Shown here in pieces: positions 1-64,000 of a stretch of DNA of 64,000 nt. The DNA comes from Powellomyces hirtus (taxonomy: Eukaryota; Chytridiomycota; Chytridiomycetes; Spizellomycetales; Powellomycetaceae). A program made the position numbers and the translations under genes. Positions within the stretch are counted from its first letter, which is position 1. Every line of letters starts with the position of its first letter. The stretch lies in assembly GCA_025526995.1 (NCBI GenBank), contig JAHLKG010000014.1:682001-746000 (forward strand), written 5' to 3'. The notes under the pieces are model-generated. The model saw nothing but the letters and a program-made list of their open reading frames with translations, had not been told where the DNA came from and made no database searches.

Positions 1-385
1 AATGGCAATAGTTGGTGACCTGGCCACTCCACCAGATTATTCATGCACTTTTTGCCAGTCAGCGAGGAGAGCTCCCAATGGAGAGTTGGAAATGTCGCAA
101 GATTCATCCTCCCAAATGGGTCATAGAGTGCATACCTCTACGATTAGAATAAGCTTAAAATCTGGAATTGCGGATTTGCCAGTGGACTCGCTATGATGTG
201 GGGAACGACCGAGGGGATAATATAAAGTACTGTAATGTGCATGGAGAACAAGATGCGATTGTCGTGTCGTTTGCTCTCCAACGCGGTTTTGTGCCCCAGT
301 CAGTCAGTGCTTCAGTTACAGTAGCGTACTCTGTCATTCAGGCAGTCATTGACACACCCGACCCCGCACCAACCACCCTCTCATC
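1..385. other. Left edge and OST4 upstream region, no gene seen
   Basis: I find no convincing coding region here. Short open frames lack splice signals and recognisable motifs. The segment ends in a pyrimidine- and CA-rich leader directly before the OST4 start codon and probably holds its promoter and 5' UTR. Confidence 0.4.
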
Positions 386-493
386 ATGATCACCGATACC
401 CAGCTGACAGCCGCCGTCAACACTCTCGGTGCGCTCGTCTTCACACTCATCGTCGTCTACCACTACATTGAATCAAACCGCAAGAAAGCGTAA
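386..493 (+). CDS. OST4: Oligosaccharyltransferase subunit OST4 (35-aa mini-protein)
   Basis: A single uninterrupted frame of 35 codons. It starts MITDTQL, continues with a hydrophobic span (about residues 10-26, with TLIVVYHY) and ends in a short basic tail, SNRKKA. Ost4 is a single-pass ER membrane mini-protein of about 36 residues that stabilises the catalytic Stt3 subunit of the N-glycosylation complex. The family signature of M-I-x-D-x-Q-L at the N-terminus followed by TLIVxYH in the membrane segment is present, and the length fits. The start ATG is the first in the frame and follows a CA/TC-rich leader. The gene is convergent with the coiled-coil gene ending near 779. It is easily missed because it falls below usual ORF length limits. 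Confidence 0.88.
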   Translation: MITDTQLTAAVNTLGALVFTLIVVYHYIESNRKKA

Positions 494-778
494 ACCACCT
501 AGCTCATCTTCGGTTTCACTCGCCCGCCCCGGCGCATCACCCCGGCTATCACCCATATCCAACCAACCCTCGATTATCCACCACACCAACAACACACGGG
601 CAACCCCAGTTCCCCAAAGAACGCGAAACCGTCCTCCAACCCGCACGTACAACTCCGGAAGTCTTTGTATATTTCAGCGCTATAAAAACAACTTTACATC
701 CCCCATCTCGACCCCCGCGCCCTCAACAGACGAGGGGGAACGTCAGCCTGAAATCACTCATTCGAATGTTTTCATTGC

Positions 779-3507
779 TCAGCCTAGTCGGATCGCCGAT
801 TTCTGATCTGCTCTCACGGGCTCGAGAACCATTGATTTGAGCATGTCGCGCGCGTAACTGTTGTGGGCTAGCCCGCGTTCGTGAAGCGCCAGACTGAGCT
901 TGAGCCTGTTTGTTTTTCGTGACGTGTCAAATTTAATAAAATGAGATTCAAGTAAAGATGAGAGAGAGCACATGCGCTTATCTTACGTACCGTTGATCCT
1001 TGAACATGTCATGGACTGTGTAACCATCTACTTTATACAGCGGAGAGTGCTAGAAAGGCGGAAAGATGGTGGGAGCGACGATCATTGACATAAGTACCGG
1101 ATTATCCTACGATGAACGCAGCACAATTTCTGATTGTACCTCTTTCTCCGCGAGTTTGAATCTTCTAAATGCCTCGGTATCTCCACAAGCACGTTCCCGA
1201 TCGACAGCAACGTTGGGAGCAACCGACGCGCGTAGGCGATCCAGCCGGTTCTGCAACGCCAGCTGCTCTTGTTTCTGCTGATCGGCTTCTGCAGTCTTGT
1301 CGGCAAGTTTCTGCACGTAGAGCGAATCCCGGTGATGGATCCTCGCTACATTGTGCTTTTACGGTTCGGAAACATCAAATGTCAGCCGCTCGCTCGCTCG
1401 AAAAAATATGTTCATGTTTTTTCCAGTGAGGCCGTACCTTGGAGCGCTCCATGACTTCCTCTGCGTAAGCGTGACGCAGGTGCTCGCCCTGCGACATCTG
1501 CTGAAGGAGCTGGGCGTGCTTGGCGTGCTGGTACTGCTCAATCAACTCCATGTGTGCCGCGCGCGCGGCCTGAGCTTTGTCCTAAAATGGGGCAAATGTT
1601 AGGAAACCACCAGCCTACGCGCGCAGGGGTGGGGGTGATACAGCGTCAAATGACACGAGAGGGGGGTTTGGGTTCGAAGCAAGGGGTCGACGTTTACCTG
1701 AGCTATCCTCTGCTCTTCCTCCCAGATCCGCTTGCAGTGCAGCGCACCTTCTTCTGCGACCCATCTCGCTGAATCCCGCTCCGTTCTCCACCGATCGAGC
1801 CGCGCGTGGGTCTGTGCCGCAGCTTCATCCCGATGTGCCCCATCCAGCTCTGCGACAGAGGCGCGCCATATCTCCACCTCGGCCGTCCTGAACATGTCGA
1901 CAGTCTCGGCAATGAAGACCGCGAGCTCGTCAATGTGACGCTGCTGGTGGCTGGCATGCTGCGCTGCGTGGTGGCCGCGGGCTGTCAGCTGCCGTGTGTA
2001 ATACTTGAGGTAGCAAAAACGTGAGTCAAAATAACGGGGGATACTCACGTGCCAAAAAAATGGGGTTCAGCGCGCGCCAAATCGGACTACTCACGGAAAT
2101 GTCGTCCTTCCTCAACCCCGGTATCTCCAATTTGATCCTATCCATGCACAACCTCCATTTGTGCGTCGAGATGCTAGCGTACTCGTCCATGATCTTCCGG
2201 ATCCGAAATCGGTTCGCTTCGGTGATCTTTTTGGGAGCCACTGGCCTGGACGGTTTCCCGTTGGGGGCTACGGTGGCCTGTTCAAATGGGAGCGGAGATG
2301 GGGAGTGCGCGGTCCTTTCGGATGTTCGAATCGCATCATCATAGGTGCTAATCAGTCTGGTGACGACGGAGGAAGAGGAGGTCAGCTTTCCGGGGTGGTG
2401 GCTGATAGCCAACAAGCAAAACGCACGCATATCGGTGATACGCCTCGAACCGCGCATTCCTAGTCTCTTCATCTCTGCATGGCAGCTCCAGGAACCGAAC
2501 CACCTCGCCATTGTGCAGCATCCATGGATTACGGCGCATTTCCTCATCATCTGCGGCATGGGCGTGCAGAGGCGCTCGCGTCTCGATGACGCTTTCCATC
2601 GCGCTCGCATAGTCGGCTTCAAGCTGGGTAAGAAGCTTTTGGTTTCAGCAGGCTGGCGGGGGCGGGCGCCTGGATGAACTGGCGTTGTGCTTTGTAAGGG
2701 AAAATACCTGTGCATTGACTTGCGCCAGGGACGCTTTGATGGAGGAGATGTGGTCCATGCAGTCGTTTTGCATCCGTGCCCGGTTGCTGAGTTGGCGTTG
2801 GTCGTTGCGGACGCGGTTCATGTGCTGTAGAACCGTAGTGACAGGCTCCGCAATTTCTTAGATATTCACCGATACAAAATTGCAAATTGATGAGAAGGTG
2901 TTACGCCACGCATGTGTGGTGGAGTGCCCACGTGGGGATAATGTGTGCCCACCTTTCACAAACTCTATCCTCTCCTCGTCGGCGCCTTCCATGTCGATCA
3001 TGATATCGTCGATGCGGGTCAAAGCGTCCACGTTGTGCTGATCGTCAATGGACGGATCGCATTGTGTTACGAACGCACGAAGATGGTCATGCAGCGAACG
3101 TTCGAGTGATGTGCTGATGGGAAGGACACCGCAAACAAAAAAAGGCACGATTTTAGCCTCGCGCCTTGGGTGGCTTCATGAGATATCGCACGCACCTGAG
3201 ACTCTCCAACCGCTCATGCTCCGCAAACCAAGCTACTCGGTGCTGTTGCAGCGTCGAGTTGACATGGTTCTGAGCGACCGTCTTGTCGAGAACAGTGATC
3301 TGGGATCACGAATCAAAAAAAAACACATTCTTTTTGCTCTCAGTACACATCTGCTGAGTAAATGGGTTTTCAAAGTCGCAAGCTTCTCTCTCACACCTTT
3401 TCCGCAATCCGGCGGTGCCCATTCTTGAAGGCCTCAAGCTTTTCGCTGTACGTCTCGGCGGGTAGTGGCTTCTTTTTGCCAACGTGTTTGATCAGGACAG
3501 AGTCCAT
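779..3507 (-). CDS. Multi-exon coiled-coil protein, tentatively CCDC148-like
   Basis: I infer about nine or ten exons on the minus strand from ATG 3507 (MDSVLIKHVGKKKPLP) to a stop at 779. Visible blocks include 3507-3391, about 3295-3190, 3120-2960, 2860-2710, 2640-2460, 2340-2090, 2010-1700, 1590-1440 and 1320-1140, with two short final exons (about 1046-1000 and 920-779). The predicted protein is Glu/Gln/Arg-rich and largely helical, with long heptad-like stretches (for example around ERDSARWVAEEGALHCKRIW). The last exons give a YTVHDMFKDQRLKLSLALHE segment followed by ...GLAHNSYARDML. This resembles, from memory, the C-terminal signature of ciliary coiled-coil proteins such as CCDC148; I could not search it. 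Intron ends are mostly canonical, but the donor near 1139 (GTACAA) is weak. If the similarity holds, a flagellum-related role is likely. Otherwise treat it as a conserved coiled-coil protein of unknown function. Confidence 0.5.
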
Positions 3508-4274
3508 AGCAGACGCTTTTTGACGCCAGGCAGAAAATAACAGGATTTTTTTTTTGGGCATATTCATGTATTTAGAGGTTGATATTTCATGAGCGTGTGC
3601 ATTGAGAGAAAGCATGTGACGCTCTCTATTGATTCTGTACCTGTGATGTATTTTGCTGCAGTAGGCATTTCTAGGTAAGGTCTTCGTTTTGACTGCGATC
3701 CACAGATTCTGCCTAGTGGATTGACAGTGATCGGTGGAGATAGGTAAGCCGTTCGCGTAGCGCGACGCACCGCGGACCCGAAGCTCCGTGACGCACACAA
3801 ATAAAAACAACTCTATGGTTAGATGGGCGTCAGAATAAGGGGGGACCAGGTTCGCTGCCTCCGTAATTTCAGACAAGCGCTATGTGGTTTTGCAATTCCT
3901 TTCGCTAGATTGGCAAGTCATTGATGTACCTAGTGAGGTGGCGTCAAACTAGACGTATTAGGGACGGCTGAGTTGTGATTGCCATGTATATATATACACC
4001 CTGTATGCAGCATGTGCTCAGTTTCTTTGTTCTCGACACACATATTTATGGAGATGCTTCTGTTGATAATTTATGAGCAGTTGTAATGAAACCACTTCTC
4101 CATGATCGTTGCAGAAGAGGCGAGGTGGTACAGTACCCAAGTCTCGGATGTGTCCGAGAGCCCGCGCGTCCGTTCCAAAATGCTGTCAATGCGCATGCCG
4201 TCAAAGCGTGGCTTTTGTTTTGGACATCTGATCTCCGCCCCGGCTTTGCACAGCATCCCCGCTCTGTTTGCCAG
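3508..4274. promoter_or_regulatory. Divergent intergenic region between coiled-coil gene and PAC1
   Basis: This region holds the upstream sequences of two divergent genes (coiled-coil gene minus, PAC1 plus). It contains AT-rich runs (around 3545-3560) and a TATA-like tract near 3986-3996 (gtatatatatac), about 280 bp upstream of the PAC1 start. I see no coding signal. Confidence 0.4.
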
Positions 4275-6157
4275 ATGAGCGTTTTGACGGACCGACAACA
4301 TGAGGAACTGTAGGTGCCAGCTACAACACACTACGTAAAAAGCTCACCGTTTTTTTTGCTCGCAATGACACCCTTCCGTCACCACCCAACACTAGACGTC
4401 TATCTATCCTCGACTATTTGCATTCCAATAAACTCGACAAGGCATTCGAGGCTCTGAAAGGGGAAGCAGGGATAACAGACTTTAATGTGGACGGGAAGCA
4501 GCGGTACTCTGGATTGCTGGAAAAGAAATGGACGTCCATCATCAGACTCCAGAGAAAGGTGCGAGGGAGAGAAACACAGACGGGGCGGCGCGCCTGGGTA
4601 GCTGTTGGAAGGGCTGGGGGTGCGGGACAGTCACATGCGTTTGAGCGTCTTTGCCAACTGACTTTCCCACCCTCATTCGAAAAAATCGACGAAAATGACA
4701 TCTAGATCATGGAGCAGGAGGGCAAACTCGCCGCATTGGAAGAGGAGCTCGCGTCCGCGCCAACGCGGAAACCCACTGATTCCGTCGACTGGTTACCACG
4801 GCCTCCGCATAAACACAACCTGACGGGACATCGGAGTCCCATCACGCGAGTCGCTTTCCATCCGGTCTTTTCGATCATCGCGTCCGCGTCCGAGGACGCG
4901 ACAATCAAGGTGTGGGATTACGAGTCGGGCACATTCGAGCGCACGCTGAAGGGACACACGAAGGCGGTGCAGGATTTGGCGTGGGACCCGAAAGGCGTGC
5001 TATTAGGTAGGTGGGCGTCTCATCGACGCATCTGGTCGGGGCTCTATCCATCCATGTGAAAGCGTTCTCCTTGTTAGTTCTGGATCACCCTCTGAAGAAT
5101 GCTTTTGGTGATGGTCCCTTTTCAGCATCTTGTTCTGCCGACTTGTCAGTGAAGCTATGGGATACACAAGCCGACTACCAATGCATCAAAACCTTGCACG
5201 GGCATGACCACAGCGTCTCCTCTGTTCAGTTTGGACCCGAGGGCGACTTCATTGTTTCCGCGTCGCGTGATAAGACAATCAAAGTGTGGGCTGTAGATAC
5301 TGGGTGAGCATGCACAGCAATGCCAATGTATCTACACCATTCCATATGGACTTTGATGCTGATTAGCCACTATGTGATTGGTTGCAGGTACTGCGTAAAG
5401 ACCATATATGGTCACTTAGACTGGGTTCGCCGGGCAATTACATGCGACGACGGACGGACGGTGGCGAGCTGTGCAAGTGATCAGGTAACGTTCATGACTC
5501 GCGCAGGGAGCTGCCCTTTTGTTGGGGGACGTTCCATTCTCAACTGTGCGCGCGGCCAATACATCCCCTTGCAGACAATACGGATATGGGATTATGGCAC
5601 GGGTGATTGCAGGATGGAGATGCGAGGGCACGAGCATGTTGTGGAATGTATCGCGTTTGCACCCGTGAGCGCATACCCGTACATACGAGAGCTGATTGGG
5701 AGTACGGCGGTAGGTGGCACTGTACAATAGCTGATTGGAGAGCAATCTCCAATGTTTGCTCCTCATACTCAATTTTGCTCTTCCCCTCTTTGCATCTCTT
5801 GCTTAGCCGCCGTCAAAAGAAACACCCATCCCAGGCACCTACCTCATCTCGGGCTCCCGCGACAAAACACTTCGACTATGGGACACATCCACCGGCCAGC
5901 AGCTGCACATGTTCTCGGGGCACGACAACTGGGTGCGTGACGTGCTGGTGCATCCCAACGGCCGATACATGTTTTCCGTGTCGGACGACAAAACCCTGCG
6001 CTGCTGGGACCTCCAACAGTCTGGCCGCTGCGTCAAGACGATTGCGGACGCCCACCCGCATTTCGTCACCTGCCTCGCTGTCGCCGGCAACCGCGGCGCC
6101 CCGGTACTCGCCACAGGCGGCGTGGATTGCGGCGTCCGCATATGGGCTTGTGTGTAG
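4275..6157 (+). CDS. PAC1: PAC1/LIS1 (NudF) dynein regulator, LisH + WD40
   Basis: Seven exons: 4275-4309, 4396-4558, 4706-5006, 5126-5303, 5388-5484, 5575-5709 and 5807-6157. They join in frame to 419 residues, matching the usual 410-450 of the family. All introns start GT and end AG (donors GTAGGT, GTGCGA, GTAGGT, GTGAGC, GTAACG, GTAGGT). The N-terminus is a LisH dimerisation motif ([12 protein letters not shown], then [18 protein letters not shown]), followed by a short coiled coil ([13 protein letters not shown]) and seven WD40 blades with GH...WD pairs, for example [36 protein letters not shown] and [14 protein letters not shown]1 binds cytoplasmic dynein and dynactin and is required for nuclear migration. 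The C-terminus ends in the family-typical VRIWACV. The gene is convergent with the BRWD-like gene (725 bp between stops). Confidence 0.95.
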
Positions 6158-6882
6158 CAAAATATGTATTGTAGTGCCCTCATAATCATCACAATCAGCC
6201 AACTGTTTCATAGATCCTTCCCCCTCCCCCTCACCAGTTTCTGATGATATCCTCTTTGTGCTATGCAGATTGAGAGCATTTTCCCCAGTGCAGCTGACGA
6301 GAAAGCACTACAATTCGGAGGAATATGAAGCACCAATGCAAAAAAAAAACTTCGTTTCAACTCCAGTTTAAAAAACACATGGGTAATTTATCACTTTTTC
6401 AAATTTTTTATGATCAATATTGATTTAATTAAAAAAAAAAACTACCACTGAAGGCCATGAAAACAATTCGTAATCTCATGTCATCTTGAATTTCAGATCC
6501 AGTCCGTGTTTGTGTCTGAACGTTGATTTCATGAAAAAAGAGATGGTAGGACTGCGCCCATAACTGAAGACAGGCAACATTCTCGGGACACACTCTGCCA
6601 TGTACAGGTCCACGTACAAGTCAGTGGGCATCTTCAATAAGACCCGGTACTCCCACATGCAACATGCCTGGTTTGACTCAAGATCCACACAATTGTTTAT
6701 TTGCGCAAGCCAAAAAAAAGAAGCCAAGGGGGCGGGGAACAGTTCGGGATGGTAGCGGGAAAGGCTATTACAAGAAACAGCTATATGGTAGGGAAGGGGA
6801 TATTGTCTATGTACAGTATTTGAGACCCGTGCGGTGTTGGGGTGATGATGGGCTACGGAAGAGGAGAGGTAGGTTGGTCAAT
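6158..6882. other. Intergenic region between convergent PAC1 and BRWD-like genes
   Basis: This stretch holds the two 3' UTRs. There are A-rich runs near 6340-6350 and 6430-6440 and AT-rich sequence with likely polyadenylation signals. No coding region is supported. Confidence 0.45.
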
Positions 6883-9800
6883 TCAATTGCGGCGGCGCTT
6901 CGCCCCGGCGCGTCTGGGCGGTGACGCAAAGGAATCGCTATCACTGCTGCCTAACGCATCTTCGTCTTCGTCGGCGCTTGCGCTGCTGCTGCCAAAGATG
7001 GCGGCAGCATTGATGGAGGATGGGCCGGCTGCTTCAACGTACTCATCCTCGCTGCTTTCGAAACGTTTCCGCTTTCCATTGTGTTTTTTGGCAGCGGTGG
7101 GGGCGCGACGAGGCGCTCTGACTATATCGTCGTCTTCATCATCGTCCTCCTGCTGCTCTGCTTCGGCTTCCACTTCAAAATCCCCATCCTCCTCGTCTTC
7201 CGCGTGAAAAGGCGTGCGAACCTTTGGCCGCGAGGGGGATGCGGGCTCTAACAGTGAATTACTGGCCGCGCCATTGGATGCGCCGCCATGCTCCTCGTCC
7301 AGATCGTCGTCACTAATCGCCTTCTTCCGACGCTTTCGTTTTCTGCTGGGCGTTCTTGCTTTCGTCTGACCAAACTCTTCGTCACCGTCTTCGCTATGCT
7401 GCTGACGAGGTTGCTTCTTCCGCTTCTGTGAACCAGACGAATGTGGGCTGCTGCTTGAGCTTTGACTTCCGCTGTTGTTGATCCCGCTGGGACCGGAATG
7501 CCCGTTGGCCTCATCAACGTCGACCTCATCATCATCGTACCCATCAGGGGATGCTATTCGGGCTTTGTAGGATCGAGCCTTCTTGATGACGAGCTTCAAG
7601 TTGCCTGAACCTTTGACCCCGGCGGTGTCGGAAGCGTCGTCATGTGCGTGCGGATTCGCATGGGACCATCGCCGTTGGTTGCCAGGTTTCATGCCATCTG
7701 GAAGGAAGAGATTTGTTTAGTGAACTCGCTTTGGACAGCGATCGACTAGCTTTCGCTTACTCATTATTTCATCACGCAATCTGGGCAACTCCCGCTCAGC
7801 GATCTCATACAACTCCGAGCCCTCCTGGTTAAACAGCATCGCGTTGCTAAGCATGGTCTCAACATCCCACGCCACGGCCTAGATGATTAGAGAGCCAGTC
7901 AACATCTATTTTTCTTTCCCAGTCTTTCACAAAGAAAGGACCAAGCCAGTTGAACGAAGAAAAACTTACCTCTTTCCGACGATAAAAACCAGTTTTGATG
8001 CGCTCCGAAATAAACTCGAGGCACACAGGGTATGCGATCGTGGCGAGGTATGACGGGTACGCAGTGTAGTCCACCACGCTTTTGAAAAAGATCATGTCTG
8101 GTCGGGCTCTCCACTGGCGGAGGATGTCAGCGATTCGTGTCATCTCTAAATTGTGTCGAAAAGAAAAAATGCGCCAGTATTAGGTACCTGTACATCGGCG
8201 CATAACCGTGGCCCCACACTTTACCTGATCCCGATAGTCGCTCAGCGGGCGTGACATCCGTTTCTGAATCTGGCCTCAAGAGCTCCCAAGGACTCAAGGA
8301 AGTGGTTTCACTAGGGGATTCATGCCATCGGACGACATACTGGTTCCAAGGGGACTCTTGCTTCATGACGGTTTCTATATGCCCAGCATATAGTCTGTCG
8401 CCCGGAAAGTCCACCTCAACGTCGTCCCGGACTTCCCACTGCTCGTGCATTGCAGCCGCATAGTGATCGTACAAGATAATAAAATCCGACGCGCCTTCCA
8501 AATCCCAAAAATGCATCTTCAAAATGTCCTTCCGACCTCCCTTGGCGACCGGCTTTAGGTTCGCGCGAGACGGAACGATGCCGGTAGTCACTCCCGCCTC
8601 GTCATCGTGAACGTGAAGAGATAGCAGGCACTTGACGGGCTCGTCCACGTAAAACTGCAATTTGTCGACAACTCCAAAGATGACTTCTGGCCGGCGTGGA
8701 TCATCCAGCGGGGTTCCCTGAATGAGGTGCTTCACGTCAATGTCCTGCTCTCTTGCTTCGTCCACGAAGTTTCTATGTCCTGCTTTGATGTAGACAACTA
8801 GGTCACCCAGTTGAGGCAGATACGGGACACGTTTTGTTCCAACCATGGTAACCCATTGACTTGGTTCCGTTACCTCGGTCAGTTGTTTCTGAGTTGGAAA
8901 GACGGGGGGACGCCGCGGTTTGCTGAACTTTGGCGGACGCCGTGGTGGCTCGCCCGCTCGTTGTTTGCCCTTGTCTACTTTGGCCGGGGGTTCCTCAATC
9001 TCGTCATCGCTAAAGATAAAGTCGTCGCTTTCATATTCATCAGAAGGGATGACATCGGCATGCGACTTTTTTGGACGCGTCCGCCGAGACGCCGGCCGAA
9101 ACTCGGCCTCATCATCCTCGCTCTCATCCTCAGAGTGCCGTCTGCGAGACGAGCTGCCGCCATTCTGCTTTGTGGACTTGCGGGGCGCATATTTCTTCCG
9201 CTTTGTCTTGTGAGGTTTCCTGCGCTCGTTCCCATCCCCATCATCATCGTCGATAAAGTCCGCATCGTCTATCGGCGTTCGTTGATCAAAGTCATCGTAC
9301 TCATCGAGTCCATCGGGCTCCTCTTCTTCTTCCACACCGTCCGCGTCAAACTCATCCCCGCTGGACACGGGAAGAGGGACAATGGGCACTTGTTCGATGA
9401 GCGCCTGTAATTCTTCAATTCTCTCTGCTTCCGAGTCAGAGATGATAACCGGTCTAGCTTTTCGGCGTTCTCGGCTGTCTTTCTCCGTCCTGGGCAGGTG
9501 AGCGGTAAGCATGTCGAATGAAGCACACTGATAGGAAACTCACTAAAGGCTTACCATTGAGTAACATGCTCCATCGGAATGAGAGCCGCCTCCCTCTGCA
9601 CAAGCTTGAGCTTCGCATTGGACTCCATGACCATTTCGGGAGTATGCAAAGGCAGTGGACGGTCTAGATCAAAGCGTTTGCGCAGCTGTGCATAGTCTCC
9701 CGGGTATGGACTGTATCGGCTATCGATCACGGCTAACATCGGCACAAGGTGAGGCGCCGCATCATTCGTGGGATCGTAGAGAATGCCTTCAGCATTCAAG

Positions 9801-12269
9801 ACCACATTATCAAAGTCGCAAGCGAAAAATTGCTCAAACTTGTCGGTGTAGTCTTCCTGACTGATGCCGACAGCCAGGAAATGAGTCATGCCACTCAAGT
9901 CTACCACACCAATTGCGGTCCCATCCGCTCTGAAAGAGGCATCCGTAAGAGAATGATGGAATTCGAACCGCTTTAGCTCGATGCCTCGCTCAATATCCCA
10001 GATGACGAGGCGTCCATCGTACGAAGCGCTGAGAAGGATATTGGGATCCTTGGGATGAGCTGCCAAATTGTAAACGGCGGCTACGTGTGCCTCCATTGTG
10101 AAGTATAGCTCAGCCGTGACCGAATCCCACACCCGCACTTTGAAATCATCCGAGGCAGTAATTACGCGAGTATCGTTCTGCGACCAGCATAAGGCAGTGA
10201 CTCCTTCAACCGCTTCCGGAGCAGGATCGGGTGCGCCATTATACTCATTGGCGACAGCGGTGTTCGTACCGTCTCCCTCTGTCGGAAGGTCAACATCCAT
10301 GTGTTCTACATCTAGTATTTCGATAACCTCCGGCACGGCCGGCCCAGCCTGTGGGACCTCCTGCGGAATGAGACCAACGTCCTCTTTGGGGAAGATCACT
10401 GGTGCAATGGTAAACTTTAGGCTCATGCTGCGGGATGTTCTAATCAACGTCGTACTTACGCTTTTTTATGTCCCAGTCGTCGGAAACTTCGTTGTAACTG
10501 AATACAGTAGCAGTGCCATCCATGCAGCCGGAGACAAATCGATCTCCATGGTGACTAAACCGCACCTCTTTCACTCCGATCTCTCGCAGATTCCGAGTCT
10601 TGTCGTGATAGTCCAACGAAGAGGCGTCCAATTTCCGCATCAGGGTGCAGGACATTCCATGATCAGTCCCACTATCAATCTGCCCTTGAGCAGCCAGAAG
10701 CCAGGACTTTGGAATGATCTGGTACAGGTAAATCAAGCCGTCTGATCCTCCCACGGCAAGACGGCTGCCCGTTTGGTTGAAGGCACAGGTCTTGACACTA
10801 TCAGTGCGCTTGTCTTGTGTTTCCAGAACCAACGGCTGGAATGGAAAATGTGGTAAGACTATGCGCCTGAAGAACCCATATCGCATGAGACGAACCTGTG
10901 ACTCAAATGTGTTCTGGGCCTGCTTCCATCTGTACACACGAGTTTTGCCGTCTTTACAGCCGACCACAAGACAAAAGGAATCTTTTACTATCGAAGGCGA
11001 GAAGGATATCGTAGTTATCGACTTTCCCTGCAACGAAAGATTTTACATGACTGGGACGAGGGTGTACCGCACAAGTGCAGTTCTTTAACCTACGATGTTC
11101 AAGGCTATGATGGGGACCCACGTCTGGGTGTTCCAAACCATCACAGATTTGTCCGACGATGCTGTAGCAAACATCGTATTGTCATGGCTTACAGCCATGT
11201 CGAGGATCACATGATTCTCCTCAGTTCCTTCCTTCCAAGTTGTGTGACCTCGAAGAGTTCGCATGAGATTTCCAGTGTGCGCGCACCATATTTTCACCAG
11301 AGAATCATCAGCACCCTGAATTCGCATGAACCTGAGTGAGTAGATTCCGGCAAACCAAATCTGAATGGCTTTGCACGTGACACTACCGTTATGTACACCG
11401 AACCCGCCCGATCGAAAACCCCTGTGTAGATGGCGCTGACGTGACCCCTCACACTGCACATCGGCTCAAACCGTTTGTAGTACACTCCTGGTGGGGACTT
11501 TACGTTCAAATGGCAGTCGCGCCTCAACTCCCGCTCGTTGATGATCTTGAGGGCTAAACCCAGCCGCCGAGTTAGATTCAGCTAATAGCAGCCAAGCATG
11601 CACCTCGACACGTTGATAAGATGTGCTACTCACGATGTGATGTATGAGTGGTTCGGGAGGCGGGGTATACGTGGGGCTTTTCTAATAAGTGCAAAGTGGG
11701 GCGAGAGAATCCCGTATCTCCTTTTGCTTTGGCAGCAAGCACCGCCAGTCGTTCCATCAGCTGCGGCAATGAGTCGGGGCGCGCATCTGGGTGTTTACGC
11801 AACTGCAACAGCCAGAAAACGTGTGAGTTGCTATGGAAGTGATAAGGAATCGGCGGCAGCTGCAAGACACTCACCAACTCGTCATATGATTGCTGATGAT
11901 ACGTTCCAGTCCAATCCAATCGAGCTGGGAGTATGAGCCCCTCCTCATCCGGCGAGGTACCCGGTTGCTGAAACTCTTCCATTTCCTCGCACATTGTTTT
12001 GTAAGTTCGTTTACAATTTGTCCCGGAGAGGAAGAGCGCCACGAGAAACATCATTTCTAGGATAGATAAGGAGCACCCACGCGGAATGGTGACCGTACTG
12101 TCAGTTGCTAGACTTCAAATGCCTCCCTTCTTGTTGTCCGCTTGCGCCCCTTACCTCTTTCGAGCGTAGTTCCGGGTAACTGTGGCGATGTGCACGTTGG
12201 TCGGGGCGCGGAGAAGTCTTCGGAGCAAACAGTCATGGATGACCCTCCTTTGTTTGTATCCAAAGCCAT
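6883..12269 (-). CDS. BRWD/PHIP-family WD40-bromodomain chromatin protein
   Basis: A large multi-exon gene. Exon 1 runs 12269-12155 (start MALDTNKGG, Kozak-like AAAAATGG), exon 2 12107-12081, exon 3 from 12056, and later exons down to the stop at 6883. The order of domains matches BRWD/PHIP proteins. First comes a N-terminal helical block (MMFLVALFLSG, RLDWTGTYHQQSYDELV) like the PHIP N-terminus. WD40 blades follow in exons between about 11530 and 9550 (for example ADDSLVKIW, DKSVMVWNTQTW, DFKVRVWDS, YDGRLVIWDIERG). Next is an acidic/basic linker, then a cryptic-Tudor-like region (about 8870-8230, PYLPQLGDLVVYIKAGH), and a bromodomain split by an intron (about 8060-7770: AYPSYLATIAYP, FYRRKE, then AVAWDVETMLSNAMLFN with the acetyl-lysine Asn). 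The C-terminus is a long Ser/Asp/Glu/Lys-rich tail. The protein is probably nuclear and reads methylated or acetylated histones. Only one bromodomain is seen, where animals have two. Confidence 0.85.
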
Positions 12270-12738
12270 TTTTGCGGGCGAGCGTTGCTTTCAAAACCGT
12301 GCGGTGAACTGCTGTGTGAAGGGGTGTGGTTCACCGACACTTCGAAAAGCTGACGGTGATGTCCCGGAGGGCGTTAACGGAGGGAGGGCGATGGGAGTCT
12401 CTTTTGTTGACGGAGGCTTTTCTCTTGTGATTGGGCCGTGTCGAAGACAAGGAACAAGACCTCAGGAGTGTCTTGTTCTATTGCATGTGATGATTGCTAT
12501 GTCAATAAGTTTAGAGAGGAGGTGGGTTTAATGTTTAATGTACAAGGTGAGAAAAGAAGGGAAAAAAAGATAGCGGTTGGAAAGGCGGGGCGTGGGGGAA
12601 GAGCATGGAAGAGGGCTTATCACGTAAGCAGCACTGCGCATTCCATCAGACACTATAGTACCAAATTGAGGGTCCCGTGGGGACGGGACAGTTGCGCTCT
12701 GGACGGTCGGATGCATAACGCAAGAAAAGATGTATTGA
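12270..12738. promoter_or_regulatory. Upstream region of the BRWD-like gene
   Basis: Non-coding sequence of about 470 bp between the BRWD-like start and a degenerate helicase fragment. Purine-rich tracts (around 12560-12600) are present. I see no gene. Confidence 0.35.
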
Positions 12739-13095
12739 TTAAGCAAAGACATCATGCAGAGAGGACCACTTATTGGCGCTCAGCTGGAAAGATGCAAGCT
12801 TGTCAGATGTTCCAGAAGCCAACACGTGCAGTCTAGCGAGTTCATGCGAAATCGCCAGCTGGGGGGTGAAGAAAGTTGCATCCTCACAAGTGATTGACGT
12901 CAAAGACATTGTAGCATCAGGTCCCTCAAGAGTAGTCCCTCGTGACCAGGCAACATACATTGCTGTCTTCTGCGGGTTTGTGCGCTGAGGAGATCTCAAA
13001 GGCCCAATAATGACGCCTGGTAGGGTCAAGGCCTGGGATTTTTCGACCGTAATCGAGAATGCGGTAACCATTGGCAAGGCAACGATGTTGATTCA
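12739..13095 (-). pseudogene. PIF1-like helicase C-terminal remnant
   Basis: The minus-strand frame carries LPMVTAFSITVEKSQALTL, then GVIIGPLRSP and TAMYVAWSRGTTLEG. This is the C-terminal helicase motif block of PIF1-like helicases (T-x-x-K-S-Q-x-L-T-L followed by Y-V-A-x-S-R), as found in Helitrons and in stand-alone fungal PIF1 families. Everything upstream (Walker A and B) is missing. A stop lies just before the block, and a family A LTR starts 50 bp further on. It is a fragment with no intact product. Confidence 0.65.
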
Positions 13096-13147
13096 AAAGG
13101 TCCGATGAGGCAGTTGCACATCAATTGCCGAGGACGATTCCCAGGGG

Positions 13148-13494
13148 TGTCATACGCCCCACGTCCAAACATTGCTATCATAAGCGATGAGGACTATCTC
13201 CCTAAGCCACTGGTTCGATTCTCAGTAAACGCGGGTCAAAGTTAGCTAAGGAGTGGCTGAAGAAAGCCTTATTTTATGCTGCCTATGATTAGGATGAAGC
13301 GTATTTTGTATTCAGCCAATTTGCTGCTGTATCCGCAATAAAGAAAAACGGCTCGATAGTTGTTGCAATAAGTAGAATAGGCACAAAGTATAAATAGTAG
13401 AGTACTTCCTGCTCCTGCCAAAAATAATATACATCAAGACACCCGACTTGTACATCTGCTTCATATCATCCTAGATTCATTCAACCATATTACA
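13148..13494 (+). repeat. LTR A, 5' LTR of a broken Ty3-like element
   Basis: 347 bp starting TGTCATACGCC and ending CAACCATATTACA, a TG...CA terminus. It is followed directly by TGGTAGCACCAC, a tRNA primer-binding site. The same LTR occurs as solo copies at 19524-19877 and 58307-58593; all share a TATAAATAGTAGAGTACTTC promoter-like core. Confidence 0.85.
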
Positions 13495-13506
13495 TGGTAG
13501 CACCAC
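13495..13506 (+). promoter_or_regulatory. Primer-binding site of element A (TGGTAGCACCAC)
   Basis: TGGTAGCACCAC abuts the CA end of LTR A. The same motif follows the LTRs of the family B element and of the gypsy element in this window, so three LTR families appear to use one tRNA primer. Confidence 0.7.
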
Positions 13507-13669
13507 TACAGATCTCGGCTATCCTCACTACCAACTAGATTATGTCAACTTCACTTATCCAAGCCGCTATTAATGCACAAGTAGCAGCTGCTGCAGTAGC
13601 TGCCGCCGCTGCTCCCCCCGGAGCTCCACCTGCACCAGCATTATGGGTAGCTCCAGTACCCGCTCCAGC

Positions 13670-14086
13670 TGTGAGATGGCCATCATGGCATATTTATACT
13701 TTACTTATTTTCGGCTAGTAAAAAGCCATATCCCAAGTTAAGGCAGACGCGCCTCATAAGCGATTACCCAATCCCTCATAAGCAGAACTCCCCACAAGTT
13801 TACCCCGCGGTCTCAGTACTGCGCAGCTACACTGCCATCGCTGCACTGCCATAGATCCCTAGATGATCTCCCCGTTGTCCACAAGTTAGTTAGAACCCGA
13901 GAACCTCATATATAAACGAAAAGGAAAGCATCCCCCAGAGTGGGGATCATCATCCATCAATACATCAATATCTCCCACTCGAAATACTACATCTCTCCTT
14001 CTTCTCTTTCACCTCTTCTTCTTAAGAACGACAACTCCAAGCTCTCGAACCTCACAACCCCCGCCTTGAAACATAGGCACCTCACA
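13670..14086 (+). repeat. Solo LTR B inserted in the element A gag
   Basis: 417 bp from TGTGAGATGGCC to AGGCACCTCACA, with short inverted ends TGTGAG/CTCACA. It is flanked by a perfect 5-bp target-site duplication, CCAGC (13665-13669 and 14087-14091). It disrupts the gag of the older element A. Confidence 0.9.
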
Positions 14087-15293
14087 CCAGCCGCTGGCTG
14101 GTCCAGAACGGTCAAAACATAAACCGCCTGTAATGCTATAGAATCCGGACAAACCAAGGCCTCTCAGTATAAAGCCCAACAAGATTTGGAAGTGATAGAT
14201 CGTTTTGTCACTTACTATCGAAACACCTATCCAATTTTGAATTGAATTAACCCTCGTGTCAACGAATTGACATACCTTGTCAAACAAGTACCTCCTACTC
14301 TTTCAGCGGAAGTCGACTCATGGCACGCTACGTTCATGTTGGCAATGGTTGCTGCGCCTGCTGCTCCATTAGCAGGCCCTTTGGAGGATTGGATTGATGG
14401 TCTTTTGTTCCGATTCGCACCTAAGAATGTCACTGCGCGACTTCATACGGAAATCCATGTGGCCTATCTGAAGACGTCTCTTGAAGAGTATATCCGATAT
14501 ATCGAACGAAGGCACCACGTAGAAGGACTCGCCGTACACGCTAATGGCATTGCAAGGGAGTGATGGCTGACCGACCACAAACTTATTGACATCTTTAAAA
14601 CGGGTTTATCACGTCACCCTCGTTACGGCCAATACCTTGTGCAAGCGTTAGAAAACTATGTCACTACTGCTTTGACCAACTTGCAAGGGCCTGTAACCTT
14701 TAACATTGCTGTTAATGTTGTCTGTAATGCATTTAATGCCAAAGGTCTTACGAACCAAGACCTCACTATCCAACGACGAGCATGGTCTATACCCAAAACC
14801 TCTTACGACAATCGATCTAACCCCTATCCACAATGTGGTCGTAATACTCTTCCCTCTACTCCAAATCGTCAACGAGGACTGCCTCAGACACCTACACGTA
14901 GACAGACAATGGAATCAGCTGCACCTCACACGCCTCAAACTCCACAAAATCAAAGGTTCGGTAATCAGACCCAACAACGACAAACAAATACAGGAAGATC
15001 CTCCGGCTCCAATCGAATGCCTTGTAGTAGATGCGGTCGAACCAATCATTGCGCAGAAGAATGCTTTGCTTGACAACATGTGGATGGAACACCTCTGAAT
15101 GATACTATTGCAGCTTATGGCCCATCTGTGAAAAGGGAATCAGTGACAGATTTTCTAGATGGTTGGGACCAATAGAGGACTCTGAGTTCCAACCACATCA
15201 AATTTCCTCTGTATCTGATCGTCTGTTCCCTCCTCGTCTCTTGTCCGTTACCCATGAAAAATCCCCAAGCCGAACTTTGATTTCCTTGGCTCC

Positions 15294-16741
15294 TGTGAGG
15301 TGCCTATGTTTCAAGGCGGAAGATATGAAGCTCGAGAGCTTTGGAGTTGTCTTTAGAAAGAAGAGACGAGTGGAAGAGAGAAAATGATATAGTGTTTCGA
15401 GTGTTCTTTTGTGTTGATGTATTGATGGATGATGATCTCCACCGGGGGTGCTTTCCTTCTTGTTTATATATGAGGTTGTTGGGTTCTAAGTCTCTAACCA
15501 ACTTGTGGAGAACGGGAGATCATCTAGGGATCTATGGCAGTGCAGCGATGGCAGTGTAGCTGCGCAGTACTGAGACCGCGGGGTAAACTTGTGGGGAGTT
15601 CTGCTTATGAGGGATTGGGTAATCGCTTATGAGGCGTGTCTGCCTTAACTTGGGATATGGCCTTTTTACTAGCCGAAAAATAAGTAAAGTATAAATATGC
15701 CATGATGGCCATCTCACACCCCCCTTTGCCTCTTGGGCTTTAGTGCAGGAGGCATGAGGTTGCTGAGCCGCAGGTCGAGCTCCCATGCAATCGTCAGCTG
15801 CTGGCTTGCCATAGGACGAGCTCCCATATGGTGTCAGCTCCTGGTGCAGCGCTTAGGCTTACACTGGCTTCAATCTCTCCGTCGAGTAGATTGGTACATC
15901 GAAACCCCATCGGGCTCGGTAAAGTTCGGCTCATGACCAGGACAGGGAGCGGCTCCTAAGCGGCTTTATCCTTTGAACAGGGAGCTATTGCTTTGTTCGC
16001 TATCTAAGCGGTCGTTATAAGCGATGCCTGTATAAGCCGTGATGAAGTGGTTGCATGCCCTGACATTCGTAGTGACGAAGAGGTCAATCAACTCCATATC
16101 ATGCTCGCCAGAGAAGTAGGGAATCGTCTTCGTATTGGCGACAAGGGTTGTACGCAAAGTGATTTCGCTGAGCCGATCACCGTTTTGGAGGGCAGGGCCT
16201 ACGGCAGGGAAGGTCCAGGCGGCAGGTCCAGGTGCAGCCATCGTGAATCACTGCGTTTCAATCAAAAGAGCAAGCGTAGATGAGTTTGACAGGAAAGAAC
16301 GGGAGTGGTGCTACCATGTGAGGTGTCTATGTTTCAAGGCGGAAGATATGAAGCTCAAGAGCTTTGGAGTTGTCTTTAGAAAGAAGAGACGAGTGGAAAA
16401 GAGAAAATGATATGGTGTTTCGAGTGTTCTTTTGTGTTGATGTATTGATGGATGATGATCTCCACCGGGGGTGCTTTCCTTCTCGTTTACATATGAGGTT
16501 CTCGGGTTCTAAGTCTTTAACTAACTTGTGGAGAACAGGAGATCATCTAGGGATCTATGGCAGTGCAGCGATGGCAGTGTAGCTGCGCAGTACTGAGACC
16601 GCGGGGTAAACTTGTGGGGAGTTCTGCTTATGAGGGATTGGGTAATCGCTTATGAGGCGCGTCTGCCTTAACTTGGGATATGGCCTTTTTACTAGCCGAA
16701 AAATAAGTAAAGTATAAATATGCCATGATAACCATCTCACA
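15294..16741 (-). mobile_element. Non-autonomous LTR element (TRIM-like), family B
   Basis: Two direct 425-bp LTRs (15294-15718 and 16317-16741) flank only 598 bp. The TSD is GCTCC on both sides (15289-15293, 16742-16746). In the minus orientation the internal part starts with the primer-binding site TGGTAGCACCAC (16316-16305) and ends with a polypurine tract, AGAGGCAAAGGGGGG, directly before the 3' LTR. Between them is a short gag-like frame (16235-15966, starting MAAPGPAAWTF). No protease, reverse transcriptase or integrase is present, so mobility would depend on a related autonomous element. It sits inside element A. Confidence 0.88.
15966..16235 (-). CDS. Truncated gag-like ORF of the family B element
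   Basis: About 90 codons starting MAAPGPAAW, with a Gag N-terminal look (IPYFSGEHDMELIDLFVTTN resembles the start of Ty3-like Gag helical domains). It is terminated early, probably a residual piece of gag kept because it holds packaging or priming signals. It is unlikely to make a working capsid protein. Confidence 0.45.
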   Translation of the reverse strand, partial: APGPAAWTFPAVGPALQNGDRLSEITLRTTLVANTKTIPYFSGEHDMELIDLFVTTNVRACNHFITAYTGIAYNDRLDSEQSNSSLFKG

Positions 16742-17118
16742 GCTCCTTCATGGGGGATCACTGTGAAGATTGCAGGCAAAATTATTCCCGCCCTACTCGA
16801 TTCTGGTTGTAATACCATGGTGATGCACCCATGATTCGCCCATCGCCTGAATCTTCCCACTTCTCCACTGCCTGAACCTTATCAAGTTCATACTGCTGTG
16901 GAAGAACATATGTTGACGATTGACAAGATTACCGAACAATCTGTGGATGCCTTTAATGCATGTACCGATACTTTTGAGCGAATTGCTACCTTCAAATTCG
17001 AATTGGCCCCTATCGGTCTTACCTGTATCTTGGGTCTCCCCTTCTTTGAATTGATCGGCAATCACTACGTTACCACATCCATTCGTCCCTAGTGTTATTG
17101 AGATTTCTCTATCTACAT

Positions 17119-17947
17119 CTAATCCTGTGCAAAATGTTTCTCAACCAAGTCTTTGATGGGCCCGTTGTACTTGGCTGTGGGAATGCCGTCTTCAAACTCT
17201 CCCATTTTGTGGATCTTGTTCTGTGCGAGCTCACGTTCAGGGTTGCTCATGCGCATCCAGAGAGAGCCACCAACTCCCTGAAGAAGCTTGTCAGATGCAA
17301 GGATCCCGTATCCAAAGGTCTCAACAGCAAGATAAACGTTCTTGCACATTGTAAAGAACATATCGATCTTCTTCGATTTGGCTTTAGCGGTAGCGCCGCC
17401 AAATCTGACATCGAATGCATCGCAATGCTTTTTCATAGCCTGTTTGTTGCCCAAAAAGCCCTCAAGCTTCTTTCCCACACGCACGTAGTCCAGGTGATAG
17501 CGAGAATAGTGCCCAGCAGTGTTGGACTTCCAGTTCTCAAAGCGCTGGAACGCCTTGAAGTCATCATTGTTTCCGTTATATATGATGTCCGCATTCCACC
17601 AGGCAGCACCGACAATGCGTTGCAAGCGCTCCAGAACCCCCACGGCAGTGAGGAACACAACATGTCCAGGCTTCTTGGCACCTTTGACAACCTGTGAAAA
17701 GCGAGACTCAGCTAACTCTGTCCGGAAAGAGTGGCGCAGCATGGCGCAGCCTGGCGATGCGTGGCGCAGCGCACCTTACCTCGTCAGAAGTCTCTTCATC
17801 CGGGCTGTTGTCCTTGAGGCTGGCTAGCAGCCCTTCAAACATGAGCTCCTTTTCTTCCTGAGCTGCATCCTTGAACTTCTTGATCAGATCAGCTGTGGAC
17901 TCAGCAGTCCAGTCTGGGAGTCTTTTCCTGAGATTGTTGGGAGCCAT
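17119..17947 (-). CDS. Unknown two-exon protein (246 aa)
   Basis: Exon 1 17947-17780 (56 codons, start MAPNNLRKRLPDW) and exon 2 17691-17119 (190 codons plus stop) join in frame across an 88-bp intron with donor GTAAGG and acceptor CACAG. I do not recognise the product. It is intact, rather basic and aromatic (WWNADIIYNGNN, HYSRYHLDYVRVGKKLEGFL), with no obvious membrane segment or zinc finger. It lies between fragments of retroelements. It could be a host gene, a lineage-specific family, or a cargo or accessory gene of a mobile element. A clean frame and canonical intron argue for a real gene. Confidence 0.6.
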
Positions 17948-18219
17948 GGGTGCAGAACTGGGGGGGAAAGGTTTGGAAGATGTCGCAATGGTGAGGGCAA
18001 GAAGCAGGGAAGAAAACTGGCGAAGTCTGGCAAAGCGTCGCAAGCTTGGCTGGAATCAGGTGTGGTTTGTGGCTGGAACCAGCAATAGGTAATCTTGGTG
18101 AAAACCGAGGGCTCACGGGGGAGTGGCAGAAATTGGTGATAAAACTCTGTACTTATGTCAAGAGAATTTATTACCGCAACTTGGTCATGCTGTTAATGCA
18201 CCAAATAAGATATATAATA
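17948..18219. other. Upstream region of the unknown gene
   Basis: Non-coding sequence between the start of the 246-aa gene and the MITE. No further feature is supported. Confidence 0.35.
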
Positions 18220-18571
18220 GGGAGTTTCAATCATTCAAGGAATATTCGCCCTTATTGTCCACACCCTGAATATTACACAAAATGATGTGCGTTTGTGACC
18301 GCTTGTGGCCAGTCAACAAGCGAGCTAGCATGCTGTCGCACAAATGATGGATGCGTTTCGATGTTGAAATGAAGCAAAAAGCACCTCTGGAGTCGCAGGT
18401 TGTGAACAATGAATTGCGCCACTGAAAGATGCCTGATTTTGCGGGAGCCTATCAGAGCTCTCTGATCTAGCTACTACTACCCACTACCCGGTTCTCGTCA
18501 TTTTGTCGGCAACAAAAAATCCTTTCGTTTGTGGGGAAAAAATCACGTTTCATTGAATGATTGAAACTCCC
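18220..18571. mobile_element. MITE with 19-bp TIR and TA target duplication
   Basis: 352 bp bounded by perfect 19-bp inverted repeats, GGGAGTTTCAATCATTCAA at the left and its reverse complement at the right, flanked by TA on each side (18218-18219, 18572-18573). It has no coding capacity. The TA duplication suggests mobilisation by a Tc1/mariner-type transposase. A GGGGGTTTCAAAG half-motif immediately to the right may be part of an older copy. Confidence 0.7.
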
Positions 18572-18639
18572 TAATAGGGGGTTTCAAAGCTAGCGTTTTA
18601 GGCCTTCCAACGCATTGTAACTTTTGGCTTGCAACAAAA

Positions 18640-18876
18640 ACTGAGGCAGGCAGGTCTGCCTTAATGTAGGATATGGCTGTTTCCAAAAACTTTGCGTAAC
18701 TAGCTTACTTATGGCAAACAAGGAGATGATCACTTGACAGTCCTGAAACTGCGGGGTAGGCATATGAAGGATTATTATAATCGCTTATGAGGCAGGCAGG
18801 TCTGCCTTAATGTAGGATATGGCTGTTTATTGCCGAAGAAAATATAATGTATATATGCCTTTATGGCCATCTCACA
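18640..18876 (-). repeat. Diverged LTR B-like fragment
   Basis: The right end, GGCCATCTCACA (to 18876), and a core with ATCGCTTATGAGGC and AGGATATGGC match LTR B in minus orientation, but many positions differ. The CAGGCAGGTCTGCCTTAATG segment occurs twice (about 18648 and 18793), indicating an internal duplication. The left boundary is unclear. Confidence 0.5.
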
Positions 18877-19523
18877 AGGTCCAAGCTATTTTTGGTGCAA
18901 GCCATGGCCAGGGGAAGGTCAGGATTGTGAACAGTGTGCTTAAACGTGTTTTCTGAGTCAGGAAGTCACAAAGAGCATGCCGTTCGTGATTCTGGTCTTT
19001 ATATATCATTTAAATTTCATCGCAATACAGCAACAGGTCACGTGTTGTGCTGTGCCACATCAGAAAGGGGTGGAAATAACAATCCCCCTACTTTTACCGA
19101 TTACTCCAAACGCAAAGCATATTAGATAAATGCTCTTTGCTGGAGGTGGTGCTGGCGCTGGTGGTCATACTGATCGATGATGAGGGGTTGGGATGCGCTT
19201 GTGCAAAAAAGATGTCGGAATGCTGGGCGGCGGCTCTGAGGCGTTGTTTTTGCTTGTTTTCCACTTGACTTTTGAGATTGTCATGGAGACACGGTTTACA
19301 TAAGCTGTATGACTCGAGGTGTCGACTTTTGAAAGCGTGTTTTGGGGTTGGAGGTACTTTAGCTTTGCAGGTGATAAATGGCAACCGGATGGAACCAACT
19401 GTAACCAGAATCCATAAATCCCATTACATGTGACTTTTCAGCTGACCATCCAGTGACAGTCATGTGACTCTCATGTGAATCTCAAAAAAAAAGTGGAGAG
19501 GTCTCGCGAGTTTCAAGGCCCTC
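18877..19523. other. No gene seen
   Basis: Short open frames only, without splice signals or motifs that I can support. The segment ends at the TSD of the solo LTR A. Confidence 0.35.
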
Positions 19524-19877
19524 TGTAATACGAGTGGTTTTTCAGTGTCTTAGGTCGAATAGAACAAGGAATAGAACACAAGTGTGGGTTCAGAAGACCA
19601 TACATTTCTTTAGAAGGGAGCGGGAAGTACTCTACTATTTATACTTTGCGCCCATTTCCGCTTATCGCGACAACTATTAAGCCTTTTTTCTTATTGCGGA
19701 TACAGCGGTGAGTTTGCCATGTACAAGAACACGCATTATCCTTGTTTCAGGATGCATGTGATAATGAAGTGGGATAAGGCTTACTTCAGCCATTCCTTAG
19801 CTAACTTTGATCCGCGTCCTTCGGAAATCGAACCAGTGGCTTGGAAAATAGTATTTTTGGACGCGAGGCGTATGACA
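19524..19877 (-). repeat. Solo LTR A with perfect TSD
   Basis: 354 bp in minus orientation, TGTCATACGCC to GTATTACA, flanked by CCCTC on both sides (19519-19523, 19878-19882). It is a clear solo LTR left by LTR-LTR recombination. Confidence 0.9.
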
Positions 19878-19962
19878 CCCTCTCTATTCACGTGCTGATT
19901 ACAGAATGATTACGTACCAATTATAAAATTATATTTGCAAAAACAGCCTTTTTTGAAATCAT

Positions 19963-21628
19963 GTTTGAGAAGGTGTTTTGAGATGCGGTCCAGCATTGTG
20001 TGTAAGAGGCTGTTGACCCGAAAAATCTCAGCACATGACTTTTTACTAATTAAGTTCTCGTTCAAAAGTGATCTCGTCTCTGAAAAAACCAGGCCTGAGC
20101 CACAAAGCTGCCTGAAGGTCACGTGTTGCTTACGTGAAAAGCGTCCCGGACAAAATTGGGGGGTAAGACTCTGTACTTCGTCCAGAGAATACACCTGCCG
20201 TCCGTCGCCTTTCCCCCTTCCCCTCCCTCACCTCTATCCGTCTCACACACCTCTTCTCCAGGTAAACCAGCTGCCTGCCCCTCCCTCTCCCGTATTCCTC
20301 ATCCCCTCCCTTTCCAGTATTCCTCACTCCCATCCCTCTTTTCCAAGATTTTCACTTCTCTCGCATTCCTCATGGTCAACTGAGCGGTAGCAACAATGTG
20401 ATGGATAGCAAAGGATGGTTATTTTCATGGAGAATCTTTTCCTTTGGGGAAAGGTTCTTTGAGTTCCTAGGAACTCCACGTGTAGCAAAAAGAGGATAGG
20501 AAGCGCCACGCACGTTTGATCTGCGTTGTTATCGCAAGACTGGTCATGAACTGTGCAACTTTGACACCAATGGCTCTCCGGAATGTATGTATCCATCCAG
20601 TATTTCTCTCCTCTTGTCATGGTCCGACCTGTGCTATACAGTAATTGCTATACATACCTGTGCCATGCATAATTGACACACAGCATCAAGAACACCAACT
20701 TATCTTTCTGGTATGTCTTACATTTTTCTCTTTTCTCCCATCTCGCTCTTTTTTCTCTCATCTAACTCCCCATTGTCTGACTTGTGCATTCAGTAACATC
20801 GACCACGATCACCACGACAATTACCATCACCAAGCTTCCTGGTATGTATGAACTCCCTAACCTCTAACTCTGTCCCATTCAGTTCTCCCATGACCACCAC
20901 GATGACCATGTCGATCACCACCATCAATCTTTCTTCCATGTACGTATGTCCCATTCATCCAGATTTGTCCAGTATCTCGTCCATGCCCGACCATTACTAC
21001 CCACCATCTTGACTTTGAGCTTCGACAGCACGGCTCTGTAGCGCTTTTCTGTGACACGTTGATGGAATTGTATGAATCAGTGGAGGAAGCGACCGAACAC
21101 GTCTCCTTTCCGCTTTTTATAAATTTTCATTCTTTTTTAAAAAAAATTAGTTTTAATTTTTTTGATTTTAAAATTTCAAATAATTTTATGAGTGTTCATT
21201 TATAATTTGAAATTTCAAAATATTAAAAAGTCTACAACTTCTTTCTGCCTTTTTTGTATCTCTCTCTAGGTGCGAACATTTTGATACACATCACGCTCTG
21301 ACTCTTTTGAATATATTTTGCGTACCACTCTTTGTACATTTGGAGTTCATATAAAAAGTGGAGAGACGACTGCACACTATTTATTTTTAAATTTAGCAAT
21401 GATTTTATGAGTTCATATTTCTTACTTGATGTTGTTGTAAAATAAAAGAATAATGGAAATTGACTCACTCACATATGAAAATAAAGTAAAAATTTAAATA
21501 TATTAAAAATAGAAGATAAATATTGATTGGTTGGTCTTTCTTCCTGTAGTTGGCTTCTAAAATAGCAGTAGATAAATTATAGTAAAGGTTAGGGAAAGAG
21601 CTTTCAAGCAGTATGCATGATCTGAGTA
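19963..21628. repeat. 1.66-kb repeat unit, copy P
   Basis: This unit is repeated in direct orientation at 25945-26201 plus 34118-35494 (copy Q, split by the gypsy element). It starts at GTTTGAGAAGGTG and ends at GCATGATCTGAGTA. Inside are a pyrimidine-rich stretch, several GTATGT...CATTCAG intron-like segments surrounding His/Asp-rich exon-like modules (for example DHDHHDNYHH), and an AT-rich right third. I see no terminal repeats and no intact gene. It could be an uncharacterised repeat family or a segmental duplication. Confidence 0.7.
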
Positions 21629-21699
21629 AAAGTAGGACCTTTTGAGGAAGGCCGAGAAGGCTGGGGGGGCGGTGTTGCAGCCAAGCCAACGCCTGCAAA

Positions 21700-22285
21700 G
21701 GTAAGTGCACTGCGGAAGTACAAGCAGCAAGGTAAGGCTGCCTCTCCTGTCCTCCTTGCATCACAGGAGGACTCCTTGTCCAACCTGCGCATGCTAGCTG
21801 GCGTGGCTAGCCTGCAGCCTTTGCTGCCTGTCGATAAAGACAAGCGGACCAACCTGCACACAACGCTAGCGTTGCGTGATTTTGTGAGGGAACACCAGGC
21901 CCTGCCATCCGTCCTCGCTGCAGATGGTGTGCAAGATGTAATCAGGAAGGAGAAGGATGATGATGAGTACAAAGACGTTCCCTCCGATGAGGAAGAGAAA
22001 GAGGAGGAAGAGAGTGAGGGTGAGGGAGAGGAGCTGTTCGGAGACGACAAAGAGCTCCCGTCAGAGGAAGAGCTCCCCACCCCCTTTGACCTGGAGTTCT
22101 TGGACGACAGGACAGAGGACGACGATGAGGATGAGGACGAGAATGAGGATGAAGACAAGAATGAGGATGAGGACGAGTAGCAACAATAGCAGAAGCAACA
22201 ACAGCAGAAGCAACAACAGCAGAAGCAACAACAGCAGAAGCAACAGAAGCAGTAGCAAAAGAAGCAGCAAAAGAAGGAGTAGCAG
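21700..22285. repeat. Left arm of an inverted repeat with acidic ORF
   Basis: This arm is the reverse complement, with few differences, of about 22760-23330. It carries the acidic ORF and ends in a degenerate (AGCAGAAGCAACAAC)n tract. The arms start at CTGCGGAAGTACAAGCAG and face each other across about 470 bp that contain a solo gypsy LTR. Confidence 0.8.
21776..22180 (+). CDS. Acidic low-complexity ORF, left arm copy
   Basis: 134 codons as drawn, but the frame is open further upstream, so the start is uncertain. The N-terminal half looks like a normal protein (SNLRMLAGVASLQPLLPV, LHTTLALRDFVREHQ). The C-terminal half is a Glu/Asp run (SDEEEKEEEESEGEGEE). I do not recognise it. A nearly identical frame lies in the opposite arm. 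Conservation of the frame in both arms suggests a recently duplicated coding region, perhaps an exon of a larger gene or element. Confidence 0.4.
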   Translation: MSNLRMLAGVASLQPLLPVDKDKRTNLHTTLALRDFVREHQALPSVLAADGVQDVIRKEKDDDEYKDVPSDEEEKEEEESEGEGEELFGDDKELPSEEELPTPFDLEFLDDRTEDDDEDEDENEDEDKNEDEDE

Positions 22286-22560
22286 TGTAATAATACTAGG
22301 TCCGTTGCCAGAGTCTAGTCTTCTATTCGGGAATTCCCTATGTCTAATTCTACTGTAAGATCTCTAAGTCTTGAATACGCCCTCGTCAGAGTATTCCTAC
22401 TTTTCTTCTGGACCGCGAGGCGGTCCCGGTCACGTGATGGCCATCCGTGGCCATCCCTGAGGTCTAGTACCCTTCAGGATGCTGACGCTAGCATCCATCT
22501 CGCGCGGGGCCCTTCCTGGCACGTATCTAGGCTTAGGCTGGCGAACCACGCCTCATTACA
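22286..22560 (-). repeat. Solo gypsy LTR (family D) with TSD AGCAG
   Basis: 275 bp, TGTAATAATAC to CCTCATTACA as read on the plus strand. It is flanked by AGCAG on both sides (22281-22285, 22561-22565). It is the same LTR as the complete gypsy element at 26202-34112 but more diverged. It sits near the centre of the inverted repeat. Confidence 0.9.
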
Positions 22561-22759
22561 AGCAGCAGCAACGCTAGCAATACCAGCGAGCTGGGAGGGG
22601 GGGATGGATTGCATATAAGGCATATCTGTATCTGAACTTGCAAACAAATCACATTATAGCCATCCCCAAAGCCGCTTCTTCCTCATCTAACTTCCTCAGC
22701 ACATAATCTCAAATCTGCTGCCGCTTGTCGCTAGCCCCTGCTGATGCTGCTGCTGCTAA

Positions 22760-23330
22760 CCCTCCATCTAAGGTGGGTTAGTACACTGCTACTCCTTCTT
22801 TTGCTGCTTCTTTTGCTACTGCTTTTGTTGCTTCTGCTGTTGTTGCTTCTGCTGTTGTTGCTTCTGCTATTGTTGCTACTCGTCTTCATCCTCATTCTCG
22901 TCCTCATCCTCATTGTTGTCCTCTGTCCTGTCGTCCAAGAACTCCAGGTCAAAGGGGGTGGGGAGCTCTTCCTCTGACGGGAGCTCTTTGTCGTCTCTGA
23001 ACAGCTCCTCTCCCTCACCCTCACTCTCTTCCTCCTCTTTCTCTTCCTCATCGGAGGGAACGTCTTTGTACTCATCATCATCCTTCTCCTTCCTGATTAC
23101 ATCTTGCACACCATCCGCAGCGAGGACGGATGGCGGGGCCTGGTGTTCTCTCACAAAATCACGCAACGCTAGCGTTGTGTGCAGGTTGGTCCGCTTGTCT
23201 TCATCGACAGGCAGCAAAGGCTGCAGGCTAGCCACGCCAGCTAGCATGCGCAGGTTGGACAAGGGGTCCTCCTGTGATGCGAGGAGGACAGGAGAGGCAA
23301 TTTTAACTTGCTGCTTGTACTTCCGCAGAA
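22760..23330. repeat. Right arm of the inverted repeat
   Basis: Reverse complement of 21700-22285, including the CAG-like tract and the acidic ORF. The right boundary falls at CTTCCGCAG followed by AATTTTAAACTTGG, a motif that recurs at about 23629. Confidence 0.8.
22876..23262 (-). CDS. Acidic low-complexity ORF, right arm copy
   Basis: 128 codons, differing from the left-arm copy by a handful of substitutions (for example DKDK to DEDK, HQAL to HQAP). The same unknown protein with an acidic tail. See the left copy for the interpretation. Confidence 0.4.
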   Translation of the reverse strand: MSNLRMLAGVASLQPLLPVDEDKRTNLHTTLALRDFVREHQAPPSVLAADGVQDVIRKEKDDDEYKDVPSDEEEKEEEESEGEGEELFRDDKELPSEEELPTPFDLEFLDDRTEDNNEDEDENEDEDE

Positions 23331-24229
23331 TTTTAAACTTGGGGGAATTTCTACCTTGTTTAAATTTAACTGTAAATTTTCCAAGTGTTGGCGTATTGCT
23401 TTCATAACTGGGCTCGTTGAGTAAGTCATGCTATGGCGGTTGTTTTTAATTGGCAACAAGAATAAGTTATTCACACAACTTGCTGGCCTCTTATTTGTAC
23501 TTTTCACATTTTTTATCCTAAAGAGTAGTAACAAATTCATAATCAGAAAAAAGTTAAGCATAAAATCAGAATGGAAAATTCAAAAATTAATCTTTATACC
23601 CATTAAAAGCATTACCAACAAATAAGAATTTTAAACTTGGACGTGTTTATACTCCACTTAAATTTAACTGAAGATTTTCCAAAACCAAAAACAATAATTT
23701 AAAATAAATTGTAACCCTAAATAATCCATAATTTGAATCAAGATGTGAAATCCGGAAATGACCCCTAACCCTAACCCTAACCTAACCCTAAGATCAGCAA
23801 TTTGCCCTTACCCTAACCCTAACCCATTGCAGGACAACACATCTGAGAGCAAGGCAGAGAGTGAGGAGAATCAGGACATTAATGAAAGGACAAAAGCCCA
23901 TTTAATTAGCCCCACACAGCTATTACTGGTTTGGAAACGCAGGACAAACAGCATGTTAGTGTAAACATCACAATGGTGGGCAGGAGCTCGTGCTGACAAA
24001 AATTCTCATTACAGGACTTGAACCTGGGTGGCAGCAAAGTGAATTTGCATCATATCCTGCTGAAAGTGTTCTCCCGCATAACAAAGAGAGGGCAAGGGGG
24101 CCAAAAACCAATTCTTTTTTATGACGTAAGTCTGTGCTTCTGCGTTGAGTTGGTATATCAGACATCTGGTAACACTCTTTGTAGTGCTTCCAAGTCATGC
24201 TTACTGCGTGAAAGCTCTTTCCCTACGTT
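23331..24229. other. AT-rich region with telomeric motifs, no firm gene
   Basis: Contains two related AAATTTAACTG...TTTTCCAA segments (about 23330-23390 and 23628-23685) and the telomere-like block at 23761-23825. The minus strand around 23968-24198 has an open frame (KHYKECYQMSDIPTQRR) that might be an exon of a decayed gene. I do not recognise it. Confidence 0.4.
23761..23825 (+). repeat. Interstitial telomeric repeat (CCCTAA)n
   Basis: Two blocks of CCCTAACCCTAACC-type repeats (23761-23791 and about 23806-23825), separated by about 15 bp. The unit matches the fungal telomere repeat TTAGGG read on the minus strand. The tract is far too short for a chromosome end and lies between genes on both sides. 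Confidence 0.85.
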
Positions 24230-24565
24230 GCAGGTATTGGGGTTCCCAGTCCCAATGCCTGCATAAAGTGTTATTCAAAATAAAATGCACATTCTCAAAT
24301 TATTCATACTGCTTGAACACTCTTTCTCTAACTTTATCTCGTCCTTGGAAAGGACCCCTAGTGTAGTACTCACCTCTTTGTTGAAAAGTTCATCGATTTG
24401 GCTCACTTTGATGTGATTGCCGTCTCGGCGGTATCGGTGCTTGCACGCATTAGCATGACTAACAAATCTTTCATGGTAATAGACTAAGTGCCTGTTAATC
24501 ACAACCCTGAAGCACGTCGCAAAACACATTCTTAAAACAGATTTCAAAAGAAAAGAATTTTATTA
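24225..24565 (-). repeat. Duplicated exon-like module, copy 1
   Basis: About 330 bp repeated with about 95% identity at 24795-25135 in the same orientation. On the minus strand each copy reads through a coding-like stretch (VVINRHLVYYHERFVSH, VSQIDELFNK) to a plausible donor (GTGAGTAC), then an intron-like segment ending in TTTATGCAG. It looks like a duplicated exon plus intron of an unrecognised gene or element. Confidence 0.5.
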
Positions 24566-24794
24566 ATGGAATTAATTAGTTATAAAATCAATGTAGTCGC
24601 GCATAAATTTGAGTACCTGAGTATGTGCGTATTTTTTTGAATAAAATAAAACCTTATTATTTTTTTGTTTTGGCAATTGATTTTGTGAATTCATATTTTT
24701 TACTTAATGTTGTTGTAAAGTAAAAGAATAATGGAAAGTAACTCAATCATCCTGATATTGAATTTTAATCATGTTGTGATAGCCATGCCAGAAC

Positions 24795-25135
24795 GTTGCA
24801 GGTTTTGGGGTTCCCAGTCCCAATGCCTGCATAAAGTGTTATCCAAAATAAAATGCACATTCTCAAATTATGCATACTGCTTGAACACTCTTTCTCTAAC
24901 TTTATCCCGTCTTTGGAAAGGACCCCTAGTGTAGTACTCACCTTCTTGTTGAAAAGTTCATCGATTTGGCTCACTTTGACGTGATTGCCGTCTCGGCGGC
25001 ATCGGTGCCTGCATGCATTAACGTGACTAACAAATCTTTCATGGTAATAGACTAAGTGCCTGTTAATCACAACCCTGGAGCACGTCGCAAAACACATTCT
25101 TAAAACAGATTTCAAAAGAAAAGAATTTTATTAAT
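24795..25135 (-). repeat. Duplicated exon-like module, copy 2
   Basis: Second copy of the module at 24225-24565. The internal motif TTCAAGCAGTATGCATAATTT is also similar to the right end of repeat units P and Q (about 21605 and 35470), linking these repeats as one family. Confidence 0.5.
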
Positions 25136-25944
25136 GAAATTATTTAGTTATAAAATCAATGTAGTCATGCATAAATTTGAGGTTAGGTTACATAAAAAAA
25201 AAATCAAAACTAATTTCTTTTAAAAAAAAATCAAAATATGTACAAAATTTCAAGTTTAAAGTGCCAGTATTTGTTAATGTAAAGTAAATGATTCAATTGA
25301 CAAAAACTTCCATGCAATTGTTTTCATGTTAACAATTAGAAATAAAAATAAAAGTCAATGTTTATAATGAAATTTGCCATATATGATAAAGATAAAAAGA
25401 GAAGACTTAGTCCACACTACTCGCTGCTTCCACTATCTACTTCTTTCACACTGATACGTATTACAACCTAGATGTAGTATCAACTGTGAACCTCTGTAAC
25501 TCACAGAGTTTTTGACCCCTTCTGATGTTATGCTGCCAGAATGTGTATTTGTCTGCGCAATAACCTATTTTTGCTTTAGAATAGACAACTTGTACCTCTT
25601 GAACAGATATGAAGAAGGGATTCTTTGTAGTCCCCGGGTTTTGTCGCCCCTTGTATTGTACATTGTACCACTTCTTCCTGCCTTTTTTTTACGCCCTCTT
25701 TACCCCTTTGATGGTACTTTGCTTACGACTCTTTATATACCTTGGCATAAATTCGTGTAGAATTTCCTTTAAATTGACGGCTCTTACAAAGAATCATTTT
25801 TCTTGTTACTAGTGGCTTGATAAGATATATATCACATTTTGACGTCCCAAGAGCAAAAGTAAGGTGTACAAGCATAAATCTGCAGATGATTGAACATATT
25901 GTCTCTGAGAAAGTCTAAAAGAGGTAAACCTTCAGAAGGCTACG
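25136..25944. other. AT-rich sequence without a recognisable gene
   Basis: Long A/T runs and only short open frames. Nothing here supports a gene, RNA or complete element. Confidence 0.35.
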
Positions 25945-26201
25945 GTTTGAGAAGGTGTTTTGAGATGCGGTCCAGCATTGTGTGTAAGAGGCTGTTCGAC
26001 CGAAAAATCTCAGCACATGACTTTTTACTAATTAATTTCTCGTTCAAAAGTGATCTCATCTCTGAAAAAACCAGGCCTGAGCCACAAAGCTGCCTGAAGG
26101 TCACGTGTTGCTTACGTGAAAAGCGTCCCGGACAAAATTGGGGGGTAAGACTCTGTACTTCGTCCAGAGAATACACCTGCCGTCCGTCGCCTTTCCCCCT
26201 T
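25945..26201. repeat. Repeat unit Q, left part
   Basis: Matches the first about 257 bp of unit P (19963-20219), with a few differences. It stops at the CCCTT target site of the gypsy element and resumes after it at 34113. Confidence 0.8.
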
Positions 26202-26476
26202 TGTAATAATACTAGGTCCGTTGCCAGAGTCTAGTCTTCTATTCGGGAATTCCCTATGTCTAATTCTACTGTAAGATCTCTAAGTCTTGAATGCGCCTTC
26301 GTCGGAGCATTCCTACTTTTCTTCTAGGCCGCGGAGCAGCCCTGGTCACGTGATGGCCATCCGTGGCCATCCCTGAGGTCTAGTACCCTTCGGGATGCTG
26401 ACGCTAGCATCCATCTCGCGCGGGACCCTTCCCGACGCGTGTCTAGGCTTAGGCTGGTGAGCCACGCCTCATTACA
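26202..26476 (-). repeat. Gypsy 3' LTR (family D)
   Basis: 275 bp with TGTAAT...ATTACA ends. It is preceded (in element sense) by the polypurine tract AAGGGGGG at 26477-26484. Confidence 0.93.
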
Positions 26477-26860
26477 CCCCCCTTAGATTTGCGACTATCT
26501 CTTAGGCTCGAATCTCTTCAGCAAGGTGAAGCTTGCCTAAGCCGGGCGGCGGCGGGTTAACGGATGCTGACGTGGTTGTGGGAAGATGAGGCTGGGGAGG
26601 CGGCCCTGGCGCGGGTCGCGTCGCGGTAGTCTCCGACGGGTAGTCTCCGCCCTTCGTGGTGCGCAAAATCGTCGGAAAGTCTATTTCTCTCTTCGCAGGG
26701 GCCCTAGATGAATCACGAGTAGACCTGAATTTCCGAGCGTTCCCAAGCAGGTCGAGCCTTTAAAAGGTACTGCCCGTTGAATCTCCCCCTCTCGCTCTTC
26801 TTTTCTTTGTAGCTCAACGAACTCACACCACACACACACACATACGCACACACACACACC

Positions 26861-27611
26861 ATGGCTGACACCCCCAACAACTCTCCTCCCCCCCCCCCCG
26901 ACACCACCACCACCACCATGGGCAAGCGCCGGCCCGCCCAGCAACTTGCGAAAGGCGCAACCAAGCGGGCCCAGCCCGCCCGGGTGAGTAGGGGTCGGTG
27001 CTCGTCCTCGGCTGTGGCAACTCGTCTCATGTTCCCCGTCTTCCCTTGTTGTCTACAGGACCCCTCGGTCCATGAAAAGTCCACCCCCGAGAGGTCGGCC
27101 GACTTGCCCTCTTGCTGGAAGTGCAACCAATTCCGCAAGAGCAAGATGTTCACATCGGAATGCCACCATTTGGTGTGCCGGCCCTGCATCGTGGCGGCGG
27201 CCGATGACACGGTATGTCCCCCCCCTTCGCTGAGAGGCGGCCTGATGTCTTCCTAACGGTGTGGTTCCTTTGTTCCTTTGCTTTCCAGAACGACGGCCCT
27301 CAGGGCCAGTTGACGTGCGGCGCCCCCCACTGCGGCCGGGTTCTCTTCTTTGCGGCCATCCCCGCTGGGTGCCAGTTCGCTGGCTGCAACCATGTCGGAG
27401 CGGACCTCCGCATGTTTCCATGCAACCATCTCCACTGCATGGGCCACGTCCGCGCGTAAGTAGTACTCTTCGGCCTGCTGCTGTCGTACCTGACTAACTC
27501 AGCTCTCTCCGCAGCAAGATGAACGTGGCAAATTACACCCCCCTCCGGTGCGGGTTGGGCGACCGGTGCCACGGCAACCGGTGCCAATTCTCCTTCACCA
27601 AGATTGGTTGA
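26861..27611 (+). CDS. Antisense spliced RING-like Cys/His-rich protein carried by the gypsy element
   Basis: Four exons on the strand opposite to gag-pol: 26861-26983, 27059-27211, 27289-27455 and 27515-27611, joining in frame to 179 residues. Introns are 59-77 bp with textbook ends (GTGAGT...CTACAG, GTATGT...TTCCAG, GTAAGT...CCGCAG). The N-terminus is Pro/Thr-rich and basic (GKRRPAQQLAKGATKR). The middle has a RING-like Cys/His cluster: CWKC, then a spacer, CHHLVCRPC, then CGAPHC. The C-terminal part carries more Cys/His pairs (CQFAGCNH, FPCNHLHC, CGLGDRCHGNRC). The RING class suggests ubiquitin-ligase or protein-binding activity, which is inference only. A CA-rich leader (26825-26860) and a TTTAAAAGG box (26759-26767) precede it. 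The gene lies between pol and the 3' LTR, within the element's TSDs. Confidence 0.8.
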
Positions 27612-27879
27612 TTAGTTCTCCCCCCCTCCTTCTTGTACATACTTTCACTTGTTGTCTGTTGCTCCTTCGGGGCCTGGCCTTCGGCCCGTATAATCAAATT
27701 CAGTACCACAATCTCATCGCTGTACTTGCCTTCTCATCGCTGTGCTCCCTTGAGCCTTATAGCATTTCGTATGCGTCCGCTGTGTCCAATGTCACTCGGC
27801 TTCCTCCCGGCTATGGTGCTCATGGTAGATGCCCTGCATCACACTTCCCCGTTGGGAAGACCGCCCAGCGGTTCCCCGG
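27612..27879. other. Spacer 3' of the antisense gene
   Basis: About 270 bp of non-coding element sequence between the antisense stop and the tandem repeats. It probably contains the antisense 3' UTR. Confidence 0.4.
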
Positions 27880-28610
27880 CCATCGTCCAACAATGCCGGT
27901 ATCTCACCTAGTGAGGTCTACTGCCTCGCAGTCTTTGGCTCATTAGCCCAGCGATCCCGGCATCTCGCCCAGCGAGGTATGTCGCCCAGCAACCTTCAGC
28001 CCATCGTCAAACGATGCCGGCATCTCACCTCGTGAGGTCTACTGCCTCGCAGTCTTCGGCTCATCACCCAGCGATCCCGGCATCTCGCCCAGCGAGGTAT
28101 GTCGCCCAGCGACCTTTGGCCCATCGTCAAACGATGCCGGTATCTTGGCCGAAGCCCTTCTCTTCCCCTTCGCGTGGGTATGTACTACGGCCATGGTCCC
28201 CGCGGGTCTCGAGGTACGCTGCCATGCAAATCTGGTGCCGGTCACCTTGCATCGGCAGCCGGTCGATGCCCAGCATCACCCTTCTCACCCAGTGAGGTAT
28301 GCCGCCCAGCGGCCTTCGGCCCATCGTCAAACGATGCCGGTATCTTCACCGAAGCCCTTCTCTTCCCCTTCGCGTGGGTATGTACTACGGCCATGGTCCC
28401 CGCGGGTCTCGAGGTACGCCGCCATGCAAATCTGGTGCCGGTCACCTTGCATCGGCAAGCCGTTGGCTCATCGCCCAGCGATCCCGGCATCTCACCCAGT
28501 GAGGTATGCTGCCCAGCAGCCTTCGGCCATCGTCCAACGATGCCGGCATCTCGCCCAGCGAGGCATGCTGTCCAACAGCCTCCGGCCATCGTCCAACGAT
28601 GCCGGAATCT
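27880..28610. repeat. Tandem repeats between the antisense gene and pol
   Basis: Imperfect units of about 60-65 bp built on GATGCCGG(C/T)ATCTCGCCCAG. A longer unit of about 185-200 bp, containing CTTCTCTTCCCCTTCGCGTG and ATGCAAATCTGGTGCCGGTC, is present twice (about 28117-28275 and 28323-28460). The array occupies the element's 3' non-coding region and separates pol from the convergent antisense gene. Confidence 0.75.
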
Positions 28611-28680
28611 TGCACTATAATGTCCTCTACCTCAAGTAGCATCTCTCTTGTTAATTTACGGTACAGCTCACTATCTAGGT

Positions 28681-31600
28681 TCACTTACGTCGCCTGGCCG
28701 CTAGCCTTTGGCCGCGGTCCTCTCCGGGGTGCTCCCGGAGCCATTCTTCCAGCGCGGTCGTCCCCTTCACGTGTGCATACGGCTCCCACGTGTTCTGGGT
28801 GCTGTCGTAACCTGTCCACTTGACTAAGAACTGCTCGGTGTTCCTGTGCCATCTGGCATTTAGGATCTTATCCACTTGGTAGGTCTCCTGACCGTCTTCG
28901 TCCTTCTCGGGCTCAGGCGGAGCGGTGACCTGTCTGTACGGGGTATCGCCCGGGTCATGGTAACGTCTCAGAATGCTGACGTGAAAGACTGGGTGCAATC
29001 CGGTGAACTCCTTGGGTAGTTCGAGCTCGTAGGTGTCAGGATGCGGCCCCTTGCCGCGTACTGTGAATGGCCCAATCCATTGCTCAGCCAGCTTTTTGTT
29101 CCTTGTGGTGACGCTGGTAATCGCAATACCCTCACGATGGAGTAAGACCTTGTCACCCTCTCGGTATGCTTCCGTGTGCTTCTTGCGGTCGTAGTACTTT
29201 GCCTGCTGGTCCTGTGCATCTCGGAGCCGTTGCTGCACGATGCGACCCACGTCGGCGAATTCCTTAATCCGTCTCTCCACGGCGGTTCGTGCCGATTGCC
29301 TTATCATCTCTCCGGGGTTAGGTGCTACCCATTGGTTCGGTACCCGGGGAACGCGGCCTAGGTCAATCTCGAAAGGGGATAGTCCCGTCGACGTCTGCGG
29401 CGTTCGGTTGTAGTTGTACTCGAGTGTGGGGAGTAAACTCTTCCAGTTGGAGCCGGCATAGTCGAGAAAGGGGCCCATGATTCCCTTGATCGTCTTGATG
29501 GCGTTCTCCGCCTTGCCGTCGGTCTGTTGGTGTCGTGCCGACGAGAGTTCTTGCTTGACGTCGAGTGCCCGCATGAGGTACCGCCAGAATTCTGATAGCC
29601 ACTTGGGGTCCCGATCGCTCACAATGGTGTGGGGTAACCCCGTGTGGCGAAATGCCTGTTCCAGAAAGAGTTGAGCCGTCTCCTGAGCTGTAGCGCGTGT
29701 GTTAGTAGATAGGAGTATCACGCGGCATGAAAGGTAGTCGACGATGAGGAGTACGGCGTCTGCCGTCTTGGTCAGTCTCTCGCCGGTGTGGTGCGGAGGG
29801 TTCTTTGTCACGTCGGGCTCTACCCGAGGTTCCCCCCCCTTAGAGTCTGACGTGGGGAAGAATATATCCATGCCGATTTGTTGCCAACGGGCGTCGGGGA
29901 TCGGTAAGCTGCGGAGGAAACCGATCGGCGCGGTTCGCTTGTGACGTTGGCAGGTAGGGCAGGTGCGGACATATTGGTACACATCACGCTCCATGTGGGG
30001 CCAGTAATACGACTCCAGAAGTTTGGCGAGCGTCCGTTGGACACCGGAGTGACCACCGTTCGCGAGGGAGTCGTGATGAATCTGAAGGAGTGGCCCCCGC
30101 AAGCTGTCGGGGACGTACCGACGGTCATGGTACATCAAGAATCGGTGCGGAGGGGAGTCCACTGTCCGGAATCGGCGTGCATGGCCGGATAGGTTCTCCG
30201 GGGGACTGTTGATGGTTAGTAAGATGTTTTGGCCGAAATCATCCGATGCGAGCGCCTGGGTCCAGTCCGCAACCGTCGGCATGTGCGTCGGGACGGGCTT
30301 CTCCGTCTGCACAATGGCGGTGACCACGTCGATCTTGGCCTGGCAGGTTGCACACTTGGGGGCGTAAGTCGGGTCGCGACTGAGGAAGTTGGCGATCGAA
30401 TTCCATGTGCCGGGGAGGTATTCCACTGAGAAATCGAACTGTTGGAGGAACTCGACCCAGCCTGCTTGGCGACGTGACAGGTGGGGTTGTTCCTGGAGGT
30501 AGATCAGGGACTTGTGGTCAACAAACGCGCGGAATGGGTGGCCGATGAGGTAATGGCGGTTGGCGCGTATGGACTTGACTAATCCCAGTAGTTCTTGTTC
30601 ATGCATGGGGTATCGAGTCTCGGCGGGTTGCATCTTGCGGGAGTAGTATGTCACCGGGCGAAGTTGCGGGAGGTTGGCTAAGCCCGATTTGGTGGTTGGT
30701 AGTGGGTGAGGGTAAGGGAAATCCCCTTTGGCCGGCTGCGCCAGCCATCCGCCGTAGGCGTAGCCCGATGCGTCCGTGAACCAGTAGGTGTCGAGCGCCG
30801 GGTCGAAGTACGCTAGGGTGGGTGCCGAGGAGCATAATTCCTTTAAGCGATTGAACGCTCGATCTTCCTCGTCACCCCACTGCCATGGGCGGTTGCCGGA
30901 TTGCAGATTCGTTAGGGGTAGGGCAATCTGTGCATACTCGAGGATGTATTCCTTGACATAGTTGACGAGGCCCATGAAGCTAAGGAGCTCCAGGGAGTTG
31001 GTCGGGCGAGGTCGTTCCCGGACCGCGGTCACCTTGGAGGGGGCGATACTTAGGCCATCCTTGCCGACTCGGTGGCCGCAGAACTCGACTTCGTCAACCG
31101 CCCATTGACATTTGCTGGGTTTGACGTGGAGGCGATGTTCCGTCAAGGTCTTGAGGACCTCGTCGACGTGCTGAATGTGCGAACTCATGTCGGTGCTGAA
31201 TATGAGGATATCGTCGAGGTATGAGATCACGTAGGCGTTGTACTTGTCGCCCAAGAGCTTGTTGGTTAGTCGCTGGAATGTAGCAGGTGCATTAGTTAAG
31301 CCGAAAGGTAGAACATTGTATTCAAAATGTCCAAAACGTGTTCGGAACGCTGTTTTCTCCCTATCTTCCGGTCGGATCATGATGCAGTGGTACGCGTTGC
31401 GGATGTCGATCGCGGTGAATACCCGCATGTTGACAAGCCTGTCGCGCAGCTCCGAGAGGTTCGGAAGTGGCGTGGCATCCTTGTGAGTCATCTTGTTCAG
31501 TGCCCGGTAGTCAATGCAGCAGCGTAGGCCGCCGTCCTTCTTTGGGGCAAATAGGACGGGCACGCCCCACGGACTGCGAGAGTGTGAGATCCAACCCTTG

Positions 31601-32697
31601 TCCATTAAACGCTGCATCTGCTGGCCGAGCTCGTCCAGTTCGTCAGGGCTCAAATGCCGGAGTGGCTGCATCACGGGCTTCGAGCCGGGTTTGAGCCGAA
31701 TGGTGAAATTGTCCTTGCCTCGGTCCGGAGGCATGCCTGACTGCTCGGTGATTAGCGTCGTGACGTATTTTTCTAGGGTCAGTCGGAGTGGATGGTCGGC
31801 TGCCAGCGTCTCTAGTGGGTCTTCTTGATCTGCCGCCTTGGCTTCAGTATTGGTGTGGCGTCGTTCCTCCAAGATCGCCCTTTTCTTGGCGTCGACCGTC
31901 CGTACAAATTGAGCCTCTGCAACTGGAATCGCATCTACGATGTGTACCTCGAAGACTCCAGTGATCTCGCCCTTCTTCATCAAGCGTTTCCATTGCTTGG
32001 CCGTGTAGATTCCCTCTGCATTGAGTGCTGGCTTCGCCGGCTGGAATCTGCGGGGCCGTTCCTCTCGTGGGGACAGTAGACGGGCGGCGCACGCGGATGG
32101 TGCTTCCCAGTGGCGGTTGGTCGATTTGGCTCGAAGGCTGAGGGTCTGGCCGTCGTGGTAGAACGTCATCGTTGGAAAGCCCCCTTGGTTGAAAAGCCCT
32201 CGGACGTCCAGCCCCAATATGAATGGCAAGCCCAGTATGGCATCGACCCTGATCGGCGCGACCACGAACGGTACGGTATCCTCCCGGTAGATGATCTTCT
32301 CCTCGGTGAACACCGAGAGGTCCCCACAGGTCATCTTTGTTGCCCCGTAGTTTCCCGCTCTGTCGCCCCACCGGACCTCCAGCGGAGTTGGGGAGGTGTA
32401 GGTCCGGAGGCCGTGTTTGGCGGCCCAAGTGTCGCTGATGATCAGGGTGTTACATCCGGTATCGATTAGGATGCGGGCAAAGTGCCCTTGTACCTTCCCG
32501 TGGACCACAAATGTCTTCCTGTGAATGCGGGGTCCCGGTCTGTCCGTGGGGATCTTGTCTTGCATTCGGGGTTGGGGTACTGAGACGGTGCAAGCGTTCA
32601 GCACCCGGGGCGAAAATCCGAACTGTTGACTGAGCCCCCGTCGCTGGCCGCCTCGTCTCCGGACCCTTCGGTGATCTCTACAGGGGCGGCGAACGTC
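28681..32697 (-). CDS. pol: Gypsy Pol polyprotein with C-terminal chromodomain
   Basis: An open frame of at least 1307 codons. Domains in order, numbering from the codon at 32604: aspartic protease (LIDTGCNT about 46-53, ILGLPFI); reverse transcriptase (LPFGLTNAPATFQR, ISYLDDILIF about 460); RNase H (WFTDASGYAYGGW); integrase with its HHCC finger (about 840-890, CPTCQRH) and D,D-35-E residues (MDIFFP about 909, SDRDPKW about 997, GKAENA about 1030); chromodomain at the end (QFLVKWTGYDSTQNTWEP, about 1240-1290). The frame has no good ATG. It is open from a stop near 32697 and overlaps the 3' end of gag in the -1 frame, so expression by -1 frameshifting is likely. No disabling mutation is seen. 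Confidence 0.93.
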   Translation of the reverse strand, partial: DVRRPCRDHRRVRRRGGQRRGLSQQFGFSPRVLNACTVSVPQPRMQDKIPTDRPGPRIHRKTFVVHGKVQGHFARILIDTGCNTLIISDTWAAKHGLRTYTSPTPLEVRWGDRAGNYGATKMTCGDLSVFTEEKIIYREDTVPFVVAPIRVDAILGLPFILGLDVRGLFNQGGFPTMTFYHDGQTLSLRAKSTNRHWEAPSACAARLLSPREERPRRFQPAKPALNAEGIYTAKQWKRLMKKGEITGVFEVHIVDAIPVAEAQFVRTVDAKKRAILEERRHTNTEAKAADQEDPLETLAADHPLRLTLEKYVTTLITEQSGMPPDRGKDNFTIRLKPGSKPVMQPLRHLSPDELDELGQQMQRLMDKGWISHSRSPWGVPVLFAPKKDGGLRCCIDYRALNKMTHKDATPLPNLSELRDRLVNMRVFTAIDIRNAYHCIMIRPEDREKTAFRTRFGHFEYNVLPFGLTNAPATFQRLTNKLLGDKYNAYVISYLDDILIFSTDMSSHIQHVDEVLKTLTEHRLHVKPSKCQWAVDEVEFCGHRVGKDGLSIAPSKVTAVRERPRPTNSLELLSFMGLVNYVKEYILEYAQIALPLTNLQSGNRPWQWGDEEDRAFNRLKELCSSAPTLAYFDPALDTYWFTDASGYAYGGWLAQPAKGDFPYPHPLPTTKSGLANLPQLRPVTYYSRKMQPAETRYPMHEQELLGLVKSIRANRHYLIGHPFRAFVDHKSLIYLQEQPHLSRRQAGWVEFLQQFDFSVEYLPGTWNSIANFLSRDPTYAPKCATCQAKIDVVTAIVQTEKPVPTHMPTVADWTQALASDDFGQNILLTINSPPENLSGHARRFRTVDSPPHRFLMYHDRRYVPDSLRGPLLQIHHDSLANGGHSGVQRTLAKLLESYYWPHMERDVYQYVRTCPTCQRHKRTAPIGFLRSLPIPDARWQQIGMDIFFPTSDSKGGEPRVEPDVTKNPPHHTGERLTKTADAVLLIVDYLSCRVILLSTNTRATAQETAQLFLEQAFRHTGLPHTIVSDRDPKWLSEFWRYLMRALDVKQELSSARHQQTDGKAENAIKTIKGIMGPFLDYAGSNWKSLLPTLEYNYNRTPQTSTGLSPFEIDLGRVPRVPNQWVAPNPGEMIRQSARTAVERRIKEFADVGRIVQQRLRDAQDQQAKYYDRKKHTEAYREGDKVLLHREGIAITSVTTRNKKLAEQWIGPFTVRGKGPHPDTYELELPKEFTGLHPVFHVSILRRYHDPGDTPYRQVTAPPEPEKDEDGQETYQVDKILNARWHRNTEQFLVKWTGYDSTQNTWEPYAHVKGTTALEEWLREHPGEDRGQRLAARRRK

Positions 32698-33809
32698 CTA
32701 TGCTCACCGGTTCTACCTTTACTTGCTGGGCACCCACTGGCGTAATGCCCCTTGCCCCCGCAGTTGAAACATTCGTTGCGCTCACGGCGTTCGTCGTAGA
32801 TGGTGCGCTCACGGCGTGAAATCCCTTGGTAGTTGTCCATACCGCGTGTGGGACAACCTGAGCCATAGGGGGTGTGGCGTCCCCTTTCTCGTGCTTGATA
32901 GTTCCCTCGATGTACCTGAGCCGGCTGGACTGCAGCGTACTGACGTCTCCTCCCGTCGGGGGTTACCTGCGTGACATCGTCCACATAGCCTCGAATCCTG
33001 TAGCATAGCAGAGCTTCATTCTGTAGCTCGGTGATCGGGATCTCGGCGCCATTATTCCTCATGATTGCGGCATAGCAGTGGTCCCGAATGCGCTGGCCGA
33101 CATGGTTGGTCGAGAATCCCGTCAAGAAATAGTCACGTTCTTGCCTTGGGGTAAGCCGCTCCTTGTCGTCAAGCGTCACGATCTGGGCCCGAAGGGTATT
33201 GAACTTGGCGATATACTCCGATATGCTATTGGTGAAAACCAACCGCTTCATCTTTGCTTCTGCGGTGTTTCGTAAGTTGGCGGGGTAAAAGGGGATGCGG
33301 AGGATCCTCGTGAATTCTTCCAATGTCGTGGGCTGGTCGCCGGCATCTCTGAGCATTTGCCACCATTCGTCGGCGGTTTCCTTGAGGTACCCCAAGATGT
33401 GGTCGACGCCCCGGTGGTCCGTCCTGAAGTCGGTTGCCTCAAGGTAGCGCGTGTGGACCTTCAGAAACTCGTCGACCTTCGACACCATTTCTTCACTGTT
33501 CCCTTTTCCGTCGAAGTGTGTCAGCTGCTTGCGAAGGTTCTCGCGGCGTTCCTTCTCAGCTTGCATTCGTGCGCGGTTTTCTTCCGCCAGGATGATGTCG
33601 ACGTGCGGTGTTGCAACCGCTGGTTGGACTGGGGTCGAAATCCTTGAGAGAAGGGCTTCGAAGCGGGCCTCTCCCATTGCGATCTGTTCCTGCAGTAGGC
33701 GTTGGGTCTCCGCCAATTGTGCAGCTAACATTGCGACGGGGTTGTCGGTCGGTGTGTCGGCTTCGGGTTCTCCTACTGCCATTGGGCTGTTCCTGGTGCT
33801 ACGTGCCAT
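32598..33809 (-). CDS. gag: Gypsy Gag with CCHC zinc knuckle
   Basis: 403 residues starting MARSTRNSPMAVG, 28 bp after the LTR end and just past the primer-binding site. A coiled-coil-like N-terminal part (AAQLAETQRLLQEQIAMGE) is followed by the Ty3-type capsid domain (WWQMLRDAGDQPTTLEEF) and one CCHC knuckle (CFNCGGKGHYASGC). It packages element RNA in the cytoplasmic particle. The stop lies inside the overlapping pol frame. Confidence 0.93.
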   Translation of the reverse strand: MARSTRNSPMAVGEPEADTPTDNPVAMLAAQLAETQRLLQEQIAMGEARFEALLSRISTPVQPAVATPHVDIILAEENRARMQAEKERRENLRKQLTHFDGKGNSEEMVSKVDEFLKVHTRYLEATDFRTDHRGVDHILGYLKETADEWWQMLRDAGDQPTTLEEFTRILRIPFYPANLRNTAEAKMKRLVFTNSISEYIAKFNTLRAQIVTLDDKERLTPRQERDYFLTGFSTNHVGQRIRDHCYAAIMRNNGAEIPITELQNEALLCYRIRGYVDDVTQVTPDGRRRQYAAVQPAQVHRGNYQARERGRHTPYGSGCPTRGMDNYQGISRRERTIYDERRERNECFNCGGKGHYASGCPASKGRTGEHRTFAAPVEITEGSGDEAASDGGSVNSSDFRPGC

Positions 33810-33837
33810 TGTTGTCGTCTACGGGGTGGTGCTACCA

Positions 33838-34112
33838 TGTAATAATACTAGGTCCGTTGCCAGAGTCTAGTCTTCTATTCGGGAATTCCCTATGTCTAAT
33901 TCTACTGTAAGATCTCTAAGTCTTGAATGCGCCTTCGTCGGAGCATTCCTACTTTTCTTCTAGGCCGCGGAGCGGCCCTGGTCACGTGATGGCCATCCGT
34001 GGCCATCCCTGAGGTCTAGTACCCTTCGGGATGCTGACGCTAGCATCCATCTCGCGCGGGACCCTTCCCGACGCGTGTCTAGGCTTAGGCTGGTGAGCCA
34101 CGCCTCATTACA
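33838..34112 (-). repeat. Gypsy 5' LTR (family D)
   Basis: 275 bp, essentially identical to 26202-26476 (AGCGGCCC here against AGCAGCCC there). Confidence 0.93.
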
Positions 34113-34117
34113 CCCTT

Positions 34118-35494
34118 CCCCTCCCTCACCTCTATCCGTCTCACACACCTCTTCTCCAGGTAAACCAGCTGCCTGCCCCTCCCTCTCACGTATTCCTCAT
34201 CCCCTCCCTTTCCAGTATTCCTCACTCCCATCCCTCTTTTCCAAGATTTTCACTTCTCTCGCATTCCTCATGGTCAACTGAGCGGTAGCAACAATGTGAT
34301 GGATAGCAAAGGATGGTTATTTTCATGGAGAATCTTTTCCTTTGGGGAAAGGTTCTTTGAGTTCCTAGGAACTCCACGTGTAGCAAAAAGAGGATAGGAA
34401 GCGCCACGCATGTTTGATCTGCGTTGTTATCGCAAGGCTGGTCATGAACTGCGCAACTTTGACACCAATGGCTCTCCGGAATGTATGTATCCATCCAGTA
34501 TTTCTCTCCTCTTGTCATGGTCTGACCTGTGCTATACAGTAATTGCTATACATACCTGTGCCATGCATAATTGACACACAGCATCAAGAACACCAACTTA
34601 TCTTTCTGGTATGTCTTACATTTTTCTCTTTTCTCCCATCTCGCTCTTTTTTCTCTCATCTAACTCCCCATTGTCTGACCTGTGCATTCAGTAACATCGA
34701 CCACGATCACCACGACAATTACCATCACCAAGCTTCCTGGTATGTATGAACTCCCTAACCTCTAACTCTGTCCCATTCAGTTCTCCCATGACCACCACGA
34801 TGACCATGTCGATCACCACCATCAATCTTTCTTCCATGTACGTATGTCCCATTCATCCAAATTTGTCCAGTATCTCGTCCATGCCCGACCATTACTACCC
34901 ACCATCTTGACTTTGAGCTTCGACAGCACGGCTCTGTAGCGCTTTTCTGTGACACGTTGATGGAATTGTATGAATCAGTGGAGGAAGCGACCGAACACGT
35001 CTCCTTTCCGCTTTTTATAAATTTTCATTCTTTTTTAAAAAAAATTAGTTTTAATGAGTGTTCATTTATAATTTAAAATTTCAAAATATTAAAAAGTTTA
35101 CAACTTCTTTCTGCCTTTTTTGTATCTCTCTCTAGGTGCGAACATTTTGATACACATCACGCTCTGACTCTTTTGAATATATTTTGCGTACCACTCTTTG
35201 TACATTTGGAGTTCATATAAAAAGTGGAGAGACGACTGCACACTATTTATTTTTAAATTTAGCAATGATTTTATGAATTCATATTTCTTACTTGATGTTG
35301 TTGTAAAATAAAAGAATAATGGAAATTGACTCACTCACATATGAAAATAAAGTAAAAATTTAAATATATTAAAAATAGAAGATAAATATTGATTGGTTGG
35401 TCTTTCTTCCTGTAGTTGGCTTCTAAAATAACAGTAGATAATTTATAGTAAAGGTTAGGGAAAGAGCTTTCAAGCAGTATGCATGATCTGAGTA
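34118..35494. repeat. Repeat unit Q, right part
   Basis: Continues unit Q after the gypsy insertion and matches 20214-21628 with few differences and one deletion of about 40 bp in the AT-rich third (near 35056). The right end, GCATGATCTGAGTA, is shared with unit P, after which the two sequences diverge. Confidence 0.8.
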
Positions 35495-36272
35495 TGTTCA
35501 TCTGTCGATAACATGCTGAAAGTTTTTGAGAAAATTGCACCAAAAGGATCCCTTGCGTTCAAATCGTCGAAATACGCAGAAGTGTGACAATGTCAGCCAA
35601 TCAACTTCCCCATCAGATCCAAGTGGAATGAATTCTGCCAAAAAGATGCAATAATGATCTGCCACTGTATATTTGTTGCAACCATTTCCACAAGTGCCGT
35701 CCTATTTGGCGTTCAAAAACTGTGGATCTCTGGCATGATGGAGATAGCAAGAGTGTGGAAGACAGCAGGACAATGACGCGGAACGGAGAAAAAGCTGCGA
35801 CGGAAGTCAGCGAGCAGGGAATTTCACAGGTTATGTGACACGTACATAATCGCGACTCAGCATGCGGTGGGGGCGAAAACTCTGGTCTGAGCCATGGGGA
35901 TCTTTCTTCCATGTACGTATGTCCCATTCATCCAGATTTGTCCTCTCTTTTGTTTCTGACTTCTCTTCCTTTTTCCAACTTTCATGCCAGTTAGGGATCC
36001 GGACGACGACCATCACTACAATGACCATTCTCACTGCGACGACCATGTCGATCATTACCATGAATCTTCCTTCCATGTACATATGTCCCATTCATCCAGT
36101 TTTGTCCTTTCTTTTGTTTCTGACTTCCCTTCCTTTTTCCAACTTCTGTGCCATTCAGGATCCTGACGACAACCATCACTATGACAACCATCCTCACTGC
36201 AACGACCATGTCGATCACCGCCATCAATCTTCCATAGACGATGTACCCGTCCGTCAAAGTTTATTCTAGTTC
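35495..36272. repeat. His/Asp-rich tandem modules in non-coding context
   Basis: From about 35895 a unit of about 160-165 bp is repeated twice and more partially. Each carries CCATGTACRTATGTCCCATTC and a GACGACCATGTCGATCA-type stretch encoding alternating His/Asp (DDDHHYNDHSH, DHVDHYHE), plus intron-like TTTTTCCAACTT...CATTCAGG. Related modules occur in units P and Q and at 42452-42570. I cannot join them into one open gene, so this may be a decayed exon array. The 35495-35895 part shows nothing I can name. Confidence 0.5.
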
Positions 36273-36516
36273 TGTTGGTCTGAGAGTATCTGGGTAGATA
36301 GTTGAGGAAGCTTTCAGGGTAGTTGACTGAGCAGAACAACGAAGTAACTTAATCCCGCTCTTGTTGGAGAAAAAGAGAAAAGTCCCCCCACCGATATATT
36401 AAGTATGGAAGGAAAACTACTTATATTGGAGTTGATCACGTGGGTTCACGTGATCGCATGATACGCCCTGCGATGGCGCAGTTGTGACTCGATGACAGAG
36501 CCTGTACGTGCTAACA
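36273..36516 (-). repeat. Copia C1 3' LTR
   Basis: 244 bp with TGTTAG...CCAACA ends in element sense. Next to it is the AGTTC target duplication. A palindromic GATCACGTGGGTTCACGTGATC core, containing two CACGTG E-box-like sites, lies in the promoter part. Confidence 0.92.
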
Positions 36517-36629
36517 CCCCCACTCAGACCTGTCAGTCTGTCTGTGAGAGAGTTGCTCTATCTACTTTTACTACACACCCCGGCGCACACCCCCAAACCC
36601 CCATTTATTACGTTGTAAGAAGACGAGGA

Positions 36630-37316
36630 ATGGCCAAGGTATGTCTATGAGATCCGCGCAAATGAGGCGTAAGCTCTAACTATGTGCCGGTGTAGTTGTC
36701 AGGTTCGGGCAAGGCGAAGCAGACGGTGAGAAAGACGGGACCGCCGGCAACTACTCCTGCGGCGACTACAGCTCCGGCTGTGCCGTCGTCAGTGGTGCCC
36801 TCAGCGCCAGTGGGAGGCGCACCCGCTGCGGGGTTGTCCCGAGCGGAGATTCAAACGATGTCGGCAGCGTATGCCCAACAGTTCCACCGCAAGGACCGTC
36901 AAGCGGTCCTGGAACGTCACATCGAGCAGGCAAAAGACCGGGTAAAGGACCGGGCGAGGTCTGGTACGCCTCTTGGTCGCGCACGGGCGACCGGGACCCT
37001 TGATGGACTGAGGTCCATACTAGAGGACCGGCGGAGCCGGAAGCTGGCGGTTGGGAAGGGCAAGGGTACAGCCCAGGCGAAGAAGAAGACTGCGGACAAG
37101 AAGTCTGCAGCAGAGGTGAAGAGGATGTGGGACATCCTGGAGCGGGAGGCTCCATATAATGATGAGGAAGAGGAGGAGGAGGGGGCAGCCGAGGAGTTGG
37201 AGGGACCATCGGGTTCTCCAAGCCGACGCTCACCCTCAAGCGATGAGGATGATGGAGGAGGGGCAGGCCCATCTTCCTTGGGGGGCATTGCTTCGGGTTC
37301 CGCAATTGCGGTGTAG
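36630..37316 (+). CDS. Antisense spliced gene of copia element C1
   Basis: Two exons on the strand opposite to gag-pol: 36630-36638 (ATGGCCAAG) and 36696-37316. The 57-bp intron has donor GTATGT, a CTAAC branch-point-like motif and acceptor GTGTAG. The 209-residue product starts M-A-K-L-S-G-S-G-K-A-K. It has an Ala/Pro/Thr-rich N-terminal part, a basic helical middle (RKDRQAVLERHIEQAKDRVK, LEDRRSRKLAVGKGKG) and an acidic, Ser/Gly-rich tail (YNDEEEEEEG). It is likely a nuclear or nucleic-acid-binding protein, by composition only. The same gene with the same intron occurs in C2 (minus strand). In C3 it is present but broken by a stop. I do not recognise a family. Confidence 0.7.
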
Positions 37317-40300
37317 ATGCCGAGGTAAGCCAGTGTTGTGAGTAATTCTCCTGACATTCAGCAAGTAACACTTGAGCTCGGTGTGCTTCCGTAGGCGCGC
37401 CCTCATTGCGTATGCGTTCATCAAATATAAGAGTCCCGTTCGTAATCCTCAGGACAGTGTCCTTATGTTTCACAGTGGGAAAAGGCTTTGTAAAGATGTC
37501 CGCCAGTTGATCGTCCGTATTGGTGTCGATGATTTCGATAATTTGCTTCGCGAACGAATTGCGTATAGCGTGGTACCGAACGTTGATGTGTTTGGTGCGT
37601 TGGTTGATAGCCTTAGACTGAATCAAGGCCCCGGCGCTCTGATTATCGACATGGAGAGGGACCGGTCGAGATTTGTAATCCGGTTGAGGTCCCAAAACTT
37701 CCGCCAAGAGTTGGCGTAGCCATTTGGCTTCGTTGTGGCCAGTACTGGCAGCTATATACTCCGCTTCGGTCGTACTTTGGGCGGTGCACTTCTGCTTGCT
37801 GCTTTTCCACAGAACAGGAAACCCATTGTAAAGGGCCAAAATGCCTGTAGTGGACGTCCGGTCGGTGAGTTCTCCTGCATAATCCGCATCCGTGAATACG
37901 CGTAAGCCACGCGGATCATTTCGTTCGGATGTAAACTTGAGGGCATAATCGAGGGTACCCTTCAAATAGTGGAAAATGCGCTTAACAATGTTCCAGTCGG
38001 AGTTGGTAGGTGCGGCGACGCGGCGCGCAACGTAACCGACTGCAGTGGCGATATCCCATCGCCATGTGATGGAGGCCCAAGTGAGGACCCCCACTGCTTC
38101 CTGATACATCTTTAGATTTGTGAATGGTGTCGAATCCTCCGGTTGTTGGTTACGCGCTGACACGGCGTACGGAGTGGAGACAGGATGGCAGTCGCTCATG
38201 CCGAATTGTTCGAGAGCGTTGTCGATGTACTTGACATTTGAGATTTCGAGGGTACGAACAGGAGAGTCGAAGTCATATTTGTAGACGAGACCAAGGTGAC
38301 TGGTTACGCGACCTTGTTCCGTAAACTTGAACTTGGTGTGTAGCTCCGTTTTGCTGTTCGCTAGAATCTCCGGATCCTTCGCTGCAATCAGCAGGTCGTC
38401 GACGAAGACGAGAATAAGGACCAAATTGTCGTTCGACGGAGGTGTACGGTCCTCTGTCGCGTACTTGAAAAAGATACACGGGCATACAGAAACCTCTTCA
38501 TAGCCGAGCTTTAACAGTGCAGCCTTCAAGGTCTCATACCAAAGAAGAGGTGATTGCTTCAGGCCGTAGAGAGCTTTCAGTAGCTTCAGGACCCAATCGC
38601 CTTTGGGGTGATCCGGATCTTCGAATCCCTCAAACTGCTCGATATAGATGTCCTTATCAATATCTCTGTTAAGGAAGGCGGTGACAGCGTCCATACTGTG
38701 GATGTCCAGCCCGTGCTGGACACAATACGCCAAGAAGAGGCGTAGCGCTGTGAATGGTAGCATCGGTGAGTATGTATCACCAAAGTCGCGACCGGGTTGT
38801 TGAGAGAAGCCTTGAGCCACTGCTCTGGCTTTGAACTTGTTAAAGGTGCCATCGGGATTGACCTTCGTTTGAAAGACCCATGTTGTTCCGATCACGCGCT
38901 TGTTGCGTGGACGCTTGGTGAGCTCCCATGTACCGTTGTCGACCAGGGATTGGTACTCAATACGTGCAGCTTTGAGAAATTCCTCCTTCTGGGGTGTTTT
39001 CATCGCTTGCTTCCATGTCATGGCGTCTTTGTTGATCGTTGCTTGAGTCCGCGCGCGGGCGGCGTATGCAGCGATGGGGTCATTTTGTCGTGTGCCGACA
39101 TCGTACGCGGCTACTCGATTCTCCCAGTCATCCAATGCTGTAGTATCGAGTAGTGAAAGTCGGGACTCCCAGGTAGATTCTTGATATCCCTCCCACTTAA
39201 CCAAGTACTCTTTCGTGTGCGCCTTACTGCGGCGCTCGTCGATAATCGCCTCCACGGTGTATTTGACGTCATCCTCCTGACTCTCCTCATCTAGAAGGTC
39301 AAGATGTGCTGGATCCTGCTGATATTTGGGTTCGAGTCCCAAGTCTTCTTTGAAGATCACGTCTCGTGACACTTCGACCTTGTCAGTAACAGGATCCCAA
39401 ACCAGATACCCCTTGGTACCTGAGGGTTGAGCATAGCCTACCAAGTAAGCCTTCTTTGCTCGATTCCCCATTTTATCGCGTCCTTTGCTCGTTAGAACGG
39501 AATACGCCACGCAACCGATACGCCGAAGATGGGCGACATCAGGACGCCGGCCAAACAGTATTTCATGCGGCGTCTTCTTGTTGATGCGGTTGTACGTAAG
39601 GGAATAGATGTATCCAGCCGCTATCAGTAGAGCAGGCCAGAATCTTTGGGGTAGTTTCGTATCCGCGAAGGTGGCGCGGACCCTGTCCAGCGCCGTGCGA
39701 TGCCATTGTTCAGCAATCCCGTTTTGCTGACTCGAATAGGCCGCGGACTTTTGATGAGTGATACCATTTTCCAATAGGTACTCTAGAACCTCGCCAAAGT
39801 ATTCGGTGCCTCGATCCGTGCGTAGAATCTTGATGTGTCGGTCAGTCTGTTTCTCAATCCAAGCCTTGTAAATGAGAAACTTGTCGAGTATGACTGCTGA
39901 GTCCTTTGAAGGAATAGGGAAAACAGTCACGTATCTGGATGTGTGTTCAATGAACTCCAGCGAATAGCGTGATCCTTCGTAACCAGGGATGCGAAATGGT
40001 CCTTGTAGGTCTGAATGAATCAGCTCACAGATCTCCCTGGTTTCAACGTTACCAAGGGAGAATGGAAGACAAGCGGCTTTTCCTAACACGCAGGCTTCAC
40101 AATCTTTGAAGTCGCTTAGATCCCCCACTACGGACCAACCGTCCGTAACCGATGCCATCTTCTCCAGGACGTGTTTGCCAACGTGTCCAAGACGAGCATG
40201 AGCAAGTGTAGGAGAGACTTCGACAGTGCATGCTTCTGAATCTGTCCACAGACTTTCAGACAGCAGCGTACCTTGCAGGTAATACGCATTGTTGCGGCGT

Positions 40301-42153
40301 ACGCCTTTGGCGATATCTTTGCCGTCTCGCGTGAAAATGACGTCTCCATTCGACTTGAAGAGCACGTCAACGCCTTGATTGTTGCATTTCGCTACCGATA
40401 CGAGATCTCGTCGTAATCCTGGCACATGCAGGACTCCGCCCAACTCGAGCGGATTCGGATAGTCGTTAACTTCTACTCGTACCGTACCTCGAACTGTAGA
40501 GGGTAGTGATGTTTTGTCAGCAAGCATAACAGCTCTGACATCACTGTACACGGTTGAGTGATCCAAGGTCGCTTTGTGAGGTGTCATGTGGTCCGTAGCG
40601 CCAGAGTCAATGAGGGCTCCATACGGTTGTTCTTGGCGGACCCAGACGTGTAATGCTTCCACAGCATTTGTGCTAACGGCACCATCAGACGACTGCTTCG
40701 TCTTGTTCTTCTCCATCTCGGATTTGAACTTCTTTAACACTTCGCACTCCTGTGTCTGGTGTTTAGGGTCTCCACAGGCCCAACAACCCGACTTGTGTTG
40801 TTGGCCTTTGTTTGATGGAGTGGATTCCTTGTCCTTCTTGCCGTTCGTTGACTTCTCCCCGTGGGTCTTGCCACCCTTTTGTTTCTTAGAGGCGTCAGTG
40901 TGTGCGGCACCTGGTCGCGTATCCGTTGAGGTCCCGCTAGGTTTCTTAGCCATGTTGGCAGCGATCCTGGATGCAGCGGCCTGTAAACTGCTCAAATCAG
41001 TTATGTTTTCTTCATTAGCCTGAACCAAGGCCGCAAGGTCTGGTGTTAGCGAGTTGATGAAGTAATCCTGAAGGACGTAATCCGGTGTCTTTGGCAGAGA
41101 AAATGCCAGCATGTTGAACTGAGTGATGTACTCATCCATGCGGCCTTTGGGACGCAATTCCCGTAATTTCTGCAGCGAATCCCTAGTGTGGTTTCGTGGC
41201 GCGAACCGCGCCAGAAGGGCGGACCTAAGACCGGTCTGGGTTCTTCCTGAATCAACGTCTTCAAAGTCATGCCACGTCGTAATTTCGTTCCTTTTACTTG
41301 GTGAGAGCGACTGCCACCAAGTGTATGCCCATCCTGTGAGTTTCGTAGCCACAAAATCCACGAGAAACTCGGGCGGAACCATTTCGTACTTCACAACTGT
41401 CTCAATCTTGTCGATGAACGTTTGAAGTTTGACCATATTGGCTTCCCCGTTGTAAGATCCAATATCTTTCAGCGTTCCATCCACGAAAGCCTTCGCACCT
41501 CGACTGTCAACGATTTTGGTCGTCACGCTGTGTATGCTCGATGTCGGTGATGTAGGGCGGCGTTCGAATGGAGAACGTTGGTATTCCTGTTGAGCTCCAA
41601 TCTCCTGATTGTACTCTGTCCACGGTGCAGCGAACCCGTCGTTGCGAGTGGGTGATGGTGTGCGTACGCGCCGTTGCGCCGTACGTACCTGAGGGTTGAC
41701 CGGGATGTTCATATCCTGATCCATGCACCATTTCATTTGGAGCATTTCCGTTAGTTGGGCTAGAGAATTCTCAAGCCGATCTATCCTATCCACGTCCGCC
41801 TCACGCGGGCGGACATGCACGGTGTTCTCTGATTCCCCACTTGGGAATGCCGCTGGAGTACTGTAATTGATCATTCGGTGATCATCCGTACTGCTTGATA
41901 GGGGACGGGTATCGACCTTGCCATTGCGTCGGTCGATGTTTCGGGTACGCCCTTCCAATGCGTCATCGCCCTTGTTGGCGTCAACACTTAAAGGCGTTGG
42001 CTCTGCCAGTGTATCTTCACCGGCAGAGTTCCCTCCATTGCTTGGTGATGTCCATTCACCAGGCACTCGTGCGCTTTTCTTTGCAGCACGTTCTACGGCT
42101 CGTTGTAGCATATTGGACCCTGGGGTCTGTCGACCCGTTAGGCGTCTTAACAT
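36766..42153 (-). CDS. gag-pol: Copia C1 Gag-Pol polyprotein
   Basis: 1795 codons from ATG 42153. Order of domains: Gag (TWWQSLSPSKRNE), CCHC knuckle (CWACGDPKHQTQEC), protease (LIDSGATDHMT), pre-integrase/HHCC (LAHARLGHVG ... CEACVLGKA), integrase core (IHSDLQGPF, LRTDRGTEYF, GIAEQWHR), chromodomain (EYLVKWEGYQESTWESR), reverse transcriptase (ALYGLKQSPLLWYE, VFVDDLLIAA) and RNase H (FTDADYAGELTDR, LADIFTKPF). The last about 220 residues, Pro/Ser-rich, are the reverse reading of the antisense gene and may not be real protein. C1 and C3 have a one-base deletion (CCCCGG against CCCCCAG in C2) that separates the upstream ATG from the frame, so this copy must start at an internal ATG. Confidence 0.92.
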   Translation of the reverse strand: MLRRLTGRQTPGSNMLQRAVERAAKKSARVPGEWTSPSNGGNSAGEDTLAEPTPLSVDANKGDDALEGRTRNIDRRNGKVDTRPLSSSTDDHRMINYSTPAAFPSGESENTVHVRPREADVDRIDRLENSLAQLTEMLQMKWCMDQDMNIPVNPQVRTAQRRVRTPSPTRNDGFAAPWTEYNQEIGAQQEYQRSPFERRPTSPTSSIHSVTTKIVDSRGAKAFVDGTLKDIGSYNGEANMVKLQTFIDKIETVVKYEMVPPEFLVDFVATKLTGWAYTWWQSLSPSKRNEITTWHDFEDVDSGRTQTGLRSALLARFAPRNHTRDSLQKLRELRPKGRMDEYITQFNMLAFSLPKTPDYVLQDYFINSLTPDLAALVQANEENITDLSSLQAAASRIAANMAKKPSGTSTDTRPGAAHTDASKKQKGGKTHGEKSTNGKKDKESTPSNKGQQHKSGCWACGDPKHQTQECEVLKKFKSEMEKNKTKQSSDGAVSTNAVEALHVWVRQEQPYGALIDSGATDHMTPHKATLDHSTVYSDVRAVMLADKTSLPSTVRGTVRVEVNDYPNPLELGGVLHVPGLRRDLVSVAKCNNQGVDVLFKSNGDVIFTRDGKDIAKGVRRNNAYYLQGTLLSESLWTDSEACTVEVSPTLAHARLGHVGKHVLEKMASVTDGWSVVGDLSDFKDCEACVLGKAACLPFSLGNVETREICELIHSDLQGPFRIPGYEGSRYSLEFIEHTSRYVTVFPIPSKDSAVILDKFLIYKAWIEKQTDRHIKILRTDRGTEYFGEVLEYLLENGITHQKSAAYSSQQNGIAEQWHRTALDRVRATFADTKLPQRFWPALLIAAGYIYSLTYNRINKKTPHEILFGRRPDVAHLRRIGCVAYSVLTSKGRDKMGNRAKKAYLVGYAQPSGTKGYLVWDPVTDKVEVSRDVIFKEDLGLEPKYQQDPAHLDLLDEESQEDDVKYTVEAIIDERRSKAHTKEYLVKWEGYQESTWESRLSLLDTTALDDWENRVAAYDVGTRQNDPIAAYAARARTQATINKDAMTWKQAMKTPQKEEFLKAARIEYQSLVDNGTWELTKRPRNKRVIGTTWVFQTKVNPDGTFNKFKARAVAQGFSQQPGRDFGDTYSPMLPFTALRLFLAYCVQHGLDIHSMDAVTAFLNRDIDKDIYIEQFEGFEDPDHPKGDWVLKLLKALYGLKQSPLLWYETLKAALLKLGYEEVSVCPCIFFKYATEDRTPPSNDNLVLILVFVDDLLIAAKDPEILANSKTELHTKFKFTEQGRVTSHLGLVYKYDFDSPVRTLEISNVKYIDNALEQFGMSDCHPVSTPYAVSARNQQPEDSTPFTNLKMYQEAVGVLTWASITWRWDIATAVGYVARRVAAPTNSDWNIVKRIFHYLKGTLDYALKFTSERNDPRGLRVFTDADYAGELTDRTSTTGILALYNGFPVLWKSSKQKCTAQSTTEAEYIAASTGHNEAKWLRQLLAEVLGPQPDYKSRPVPLHVDNQSAGALIQSKAINQRTKHINVRYHAIRNSFAKQIIEIIDTNTDDQLADIFTKPFPTVKHKDTVLRITNGTLIFDERIRNEGAPTEAHRAQVLLAECQENYSQHWLTSASTPQLRNPKQCPPRKMGLPLLHHPHRLRVSVGLENPMVPPTPRLPPPPPLPHHYMEPPAPGCPTSSSPLLQTSCPQSSSSPGLYPCPSQPPASGSAGPLVWTSVHQGSRSPVRDQEAYQTSPGPLPGLLPARCDVPGPLDGPCGGTVGHTLPTSFESPLGTTPQRVRLPLALRAPLTTAQPEL

Positions 42154-42207
42154 ACTACGAGTGTACCGGGGCTCGTTTCGTTGCCTACCATTTCAGGGCT
42201 CATAACC

Positions 42208-42451
42208 TGTTGGTCTGAGAGTATCTGGGTAGATAGTTGAGGAAGCTTTCAGGGTAGTTGACTGAGCAGAACAACGAAGTAACTTAATCCCGCTCTTGTT
42301 GGAGAAAAAGAGAAAAGTCCCCCCACCGATATATTAAGTATGGAAGGAAAACTACTTATATTGGAGTTGATCACGTGGGTTCACGTGATCGCGTGATATG
42401 CCCTGCGATGGCGCCGTTGTGACTCGATGACAGAGTCTGTACGTGCTAACA
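42208..42451 (-). repeat. Copia C1 5' LTR
   Basis: 244 bp, followed in element sense by the primer-binding site GGTTATGAGCCCTG (42207-42194). Its inverted copy is the 5' LTR of C3 (51659-51902). Confidence 0.92.
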
Positions 42452-42997
42452 AGTTCTTTCATTCCTGACTTCCCTTTCTCTTTTCGACTTCCATCCCATT
42501 CAGTATCCCGACCATGACCGATCATTACTACCCACCATCCCGACTCTGAGCTTCGACAGCACGGCTCTGTATATGTAATGGTAATAAATATGAAAATGTT
42601 TTAACAATAAATTTTCTGAGTAGCCGTCTGTTTCTTAATCGATTTCATAGAATGATTGCTTGGCTTGTGACTGCCTTGGCGTGTTTTTTCCAAGGGCGTC
42701 TTAGTAGTGTTTGGCAGTTGTGGGGGTAGGGTCCTTGAGGGTAAGAAGAAAACGAGCATCAGACTGCTAAGTCAGATCACATGGGGTCCAGGAAAACGGG
42801 GTTACAATCTCAGAGGTAGAGGATGCTTGTACAAGGTAGTGTTGTACTGCACGGAGGACTGGTCGTAAACATCCATCTCTCTTGTAAAGGGATCACCAGA
42901 CCACACCTACCCCTATATCAATGGCAAGTCTCATAGTTTTCCATCCTCCTTCCAGGGTGGCGGTTGTTCCAGTGCAGACTGCTTTCCGTAAGATATC
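42452..42997. other. Left flank of the Harbinger element
   Basis: Continuation of the His/Asp-module repeat (42452-42570), then sequence without a recognisable gene up to the TSD ATC (42995-42997). The whole stretch is duplicated in inverted orientation at about 51113-51658. Confidence 0.5.
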
Positions 42998-43130
42998 AGA
43001 GAGTTTGTGCAAACCGTTCAACGAGCTCAGAGAACGATTCGTGGTTGCGACATATGAGATGGTTCCAACACTGAGCTCATACTAGAAAGTGTTTGTGCCC
43101 ACCGTTCTACCAGTCACCATAGCAACAGAC

Positions 43131-43262
43131 CGTCGCTCTCGCTCTCTTCCATCTGACTTTGTGCAAGCGCTTCTGCTACACATTCAGACCGTCGCTCTCT
43201 CTCTCTTCCATCTGGCTTTGTGCAAGCGCTTCCGCTACACATTCAGAGTCTCAGTCTCTTGG
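43131..43262. repeat. Tandem 66-bp duplication in the Harbinger subterminal region
   Basis: The unit CAGACCGTCGCTCTC...TCTTCCATCTG(A/G)CTTTGTGCAAGCGCTTC occurs twice in tandem near the left end. Such subterminal repeats often bind the transposase complex; that role is inference. Confidence 0.6.
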
Positions 43263-43368
43263 TTTCAATGCGCATCCGCTGAGAAACTGAGCAATCTGCA
43301 TTCAGTCATTGCCATTGCAACTGCATCTTCACCACATCCTGCGCACTGTCCCATCACGCATTGCAGCC

Positions 43369-44198
43369 ATGGAATCTCCTGTCCCTGCACCCACACCCCC
43401 AAACAAAACCAAAGAGAAGCTAGCACATCTACGTCCAGCGCACGATGTAGTTTTACTGTGCGAGACCGTCAACATCCACCCAGACAGTCTACCACGCAAC
43501 AAACGCAACGCTGCCTGGACGACTATTGTTGCAAACACTAACCGCTGCTTCCCAGGACCGCCTGTGGTAGATGTGCGTAGAGCTCGTGACTGCATGACTC
43601 TGTTGCTCGCCAAGTTCCATGCTGAACAGATGGAGTCGATCCGGGCATCAGGAACTGTTGGTCTGAGAGTATCTGGGTAGATAGTTGAGGAAGCTTTAGG
43701 GTAGTTGACTGAGCAGAACAACGAAGTAACTTAATCCCGCTCTATTGGAGAAAAAGAGAAAAGTCCCACCGATATATTAAGTATGGAAGGAAAACTACTT
43801 ATATCGGAGTTGATCACGTGGGTTCACGTGATCGCGTAATACGCCTTGCGATGGCGCAGTTGTGACTCGATGACAGAGTCTGTACGTGCTAACAGGAACT
43901 GATGAGGAGTAGAAGAAGGAGGCAGATGAGCAGATAGGCAAACTGATTCAAGCCGCAGCTTTGAAATCTATGGGGATCTGGGACGACGACGTGGAAGCTG
44001 CCGAGCGATGCGCTGGATATGATCATTGAATCAAAGGCCGTGCGCAAAGAGGCACCGTGACGGGATCAAAAGCTGCAGTTAGAGGCTGATCGTTTGACAT
44101 TTGAAACTCAACGCTTTGAGGCGGAACTTGCAGAGTGTTGCAAAGATAGGAAAACTATGCAGAAGCTCTTAGATTTGCTTATACAAAAAGCGCTCTAA
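43369..44198 (+). pseudogene. Harbinger ORF1 (Myb/SANT-like), interrupted
   Basis: Starts MESPVPAPTPPNKTKEKLAH. A tri-helical region with spaced Trp (NKRNAAWTTIVANTN) resembles the Myb-like DNA-binding protein of PIF/Harbinger. The frame is cut after RASGT by a solo copia LTR (43656-43894). It resumes as EADEQIGKLIQAAALKS, with stops and frameshifts, and ends in a helical tail (LEADRLTFETQRFEAELAEC). Non-functional as it stands. Confidence 0.65.
43656..43894 (-). repeat. Solo copia LTR in Harbinger ORF1
   Basis: 239 bp, TGTTGG...CTAACA as read on the plus strand, with TSD GGAAC on both sides (43651-43655, 43895-43899). Its inverted twin is the 3' LTR of C2 (50216-50454), part of the inverted duplication. 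Confidence 0.92.
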
Positions 44199-44280
44199 TT
44201 ATCTGTATGTAGATAATCATGTAACATGGGAGGTTCTACATTAAAAACACTTGTGGTTACGCTTCCGTATAGGCACGTAT

Positions 44281-44520
44281 TGTTAGCGTGTACAGACTCT
44301 GTCATCGACTCACGACTGCACCATCGCAGGGCGTATCACGCGATCACGTGAACCCACGTGATCATCTCCAATATAAGTAGTTTTCCTTACATACTTAATA
44401 TATCGGTGGGACTTTTCTCTTTTTCTCTAATAGAGCGGGATTAAGTTACTTCGTTGTTTTGCTCAGTCAACTACCCTAAAAGCTTCCTCAACCATCTACC
44501 CAGATACTCTCAGACCAACA
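44281..44520 (+). repeat. Copia C2 5' LTR
   Basis: 240 bp. It shares variant positions (TTAGCGTGTAC, CCTTACATAC, AACCATC) with the C3 3' LTR at 57583-57822 rather than with the C2 3' LTR. Confidence 0.9.
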
Positions 44521-44524
44521 GGTT

Positions 44525-47500
44525 ATGAGCCCTGAAATGGTAGGCAACGAAACGAGCCCCCAGTACACTCGTAGTATGTTAAGACGCCTAACGGGTCGAC
44601 AGACCCCAGGGTCCAATATGCTACAACGAGCCGTAGAACGTGCTGCAAAGAAAAGCGCACGAGTGCCTGGTGAATGGACATCACCAAGCAATGGAGGGAA
44701 CTCTGCCGGTAAAGATACACTGGCAGAGCCAACGCCTTTAAGTGTTGACGCCAACGAGGGCGATGACGCATTGGAAGGGCGTACCCGAAACATCGACCGA
44801 CGCAATGGCAAGGTCGATACCCGTCCCCTATCAAGCAGTACGGATGATCACCGAACGATCAATTACAGTACTCCAGCGGCATTCCCAAGTGGGGAATCAG
44901 AGAACACCGTGCATGTCCGCCCGCGTGAGGCGGACGTGGATAGGATAGATCGGCTTGAGAATTCTCTAGCCCAACTAACGGAAATGCTCCAAATGAAATG
45001 GCACATGGATCAGGATGTGAATATCCCAGTCAACCCTCAGGTACATACGGCGCAACGGCGCGTACGCACACCATCACCCACTCGCAACGACGAGTTTGCT
45101 GCACCGTGGACAGAGTACAATCAGGAGATTGGAGCTCAACAGGAATACCAACGTTCTCCATTCGAACGCCACCCTACATCACCGACATCGAGCATACACA
45201 GCGTGACGACCAAAATCGTTGACAGTCGAGGTGCGAAGGCTTTCGTGGATGGAACGCTGAAAGATATTGGATCTTACAACGGGGAAGCCAATATGGTCAA
45301 ACTTCAAACGTTCATCGACAAGATTGAGACAGTTGTGAAGTACGAAATGGTTCCGCCCGAGTTTCTCGTGGATTTTGTGGCTACGAAACTCACAGGATGG
45401 GCATACACTTGGTGGCAGTCGCTCTCACCAAGTAAAAGGAACGAATTTACGACGTGGCATGACTTTGAAGACGTTGATTCAGGAAGAACCCAGACCGGTC
45501 TTAGGTCCGCCCTTCTGGCGCGGTTCGCGCCACGAAACCACACTAGGGATTCGCTGCAGAAATTACGGGAATTGCGTCCCAAAGGCCGCATGGATGAGTA
45601 CATCACTCAGTTCAACATGCTGGCATTTTCTCTGCCAAAGACACCGGATTACGTCCTTCAGGATTACTTCATCAACTCGCTAACACCAGACCTTGCGGCC
45701 TTGGTTCAGGCTAATGAAGAAAACATAACTGATTTGAGCAGTTTACAGGCCGCTGCATCCAGGATCGCTGCCAACATGGCTAAGAAACCTAGCGGGACCT
45801 CAACGGATACGCGACCAGGTGCCGCACACACTGACGCCTCTAAGAAACAAAAGGGTGGCAAGACCCACGGGGAGAAGTCAACGAACGGCAAGAAGGACAA
45901 GGAATCCACTCCATCAAACAAAGGCCAACAACACAAGTCGGGTTGTTGGGCCTGTGGAGACCCTAAACACCAGACACAGGAGTGCGAAGTGTTAAAGAAG
46001 TTCAAATCCGAGATGGAGAAGAACAAGACGAAGCAGTCGTCTGATGGTGCCGTTAGCACAAATGCTGTGGAAGCATTACACGTCTGGGTCCGCCAAGAAC
46101 AACCGTATGGAGCCCTCATTGACTCTGGCGCTACGGACCACATGACACCTCACAAAGCGACCTTGGATCACTCAACCGTGTACAGTGATGTCAGAGCTGT
46201 TATGCTTGCTGACAAAACATCACTACCCTCTACAGTTCGAGGTACGGTACGAGTAGAAGTTAACGACTATCCGAATCCGCTCGAGTTGGGCGGAGTCCTG
46301 CATGTGCCAGGATTACGACGAGATCTCGTATCGGTAGCGAAATGCAACAATCAAGGCGTTGACGTGCTCTTCAAGTCGAATGGAGACGTCATTTTCACGC
46401 GAGACGGCAAAGATATCGCCAAAGGCGTACGCCGCAACAATGCGTATTACCTGCAAGGTACGCTGCTGTCTGAAAGTCTGTGGACAGATTCAGAAGCATG
46501 CACTGTCGAAGTCTCTCCTACACTTGCTCATGCTCGTCTTGGACACGTTGGCAAACACGTCCTGGAGAAGATGGCATCGGTTACGGACGGTTGGTCCGTA
46601 GTGGGGGATCTAAGCGACTTCAAAGATTGTGAAGCCTGCGTGTTAGGAAAAGCCGCTTGTCTTCCATTCTCCCTTGGTAACGTTGAAACCAGGGAGATCT
46701 GTGAGCTGATTCATTCAGACCTACAAGGACCATTTCGCATCCCTGGTTACGAAGGATCACGCTATTCGCTGGAGTTCATTGAACACACATCCAGATACGT
46801 GACTGTTTTCCCTATTCCTTCAAAGGACTCAGCAGTCATACTCGACAAGTTTCTCATTTACAAGGCTTGGATTGAGAAACAGACTGACCGACACATCAAG
46901 ATTCTACGCACGGATCGAGGCACCAAATACTTTGGCGAGGTTCTAGAGTACCTATTGGAAAATGGTATCACTCATCAAAAGTCCGCGGCCTATTCGAGTC
47001 AGCAAAACGGGATTGCTGAACGATGGCATCGCACGGCGCTGGACAGGGTCCGCGCCACCTTCTCGGATACGAAACTACCCCAAAGATTCTGGCCTGCTCT
47101 ACTGATAGCGGCTGGATACATCTATTCCCTTACGTACAACCGCATCAACAAGAAGACGCCGCATGAAATACTGTTTGGCCGGCGTCCTGATGTCGCCCAT
47201 CTTCGGCGTATCGGTTGCGTGGCGTATTCCGTTCTAACGAGCAAAGGACGCGATAAAATGGGGAATCGAGCAAAGAAGGCTTACTTGGTAGGCTATGCTC
47301 AACCCTCAGGTACCAAGGGGTATCTGGTTTGGGATCCTGTTACTGACAAGGTCGAAGTGTCACGAGACGTGATCTTCAAAGAAGACTTGGGACTCGAACC
47401 CAAATATCAGCAGGATCCAGCACATCTTGACCTTCTAGATGAGGAGAGTCAGGAGGATGACGTCAAATACACCGTGGAGGCGATTATCGACAAGCGCCGC

Positions 47501-50047
47501 AGTAAGGTGCACACGAAAGAGTACTTGGTTAAGTGGGAGGGATATCAAGAATCTACCTGGGAGTCCCGACTTTCACTACTCGATACTACAGCATTGGATG
47601 ACTGGGAGAATCGAGTAGCCGCGTACGATGTCGGCACACGACAAAATGACCCCATCGCTGCATACGCCGCCCGCGCGCGGACTCAAGCAACGATCAACGA
47701 AGACGCCATGACATGGAAGCAAGCGATGAAAACACCCCAGAAGGAGGAATTTCTCAAAGCTGCACGCATTGAGTACCAATCCCTGGTCGACAACGGTACA
47801 TGGGAGCTCACCAAGCGTCCACGCAACAAGCGCGTGATTGGAACAACATGGGTCTTTCGAACGAAGGTCAATCCCAATGGCACCTTTAACAAGTTCAAAG
47901 CCAGAGCAGTGGCTCAAGGCTTCTCTCAACAACCCGGTCACGACTTTGGTGATACATACTCACCGACGCTACCATTCACAGCGCTACGCCTCTTCTTGGC
48001 GTATTGTGTCCAGCACGGGCTGGACATCCACAGTATGGACGCTGTCACCGCCTTCCTGAACAGAGATATTGATAAGGATATCTATATCGAGCAGTTTGAG
48101 GGATTCGAAGATCCGGATCACCCCAAAGGCGATTGGGTCCTGAAGCTACCGAAAGCTCTCTACGGCCTGAAGCAATCACCTCTTCTTTGGTATGAGACCT
48201 TGAAGACTGCACTGTTAAAGCTCGGCTATGAAGCGGTTTCTGTATGCCCGTGTATCTTTTTCAAGTACGCGACAGAGGACCGTACACCTCCGTCGAACAA
48301 CAATTTGGTCCTTATTCTCGTCTTCGTCGACGACCTGCTGATTGCAGCGAAGGATCCGGAGATTCTGGCGAACAGCAAAACGGAGCTACACTCCAAGTTC
48401 AAGTTTACGGAACAAGGTCGCGTCACTAGTCACCTTGGTCTCGTCTACAAATATGACTTCGATTCTCCTGTTCGTACCCTCGAAATCTCAAATGTCAAGT
48501 ACATCGACGACGCTCTCGAACAATTCGGCATGAGCGATTGCCATCCTGTCTCCACTCCGTACGCCGTGTCAGTGCGTAACCAACAACCGGAGGATTCGAC
48601 ACCATTCACGAATTTAAAAACGTATCAGGAAGCAGTGGGGGTCCTCACTTGGGCCTCCATCACATGGCGATGGGATATGGCCACTGCAGTTGGTCACGTT
48701 GCGCGCTGCGTCGCCGCACCTACCAACTCCGACTGGAACAATGTTAAGCGCATTTTCCGCTATTTGAAGGGTACCCTCGATTATGCCCTCAAGTTTACAT
48801 CCGAACGAAATGATCCGCGTGGCTTACGCGTATTCACGGATGCGGATTATGCAGGAGAACTCACCGACCGGACGTCCACTACAGGCATTTTGGCCCTTTA
48901 CAATGGGTTTCCTGTTCTGTGGAAAAGCAGCAAGCAGAAGTGCACCGCCCAAAGTACGACCGAAGCGGAGTATATAGCTGCCAGTACTGGCCACAACGAA
49001 GCCAAATGGCTACGCCAACTCTTGGCGGAAGTTTTGGGACCTCAACCGGATTACAAATCTCGACCGGTCCCTCTCCATGTCGATAATCAGAGCGCCGGGG
49101 CCTTGATTCAGTCTAAGGCTATCAACCAACGCACCAAACACATCGACGTTCGGTACCACGCTATACGCAATTCGTTCGCGAAGCAAATTATCGAAATCAT
49201 CGACACCAATACGGACGATCAACTGGCGGACATCTTTACGAAGCCTTTTCCCACTGTGAAACATAAGGACACTGTCCTGAGGATTACGAACGGGACTCCT
49301 ATATTTGATGAACGCATACGCAATGAGGGCGCGCCTACGGAAGCACACCAAGCTCAAGTGTTACTTGCTGAATGTCAGGAGAATTACTCACAACACTGGC
49401 TTACCTCGGCATCTACACCACAATTGCGGAACCCGAAGCAATGCCCCCCAAGGAAGATGGGCCTGCCCCTCCTCCATCATCCTCATCGCTTGAGGGTGAG
49501 CATCGGCTTGGAGAACCCGATGGTCCCTCCAACTCCTCGGCTGCCCCCTCCTCCTCCTCTTCCTCATCATTATATGGAGCCTCCCGCTCCAGGATGTCCC
49601 ACATCCTCTTCACCTCTGCTGCAGACTTCTTGTCCGCAGTCTTCTTCTTCGCCTGGGCTGTACCCTTGCCCTTCCCAACCGCCAGCTTCCGGCTCCGCCG
49701 GTCCTCTAGTATGGACCTCAGTCCATCAAGGGTCCCGGTCGCCCGTGCGCGACCAAGAGGCGTACCAGACCTCGCCCGGTCCTTTACCCGGTCTTTTGCC
49801 TGCTCGATGTGACGTTCAAGGACCCCTTGACGGTCCTTGCGGTGGAACTGTCGGGCATGCGCTGCCGACATCGTTCGAATCTCTGCTCGGGACAACCCCG
49901 CAGCGGGTGCGCCTCCCTGTGGCGCAGAGGGCACCACTGACGACGGCACAGCAGGAGCTGTGGTCGTCGCAGGAGCAGTTACCGGCGGTCCCGTCTTTCT
50001 CGCCGTCTGCTTCGCTTTGCCCGAACCTGACAACTACACCGGCACAT
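44525..50047 (+). CDS. gag-pol: Copia C2 Gag-Pol polyprotein with internal chromodomain
   Basis: About 1840 codons from ATG 44525 (MSPEMVGNETSPQYTRS). CCHC knuckle about residue 475; protease DSGA about 532; integrase HHCC about 668-720; integrase catalytic Asp about 728 (IHSDLQGP), Asp about 793 (LRTDRGT) and Glu about 829 (GIAERWH); chromodomain about 980-1035 (EAIIDKRRSKVHTKEYLVKW, YQESTWESR); reverse transcriptase about 1100-1300 with VFVDDLLI at about 1267; RNase H about 1430-1575, ending LADIFTKPF. No stop or frameshift. The Pro/Ser-rich tail beyond about 1600 overlaps the antisense gene and ends at a different place in C1, so it is probably not selected as protein. Confidence 0.93.
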
Positions 50048-50100
50048 AGTTAGAGCTTACGCCTCATTTGCGCGGATCTCATAGACGTACCCTAGCCATT
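49413..50100 (-). CDS. Antisense spliced gene of copia element C2
   Basis: Minus-strand counterpart of the C1 antisense gene. Exon 1 is ATGGCTAGG (about 50100-50092). The intron has donor GTACGT, CTCTAAC and acceptor GTGTAG. Exon 2 runs 50033-49413, 207 codons including the stop. It differs from the C1 protein at about 11 positions (for example QTVRK to QTARK, PVGG to PQGG). Frame and splice sites are preserved although the sense frame ends elsewhere. Confidence 0.7.
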
Positions 50101-50215
50101 CCTCGTATTCTTAAAAATGTAATAAATGGGGGTGTTTGGGGGCGTGCGCGGGGCTGTGTAGTAAAAGTAGATAGAGCAACTCTCTCACTGCCAGACTGAC
50201 AGGTCTGAGTGGGGG

Positions 50216-50454
50216 TGTTAGCACGTACAGACTCTGTCATTGAGTCACAACTGCGCCATCGCAAGGCGTATTACGCGATCACGTGAACCCACGTGATCAA
50301 CTCCGATATAAGTAGTTTTCCTTCCATACTTAATATATCGGTGGGACTTTTCTCTTTTTCTCCAATAGAGCGGGATTAAGTTACTTCGTTGTTCTGCTCA
50401 GTCAACTACCCTAAAGCTTCCTCAACTATCTACCCAGATACTCTCAGACCAACA
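50216..50454 (+). repeat. Copia C2 3' LTR / start of inverted arm
   Basis: 239 bp, the reverse complement of the solo LTR 43656-43894, and followed by the reverse complement of that LTR's flank (GTTCC, then Harbinger ORF1). Confidence 0.9.
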
Positions 50455-51658
50455 GTTCCTGATGCCCGGATCGACTCCATCTGTTCAGCATGGAACTTGG
50501 CGAGCAACAGAGTCATGCAGTCACGAGCTCTACGCACATCTACCACAGGCGGTCCTGGGAAGCAGCGGTTAGTGTTTGCAACAATGGTCGTCCAGGCAGC
50601 GTTGCGTTTGTTGCGTGGTAGACTGTCTGGGTGGATGTTGACGGTCTCGCACAGTAAAACTACATCGTGCGCTGGACGTAGATGTGCTAGCTTCTCTTTG
50701 GTTTTGTTTGGGGGTGTGGGTGCAGGGACAGGAGATTCCATGGCTGCAATGCGTGATGGGACAGTGCGCAGGATGTGGTGAAGATGCAGTTGCAATGGCA
50801 ATGACTGAATGCAGATTGCTCAGTTTCTCAGCGGATGCGCATTGAAACCAAGAGACTGAGACTCTGAATGTGTAGCGGAAGCGCTTGCACAAAGCCAGAT
50901 GGAAGAGAGAGAGAGCGACGGTCTGAATGTGTAGCAGAAGCGCTTGCACAAAGTCAGATGGAAGAGAGCGAGAGCGACGGTCTGTTGCTATGGTGACTGG
51001 TAGAACGGTGGGCACAAACACTTTCTAGTATGAGCTCAGTGTTGGAACCATCTCATATGTCGCCACCACGAATCGTTCTCTGAGCTCGTTGAACGGTTTG
51101 CACAAACTCTCTGATATCTTACGGAAAGCAGTCTGCACTGGAACAACCGCCACCCTGGAAGGAGGACGGAAAACTATGAGACTTGCCATTGATATAGGGG
51201 TAGGTGTGGTCTGGTGATCCCTTTACAAGAGAGATGGATGTTTACGACCAGTCCTCCGTGCAGTACAACACTACCTTGTACAAGCATCCTCTACCTCTGA
51301 GATTGTAACCCCGTTTTCCTGGACCCCATGTGATCTGACTTAGCAGTCTGATGCTCGTTTTCTTCTTACCCTCAAGGACCCTACCCCCACAACTGCCAAA
51401 CACTACTAAGACGCCCTTGGAAAAAACACGCCAAGGCAGTCACAAGCCAAGCAATCATTCTATGAAATCGATTAAGAAACAGACGGCTACTCAGAAAATT
51501 TATTGTTAAAACATTTTCATATTTATTACCATTACATATACAGAGCCGTGCTGTCGAAGCTCAGAGTCGGGATGGTGGGTAGTAATGATCGGTCATGGTC
51601 GGGATACTGAATGGGATGGAAGTCGAAAAGAGAAAGGGAAGTCAGGAATGAAAGAACT
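50455..51658. repeat. Inverted copy of 42452-43655 (Harbinger left end plus flank)
   Basis: 1204 bp, exactly the length of 42452-43655, and its reverse complement with only three or four visible differences. It contains a second copy of the Harbinger left TIR and ORF1 N-terminal part (minus strand, about 50461-50742), bounded by copia LTRs as in the original. Confidence 0.92.
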
Positions 51659-51956
51659 TGTTAGCACGTACAGACTCTGTCATCGAGTCACAACGGCGCC
51701 ATCGCAGGGCGTATCATGCGATCACGTGAACCCACGTGATCAACTCCAATATAAGTAGTTTTCCTTCCATACTTAATATATCGGTGGGGGGACTTTTCTC
51801 TTTTTCTCCAACAAGAGCGGGATTAAGTTACTTCGTTGTTCTGCTCAGTCAACTACCCTGAAAGCTTCCTCAACTATCTACCCAGATACTCTCAGACCAA
51901 CAGGTTGTGAGCCCTGAAATGGTAGGCAACGAAACGAGCCCCGGTACACTCGTAGT

Positions 51957-54900
51957 ATGTTAAGACGCCTAACGGGTCGACAGACCCCAGGGTCCAATAT
52001 GCTACAACGAGCCGTAGAACGTGCTGCAAAGAAAAGCGCACGAGTGCCTGGTGAATGGACATCACCAAGCAATGGAGGGAACTCTGCCGGTAAAGATACA
52101 CTGGCAGAGCCAACGCCTTTAAGTGTTGACGCCAACGAGGGCGATGACGCATTGGAAGGGCGTACCGGAAACATCGACCGACGCAATGGCAAGGTCGATA
52201 CCCGTCCCCTATCAAGCAGTACGGATGATCACCGAACGATCAATTACAGTACTCCAGCGGCATTCCCAAGTGGGGAATCAGAGAACACCGTGCATGTCCG
52301 CCCGCGTGAGGCGGACGTGGATAGGATAGATCGGCTTGAGAATTCTCTAGCCCAACTAACGGAAATGCTCCAAATGAAATGGCGCATGGATCAGGATATG
52401 AACATCCCGGTCAACCCTCAGGTACGTACGGCGCAACGGCGCGTACGCACACCATCACCCACTCGCAACGACGGGTTCGCTGCACCGTGGACAGAGTACA
52501 ATCAGGAGATTGGAGCTCAACAGGAATACCAACGTTCTCCATTCGAACGCCGCCCTACATCACCGACATCGAGCATACACAGCGTGACGACCAAAATCGT
52601 TGACAGTCGAGGTGCGAAGGCTTTCGTGGATGGAACGCTGAAAGATATTGGATCTTACAACGGGGAAGCCAATATGGTCAAACTTCAAACGTTCATTGAC
52701 AAGATTGAGACAGTTGTGAAGTACGAAATGGTTCCGCCCGAGTTTCTCGTGGATTTTGTGGCTACGAAACTCACAGGATGGGCATACACTTGGTGGCAGT
52801 CGCTCTCACCAAGTAAAAGGAACGAAATTACGACGTGGCATGACTTTGAAGACGTTGATTCAGGAAGAACCCAGACCGGTCTTAGGTCCGCCCTTCTGGC
52901 GCGGTTTGCGCCACGAAACCACACTAGGGATTCGCTGCAGAAATTACGGGAATTGCGTCCCAAAGGCCGCATGGATGAGTACATCACTCAGTTCAACATG
53001 CTGGCATTTTCTCTGCCAAAGACACCGGATTACGTCCTTCAGGATTACTTCATCAACTCGCTAACACCAGACCTTGCAGCCTTGGTTCAGGCTAATGAAG
53101 AAAACATAACTGATTTGAGCAGTTTACAGGCCGCTGCATCCAGGATCACTGCCAACATGGCTAAGAAACCTAGCGGGACCTCAACGGATACGCGACCAGG
53201 TGCCGCACACACTGACGCCTCTAAGAAACAAAAGGGTGGCAAGACCCATGGGGAGAAGTCAACGAACGGCAAGAAGGACAAGGAATCCACTCCATCAAAC
53301 AAAGGCCAACAACACAAGTCGGGTTGTTGGGCCTGTGGAGACCCTAAACACCAGACACAGGAGTGCGAAGTGTTAAAGAAGTTCAAATCCGAGATGGAGA
53401 AGAACAAGACGAAGCAGTCGTCTGATGGTGCCGTTAGCACAAATGCTGTGGAAGCATTACACATCTGGGTCCGCCAAGAACAACCGTATGGAGCCCTCAT
53501 TGACTCTGGCGCTACGGACCACATGACACCTCACAAAGCGACCTTGGATCACTCAACCGTGTACAGTGATGTCAGAGCTGTTATGCTTGCTGACAAAACA
53601 TCACTACCCTCTACAGTTCGAGGTACGGTACGAGTAGAAGTTAACGACTATCCGAATCTGCTTGAGTTGGGCGGAGTCCTGCATGTGCCAGGATTACGAC
53701 AAGATCTCGTATCGGTAGCAAAATGCAACGATCAAGGCGTTGACGTGCTCTTCAAGTCGAATGGAGACGTCATTTTCACACGAGACAGCAAAGATATCGC
53801 CAAAGGCGTACGCCGCAACAACGCGTATTACCTGCAAGGTACGCTGCTGTCTGAAAGTCTGTGGTCAGATTCAGAAGCATGCACTGTTGAAGTCTCTCCT
53901 ACACTCGCTCATGCTCGTCTTGGACACGTTGGCAAAGACGTCCTGGAGAAGATGGCATTGGTTACGGACAATTGGTCCGTAGTGGGAGATCTAAGTGACT
54001 TCGAAGATTGTGAAGCCTGCGTGCTAGAAAAATCCGCTCGTCTTCCATTCTCCCTTGGTAATGTTGAAGCCAGGGAGATCTGTGAGCTGATTCATTCAGA
54101 CCTACAGGGACCATTTTGTATCCCTTCACGCTATTCGCTGGAGTTCATTGAACACACATCCAGATACGTGACTGTTTTCCCTATTCCTTCAAAGGACTCA
54201 GCAGTCATACTCGAAAAGTTTCTCATCTACAAGGCTTGGATTGAGAAACAGACTTACCAACACATCAAGATTCTACGTACGGATCGAGGCACCGAATACT
54301 TTGGTGAGGTTCTAGAGTACCTATTGAAAAATGGTATCACTCATCAAAAGTCCGCGGCCTATTCGAGTCAGCAAAACTGGATTGCCGAACGATGGCATCG
54401 CACGATGCTGGACAGGGTCCGCGCCACCTTTGCGGATACAAAACTACCCCGAAGATTCTGGCCTGCTCTACTGGTAGCGGCTGGATACATCTATCCCTTA
54501 CGTACAACCGCATCAACAAGAAGACGCCGCATGAAATACTGTTTGCCGGCGTCGTGATGTCGCCCATCTTTGGCGTATCAGTTGCGTGGCGTATTCCGTT
54601 CTAACAAGCAAAGGACGCGATAAAATGGGGAATCGAGCGAAGAAGGCTTACTTGGTAGGCTATGCTCAACCCACAGGTACCAAGGGGTATCTGGTATGGG
54701 ATCCTGTCACTGACAAGGTCGAAGTGTCACGAGACGTGATCTTCAAAGAAGACTTGGGACTTGAACCCAAATATCAGCAGGATCCAGCACATCTTGACCT
54801 TCTAGATGAGGAGAGTCAGGAGGATGATGTCAAATATGCCGTGGAGGCGATCATTGACGAGCGCCGCAGTAAGGCGCACACAAAAGAGTACTTGGTTAGG

Positions 54901-57417
54901 TGGGAGGGATAACAAGAACCTACGTGGGAGTCTCGACTTTCACTACTCGATACGACAGCATTGGATGACTGGGAGAATCGAGTAGCCGCGTACGATGTCG
55001 GCACACGACGAAATGACCCCATCGCTGCATACGCCGCCCGCACGCGGACTCAAGCAACGATCAACGAAGACGCCATGACATGGAAGCAAGCGATGAAAAC
55101 CCCTCAGAAGGAGGAATTTCTCAAAGCTGCACGCATTGAGTACCAATCCCTGGTAGACAACGGTACATGGGAGCTCACCAAGCGTCCACATAACAAGCGC
55201 GTGATCGGAACAACATGGGTCTTTTGAACGAAGGTCAATCCCGATGGCACCTTTAACAAGTTCAAAGCCAGAACAGTGGCTCAAGGCTTCTCTCAACAAC
55301 CTGGTCGCGACTTTGGTGATACATACTCACCTACGCTACCATTCACAGCGCTACGCCTCTTCTTGGCGTATTGTGTCCAGCACGGGCTGGACATCCACAG
55401 TATGGACGCTGTCACCGCCTTCCTTAACAGCAATATTGATAAGGATATCTATATCGAGCAGTTTGAGGGATTCGAAGATCCGGATCACCCCAAAGGCGAT
55501 TGGGTCCTGAAGCTACTGAAAGCTCTCTACGGCCTGAAGCAATCACCTCTTCTTTGGTATGAGACCTTGAAGACTGCACTGTTAAAGCTCGGCTACGAAG
55601 CGGTTTCTGTATGCCCGTGTATCTTTTTCAAGTACGCGACAGACGACCGTACACCTCCGTCGAACAACAACTTGGTCCTTATTCTGGTCTTCGTCAACGA
55701 CCTGCTTATTGCAGCGAAGGATCCGAAGATTCTGGCGAACAGCAAAATGGAGCTACATTCGAAGTTCAAGTTTACGGAACAAGGTCGCGTCACTAGTCAC
55801 CTTGGTCTCGTCTACAAATATGACTTCGATTCTCCTGTTCGTACCCTCGAAATCTCAAATGTCAAGTACATCGACGACGCTCTCGAACAATTCGGCATGA
55901 GCGATTGCCATCCTGTCTCCACTCCGTACGCCGTGTCAGTGCGTAACCAACAACCGGAGGATTCGACACCATTCACGAATTTAAAAACGTATCAGGAAGC
56001 AGTGGGGGTCCTCACTTGGGCCTCCATCACATGGCGATGGGATATGGCCACTGCAGTTGGTCACGTTGCGCGCTGCGTCGCCGCACCTACCAACTCCGAC
56101 TGGAACAATGTTAAGCGCATTTTCCGCTATTTGAAGGGTACCCTCGATTATGCCCTCAAGTTTACATCCGAACGAAATGATCCGCGTGGCTTATGCGTAT
56201 TCACGGATGCGGATTATGCAGGAGAACTCACCGACCGGACGTCCACTACAGGCATTTTGGCCCTTTACAATGGGTTTCCTGTTCTGTGGAAAAGCAGCAA
56301 GCAGAAGTGCACCGCCCAAAGTACGACCGAAGCGCAGTATATAGCTGCCAGTACCGGCCACAACGAAGCCAAATGGCTACGCCAACTCTTGGCGGAAGTT
56401 TTGGGACCTCAACCGGATTACAAATCTCGACCGGTCCCTTTACATGTCAATAATCAGAGCACAGGAGCCTTGATTCAGTCTAAGGCTATCAACCAACGCA
56501 CCAAACACATTGACGTTCGGTACCACGCTATACGCGATTTGTTTGCAAAGCAAATTATCAAAATCATCGACACCAATACGGACGATCAACTGGCGGACAT
56601 CTTCACGAAGCCTTTCCCAGCTATCAAACATAAGGACACTGTCCTGAAGATTACGAATGGGACTCATATATTTGATGAACGCATACGCAATGAGGGCGCG
56701 CCTACGGAAGCACATCGAGCTCAAGTGTTACTCGCTGAATATCAGGAGAATTACTCACAACACTGGCTTACCTCGACACCTACACCGCAATTGTGGAACC
56801 CGAAGCCATGCCCCCCAAGGAGGATGGGCCTGCCCCTCCTCCATCATCCTCATCGCTTGAGGGTGAGCGTCGGCTTGGAGAACTCGGTGGTCCCTCCAAC
56901 TCCTCGGCTTCCCCCTCCTCCTCCTCTTCCTCATCATTATATGGAGCTTCCCGCTGCAGAATGTCCCACATCCTCTTCACCTCCGCTGCAGACTTCTTGT
57001 CCGCAGTCTTCTTCTTCGCCTGGGCTGTACCCTTGCCCTTCCCAACCGCCAGCTTCCGGCTCCGCTGGTCCTCTAGTATGGACCTCAGTCCATCAAGCAT
57101 CCCAGTTGCCCGTGCACGACCAAGAGGCGTACCAGACCTCACCCGGTCCTTCACCCGGTCTTTGGCCTGCTCAATGTGACGTTCAAGGACCCCTTGACGG
57201 TCCTTGCGGTGGAACTGTCAGGCATACGCCACCGACATTGTTTGAATCTCCGCTCGGGACAACCCCGCAGTGGGTGCGCCTTCCACTGGCGCAGAGGGCA
57301 CCACTGCCGACGGCACAGCCGGAGCTGTGGTCGTCGCAGGAGCAGCTGCCGGCGGTCCCGTCTTTCTCGCCGTTTGCTTCGCCTTGCCCGAACCTGACAA
57401 CTACACCGGCCTATAGT
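51957..57417 (+). pseudogene. Copia C3 gag-pol pseudogene
   Basis: Open from 51957 to 54557, then frameshifted within the integrase (after about 54500). A TAA interrupts the chromodomain (about 54910) and a TGA precedes the reverse transcriptase core (about 55225). Catalytic positions are also hit: VFVNDLL in place of VFVDDLL, TEAQYIAAS in place of TEAEYIAAS, HVNNQS in place of HVDNQS. Most changes are transitions of the CG-to-TA type. It cannot produce active enzymes. Confidence 0.92.
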
Positions 57418-57469
57418 TAGAGCTTACGCCTCATTTGCACGGATCTCCTAGACGTACTCTAGCCATTCC
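56780..57469 (-). pseudogene. Broken antisense gene of copia element C3
   Basis: Same start (ATGGCTAGA, about 57465), donor GTACGT, CTCTAAC and acceptor GTGTAG as in C1 and C2. A TGA replaces the CGA/CAA codon after SVAYA, truncating exon 2 (about 57218). The remainder (57154-56780) stays open and similar to the intact copies. Confidence 0.65.
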
Positions 57470-57827
57470 TCGTATTCTTAAAATGTAATAAATGGGGGTG
57501 TTTGGGGGTGTGCGCGGGGATGTGTAGTTAAAAGTAGATAGAGCAACTCTCGCACTGCCAGACTGACAGGTCTGAGTGGGGGTGTTAGCGTGTACAGACT
57601 CTGTGATCGAGTCACGACTGCGCCATCGCAGGGCGTATCACGCGATCATGTGAACCCACGTGATCATCTCTGATATAAGTAGTTTTCCTTACATACTTAA
57701 TATATCGGTGGGACTTTTCTCTTTTTCTTTAATAGAGCGGGATTAAGTTACTTCGTTGTTTTGCTCAGTCAACTACCCTAAAAGCTTCCTCAACCATCTA
57801 CCCAGATACTCTCAGACCAACACGTAT

Positions 57828-59098
57828 GAAAGTTTATCAACAAGACTGCTAAAGCATAGTAGCACCCTACCGGCGAGAGCCAGAGCTTCAGATTTTTCGC
57901 AAAGTCTACAAATGCCCATAGCTGCATGATCTTGCCAAAGCCCCATTCCACCAAGACACGCATGGCACTCATCCGACGGTTGTATTCTGCTTCTGGTGGC
58001 GTCAGTTGCGCGCCTTTAAAACCAGATTTTTCTATTTTGATGATCTTGCACTTAATGCGCAACCACGGTTTGAGCGGATATGCAGGATCACCATAGACCA
58101 CGAATTGTTGATCAGAAAAGGTTGCGCAGCTTTGCATGAACCTCTTGATTCCACTTTCGCAAAGGATTCAAGAGTCGTGATGACGGCCAGGAAACGGACC
58201 AGCCAAATGCATAATCAGGCCGTCAGGCGCAATAACAGACTGAAACTTGAGGGCATGCTTCCGCTTGTTGCCATTGTATGCTTGACATTGATGGTGGAAA
58301 GGCCTTTGTAATATGGTTGACTGAAATACCGGCGGACTTCAAACAGAATACACGGTTGGGAGTCTAGTGTCTTATCATTGAAGGGAGCGGGAAGTACTCT
58401 ACTATTTATACTTTGCGCCTATTCTACTTATTGCAACAACTATCGAGCCGCTTTTCTTTTCATTGCGGATACAGCGGCTGGGCCGGCTGGGTACAAAGAC
58501 ACACCTTATCCTAATTGTAGGAGGCAGATAGATTAAGGCTTCTTCAGCCCTTATCGCTTACGAAAGCGGTTACTGGACGTGGGGCGTATGACAGCCTCGC
58601 ACGGTTCCGTCAATGAATCCGCACTTTTCAAAAATTGCATTGGCGTAGGTTGTAAAGCGTTGTTCTGAGAGCCAGCTGCTGGCCCCATCCAGTATGCGTT
58701 TGTGGCGCTCATAAAGCAGTAGTGTTGTAGCGCTTGTGATGGCACACAGCTGATGGATCGGGCGGTGAAACGTGTCAACTTGATCCTCAAAGCGGTTTGG
58801 ATACGACAGTCGACGCAGCGGCCTCATCGGCCGGCCATGCCCAGCGCTGGGTGGTGATCACTATGGCTGACATGCGCAACTCTTCCTGCACTAGCTGCAG
58901 CTCTGCGTATGTCTCAAAGCGGAACAAGCTGCGAAAGGTAGCGTCGGGAATGGCTCTGAGATCGACGCGGCGGTCAGGTGTTGCTGGTTGTCGAAAAAAC
59001 CGTGGGTTTTTGCACTCATGCAAGGCAAGCAGAAGCAGGTCGTCATCACTGGATGATTCAGAGTCCTCGCTTTCGTCTGTGGTGTTGTCCGCAAGCAT
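57828..59098 (-). pseudogene. PIF/Harbinger DDE transposase, interrupted
   Basis: Minus-strand start near 59098 (MLADNTTDESEDSESSSDDD, acidic). A frame change near 58830 is followed by LRRLSYPNRFEDQVDTFHRP and the first catalytic Asp in FIDGTVR. A solo LTR A (58307-58593) then interrupts it. After that come [19 protein letters not shown] and PGRHHDS with an in-frame TGA, the second Asp in VVYGDPAYPL, the Glu in VEWGFGKI and the C-terminal KNLKLWLSPVGCYY. The C-terminus ends at the copia insertion. All DDE residues can be placed, but the gene is dead. Confidence 0.85.
58307..58593 (-). repeat. Solo LTR A inside the Harbinger transposase
   Basis: 287 bp in minus orientation, TGTCATACGCCCCACG to CAACCATATTACA. 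The flanking 5-mers, GCCTT and GCCTC, agree at 4 of 5 positions, a slightly decayed TSD. Confidence 0.85.
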
Positions 59099-59521
59099 GG
59101 GAATGATCTAGAGATTTGCGACACAAGGAGACCTACTGGTGACCGTGTCCGACACTTTGTCCAGAAGCCTGAAATCGTTCGTTCTGAGAGCTACGGTTTC
59201 AGAGGCTTGAAAGCGTTGCAACAGAGGCTGCGAGAGCGTTGCAACATGCAGCCCAAGGCAATACATTGGTTCACCAGGTGTCTTTTTGCGCGCAAACTTT
59301 TTTTGAAAGCGTTCTCTGAGCTCGTTGGAACGGTTTGCACAAACTCTCTATCGTCTGTTGTGAAGGCCGTAAAGCCCGGCACGAAGTAGACATATATAGA
59401 ACAAGCGACGTAGAAAATGTATATTTATATTACGAGGTTCTATCTCCCGCCCGCGACAGACTCGAGGGCACGAAACTGGCACAATAAATATGACTGTAAC
59501 ATCCAAGACCTTCACTGTCCG

Positions 59522-61246
59522 CTAAGTCGTTGGGGGAACTTCCTTCAAGCACATTCCCTTGCCCTCCTGGCCCCATCCGTCAACGACATTGAGTGCAGCG
59601 CCCAAACTCCATCCCGTCTCCATGCCAGCAATCTTCTTGGCGGTCTTTAGAATCCGATCATCGGGAATGTCGTAGCCGATGCTCAACAGACCGTACATGA
59701 AGCCTAGATCTGTACACCACTCTGGGTCCTTGAACAGTCCCGCCGCTTCGGCGCCCGCCGTAGTGGCAAGTTCTTTTTCTGTGATTTTTCCAGAGCACAC
59801 TTTTTCCGCAGCGCCTCGCAGCTCGCCCACCGTAAATCCCTTCTCAGAAGCGACGAGTCCGAACGGCTCAGCGAATTTGTCGTAAAAGTACGAGAACGCG
59901 TAAATATCGTTGTCGGCAAAGCTGGCGGACAGGGATGGCTGATATTGTCCATCGAACGAGCACGATTTACTCTTGCCCGCCGTGGGAGCCAGACACATGG
60001 CCTTGTCAAAGAGATTCTTCTGAATGAACGCGTGGCACTCTTCGTGCCCGCTGCCAGTGCCTTCCATGTGGTAAACCTGGTCGTCGTCATCGGTATAGGT
60101 ATCGGTGTGCCCCACCGCGTAACATGGAAACTTGTTATCAGCAACCCCAGCCTTTTTGATGCGCTTTCGGCCCTGCATGAGGCCATAGCCGTCATACGAG
60201 TGTTGATAAAGAACGTATTTGTGTTTCCCAAACCTGAGCTCGTACTTGTGGTCTCCTGGTTCCATGGGTTCGGACGAGTGTGGCTCGAATACAATCTGAG
60301 TGGATCCTCCACCGAGATCCATGATTGCGGCTGTTGGCAAGCGCGGCTCCTGTCCAATCCGCTTCAGCAGGTAGTTGACGGTGATCCACGCGTACACACC
60401 TGAAGAAAGGAACGTTAACATCACCTACTGAGCAAAGCGGCTGTGGTGCGGGATGCATTGCGCGCTCACCCTCGTCTTTTCCTGGCATGATCTCCACACC
60501 GTTCGGCTCCACCATTGCGAACGGATATTGGGTTTGCAGTTTGCGACGGACCGCCTCGAGGATCTTGTCGCCCTTTCCGTCCTTCAGCATCCGCAATCCC
60601 GCGGTTGCTTTGACGGAGACCGGCGTACACTTCCTCGAGTCCTCTGGGACGTGCTTCAAAGCAATCCGCAGCAAAGGGTCCAGAGAGTCTGCAGCTTCTT
60701 CTGGCGTAATGTAGGTGGGCGAACTGAGTCCCGGTTTCAGCTGCTCGAACACTTCATCTTCCAGACTCGGCGACGGTCCATGACAATGGTTGAAACGGTA
60801 AATGTGGATACGCGACCCCGTCGATCCGGCGTCGATCATCAACCCATACTGGAGCGCCGGCCTGTCTGGATGCGGATTCGGGCATGAATTGCCCCCCAGT
60901 GCACTATTCACACTATTCAGAGCTGATTCAACAACGCGACCAGGTGTCTTCAATCGTTCTGGTTCTGAGTCACCGACCCAGTAAAACAATGCCAAACCGG
61001 AACCAACCCGTTCAGCGTGATAGACTAGAGTCACCGGGAAGGGTTACCTTACCTACCTTGCAGCATCCAGTATGCGCCGACCAGTAGTATTAGCAGGCCA
61101 ATGAGAAGCTTTCCCAACAAGCCAAAGCCCCTCGGCATGCGCAATCCTTTCCTAGGGTGTAACGTGTGGTGAGGGAGAGAGACATGCTTTCCGTAAGACA
61201 TGTCGTTTGAATCCCGACGCTTTGACATCCGGAGCCGATCAGACAT
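59522..61246 (-). CDS. GDA1: Guanosine diphosphatase GDA1 (Golgi nucleoside diphosphatase)
   Basis: Three exons: 61246-61057, 60964-60470 and 60399-59522, joining in frame to 520 residues (yeast Gda1 518). Introns have donors GTAGGT and GTGAGC and acceptors CTCAG and TTCAG. The N-terminus is cytosolic and basic, followed by one signal-anchor helix (LLGKLLIGLLILLVGAYWML), as in Golgi type II proteins. The apyrase conserved regions are all visible: DAGSTGSRIHIYRF, KATAGLRML, GVYAWITVNYLL, MDLGGGSTQIVFEP and GWSLGAALNVVDG. The enzyme hydrolyses GDP/UDP to NMP in the Golgi lumen, which drives nucleotide-sugar antiport for glycosylation. It is functionally linked to OST4 only in the broad sense of glycosylation. 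Confidence 0.95.
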
Positions 61247-61444
61247 ATATTGGTGAAGAACGGAGACGTCGAATAACTGGTACTATCTGTCTCTAGCATA
61301 TATGGGACGCTTGGAGAACGTACGGCTCGAGCAGCGACGGCAGTGTCAAAACTACAAAAAGCGACAGGCGCGATGACTGCGCCCGAACAGTCATCCGTTG
61401 CAACGTTCCCATTCCCTTTGGCTCGACAAAGAAGATCCCTATAT
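61247..61444. promoter_or_regulatory. Shared promoter of GDA1 and ATG5
   Basis: About 200 bp between the GDA1 start (minus) and the preferred ATG5 start (plus), so the two genes are probably transcribed from one bidirectional promoter. Two further in-frame ATGs (61343, 61373) lie here, so ATG5 could begin earlier. Confidence 0.5.
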
Positions 61445-62716
61445 ATGCAGCACATAGACTCGCCCGTCGCCCAAAAGCTGTGGGACGGCCAGGTGCCGCT
61501 GCGCATATCTCTACATCCGCAAGACGCTTCCGCCTTGAACGCAAGCAATTATTCCTGCTTCTCCCAATACGTGAGTGCACGCTTCCCCCCCCCCCCCCCC
61601 CCTCCCATCTTCTCGCTTGGTTGACAGGCGAAAGCTGGCAAAGAGTCGCAGGATTGAGTTGGATGCGAGTGCTGCTCAACTGGCCTGACATATGCCACTT
61701 CTCTGAAGCTCTCCGTGCATCGTTTCAGCTATCTGCCTCTCATCGCAAGTGAAGTCCGCCGCTTCTTTGTCGAAAACACCAACTTGGGTTTCAGTGGAAG
61801 CGATGCGGAAGTATGGTTCGAATGCCAGGGAATTCCGTTGAAATGGTAACGATGCAAAAGGTTTTGCTGCATTCGCTGCGTCCGGTTGCTCAAGCAAGGG
61901 GCTCGTACAGGCACTATCCTGTCGGGTTATTGTGCGACTATCAGATGGCAGATATCGATCATTCTGCTGGCCCGCTGCCGTGGCACATCACCGTGCATTT
62001 TCTCAACTTCCCCGCTGATAAGCTTATTCGCGTCAGTCCGGATTCGTCCATTCCGTCAATACGCGACGCTTTCATGTCTATGGTCAAAGAGGTACAGAAC
62101 TCCCAAGCGACAAACCGAACTGACTACGAAAAGCAGACTTATTCACCATCAGTTTTACAACATGTTTGGATTAGGCTGACTTTATGAGGAACGGAACCAT
62201 TAAAAAGGTCATGGGTCTGTCAAAACAAGATCAGACCCAACTTTGGGATTCGCTCGTCAGCCACAGCTTCGAAGAGTTCTGGCACGTCAACTCACAGCTG
62301 ATCGTAAGCGAGAACACCTGGCCGAGATATGTTCCATTGAGGATATATGTCCCTGGGCTACCGGTAATACAAGAACCCATCCCATCGATTGATGAAGAAA
62401 CGGGTATGTGCTATTTCCATGACATAGCGTTGTATCAAAGCGCAACAGAAACCGGATATCTCATGCATATGCCAATGACATTTCAGATCAGCCATACACT
62501 CTCAGACATGTTCTGGCTAGCGTTCTTCCACAGTACTTCAAACCGCGGGCAGACGGGGACGCATCACGAAGAGGTTCGGCAGACAGCATGAAACGAGCGC
62601 CGGACGCGGTTGCTTTGCTCCATGGCATAGAGGCTCCTCTTGGGGTTCCTCTTGTCTGGCTAAGTCAGAACTGTTCCTACCCAGACAACTTTCTTCACAT
62701 TGTAATACGCATATGA
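61445..62716 (+). CDS. ATG5: Autophagy protein ATG5
   Basis: Five or so exons. Exon 1 ends at 61570 (SPVAQKLWDGQVPLRISL). Exon 2 (acceptor uncertain, about 61670-61690) gives HRFSYLPLIASEVRRFF and WFECQGIPLKW. Exon 3 gives YPVGLLCDYQ and LPWHITVHFLNFP. Exon 4 gives ADFMRNGTIKKVMGLSKQDQ, FEEFWHVN and YVPLRIYVPG. The last exon begins after TTTCAG (about 62487) with QPYTLRHVLASVLPQYF and ends HGIEAPLGVPLVWLSQNC ... YPDNFLHIVIRI at 62716. This is the whole ATG5 fold: two ubiquitin-like domains and a helix-rich part. ATG5 is conjugated to ATG12 through a lysine and acts as the E3-like enzyme for ATG8 lipidation. Similarity to animal ATG5 is unusually clear. Confidence 0.92.
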
Positions 62717-62891
62717 TTTCGTTTTTTCCTCTTGATCACTACAACAAAGTGTTACATGACATGCCCAGAGATGAAATAATGCGGGAGTTCGCCGTTACTG
62801 CCAAGGGGCAGGAACGGAACGTGCCCGGTATCGTACCTATGCAGGCACAAATTGATATAGATATATATGGATATATACTTTCACATCCGCT

Positions 62892-63488
62892 TCAAGCCGA
62901 GATGGCTTTAGGGTTGGAGTTGGATGTGGCTGTGGCGGCTGGGTCGGGGGTGGGACCACTCCCTGTGAAGGCCTTTCGCATGAGAGCCTTCAGGTCTTTC
63001 ATGCTGGAAGCCTTTTCCAAGAGTACTTGGATGGACTTGCGTCTGCGGGCGGGTGCTTTGCGTTCAGGACGATCCATTGGGACCTCGCCGTCATCAGCGG
63101 CCAATGCCACGGTGGGAATGGCGTTCGTGGAGGTAGCGGCCGAGTTTGCGGTGGAAGCAGACAAGCCGAATGTCGAGAGCGACTCCATCTTGATGGGCTG
63201 TGGGAGGTTGGCGCCAGCACACTTGAGGGTATCGTAGGCGCGCTGCACCCACTCTTTGTCACCGATCCACCAAGCCGGTTCGACGTCAGCGGCCGCGTCC
63301 ACGCCGCCAGGGTCCTCATCGGTGGCGGCCAAACGCTCGTTCAGGATATCATGGACCAACGGGTGGTGCAATGCATGTGAGAATTGAGTCTTCTTGTAGT
63401 AGTCAAACAGCCGTGGTTCGGCGAGGAGCGGGTGTTGGGGAATGACGCCTGGGTGATGATCGTCGACACTAGCTATGACGTCCAACAT
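62892..63488 (-). CDS. Unknown single-exon protein (198 aa)
   Basis: Starts MLDVIASVDDHHPGVIPQHP and is uninterrupted to the stop at 62892. The first half looks globular (PRLFDYYKKTQFSHALHHPL, WWIGDKEWVQRAYDTLKCAG). The second half is Ala/Thr/Pro-rich with a basic patch (RPERKAPARRRKSIQVLLEK). I do not recognise a family. It is convergent with ATG5, 175 bp apart, and the leader contains a (GT)n tract (63524-63548). Confidence 0.6.
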   Translation of the reverse strand: MLDVIASVDDHHPGVIPQHPLLAEPRLFDYYKKTQFSHALHHPLVHDILNERLAATDEDPGGVDAAADVEPAWWIGDKEWVQRAYDTLKCAGANLPQPIKMESLSTFGLSASTANSAATSTNAIPTVALAADDGEVPMDRPERKAPARRRKSIQVLLEKASSMKDLKALMRKAFTGSGPTPDPAATATSNSNPKAISA

Positions 63489-63948
63489 TGTTGGTTGGGT
63501 AGTTGCTAAACTATGTGCTGTGTATCGTGTGTGTGCGTGTGTGTGTGCAGATCCAGTTGTGATATGTTTGGGGGTGTTTGTATCAAAATTGTGACTTCCA
63601 AAACTGAGTATGCTATGCTACCGATCGGTAGGAGGTGGGTGGGTGAGCAAGGGGAGAAGAGAGGCCAGTCAGATGTGGATCGCGTGGTGTGGGCGGAGGG
63701 CGGAGGGATATGTAGTTAAGTGGTCTGCGTTTTGAGATCAGTTTGTTCTATGGCCTTGAATTGAGTGACTGTTTGTACAGCCAGATAAGCAGGGCAAAAC
63801 AAACAAAAGGAATGGGCGGGGTTTGTGTCTTACGCAAGCAACGCGATCGCTTACGAGAGCAATTCCATCCCATTCTAGCGCATGTGCCATCTCTCTCTCT
63901 CTCTCCATCTTCTTCTTTTCCTACTAGCCTTTCTCCATTAGCGCCGCC
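63489..63948. promoter_or_regulatory. Divergent intergenic region at the right edge
   Basis: Contains the (TG)n microsatellite at 63524-63548 and a (CT)n pyrimidine tract at 63891-63925 directly before the next start codon. Both are typical of fungal promoters. No gene is seen. Confidence 0.4.
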
Positions 63949-64000
63949 ATGCTTTCACTCCCTCCTTCTTCTTCGGCGTCTTCTGATGTTCACATCGCCC
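63949..64000 (+). CDS. Start of a gene cut by the window edge
   Basis: ATG in the context GCCGCCATGC (a strong Kozak match) after a CT-rich leader, followed by 17 open codons (MLSLPPSSSASSDVHIA) to the window end. Too short to identify. Confidence 0.4.
   Translation, partial: MLSLPPSSSASSDVHIA

Follow-up and report, generated by a model that had tools for sequence, protein, structure and literature searches.

The gene brtn, which lies antisense in the Boty element of Botrytis cinerea, is said to go back to Zhao et al. (2011, Virology 417:248), and HBZ of HTLV-1 is spliced and has a leucine zipper. Plants and the fungal gypsy element Boty are already known to have antisense accessory genes between pol and the 3′ LTR, according to the accessible parts of two articles (PMC7264820, PMC8365987). 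The plant examples (aORF-3R) comprise gene23 of Grande and the antisense ORFs of RIRE2, Retand, and PvRetro13, and for the Grande gene a promoter of its own has been reported (accessible parts of PMC7264820 and PMC11963269). Most antisense ORFs of LTR elements are described as being without known function in the accessible part of PMC7264820. The titles and abstract openings covered, with most subscription papers outside their scope, yielded no antisense LTR-element gene with a RING or zinc finger. The word zinc is absent from the accessible main texts of PMC7264820 and PMC11963269, the word RING is absent from that of PMC7264820, and the word antisense was not found in the accessible part of a survey covering LTR elements in fungi (PMC3248453).

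The locus described here lies in a 64,000-nt stretch of Powellomyces hirtus DNA (contig JAHLKG010000014.1, positions 682,001 to 746,000), called the window in the following. The original prediction knew of no fungal chromovirus described as carrying a gene of this sort; as stated, this is not supported in view of brtn of Boty, a gypsy element, as far as the accessible parts of PMC7264820 and PMC8365987 go. The window contains a Ty3/gypsy chromovirus of 7.9 kb, which is read on the minus strand and spans positions 26202–34112 (Table 1). The element is young, and its two LTRs of 275 bp each have a single mismatch between them. Its pol shows the order protease, RT, RNase H, and integrase with a C-terminal chromodomain, by which chromoviruses are recognized. 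The H2C2, SH3, and chromodomain models scored above their Pfam cut-offs, the rve core scored below its own, and the CCHC knuckle of gag was slightly under the cut-off. Of 832 pol matches, the best 120 were listed, and the closest named ones among these are proteins of Powellomyces hirtus, at 88% over 68% of the query and at 81% over 31%; they point to Powellomyces or close kin as the host, a spizellomycetalean chytrid and probably a soil fungus. Two further retroelement sequences were observed in the window. Positions 22286–22563, 3.9 kb leftward of the element, are a 92% copy of its LTR and probably represent a solo LTR or a remnant. Positions 36766–42192 (minus strand) encode an 1808-aa Ty1/copia-type polyprotein (RVT_2) with a Ty3-capsid-like gag and a chromodomain (PF00385, 36 bits, cut-off 25.1) placed between integrase and RT.

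On the strand opposite to gag-pol, between the end of pol (28681) and the 3′ LTR, a gene of four exons and 179 codons is located at 26861–27611 (+). It does not overlap pol, and the interval between the two contains about 730 bp of tandem repeats. The central features of the original prediction, i.e. four exons with canonical splice sites, an antisense open frame of 179 codons, and a location inside the LTRs and the target-site duplication, were confirmed on the sequence. A TATA-like box is also present upstream of the gene; of the 33 copies tallied, 28 have the identical letters or one additional A.

Table 1. Coordinates of the antisense gene and of the surrounding Ty3/gypsy element in the window.
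Feature	Position	Strand	Basis
Target-site duplication CCCTT, left	26197..26201	.	sequence
3′ LTR, 275 bp, TG...CA; element on the minus strand	26202..26476	-	
Polypurine tract at the 3′ LTR, sense CTAAGGGGGG	26477..26486	-	sequence
TATA-like box CTTTAAAAGG, upstream of exon 1	26758..26767	+	function inferred
Exon 1: Pro/Thr-rich tail; basic stretch, two KR pairs	26861..26983	+	
Intron 1, GT..AG, 75 nt	26984..27058	+	
Exon 2: RING-like ligands one to six, C60 C63 C76 H78 C81 C84	27059..27211	+	
Intron 2, GT..AG, 77 nt in the window copy; CTAAC branch-like motif	27212..27288	+	
Exon 3: C102, C107; bulk of the second cluster, C120 C125 H127 C137 H139 C142 H145	27289..27455	+	
Intron 3, GT..AG, 59 nt	27456..27514	+	
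Exon 4: C160 C166 H167 C171, stop included	27515..27611	+	
Tandem repeats, periods of about 60, 120, and 200 bp; interval between gene and pol	27880..28610	.	
pol, 1338 aa between stops; protease, RT, RNase H, integrase domains (zinc-binding, SH3), chromodomain	28681..32697	-	
gag, 406 aa stop to stop; Retrotrans_gag	32598..33818	-	
Primer-binding site, sense TGGTAGCACCAC, abuts the 5′ LTR	33826..33837	-	sequence; role inferred
5′ LTR, 275 bp, one mismatch versus the 3′ LTR	33838..34112	-	
Target-site duplication CCCTT, right	34113..34117	.	sequence

The genome (29.3 Mb, 60 contigs) was searched for further copies. A protein search gave 254 exon matches, and those listed (about 160) were merged by hand into at least 69 gene places, with 150 scored out of 246 candidates. 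When the gene was searched as DNA, 82 candidates were obtained, and the 40 that were scored each cover at least bases 1–749 of the 751. The search with pol gave 39 matches, which were merged into 35 places (35 scored among 774 candidates), and these were compared with the gene list, which is incomplete at its minimum of 69 places. The gene was present on the opposite strand at a distance of up to 3.5 kb from pol at 31 of the 35 scored pol places. The four pol places without it are one that is too close to a contig end (C53), one in which pol is without its last 21 residues (C33), and two others (C29 and C56). When 20 places were fetched at 9.5 kb, pol was found in all of them and both LTRs in 14, and the adjacent LTR was present in 30 of the 33 copies that had enough left flank. 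The antisense gene is part of the element family and is carried by most of the sampled copies; its occurrence in the expected spot at most pol places shows that it is not a one-off insert.

We read 38 copies, counting that of the window once, i.e. the 30 best matches, L051–L053 (the two most diverged copies and one picked as diverged), and L054–L058. This sample is biased toward well-kept copies, and it contains two exact duplicates over the gene, which leaves 36 distinct copies. Intact genes, with the ATG, all splice dinucleotides, the frame, and the stop, were found in 21 of the 38 copies (19 of 36 without the duplicates), a count that ignores zinc ligands and includes L055 and L058, each with one changed Cys. 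The remaining 17 copies are broken by length changes in exon 1 (nine copies), by loss of a splice donor (five copies, one of them also among the nine), or by other frameshifts, stops, or stop loss. The inspection of other copies that had been suggested to check the prediction therefore found the region kept and the frame mostly kept. Exon 1 (26861–26983) contains runs of C and CCA, and its length varies between copies; some of these changes could be assembly errors.

For several copies (L011, L012, L015, L051, and L053), the identities to the window copy are discordant between the gene and the LTR or pol. For example, L051 has 93.8% in the LTR and 81% in the gene, and L015 has 97.9% in the gene and 93.1% in the LTR. 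Such discordant values, as read from the copies, would suggest that subfamilies have recombined or exchanged cassettes.

From its sequence features, the gene looks spliced. Among the copies, the splice donors alternate between GTGAGT and GTAAGT and the acceptors between CAG and TAG, and a CTAAC or CTGAC motif is kept in intron 2 of 37 of the 38 copies. The divergence is 0.043 for intron 1, 0.044 for intron 3, and 0.076 for intron 2, compared with 0.086 at synonymous sites of exons 2–4. The low values of introns 1 (26984–27058) and 3 (27456–27514) are not explained by splicing alone.

The presence of dozens of copies of several depths in one genome allows selection on the antisense protein to be measured directly. 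On a tree of the 36 distinct copies, the internal branches carry 41 nonsynonymous and 54 synonymous changes in exons 2–4, equivalent to an omega of about 0.27. The nonsynonymous fraction is 0.43, compared with 0.74 expected under context-matched random placement, and none of 1000 simulations gave a value as low. The terminal branches carry 160 nonsynonymous changes (and 2 stops) and 101 synonymous changes, with an omega of about 0.78 (p = 0.022). Omission of L051–L053, the most diverged or damaged copies, gave 21 nonsynonymous and 26 synonymous internal changes (omega 0.30, 0 of 500 simulations as low) and a terminal omega of 0.76 (p = 0.056). Because the copies seem to recombine, change counts on a single tree are strained; pairwise results need no tree. 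For the same 12 copies, the pairwise dN/dS is 0.237 for exons 2–4, 0.214 for pol, and 0.086 for exon 3, and the synonymous differences are nearly equal (0.100 for the gene and 0.102 for pol). In these 12 copies, the antisense ORF is hence conserved about as well as the element's own pol.

The four exons differ in their degree of constraint. The pairwise dN/dS among 30 copies is 0.30 for exons 2–4, 0.14 for exon 3, 0.74 for exon 4, and 0.50 for exon 1. Exon 1 alone has an internal omega of 0.56, which is not significant (p = 0.13), and a terminal omega of 0.49 (p = 0.004). Exon 4 is neutral on the terminal branches, and its internal branches carry 5 nonsynonymous and 8 synonymous changes (omega 0.20). 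When exons 2–3 of L051 are compared with those of the window copy, differences are found at 33.5 of 70.7 synonymous sites and at 26.5 of 244.3 nonsynonymous sites; this divergence at a dN/dS of 0.16 indicates that the gene is old in the family. The dN/dS of the antisense frame, which had been named as a further check, is therefore well below 1, and we are almost certain that the antisense gene is a selected coding gene. Low values on internal branches and nearly free terminal branches would be the pattern of a gene that is needed during activity and then released, and a weaker constraint on terminal branches is the expectation after insertion.

The RING C3HC4 consensus is C-x2-C-x9-39-C-x1-3-H-x2-3-C-x2-C-x4-48-C-x2-C. 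The first Cys/His set of the predicted protein, C60-x2-C63-x12-C76-x1-H78-x2-C81-x2-C84, is a standard RING start and is followed by C102-x4-C107. Its first six ligands (60–84) fit the strict pattern, and the last pair fails. A six-ligand RING core arises in 0.5% of shuffles of residues 42–179. None of the RING models of Pfam reached its gathering score (zf-C3HC4 had 16.3 and 17.0 bits at a cut-off of 21), and the best E values were 0.0089 for the full window protein and 0.0055 for exons 2–4 alone. The best matches of the set among solved structures were to polycomb group RING-finger proteins, PCGF5 (E = 0.03) and RING2 (E = 0.32); they are weak, and the last pair is C-x4-C here and C-x2-C there. 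The second cluster, C120-x4-C125 ... C137-N-H139-x2-C142-x2-H145 ... C160 ... C166-H167 ... C171, gave no Pfam match when searched alone, and its one PDB match (E = 1.1) was taken as chance.

The numbers of deviating copies per position were determined for the 33 of 38 copies in which exons 2–4 are in frame and stop-ended, which excludes the decayed old copies L051 and L053. The 23 Cys/His positions have a mean of 0.26 deviating copies, compared with 1.43 at other positions. Individual ligand losses are C81 in L055, C166 in L058, H78 in L051, and C137 together with C171 in L053. The predicted ordered Cys/His pairs are thus conserved, but they form only one RING-like set, with an unusual C-x4-C as its last pair, plus a second cluster. 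The old copies L051 and L053 likewise have the basic stretch of exon 1 with its two KR pairs, and we take this stretch to be a possible bipartite nuclear signal. Mimicry of the histone H3 tail by the basic stretch was considered and rejected; the score is met by 2.3% of shuffles, uncorrected, and is weaker in the old copies.

When 5.8 billion proteins were searched by five-residue words in common (28 candidates), a single match reached E ≤ 0.01. This match, P0001, is named “oncoid” and assigned to Powellomyces chytrid fungus MELD virus 1. The gene is the same as that of the window, but it is filed as a gene of a DNA virus and is unspliced: introns 1 and 2 are included as protein, and P0001 ends at the start of intron 3. 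Its exons 2–3 match the window copy at 103 of 107 residues, and a structure prediction for it from the single sequence gave an uninformative pLDDT of 35. The oncoids of MELD viruses are a class defined by short linear motifs (accessible part of PMC11071296). The 120 best pol matches listed, out of 832, include no MELD virus 1 protein. If a copy of the retroelement lay within or next to the deposited contig, the viral label would be accounted for, and the annotation of this TPA “oncoid” is, judging from the sequence comparison, probably in need of correction.

Further searches for relatives were negative. An exon-3 profile gave 9 candidates in the protein database, none of them at E ≤ 0.1. Searches of viral contigs with P0001 and with the pol alignment gave 2 and 101 pattern matches, none of which was confirmed as a relative in a collection that may leave out records near the Powellomyces genome. 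A search of PHROGs gave no match. As no homologue was found outside a Powellomyces-like lineage, the constraint rests on one genome. The polinton DNA polymerase model PF03175 had no match in the genome, and its controls were equally silent. The Pox_A32 ATPase model matches five places (C26:295663, C30:128246, C13:791515, C50:14180, and C3:300575), which are possibly polinton-like elements. It also matches two prokaryote controls, Thermus and Sulfolobus, and is therefore not virus-specific.

The constraint could in principle belong to another product of the same DNA. The sense strand contains a 179-codon frame at 26713–27252, and an env-like product under constraint would turn the antisense frame into a mere mirror. 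The minus frames that share wobble positions with the gene do mirror its signal (omega 0.48 for exon 2 and 0.23 for exon 3), and the other frames of these two exons, without shared wobble positions, have internal-branch omegas of 0.76 to 5.0. However, 22 of 33 copies have a stop within the frame at 26713–27252 (raw reading, indels included), and the wobble-sharing minus frame over exons 3–4 is open in 10 of 38 copies, compared with 35 of 38 for the gene. We rejected the sense-strand and mirror frames, as they are mostly broken across copies, and regard this explanation as scarcely credible. It is also highly improbable that the protein is read through introns 1 and 2 as in the deposited record. 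Intron 1 would permit it, being 75 nt long in all 38 copies and open in 35, and intron 2 is open in frame in P0001 and in 12 of the 38 copies. Yet the length of intron 2 varies from 73 to 81 nt and is a multiple of three in only 13 of 38 copies, so that the frame is shifted or stopped in 26, including the window copy. In addition, intron 1 is unconstrained as an in-frame read-through (10 nonsynonymous and 5 synonymous internal changes, omega 1.02), whereas exon 4, which lies past the stop in intron 3, is constrained on internal branches and has conserved Cys. The unspliced protein was rejected on these grounds.

Two other explanations concern what is selected or where the gene came from. The antisense transcript itself could be the product, with an incidental frame, and could tune silencing or copy number as double-stranded RNA with the genomic RNA. 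RNA from this locus would indeed pair with genomic RNA, and antisense RNA roles have been proposed for plant and animal elements (accessible part of PMC7264820). The fact that introns 1 and 3 are less diverged than synonymous exon sites hints that the nucleic acid itself may be constrained, and it led us to raise our low estimate for this explanation slightly. The selection on the amino-acid sequence, with internal omegas of 0.27–0.30 compared with 1.02 for intron 1, and the sparing of Cys/His positions nevertheless make it quite unlikely; a double role of protein and antisense RNA is possible. A little less unlikely is a functionless passenger, i.e. a zinc-finger gene of a cell or of a polinton-like virus that was captured together with its introns. 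The introns would imply capture as genomic DNA or along with unspliced RNA, the only database relative found is labelled “MELD virus”, and one of the five Pox_A32 places, on C26, is at a distance of about 14 kb from a gene copy, although this model is not specific for viruses. A passenger would drift, however, whereas the observed constraint is close to that of pol. The label of P0001 would more likely stem from a retroelement copy in or beside the contig, and a donor outside LTR elements was not found among the best genome matches listed.

The best explanation, which we hold to be reasonably probable, is an element-borne accessory gene that is transcribed from its own promoter, spliced, and translated into a nuclear RING-like protein acting in trans. 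A promoter beside the 3′ LTR would give rise to an antisense mRNA, which would then be spliced. Being antisense to the genomic RNA, the introns would not be removed during retrotransposition and so could persist. The basic N-terminus could mediate nuclear entry, and the RING-like zinc domain might act for the element in trans, through chromatin binding or through the ubiquitin-linked modification of a protein of the host or of the element. Action in trans would fit the observation that broken copies remain family members. That the protein is a nuclear zinc-binding regulator acting for the element appears to have slightly better than even chances. An E3 ligase in the strict sense is doubtful, and the more specific proposal that a spliced antisense RING-type ubiquitin ligase of the element disables a host silencing or restriction factor, i.e. 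a counter-defence gene, is less probable still. If this latter reading were true, the gene would be of a similar kind to the accessory genes of retroviruses, and a counter-defence gene of a retroelement would apparently already have been mis-filed as a DNA-virus “oncoid”.

Taken as a whole, the antisense gene is probably a working accessory gene. It is a clean test case for the role of such genes and may provide a domain hypothesis for them, that of a zinc-binding, RING-like protein. The deposited “viral oncoid” is also a warning, as a retroelement gene was read unspliced.

The comparison with known systems concerns position and strand. Boty is likewise a fungal LTR element of the gypsy type, in which an additional gene is situated between pol and the 3′ LTR and runs antisense to gag-pol; it has another fungal host, and the comparison of brtn with the gene described here covers position and strand (accessible part of PMC7264820). 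HBZ of HTLV-1 is an antisense gene near the 3′ LTR with a nuclear regulator as its product (accessible part of PMC11963269). In contrast to the putative promoter of the gene described here, that of HBZ is inside the 3′ LTR (accessible part of PMC7264820), and a sequence similarity is not claimed. The aORF-3R genes differ in belonging to plant elements, and the usual domain of Retand is TRP28. They share the location and the strand with the Powellomyces gene and are also retained in most copies, and tandem repeats in the interval from pol to the 3′ LTR, like those found here, occur in Retand in about half of the elements surveyed (accessible parts of PMC7264820 and PMC11963269).
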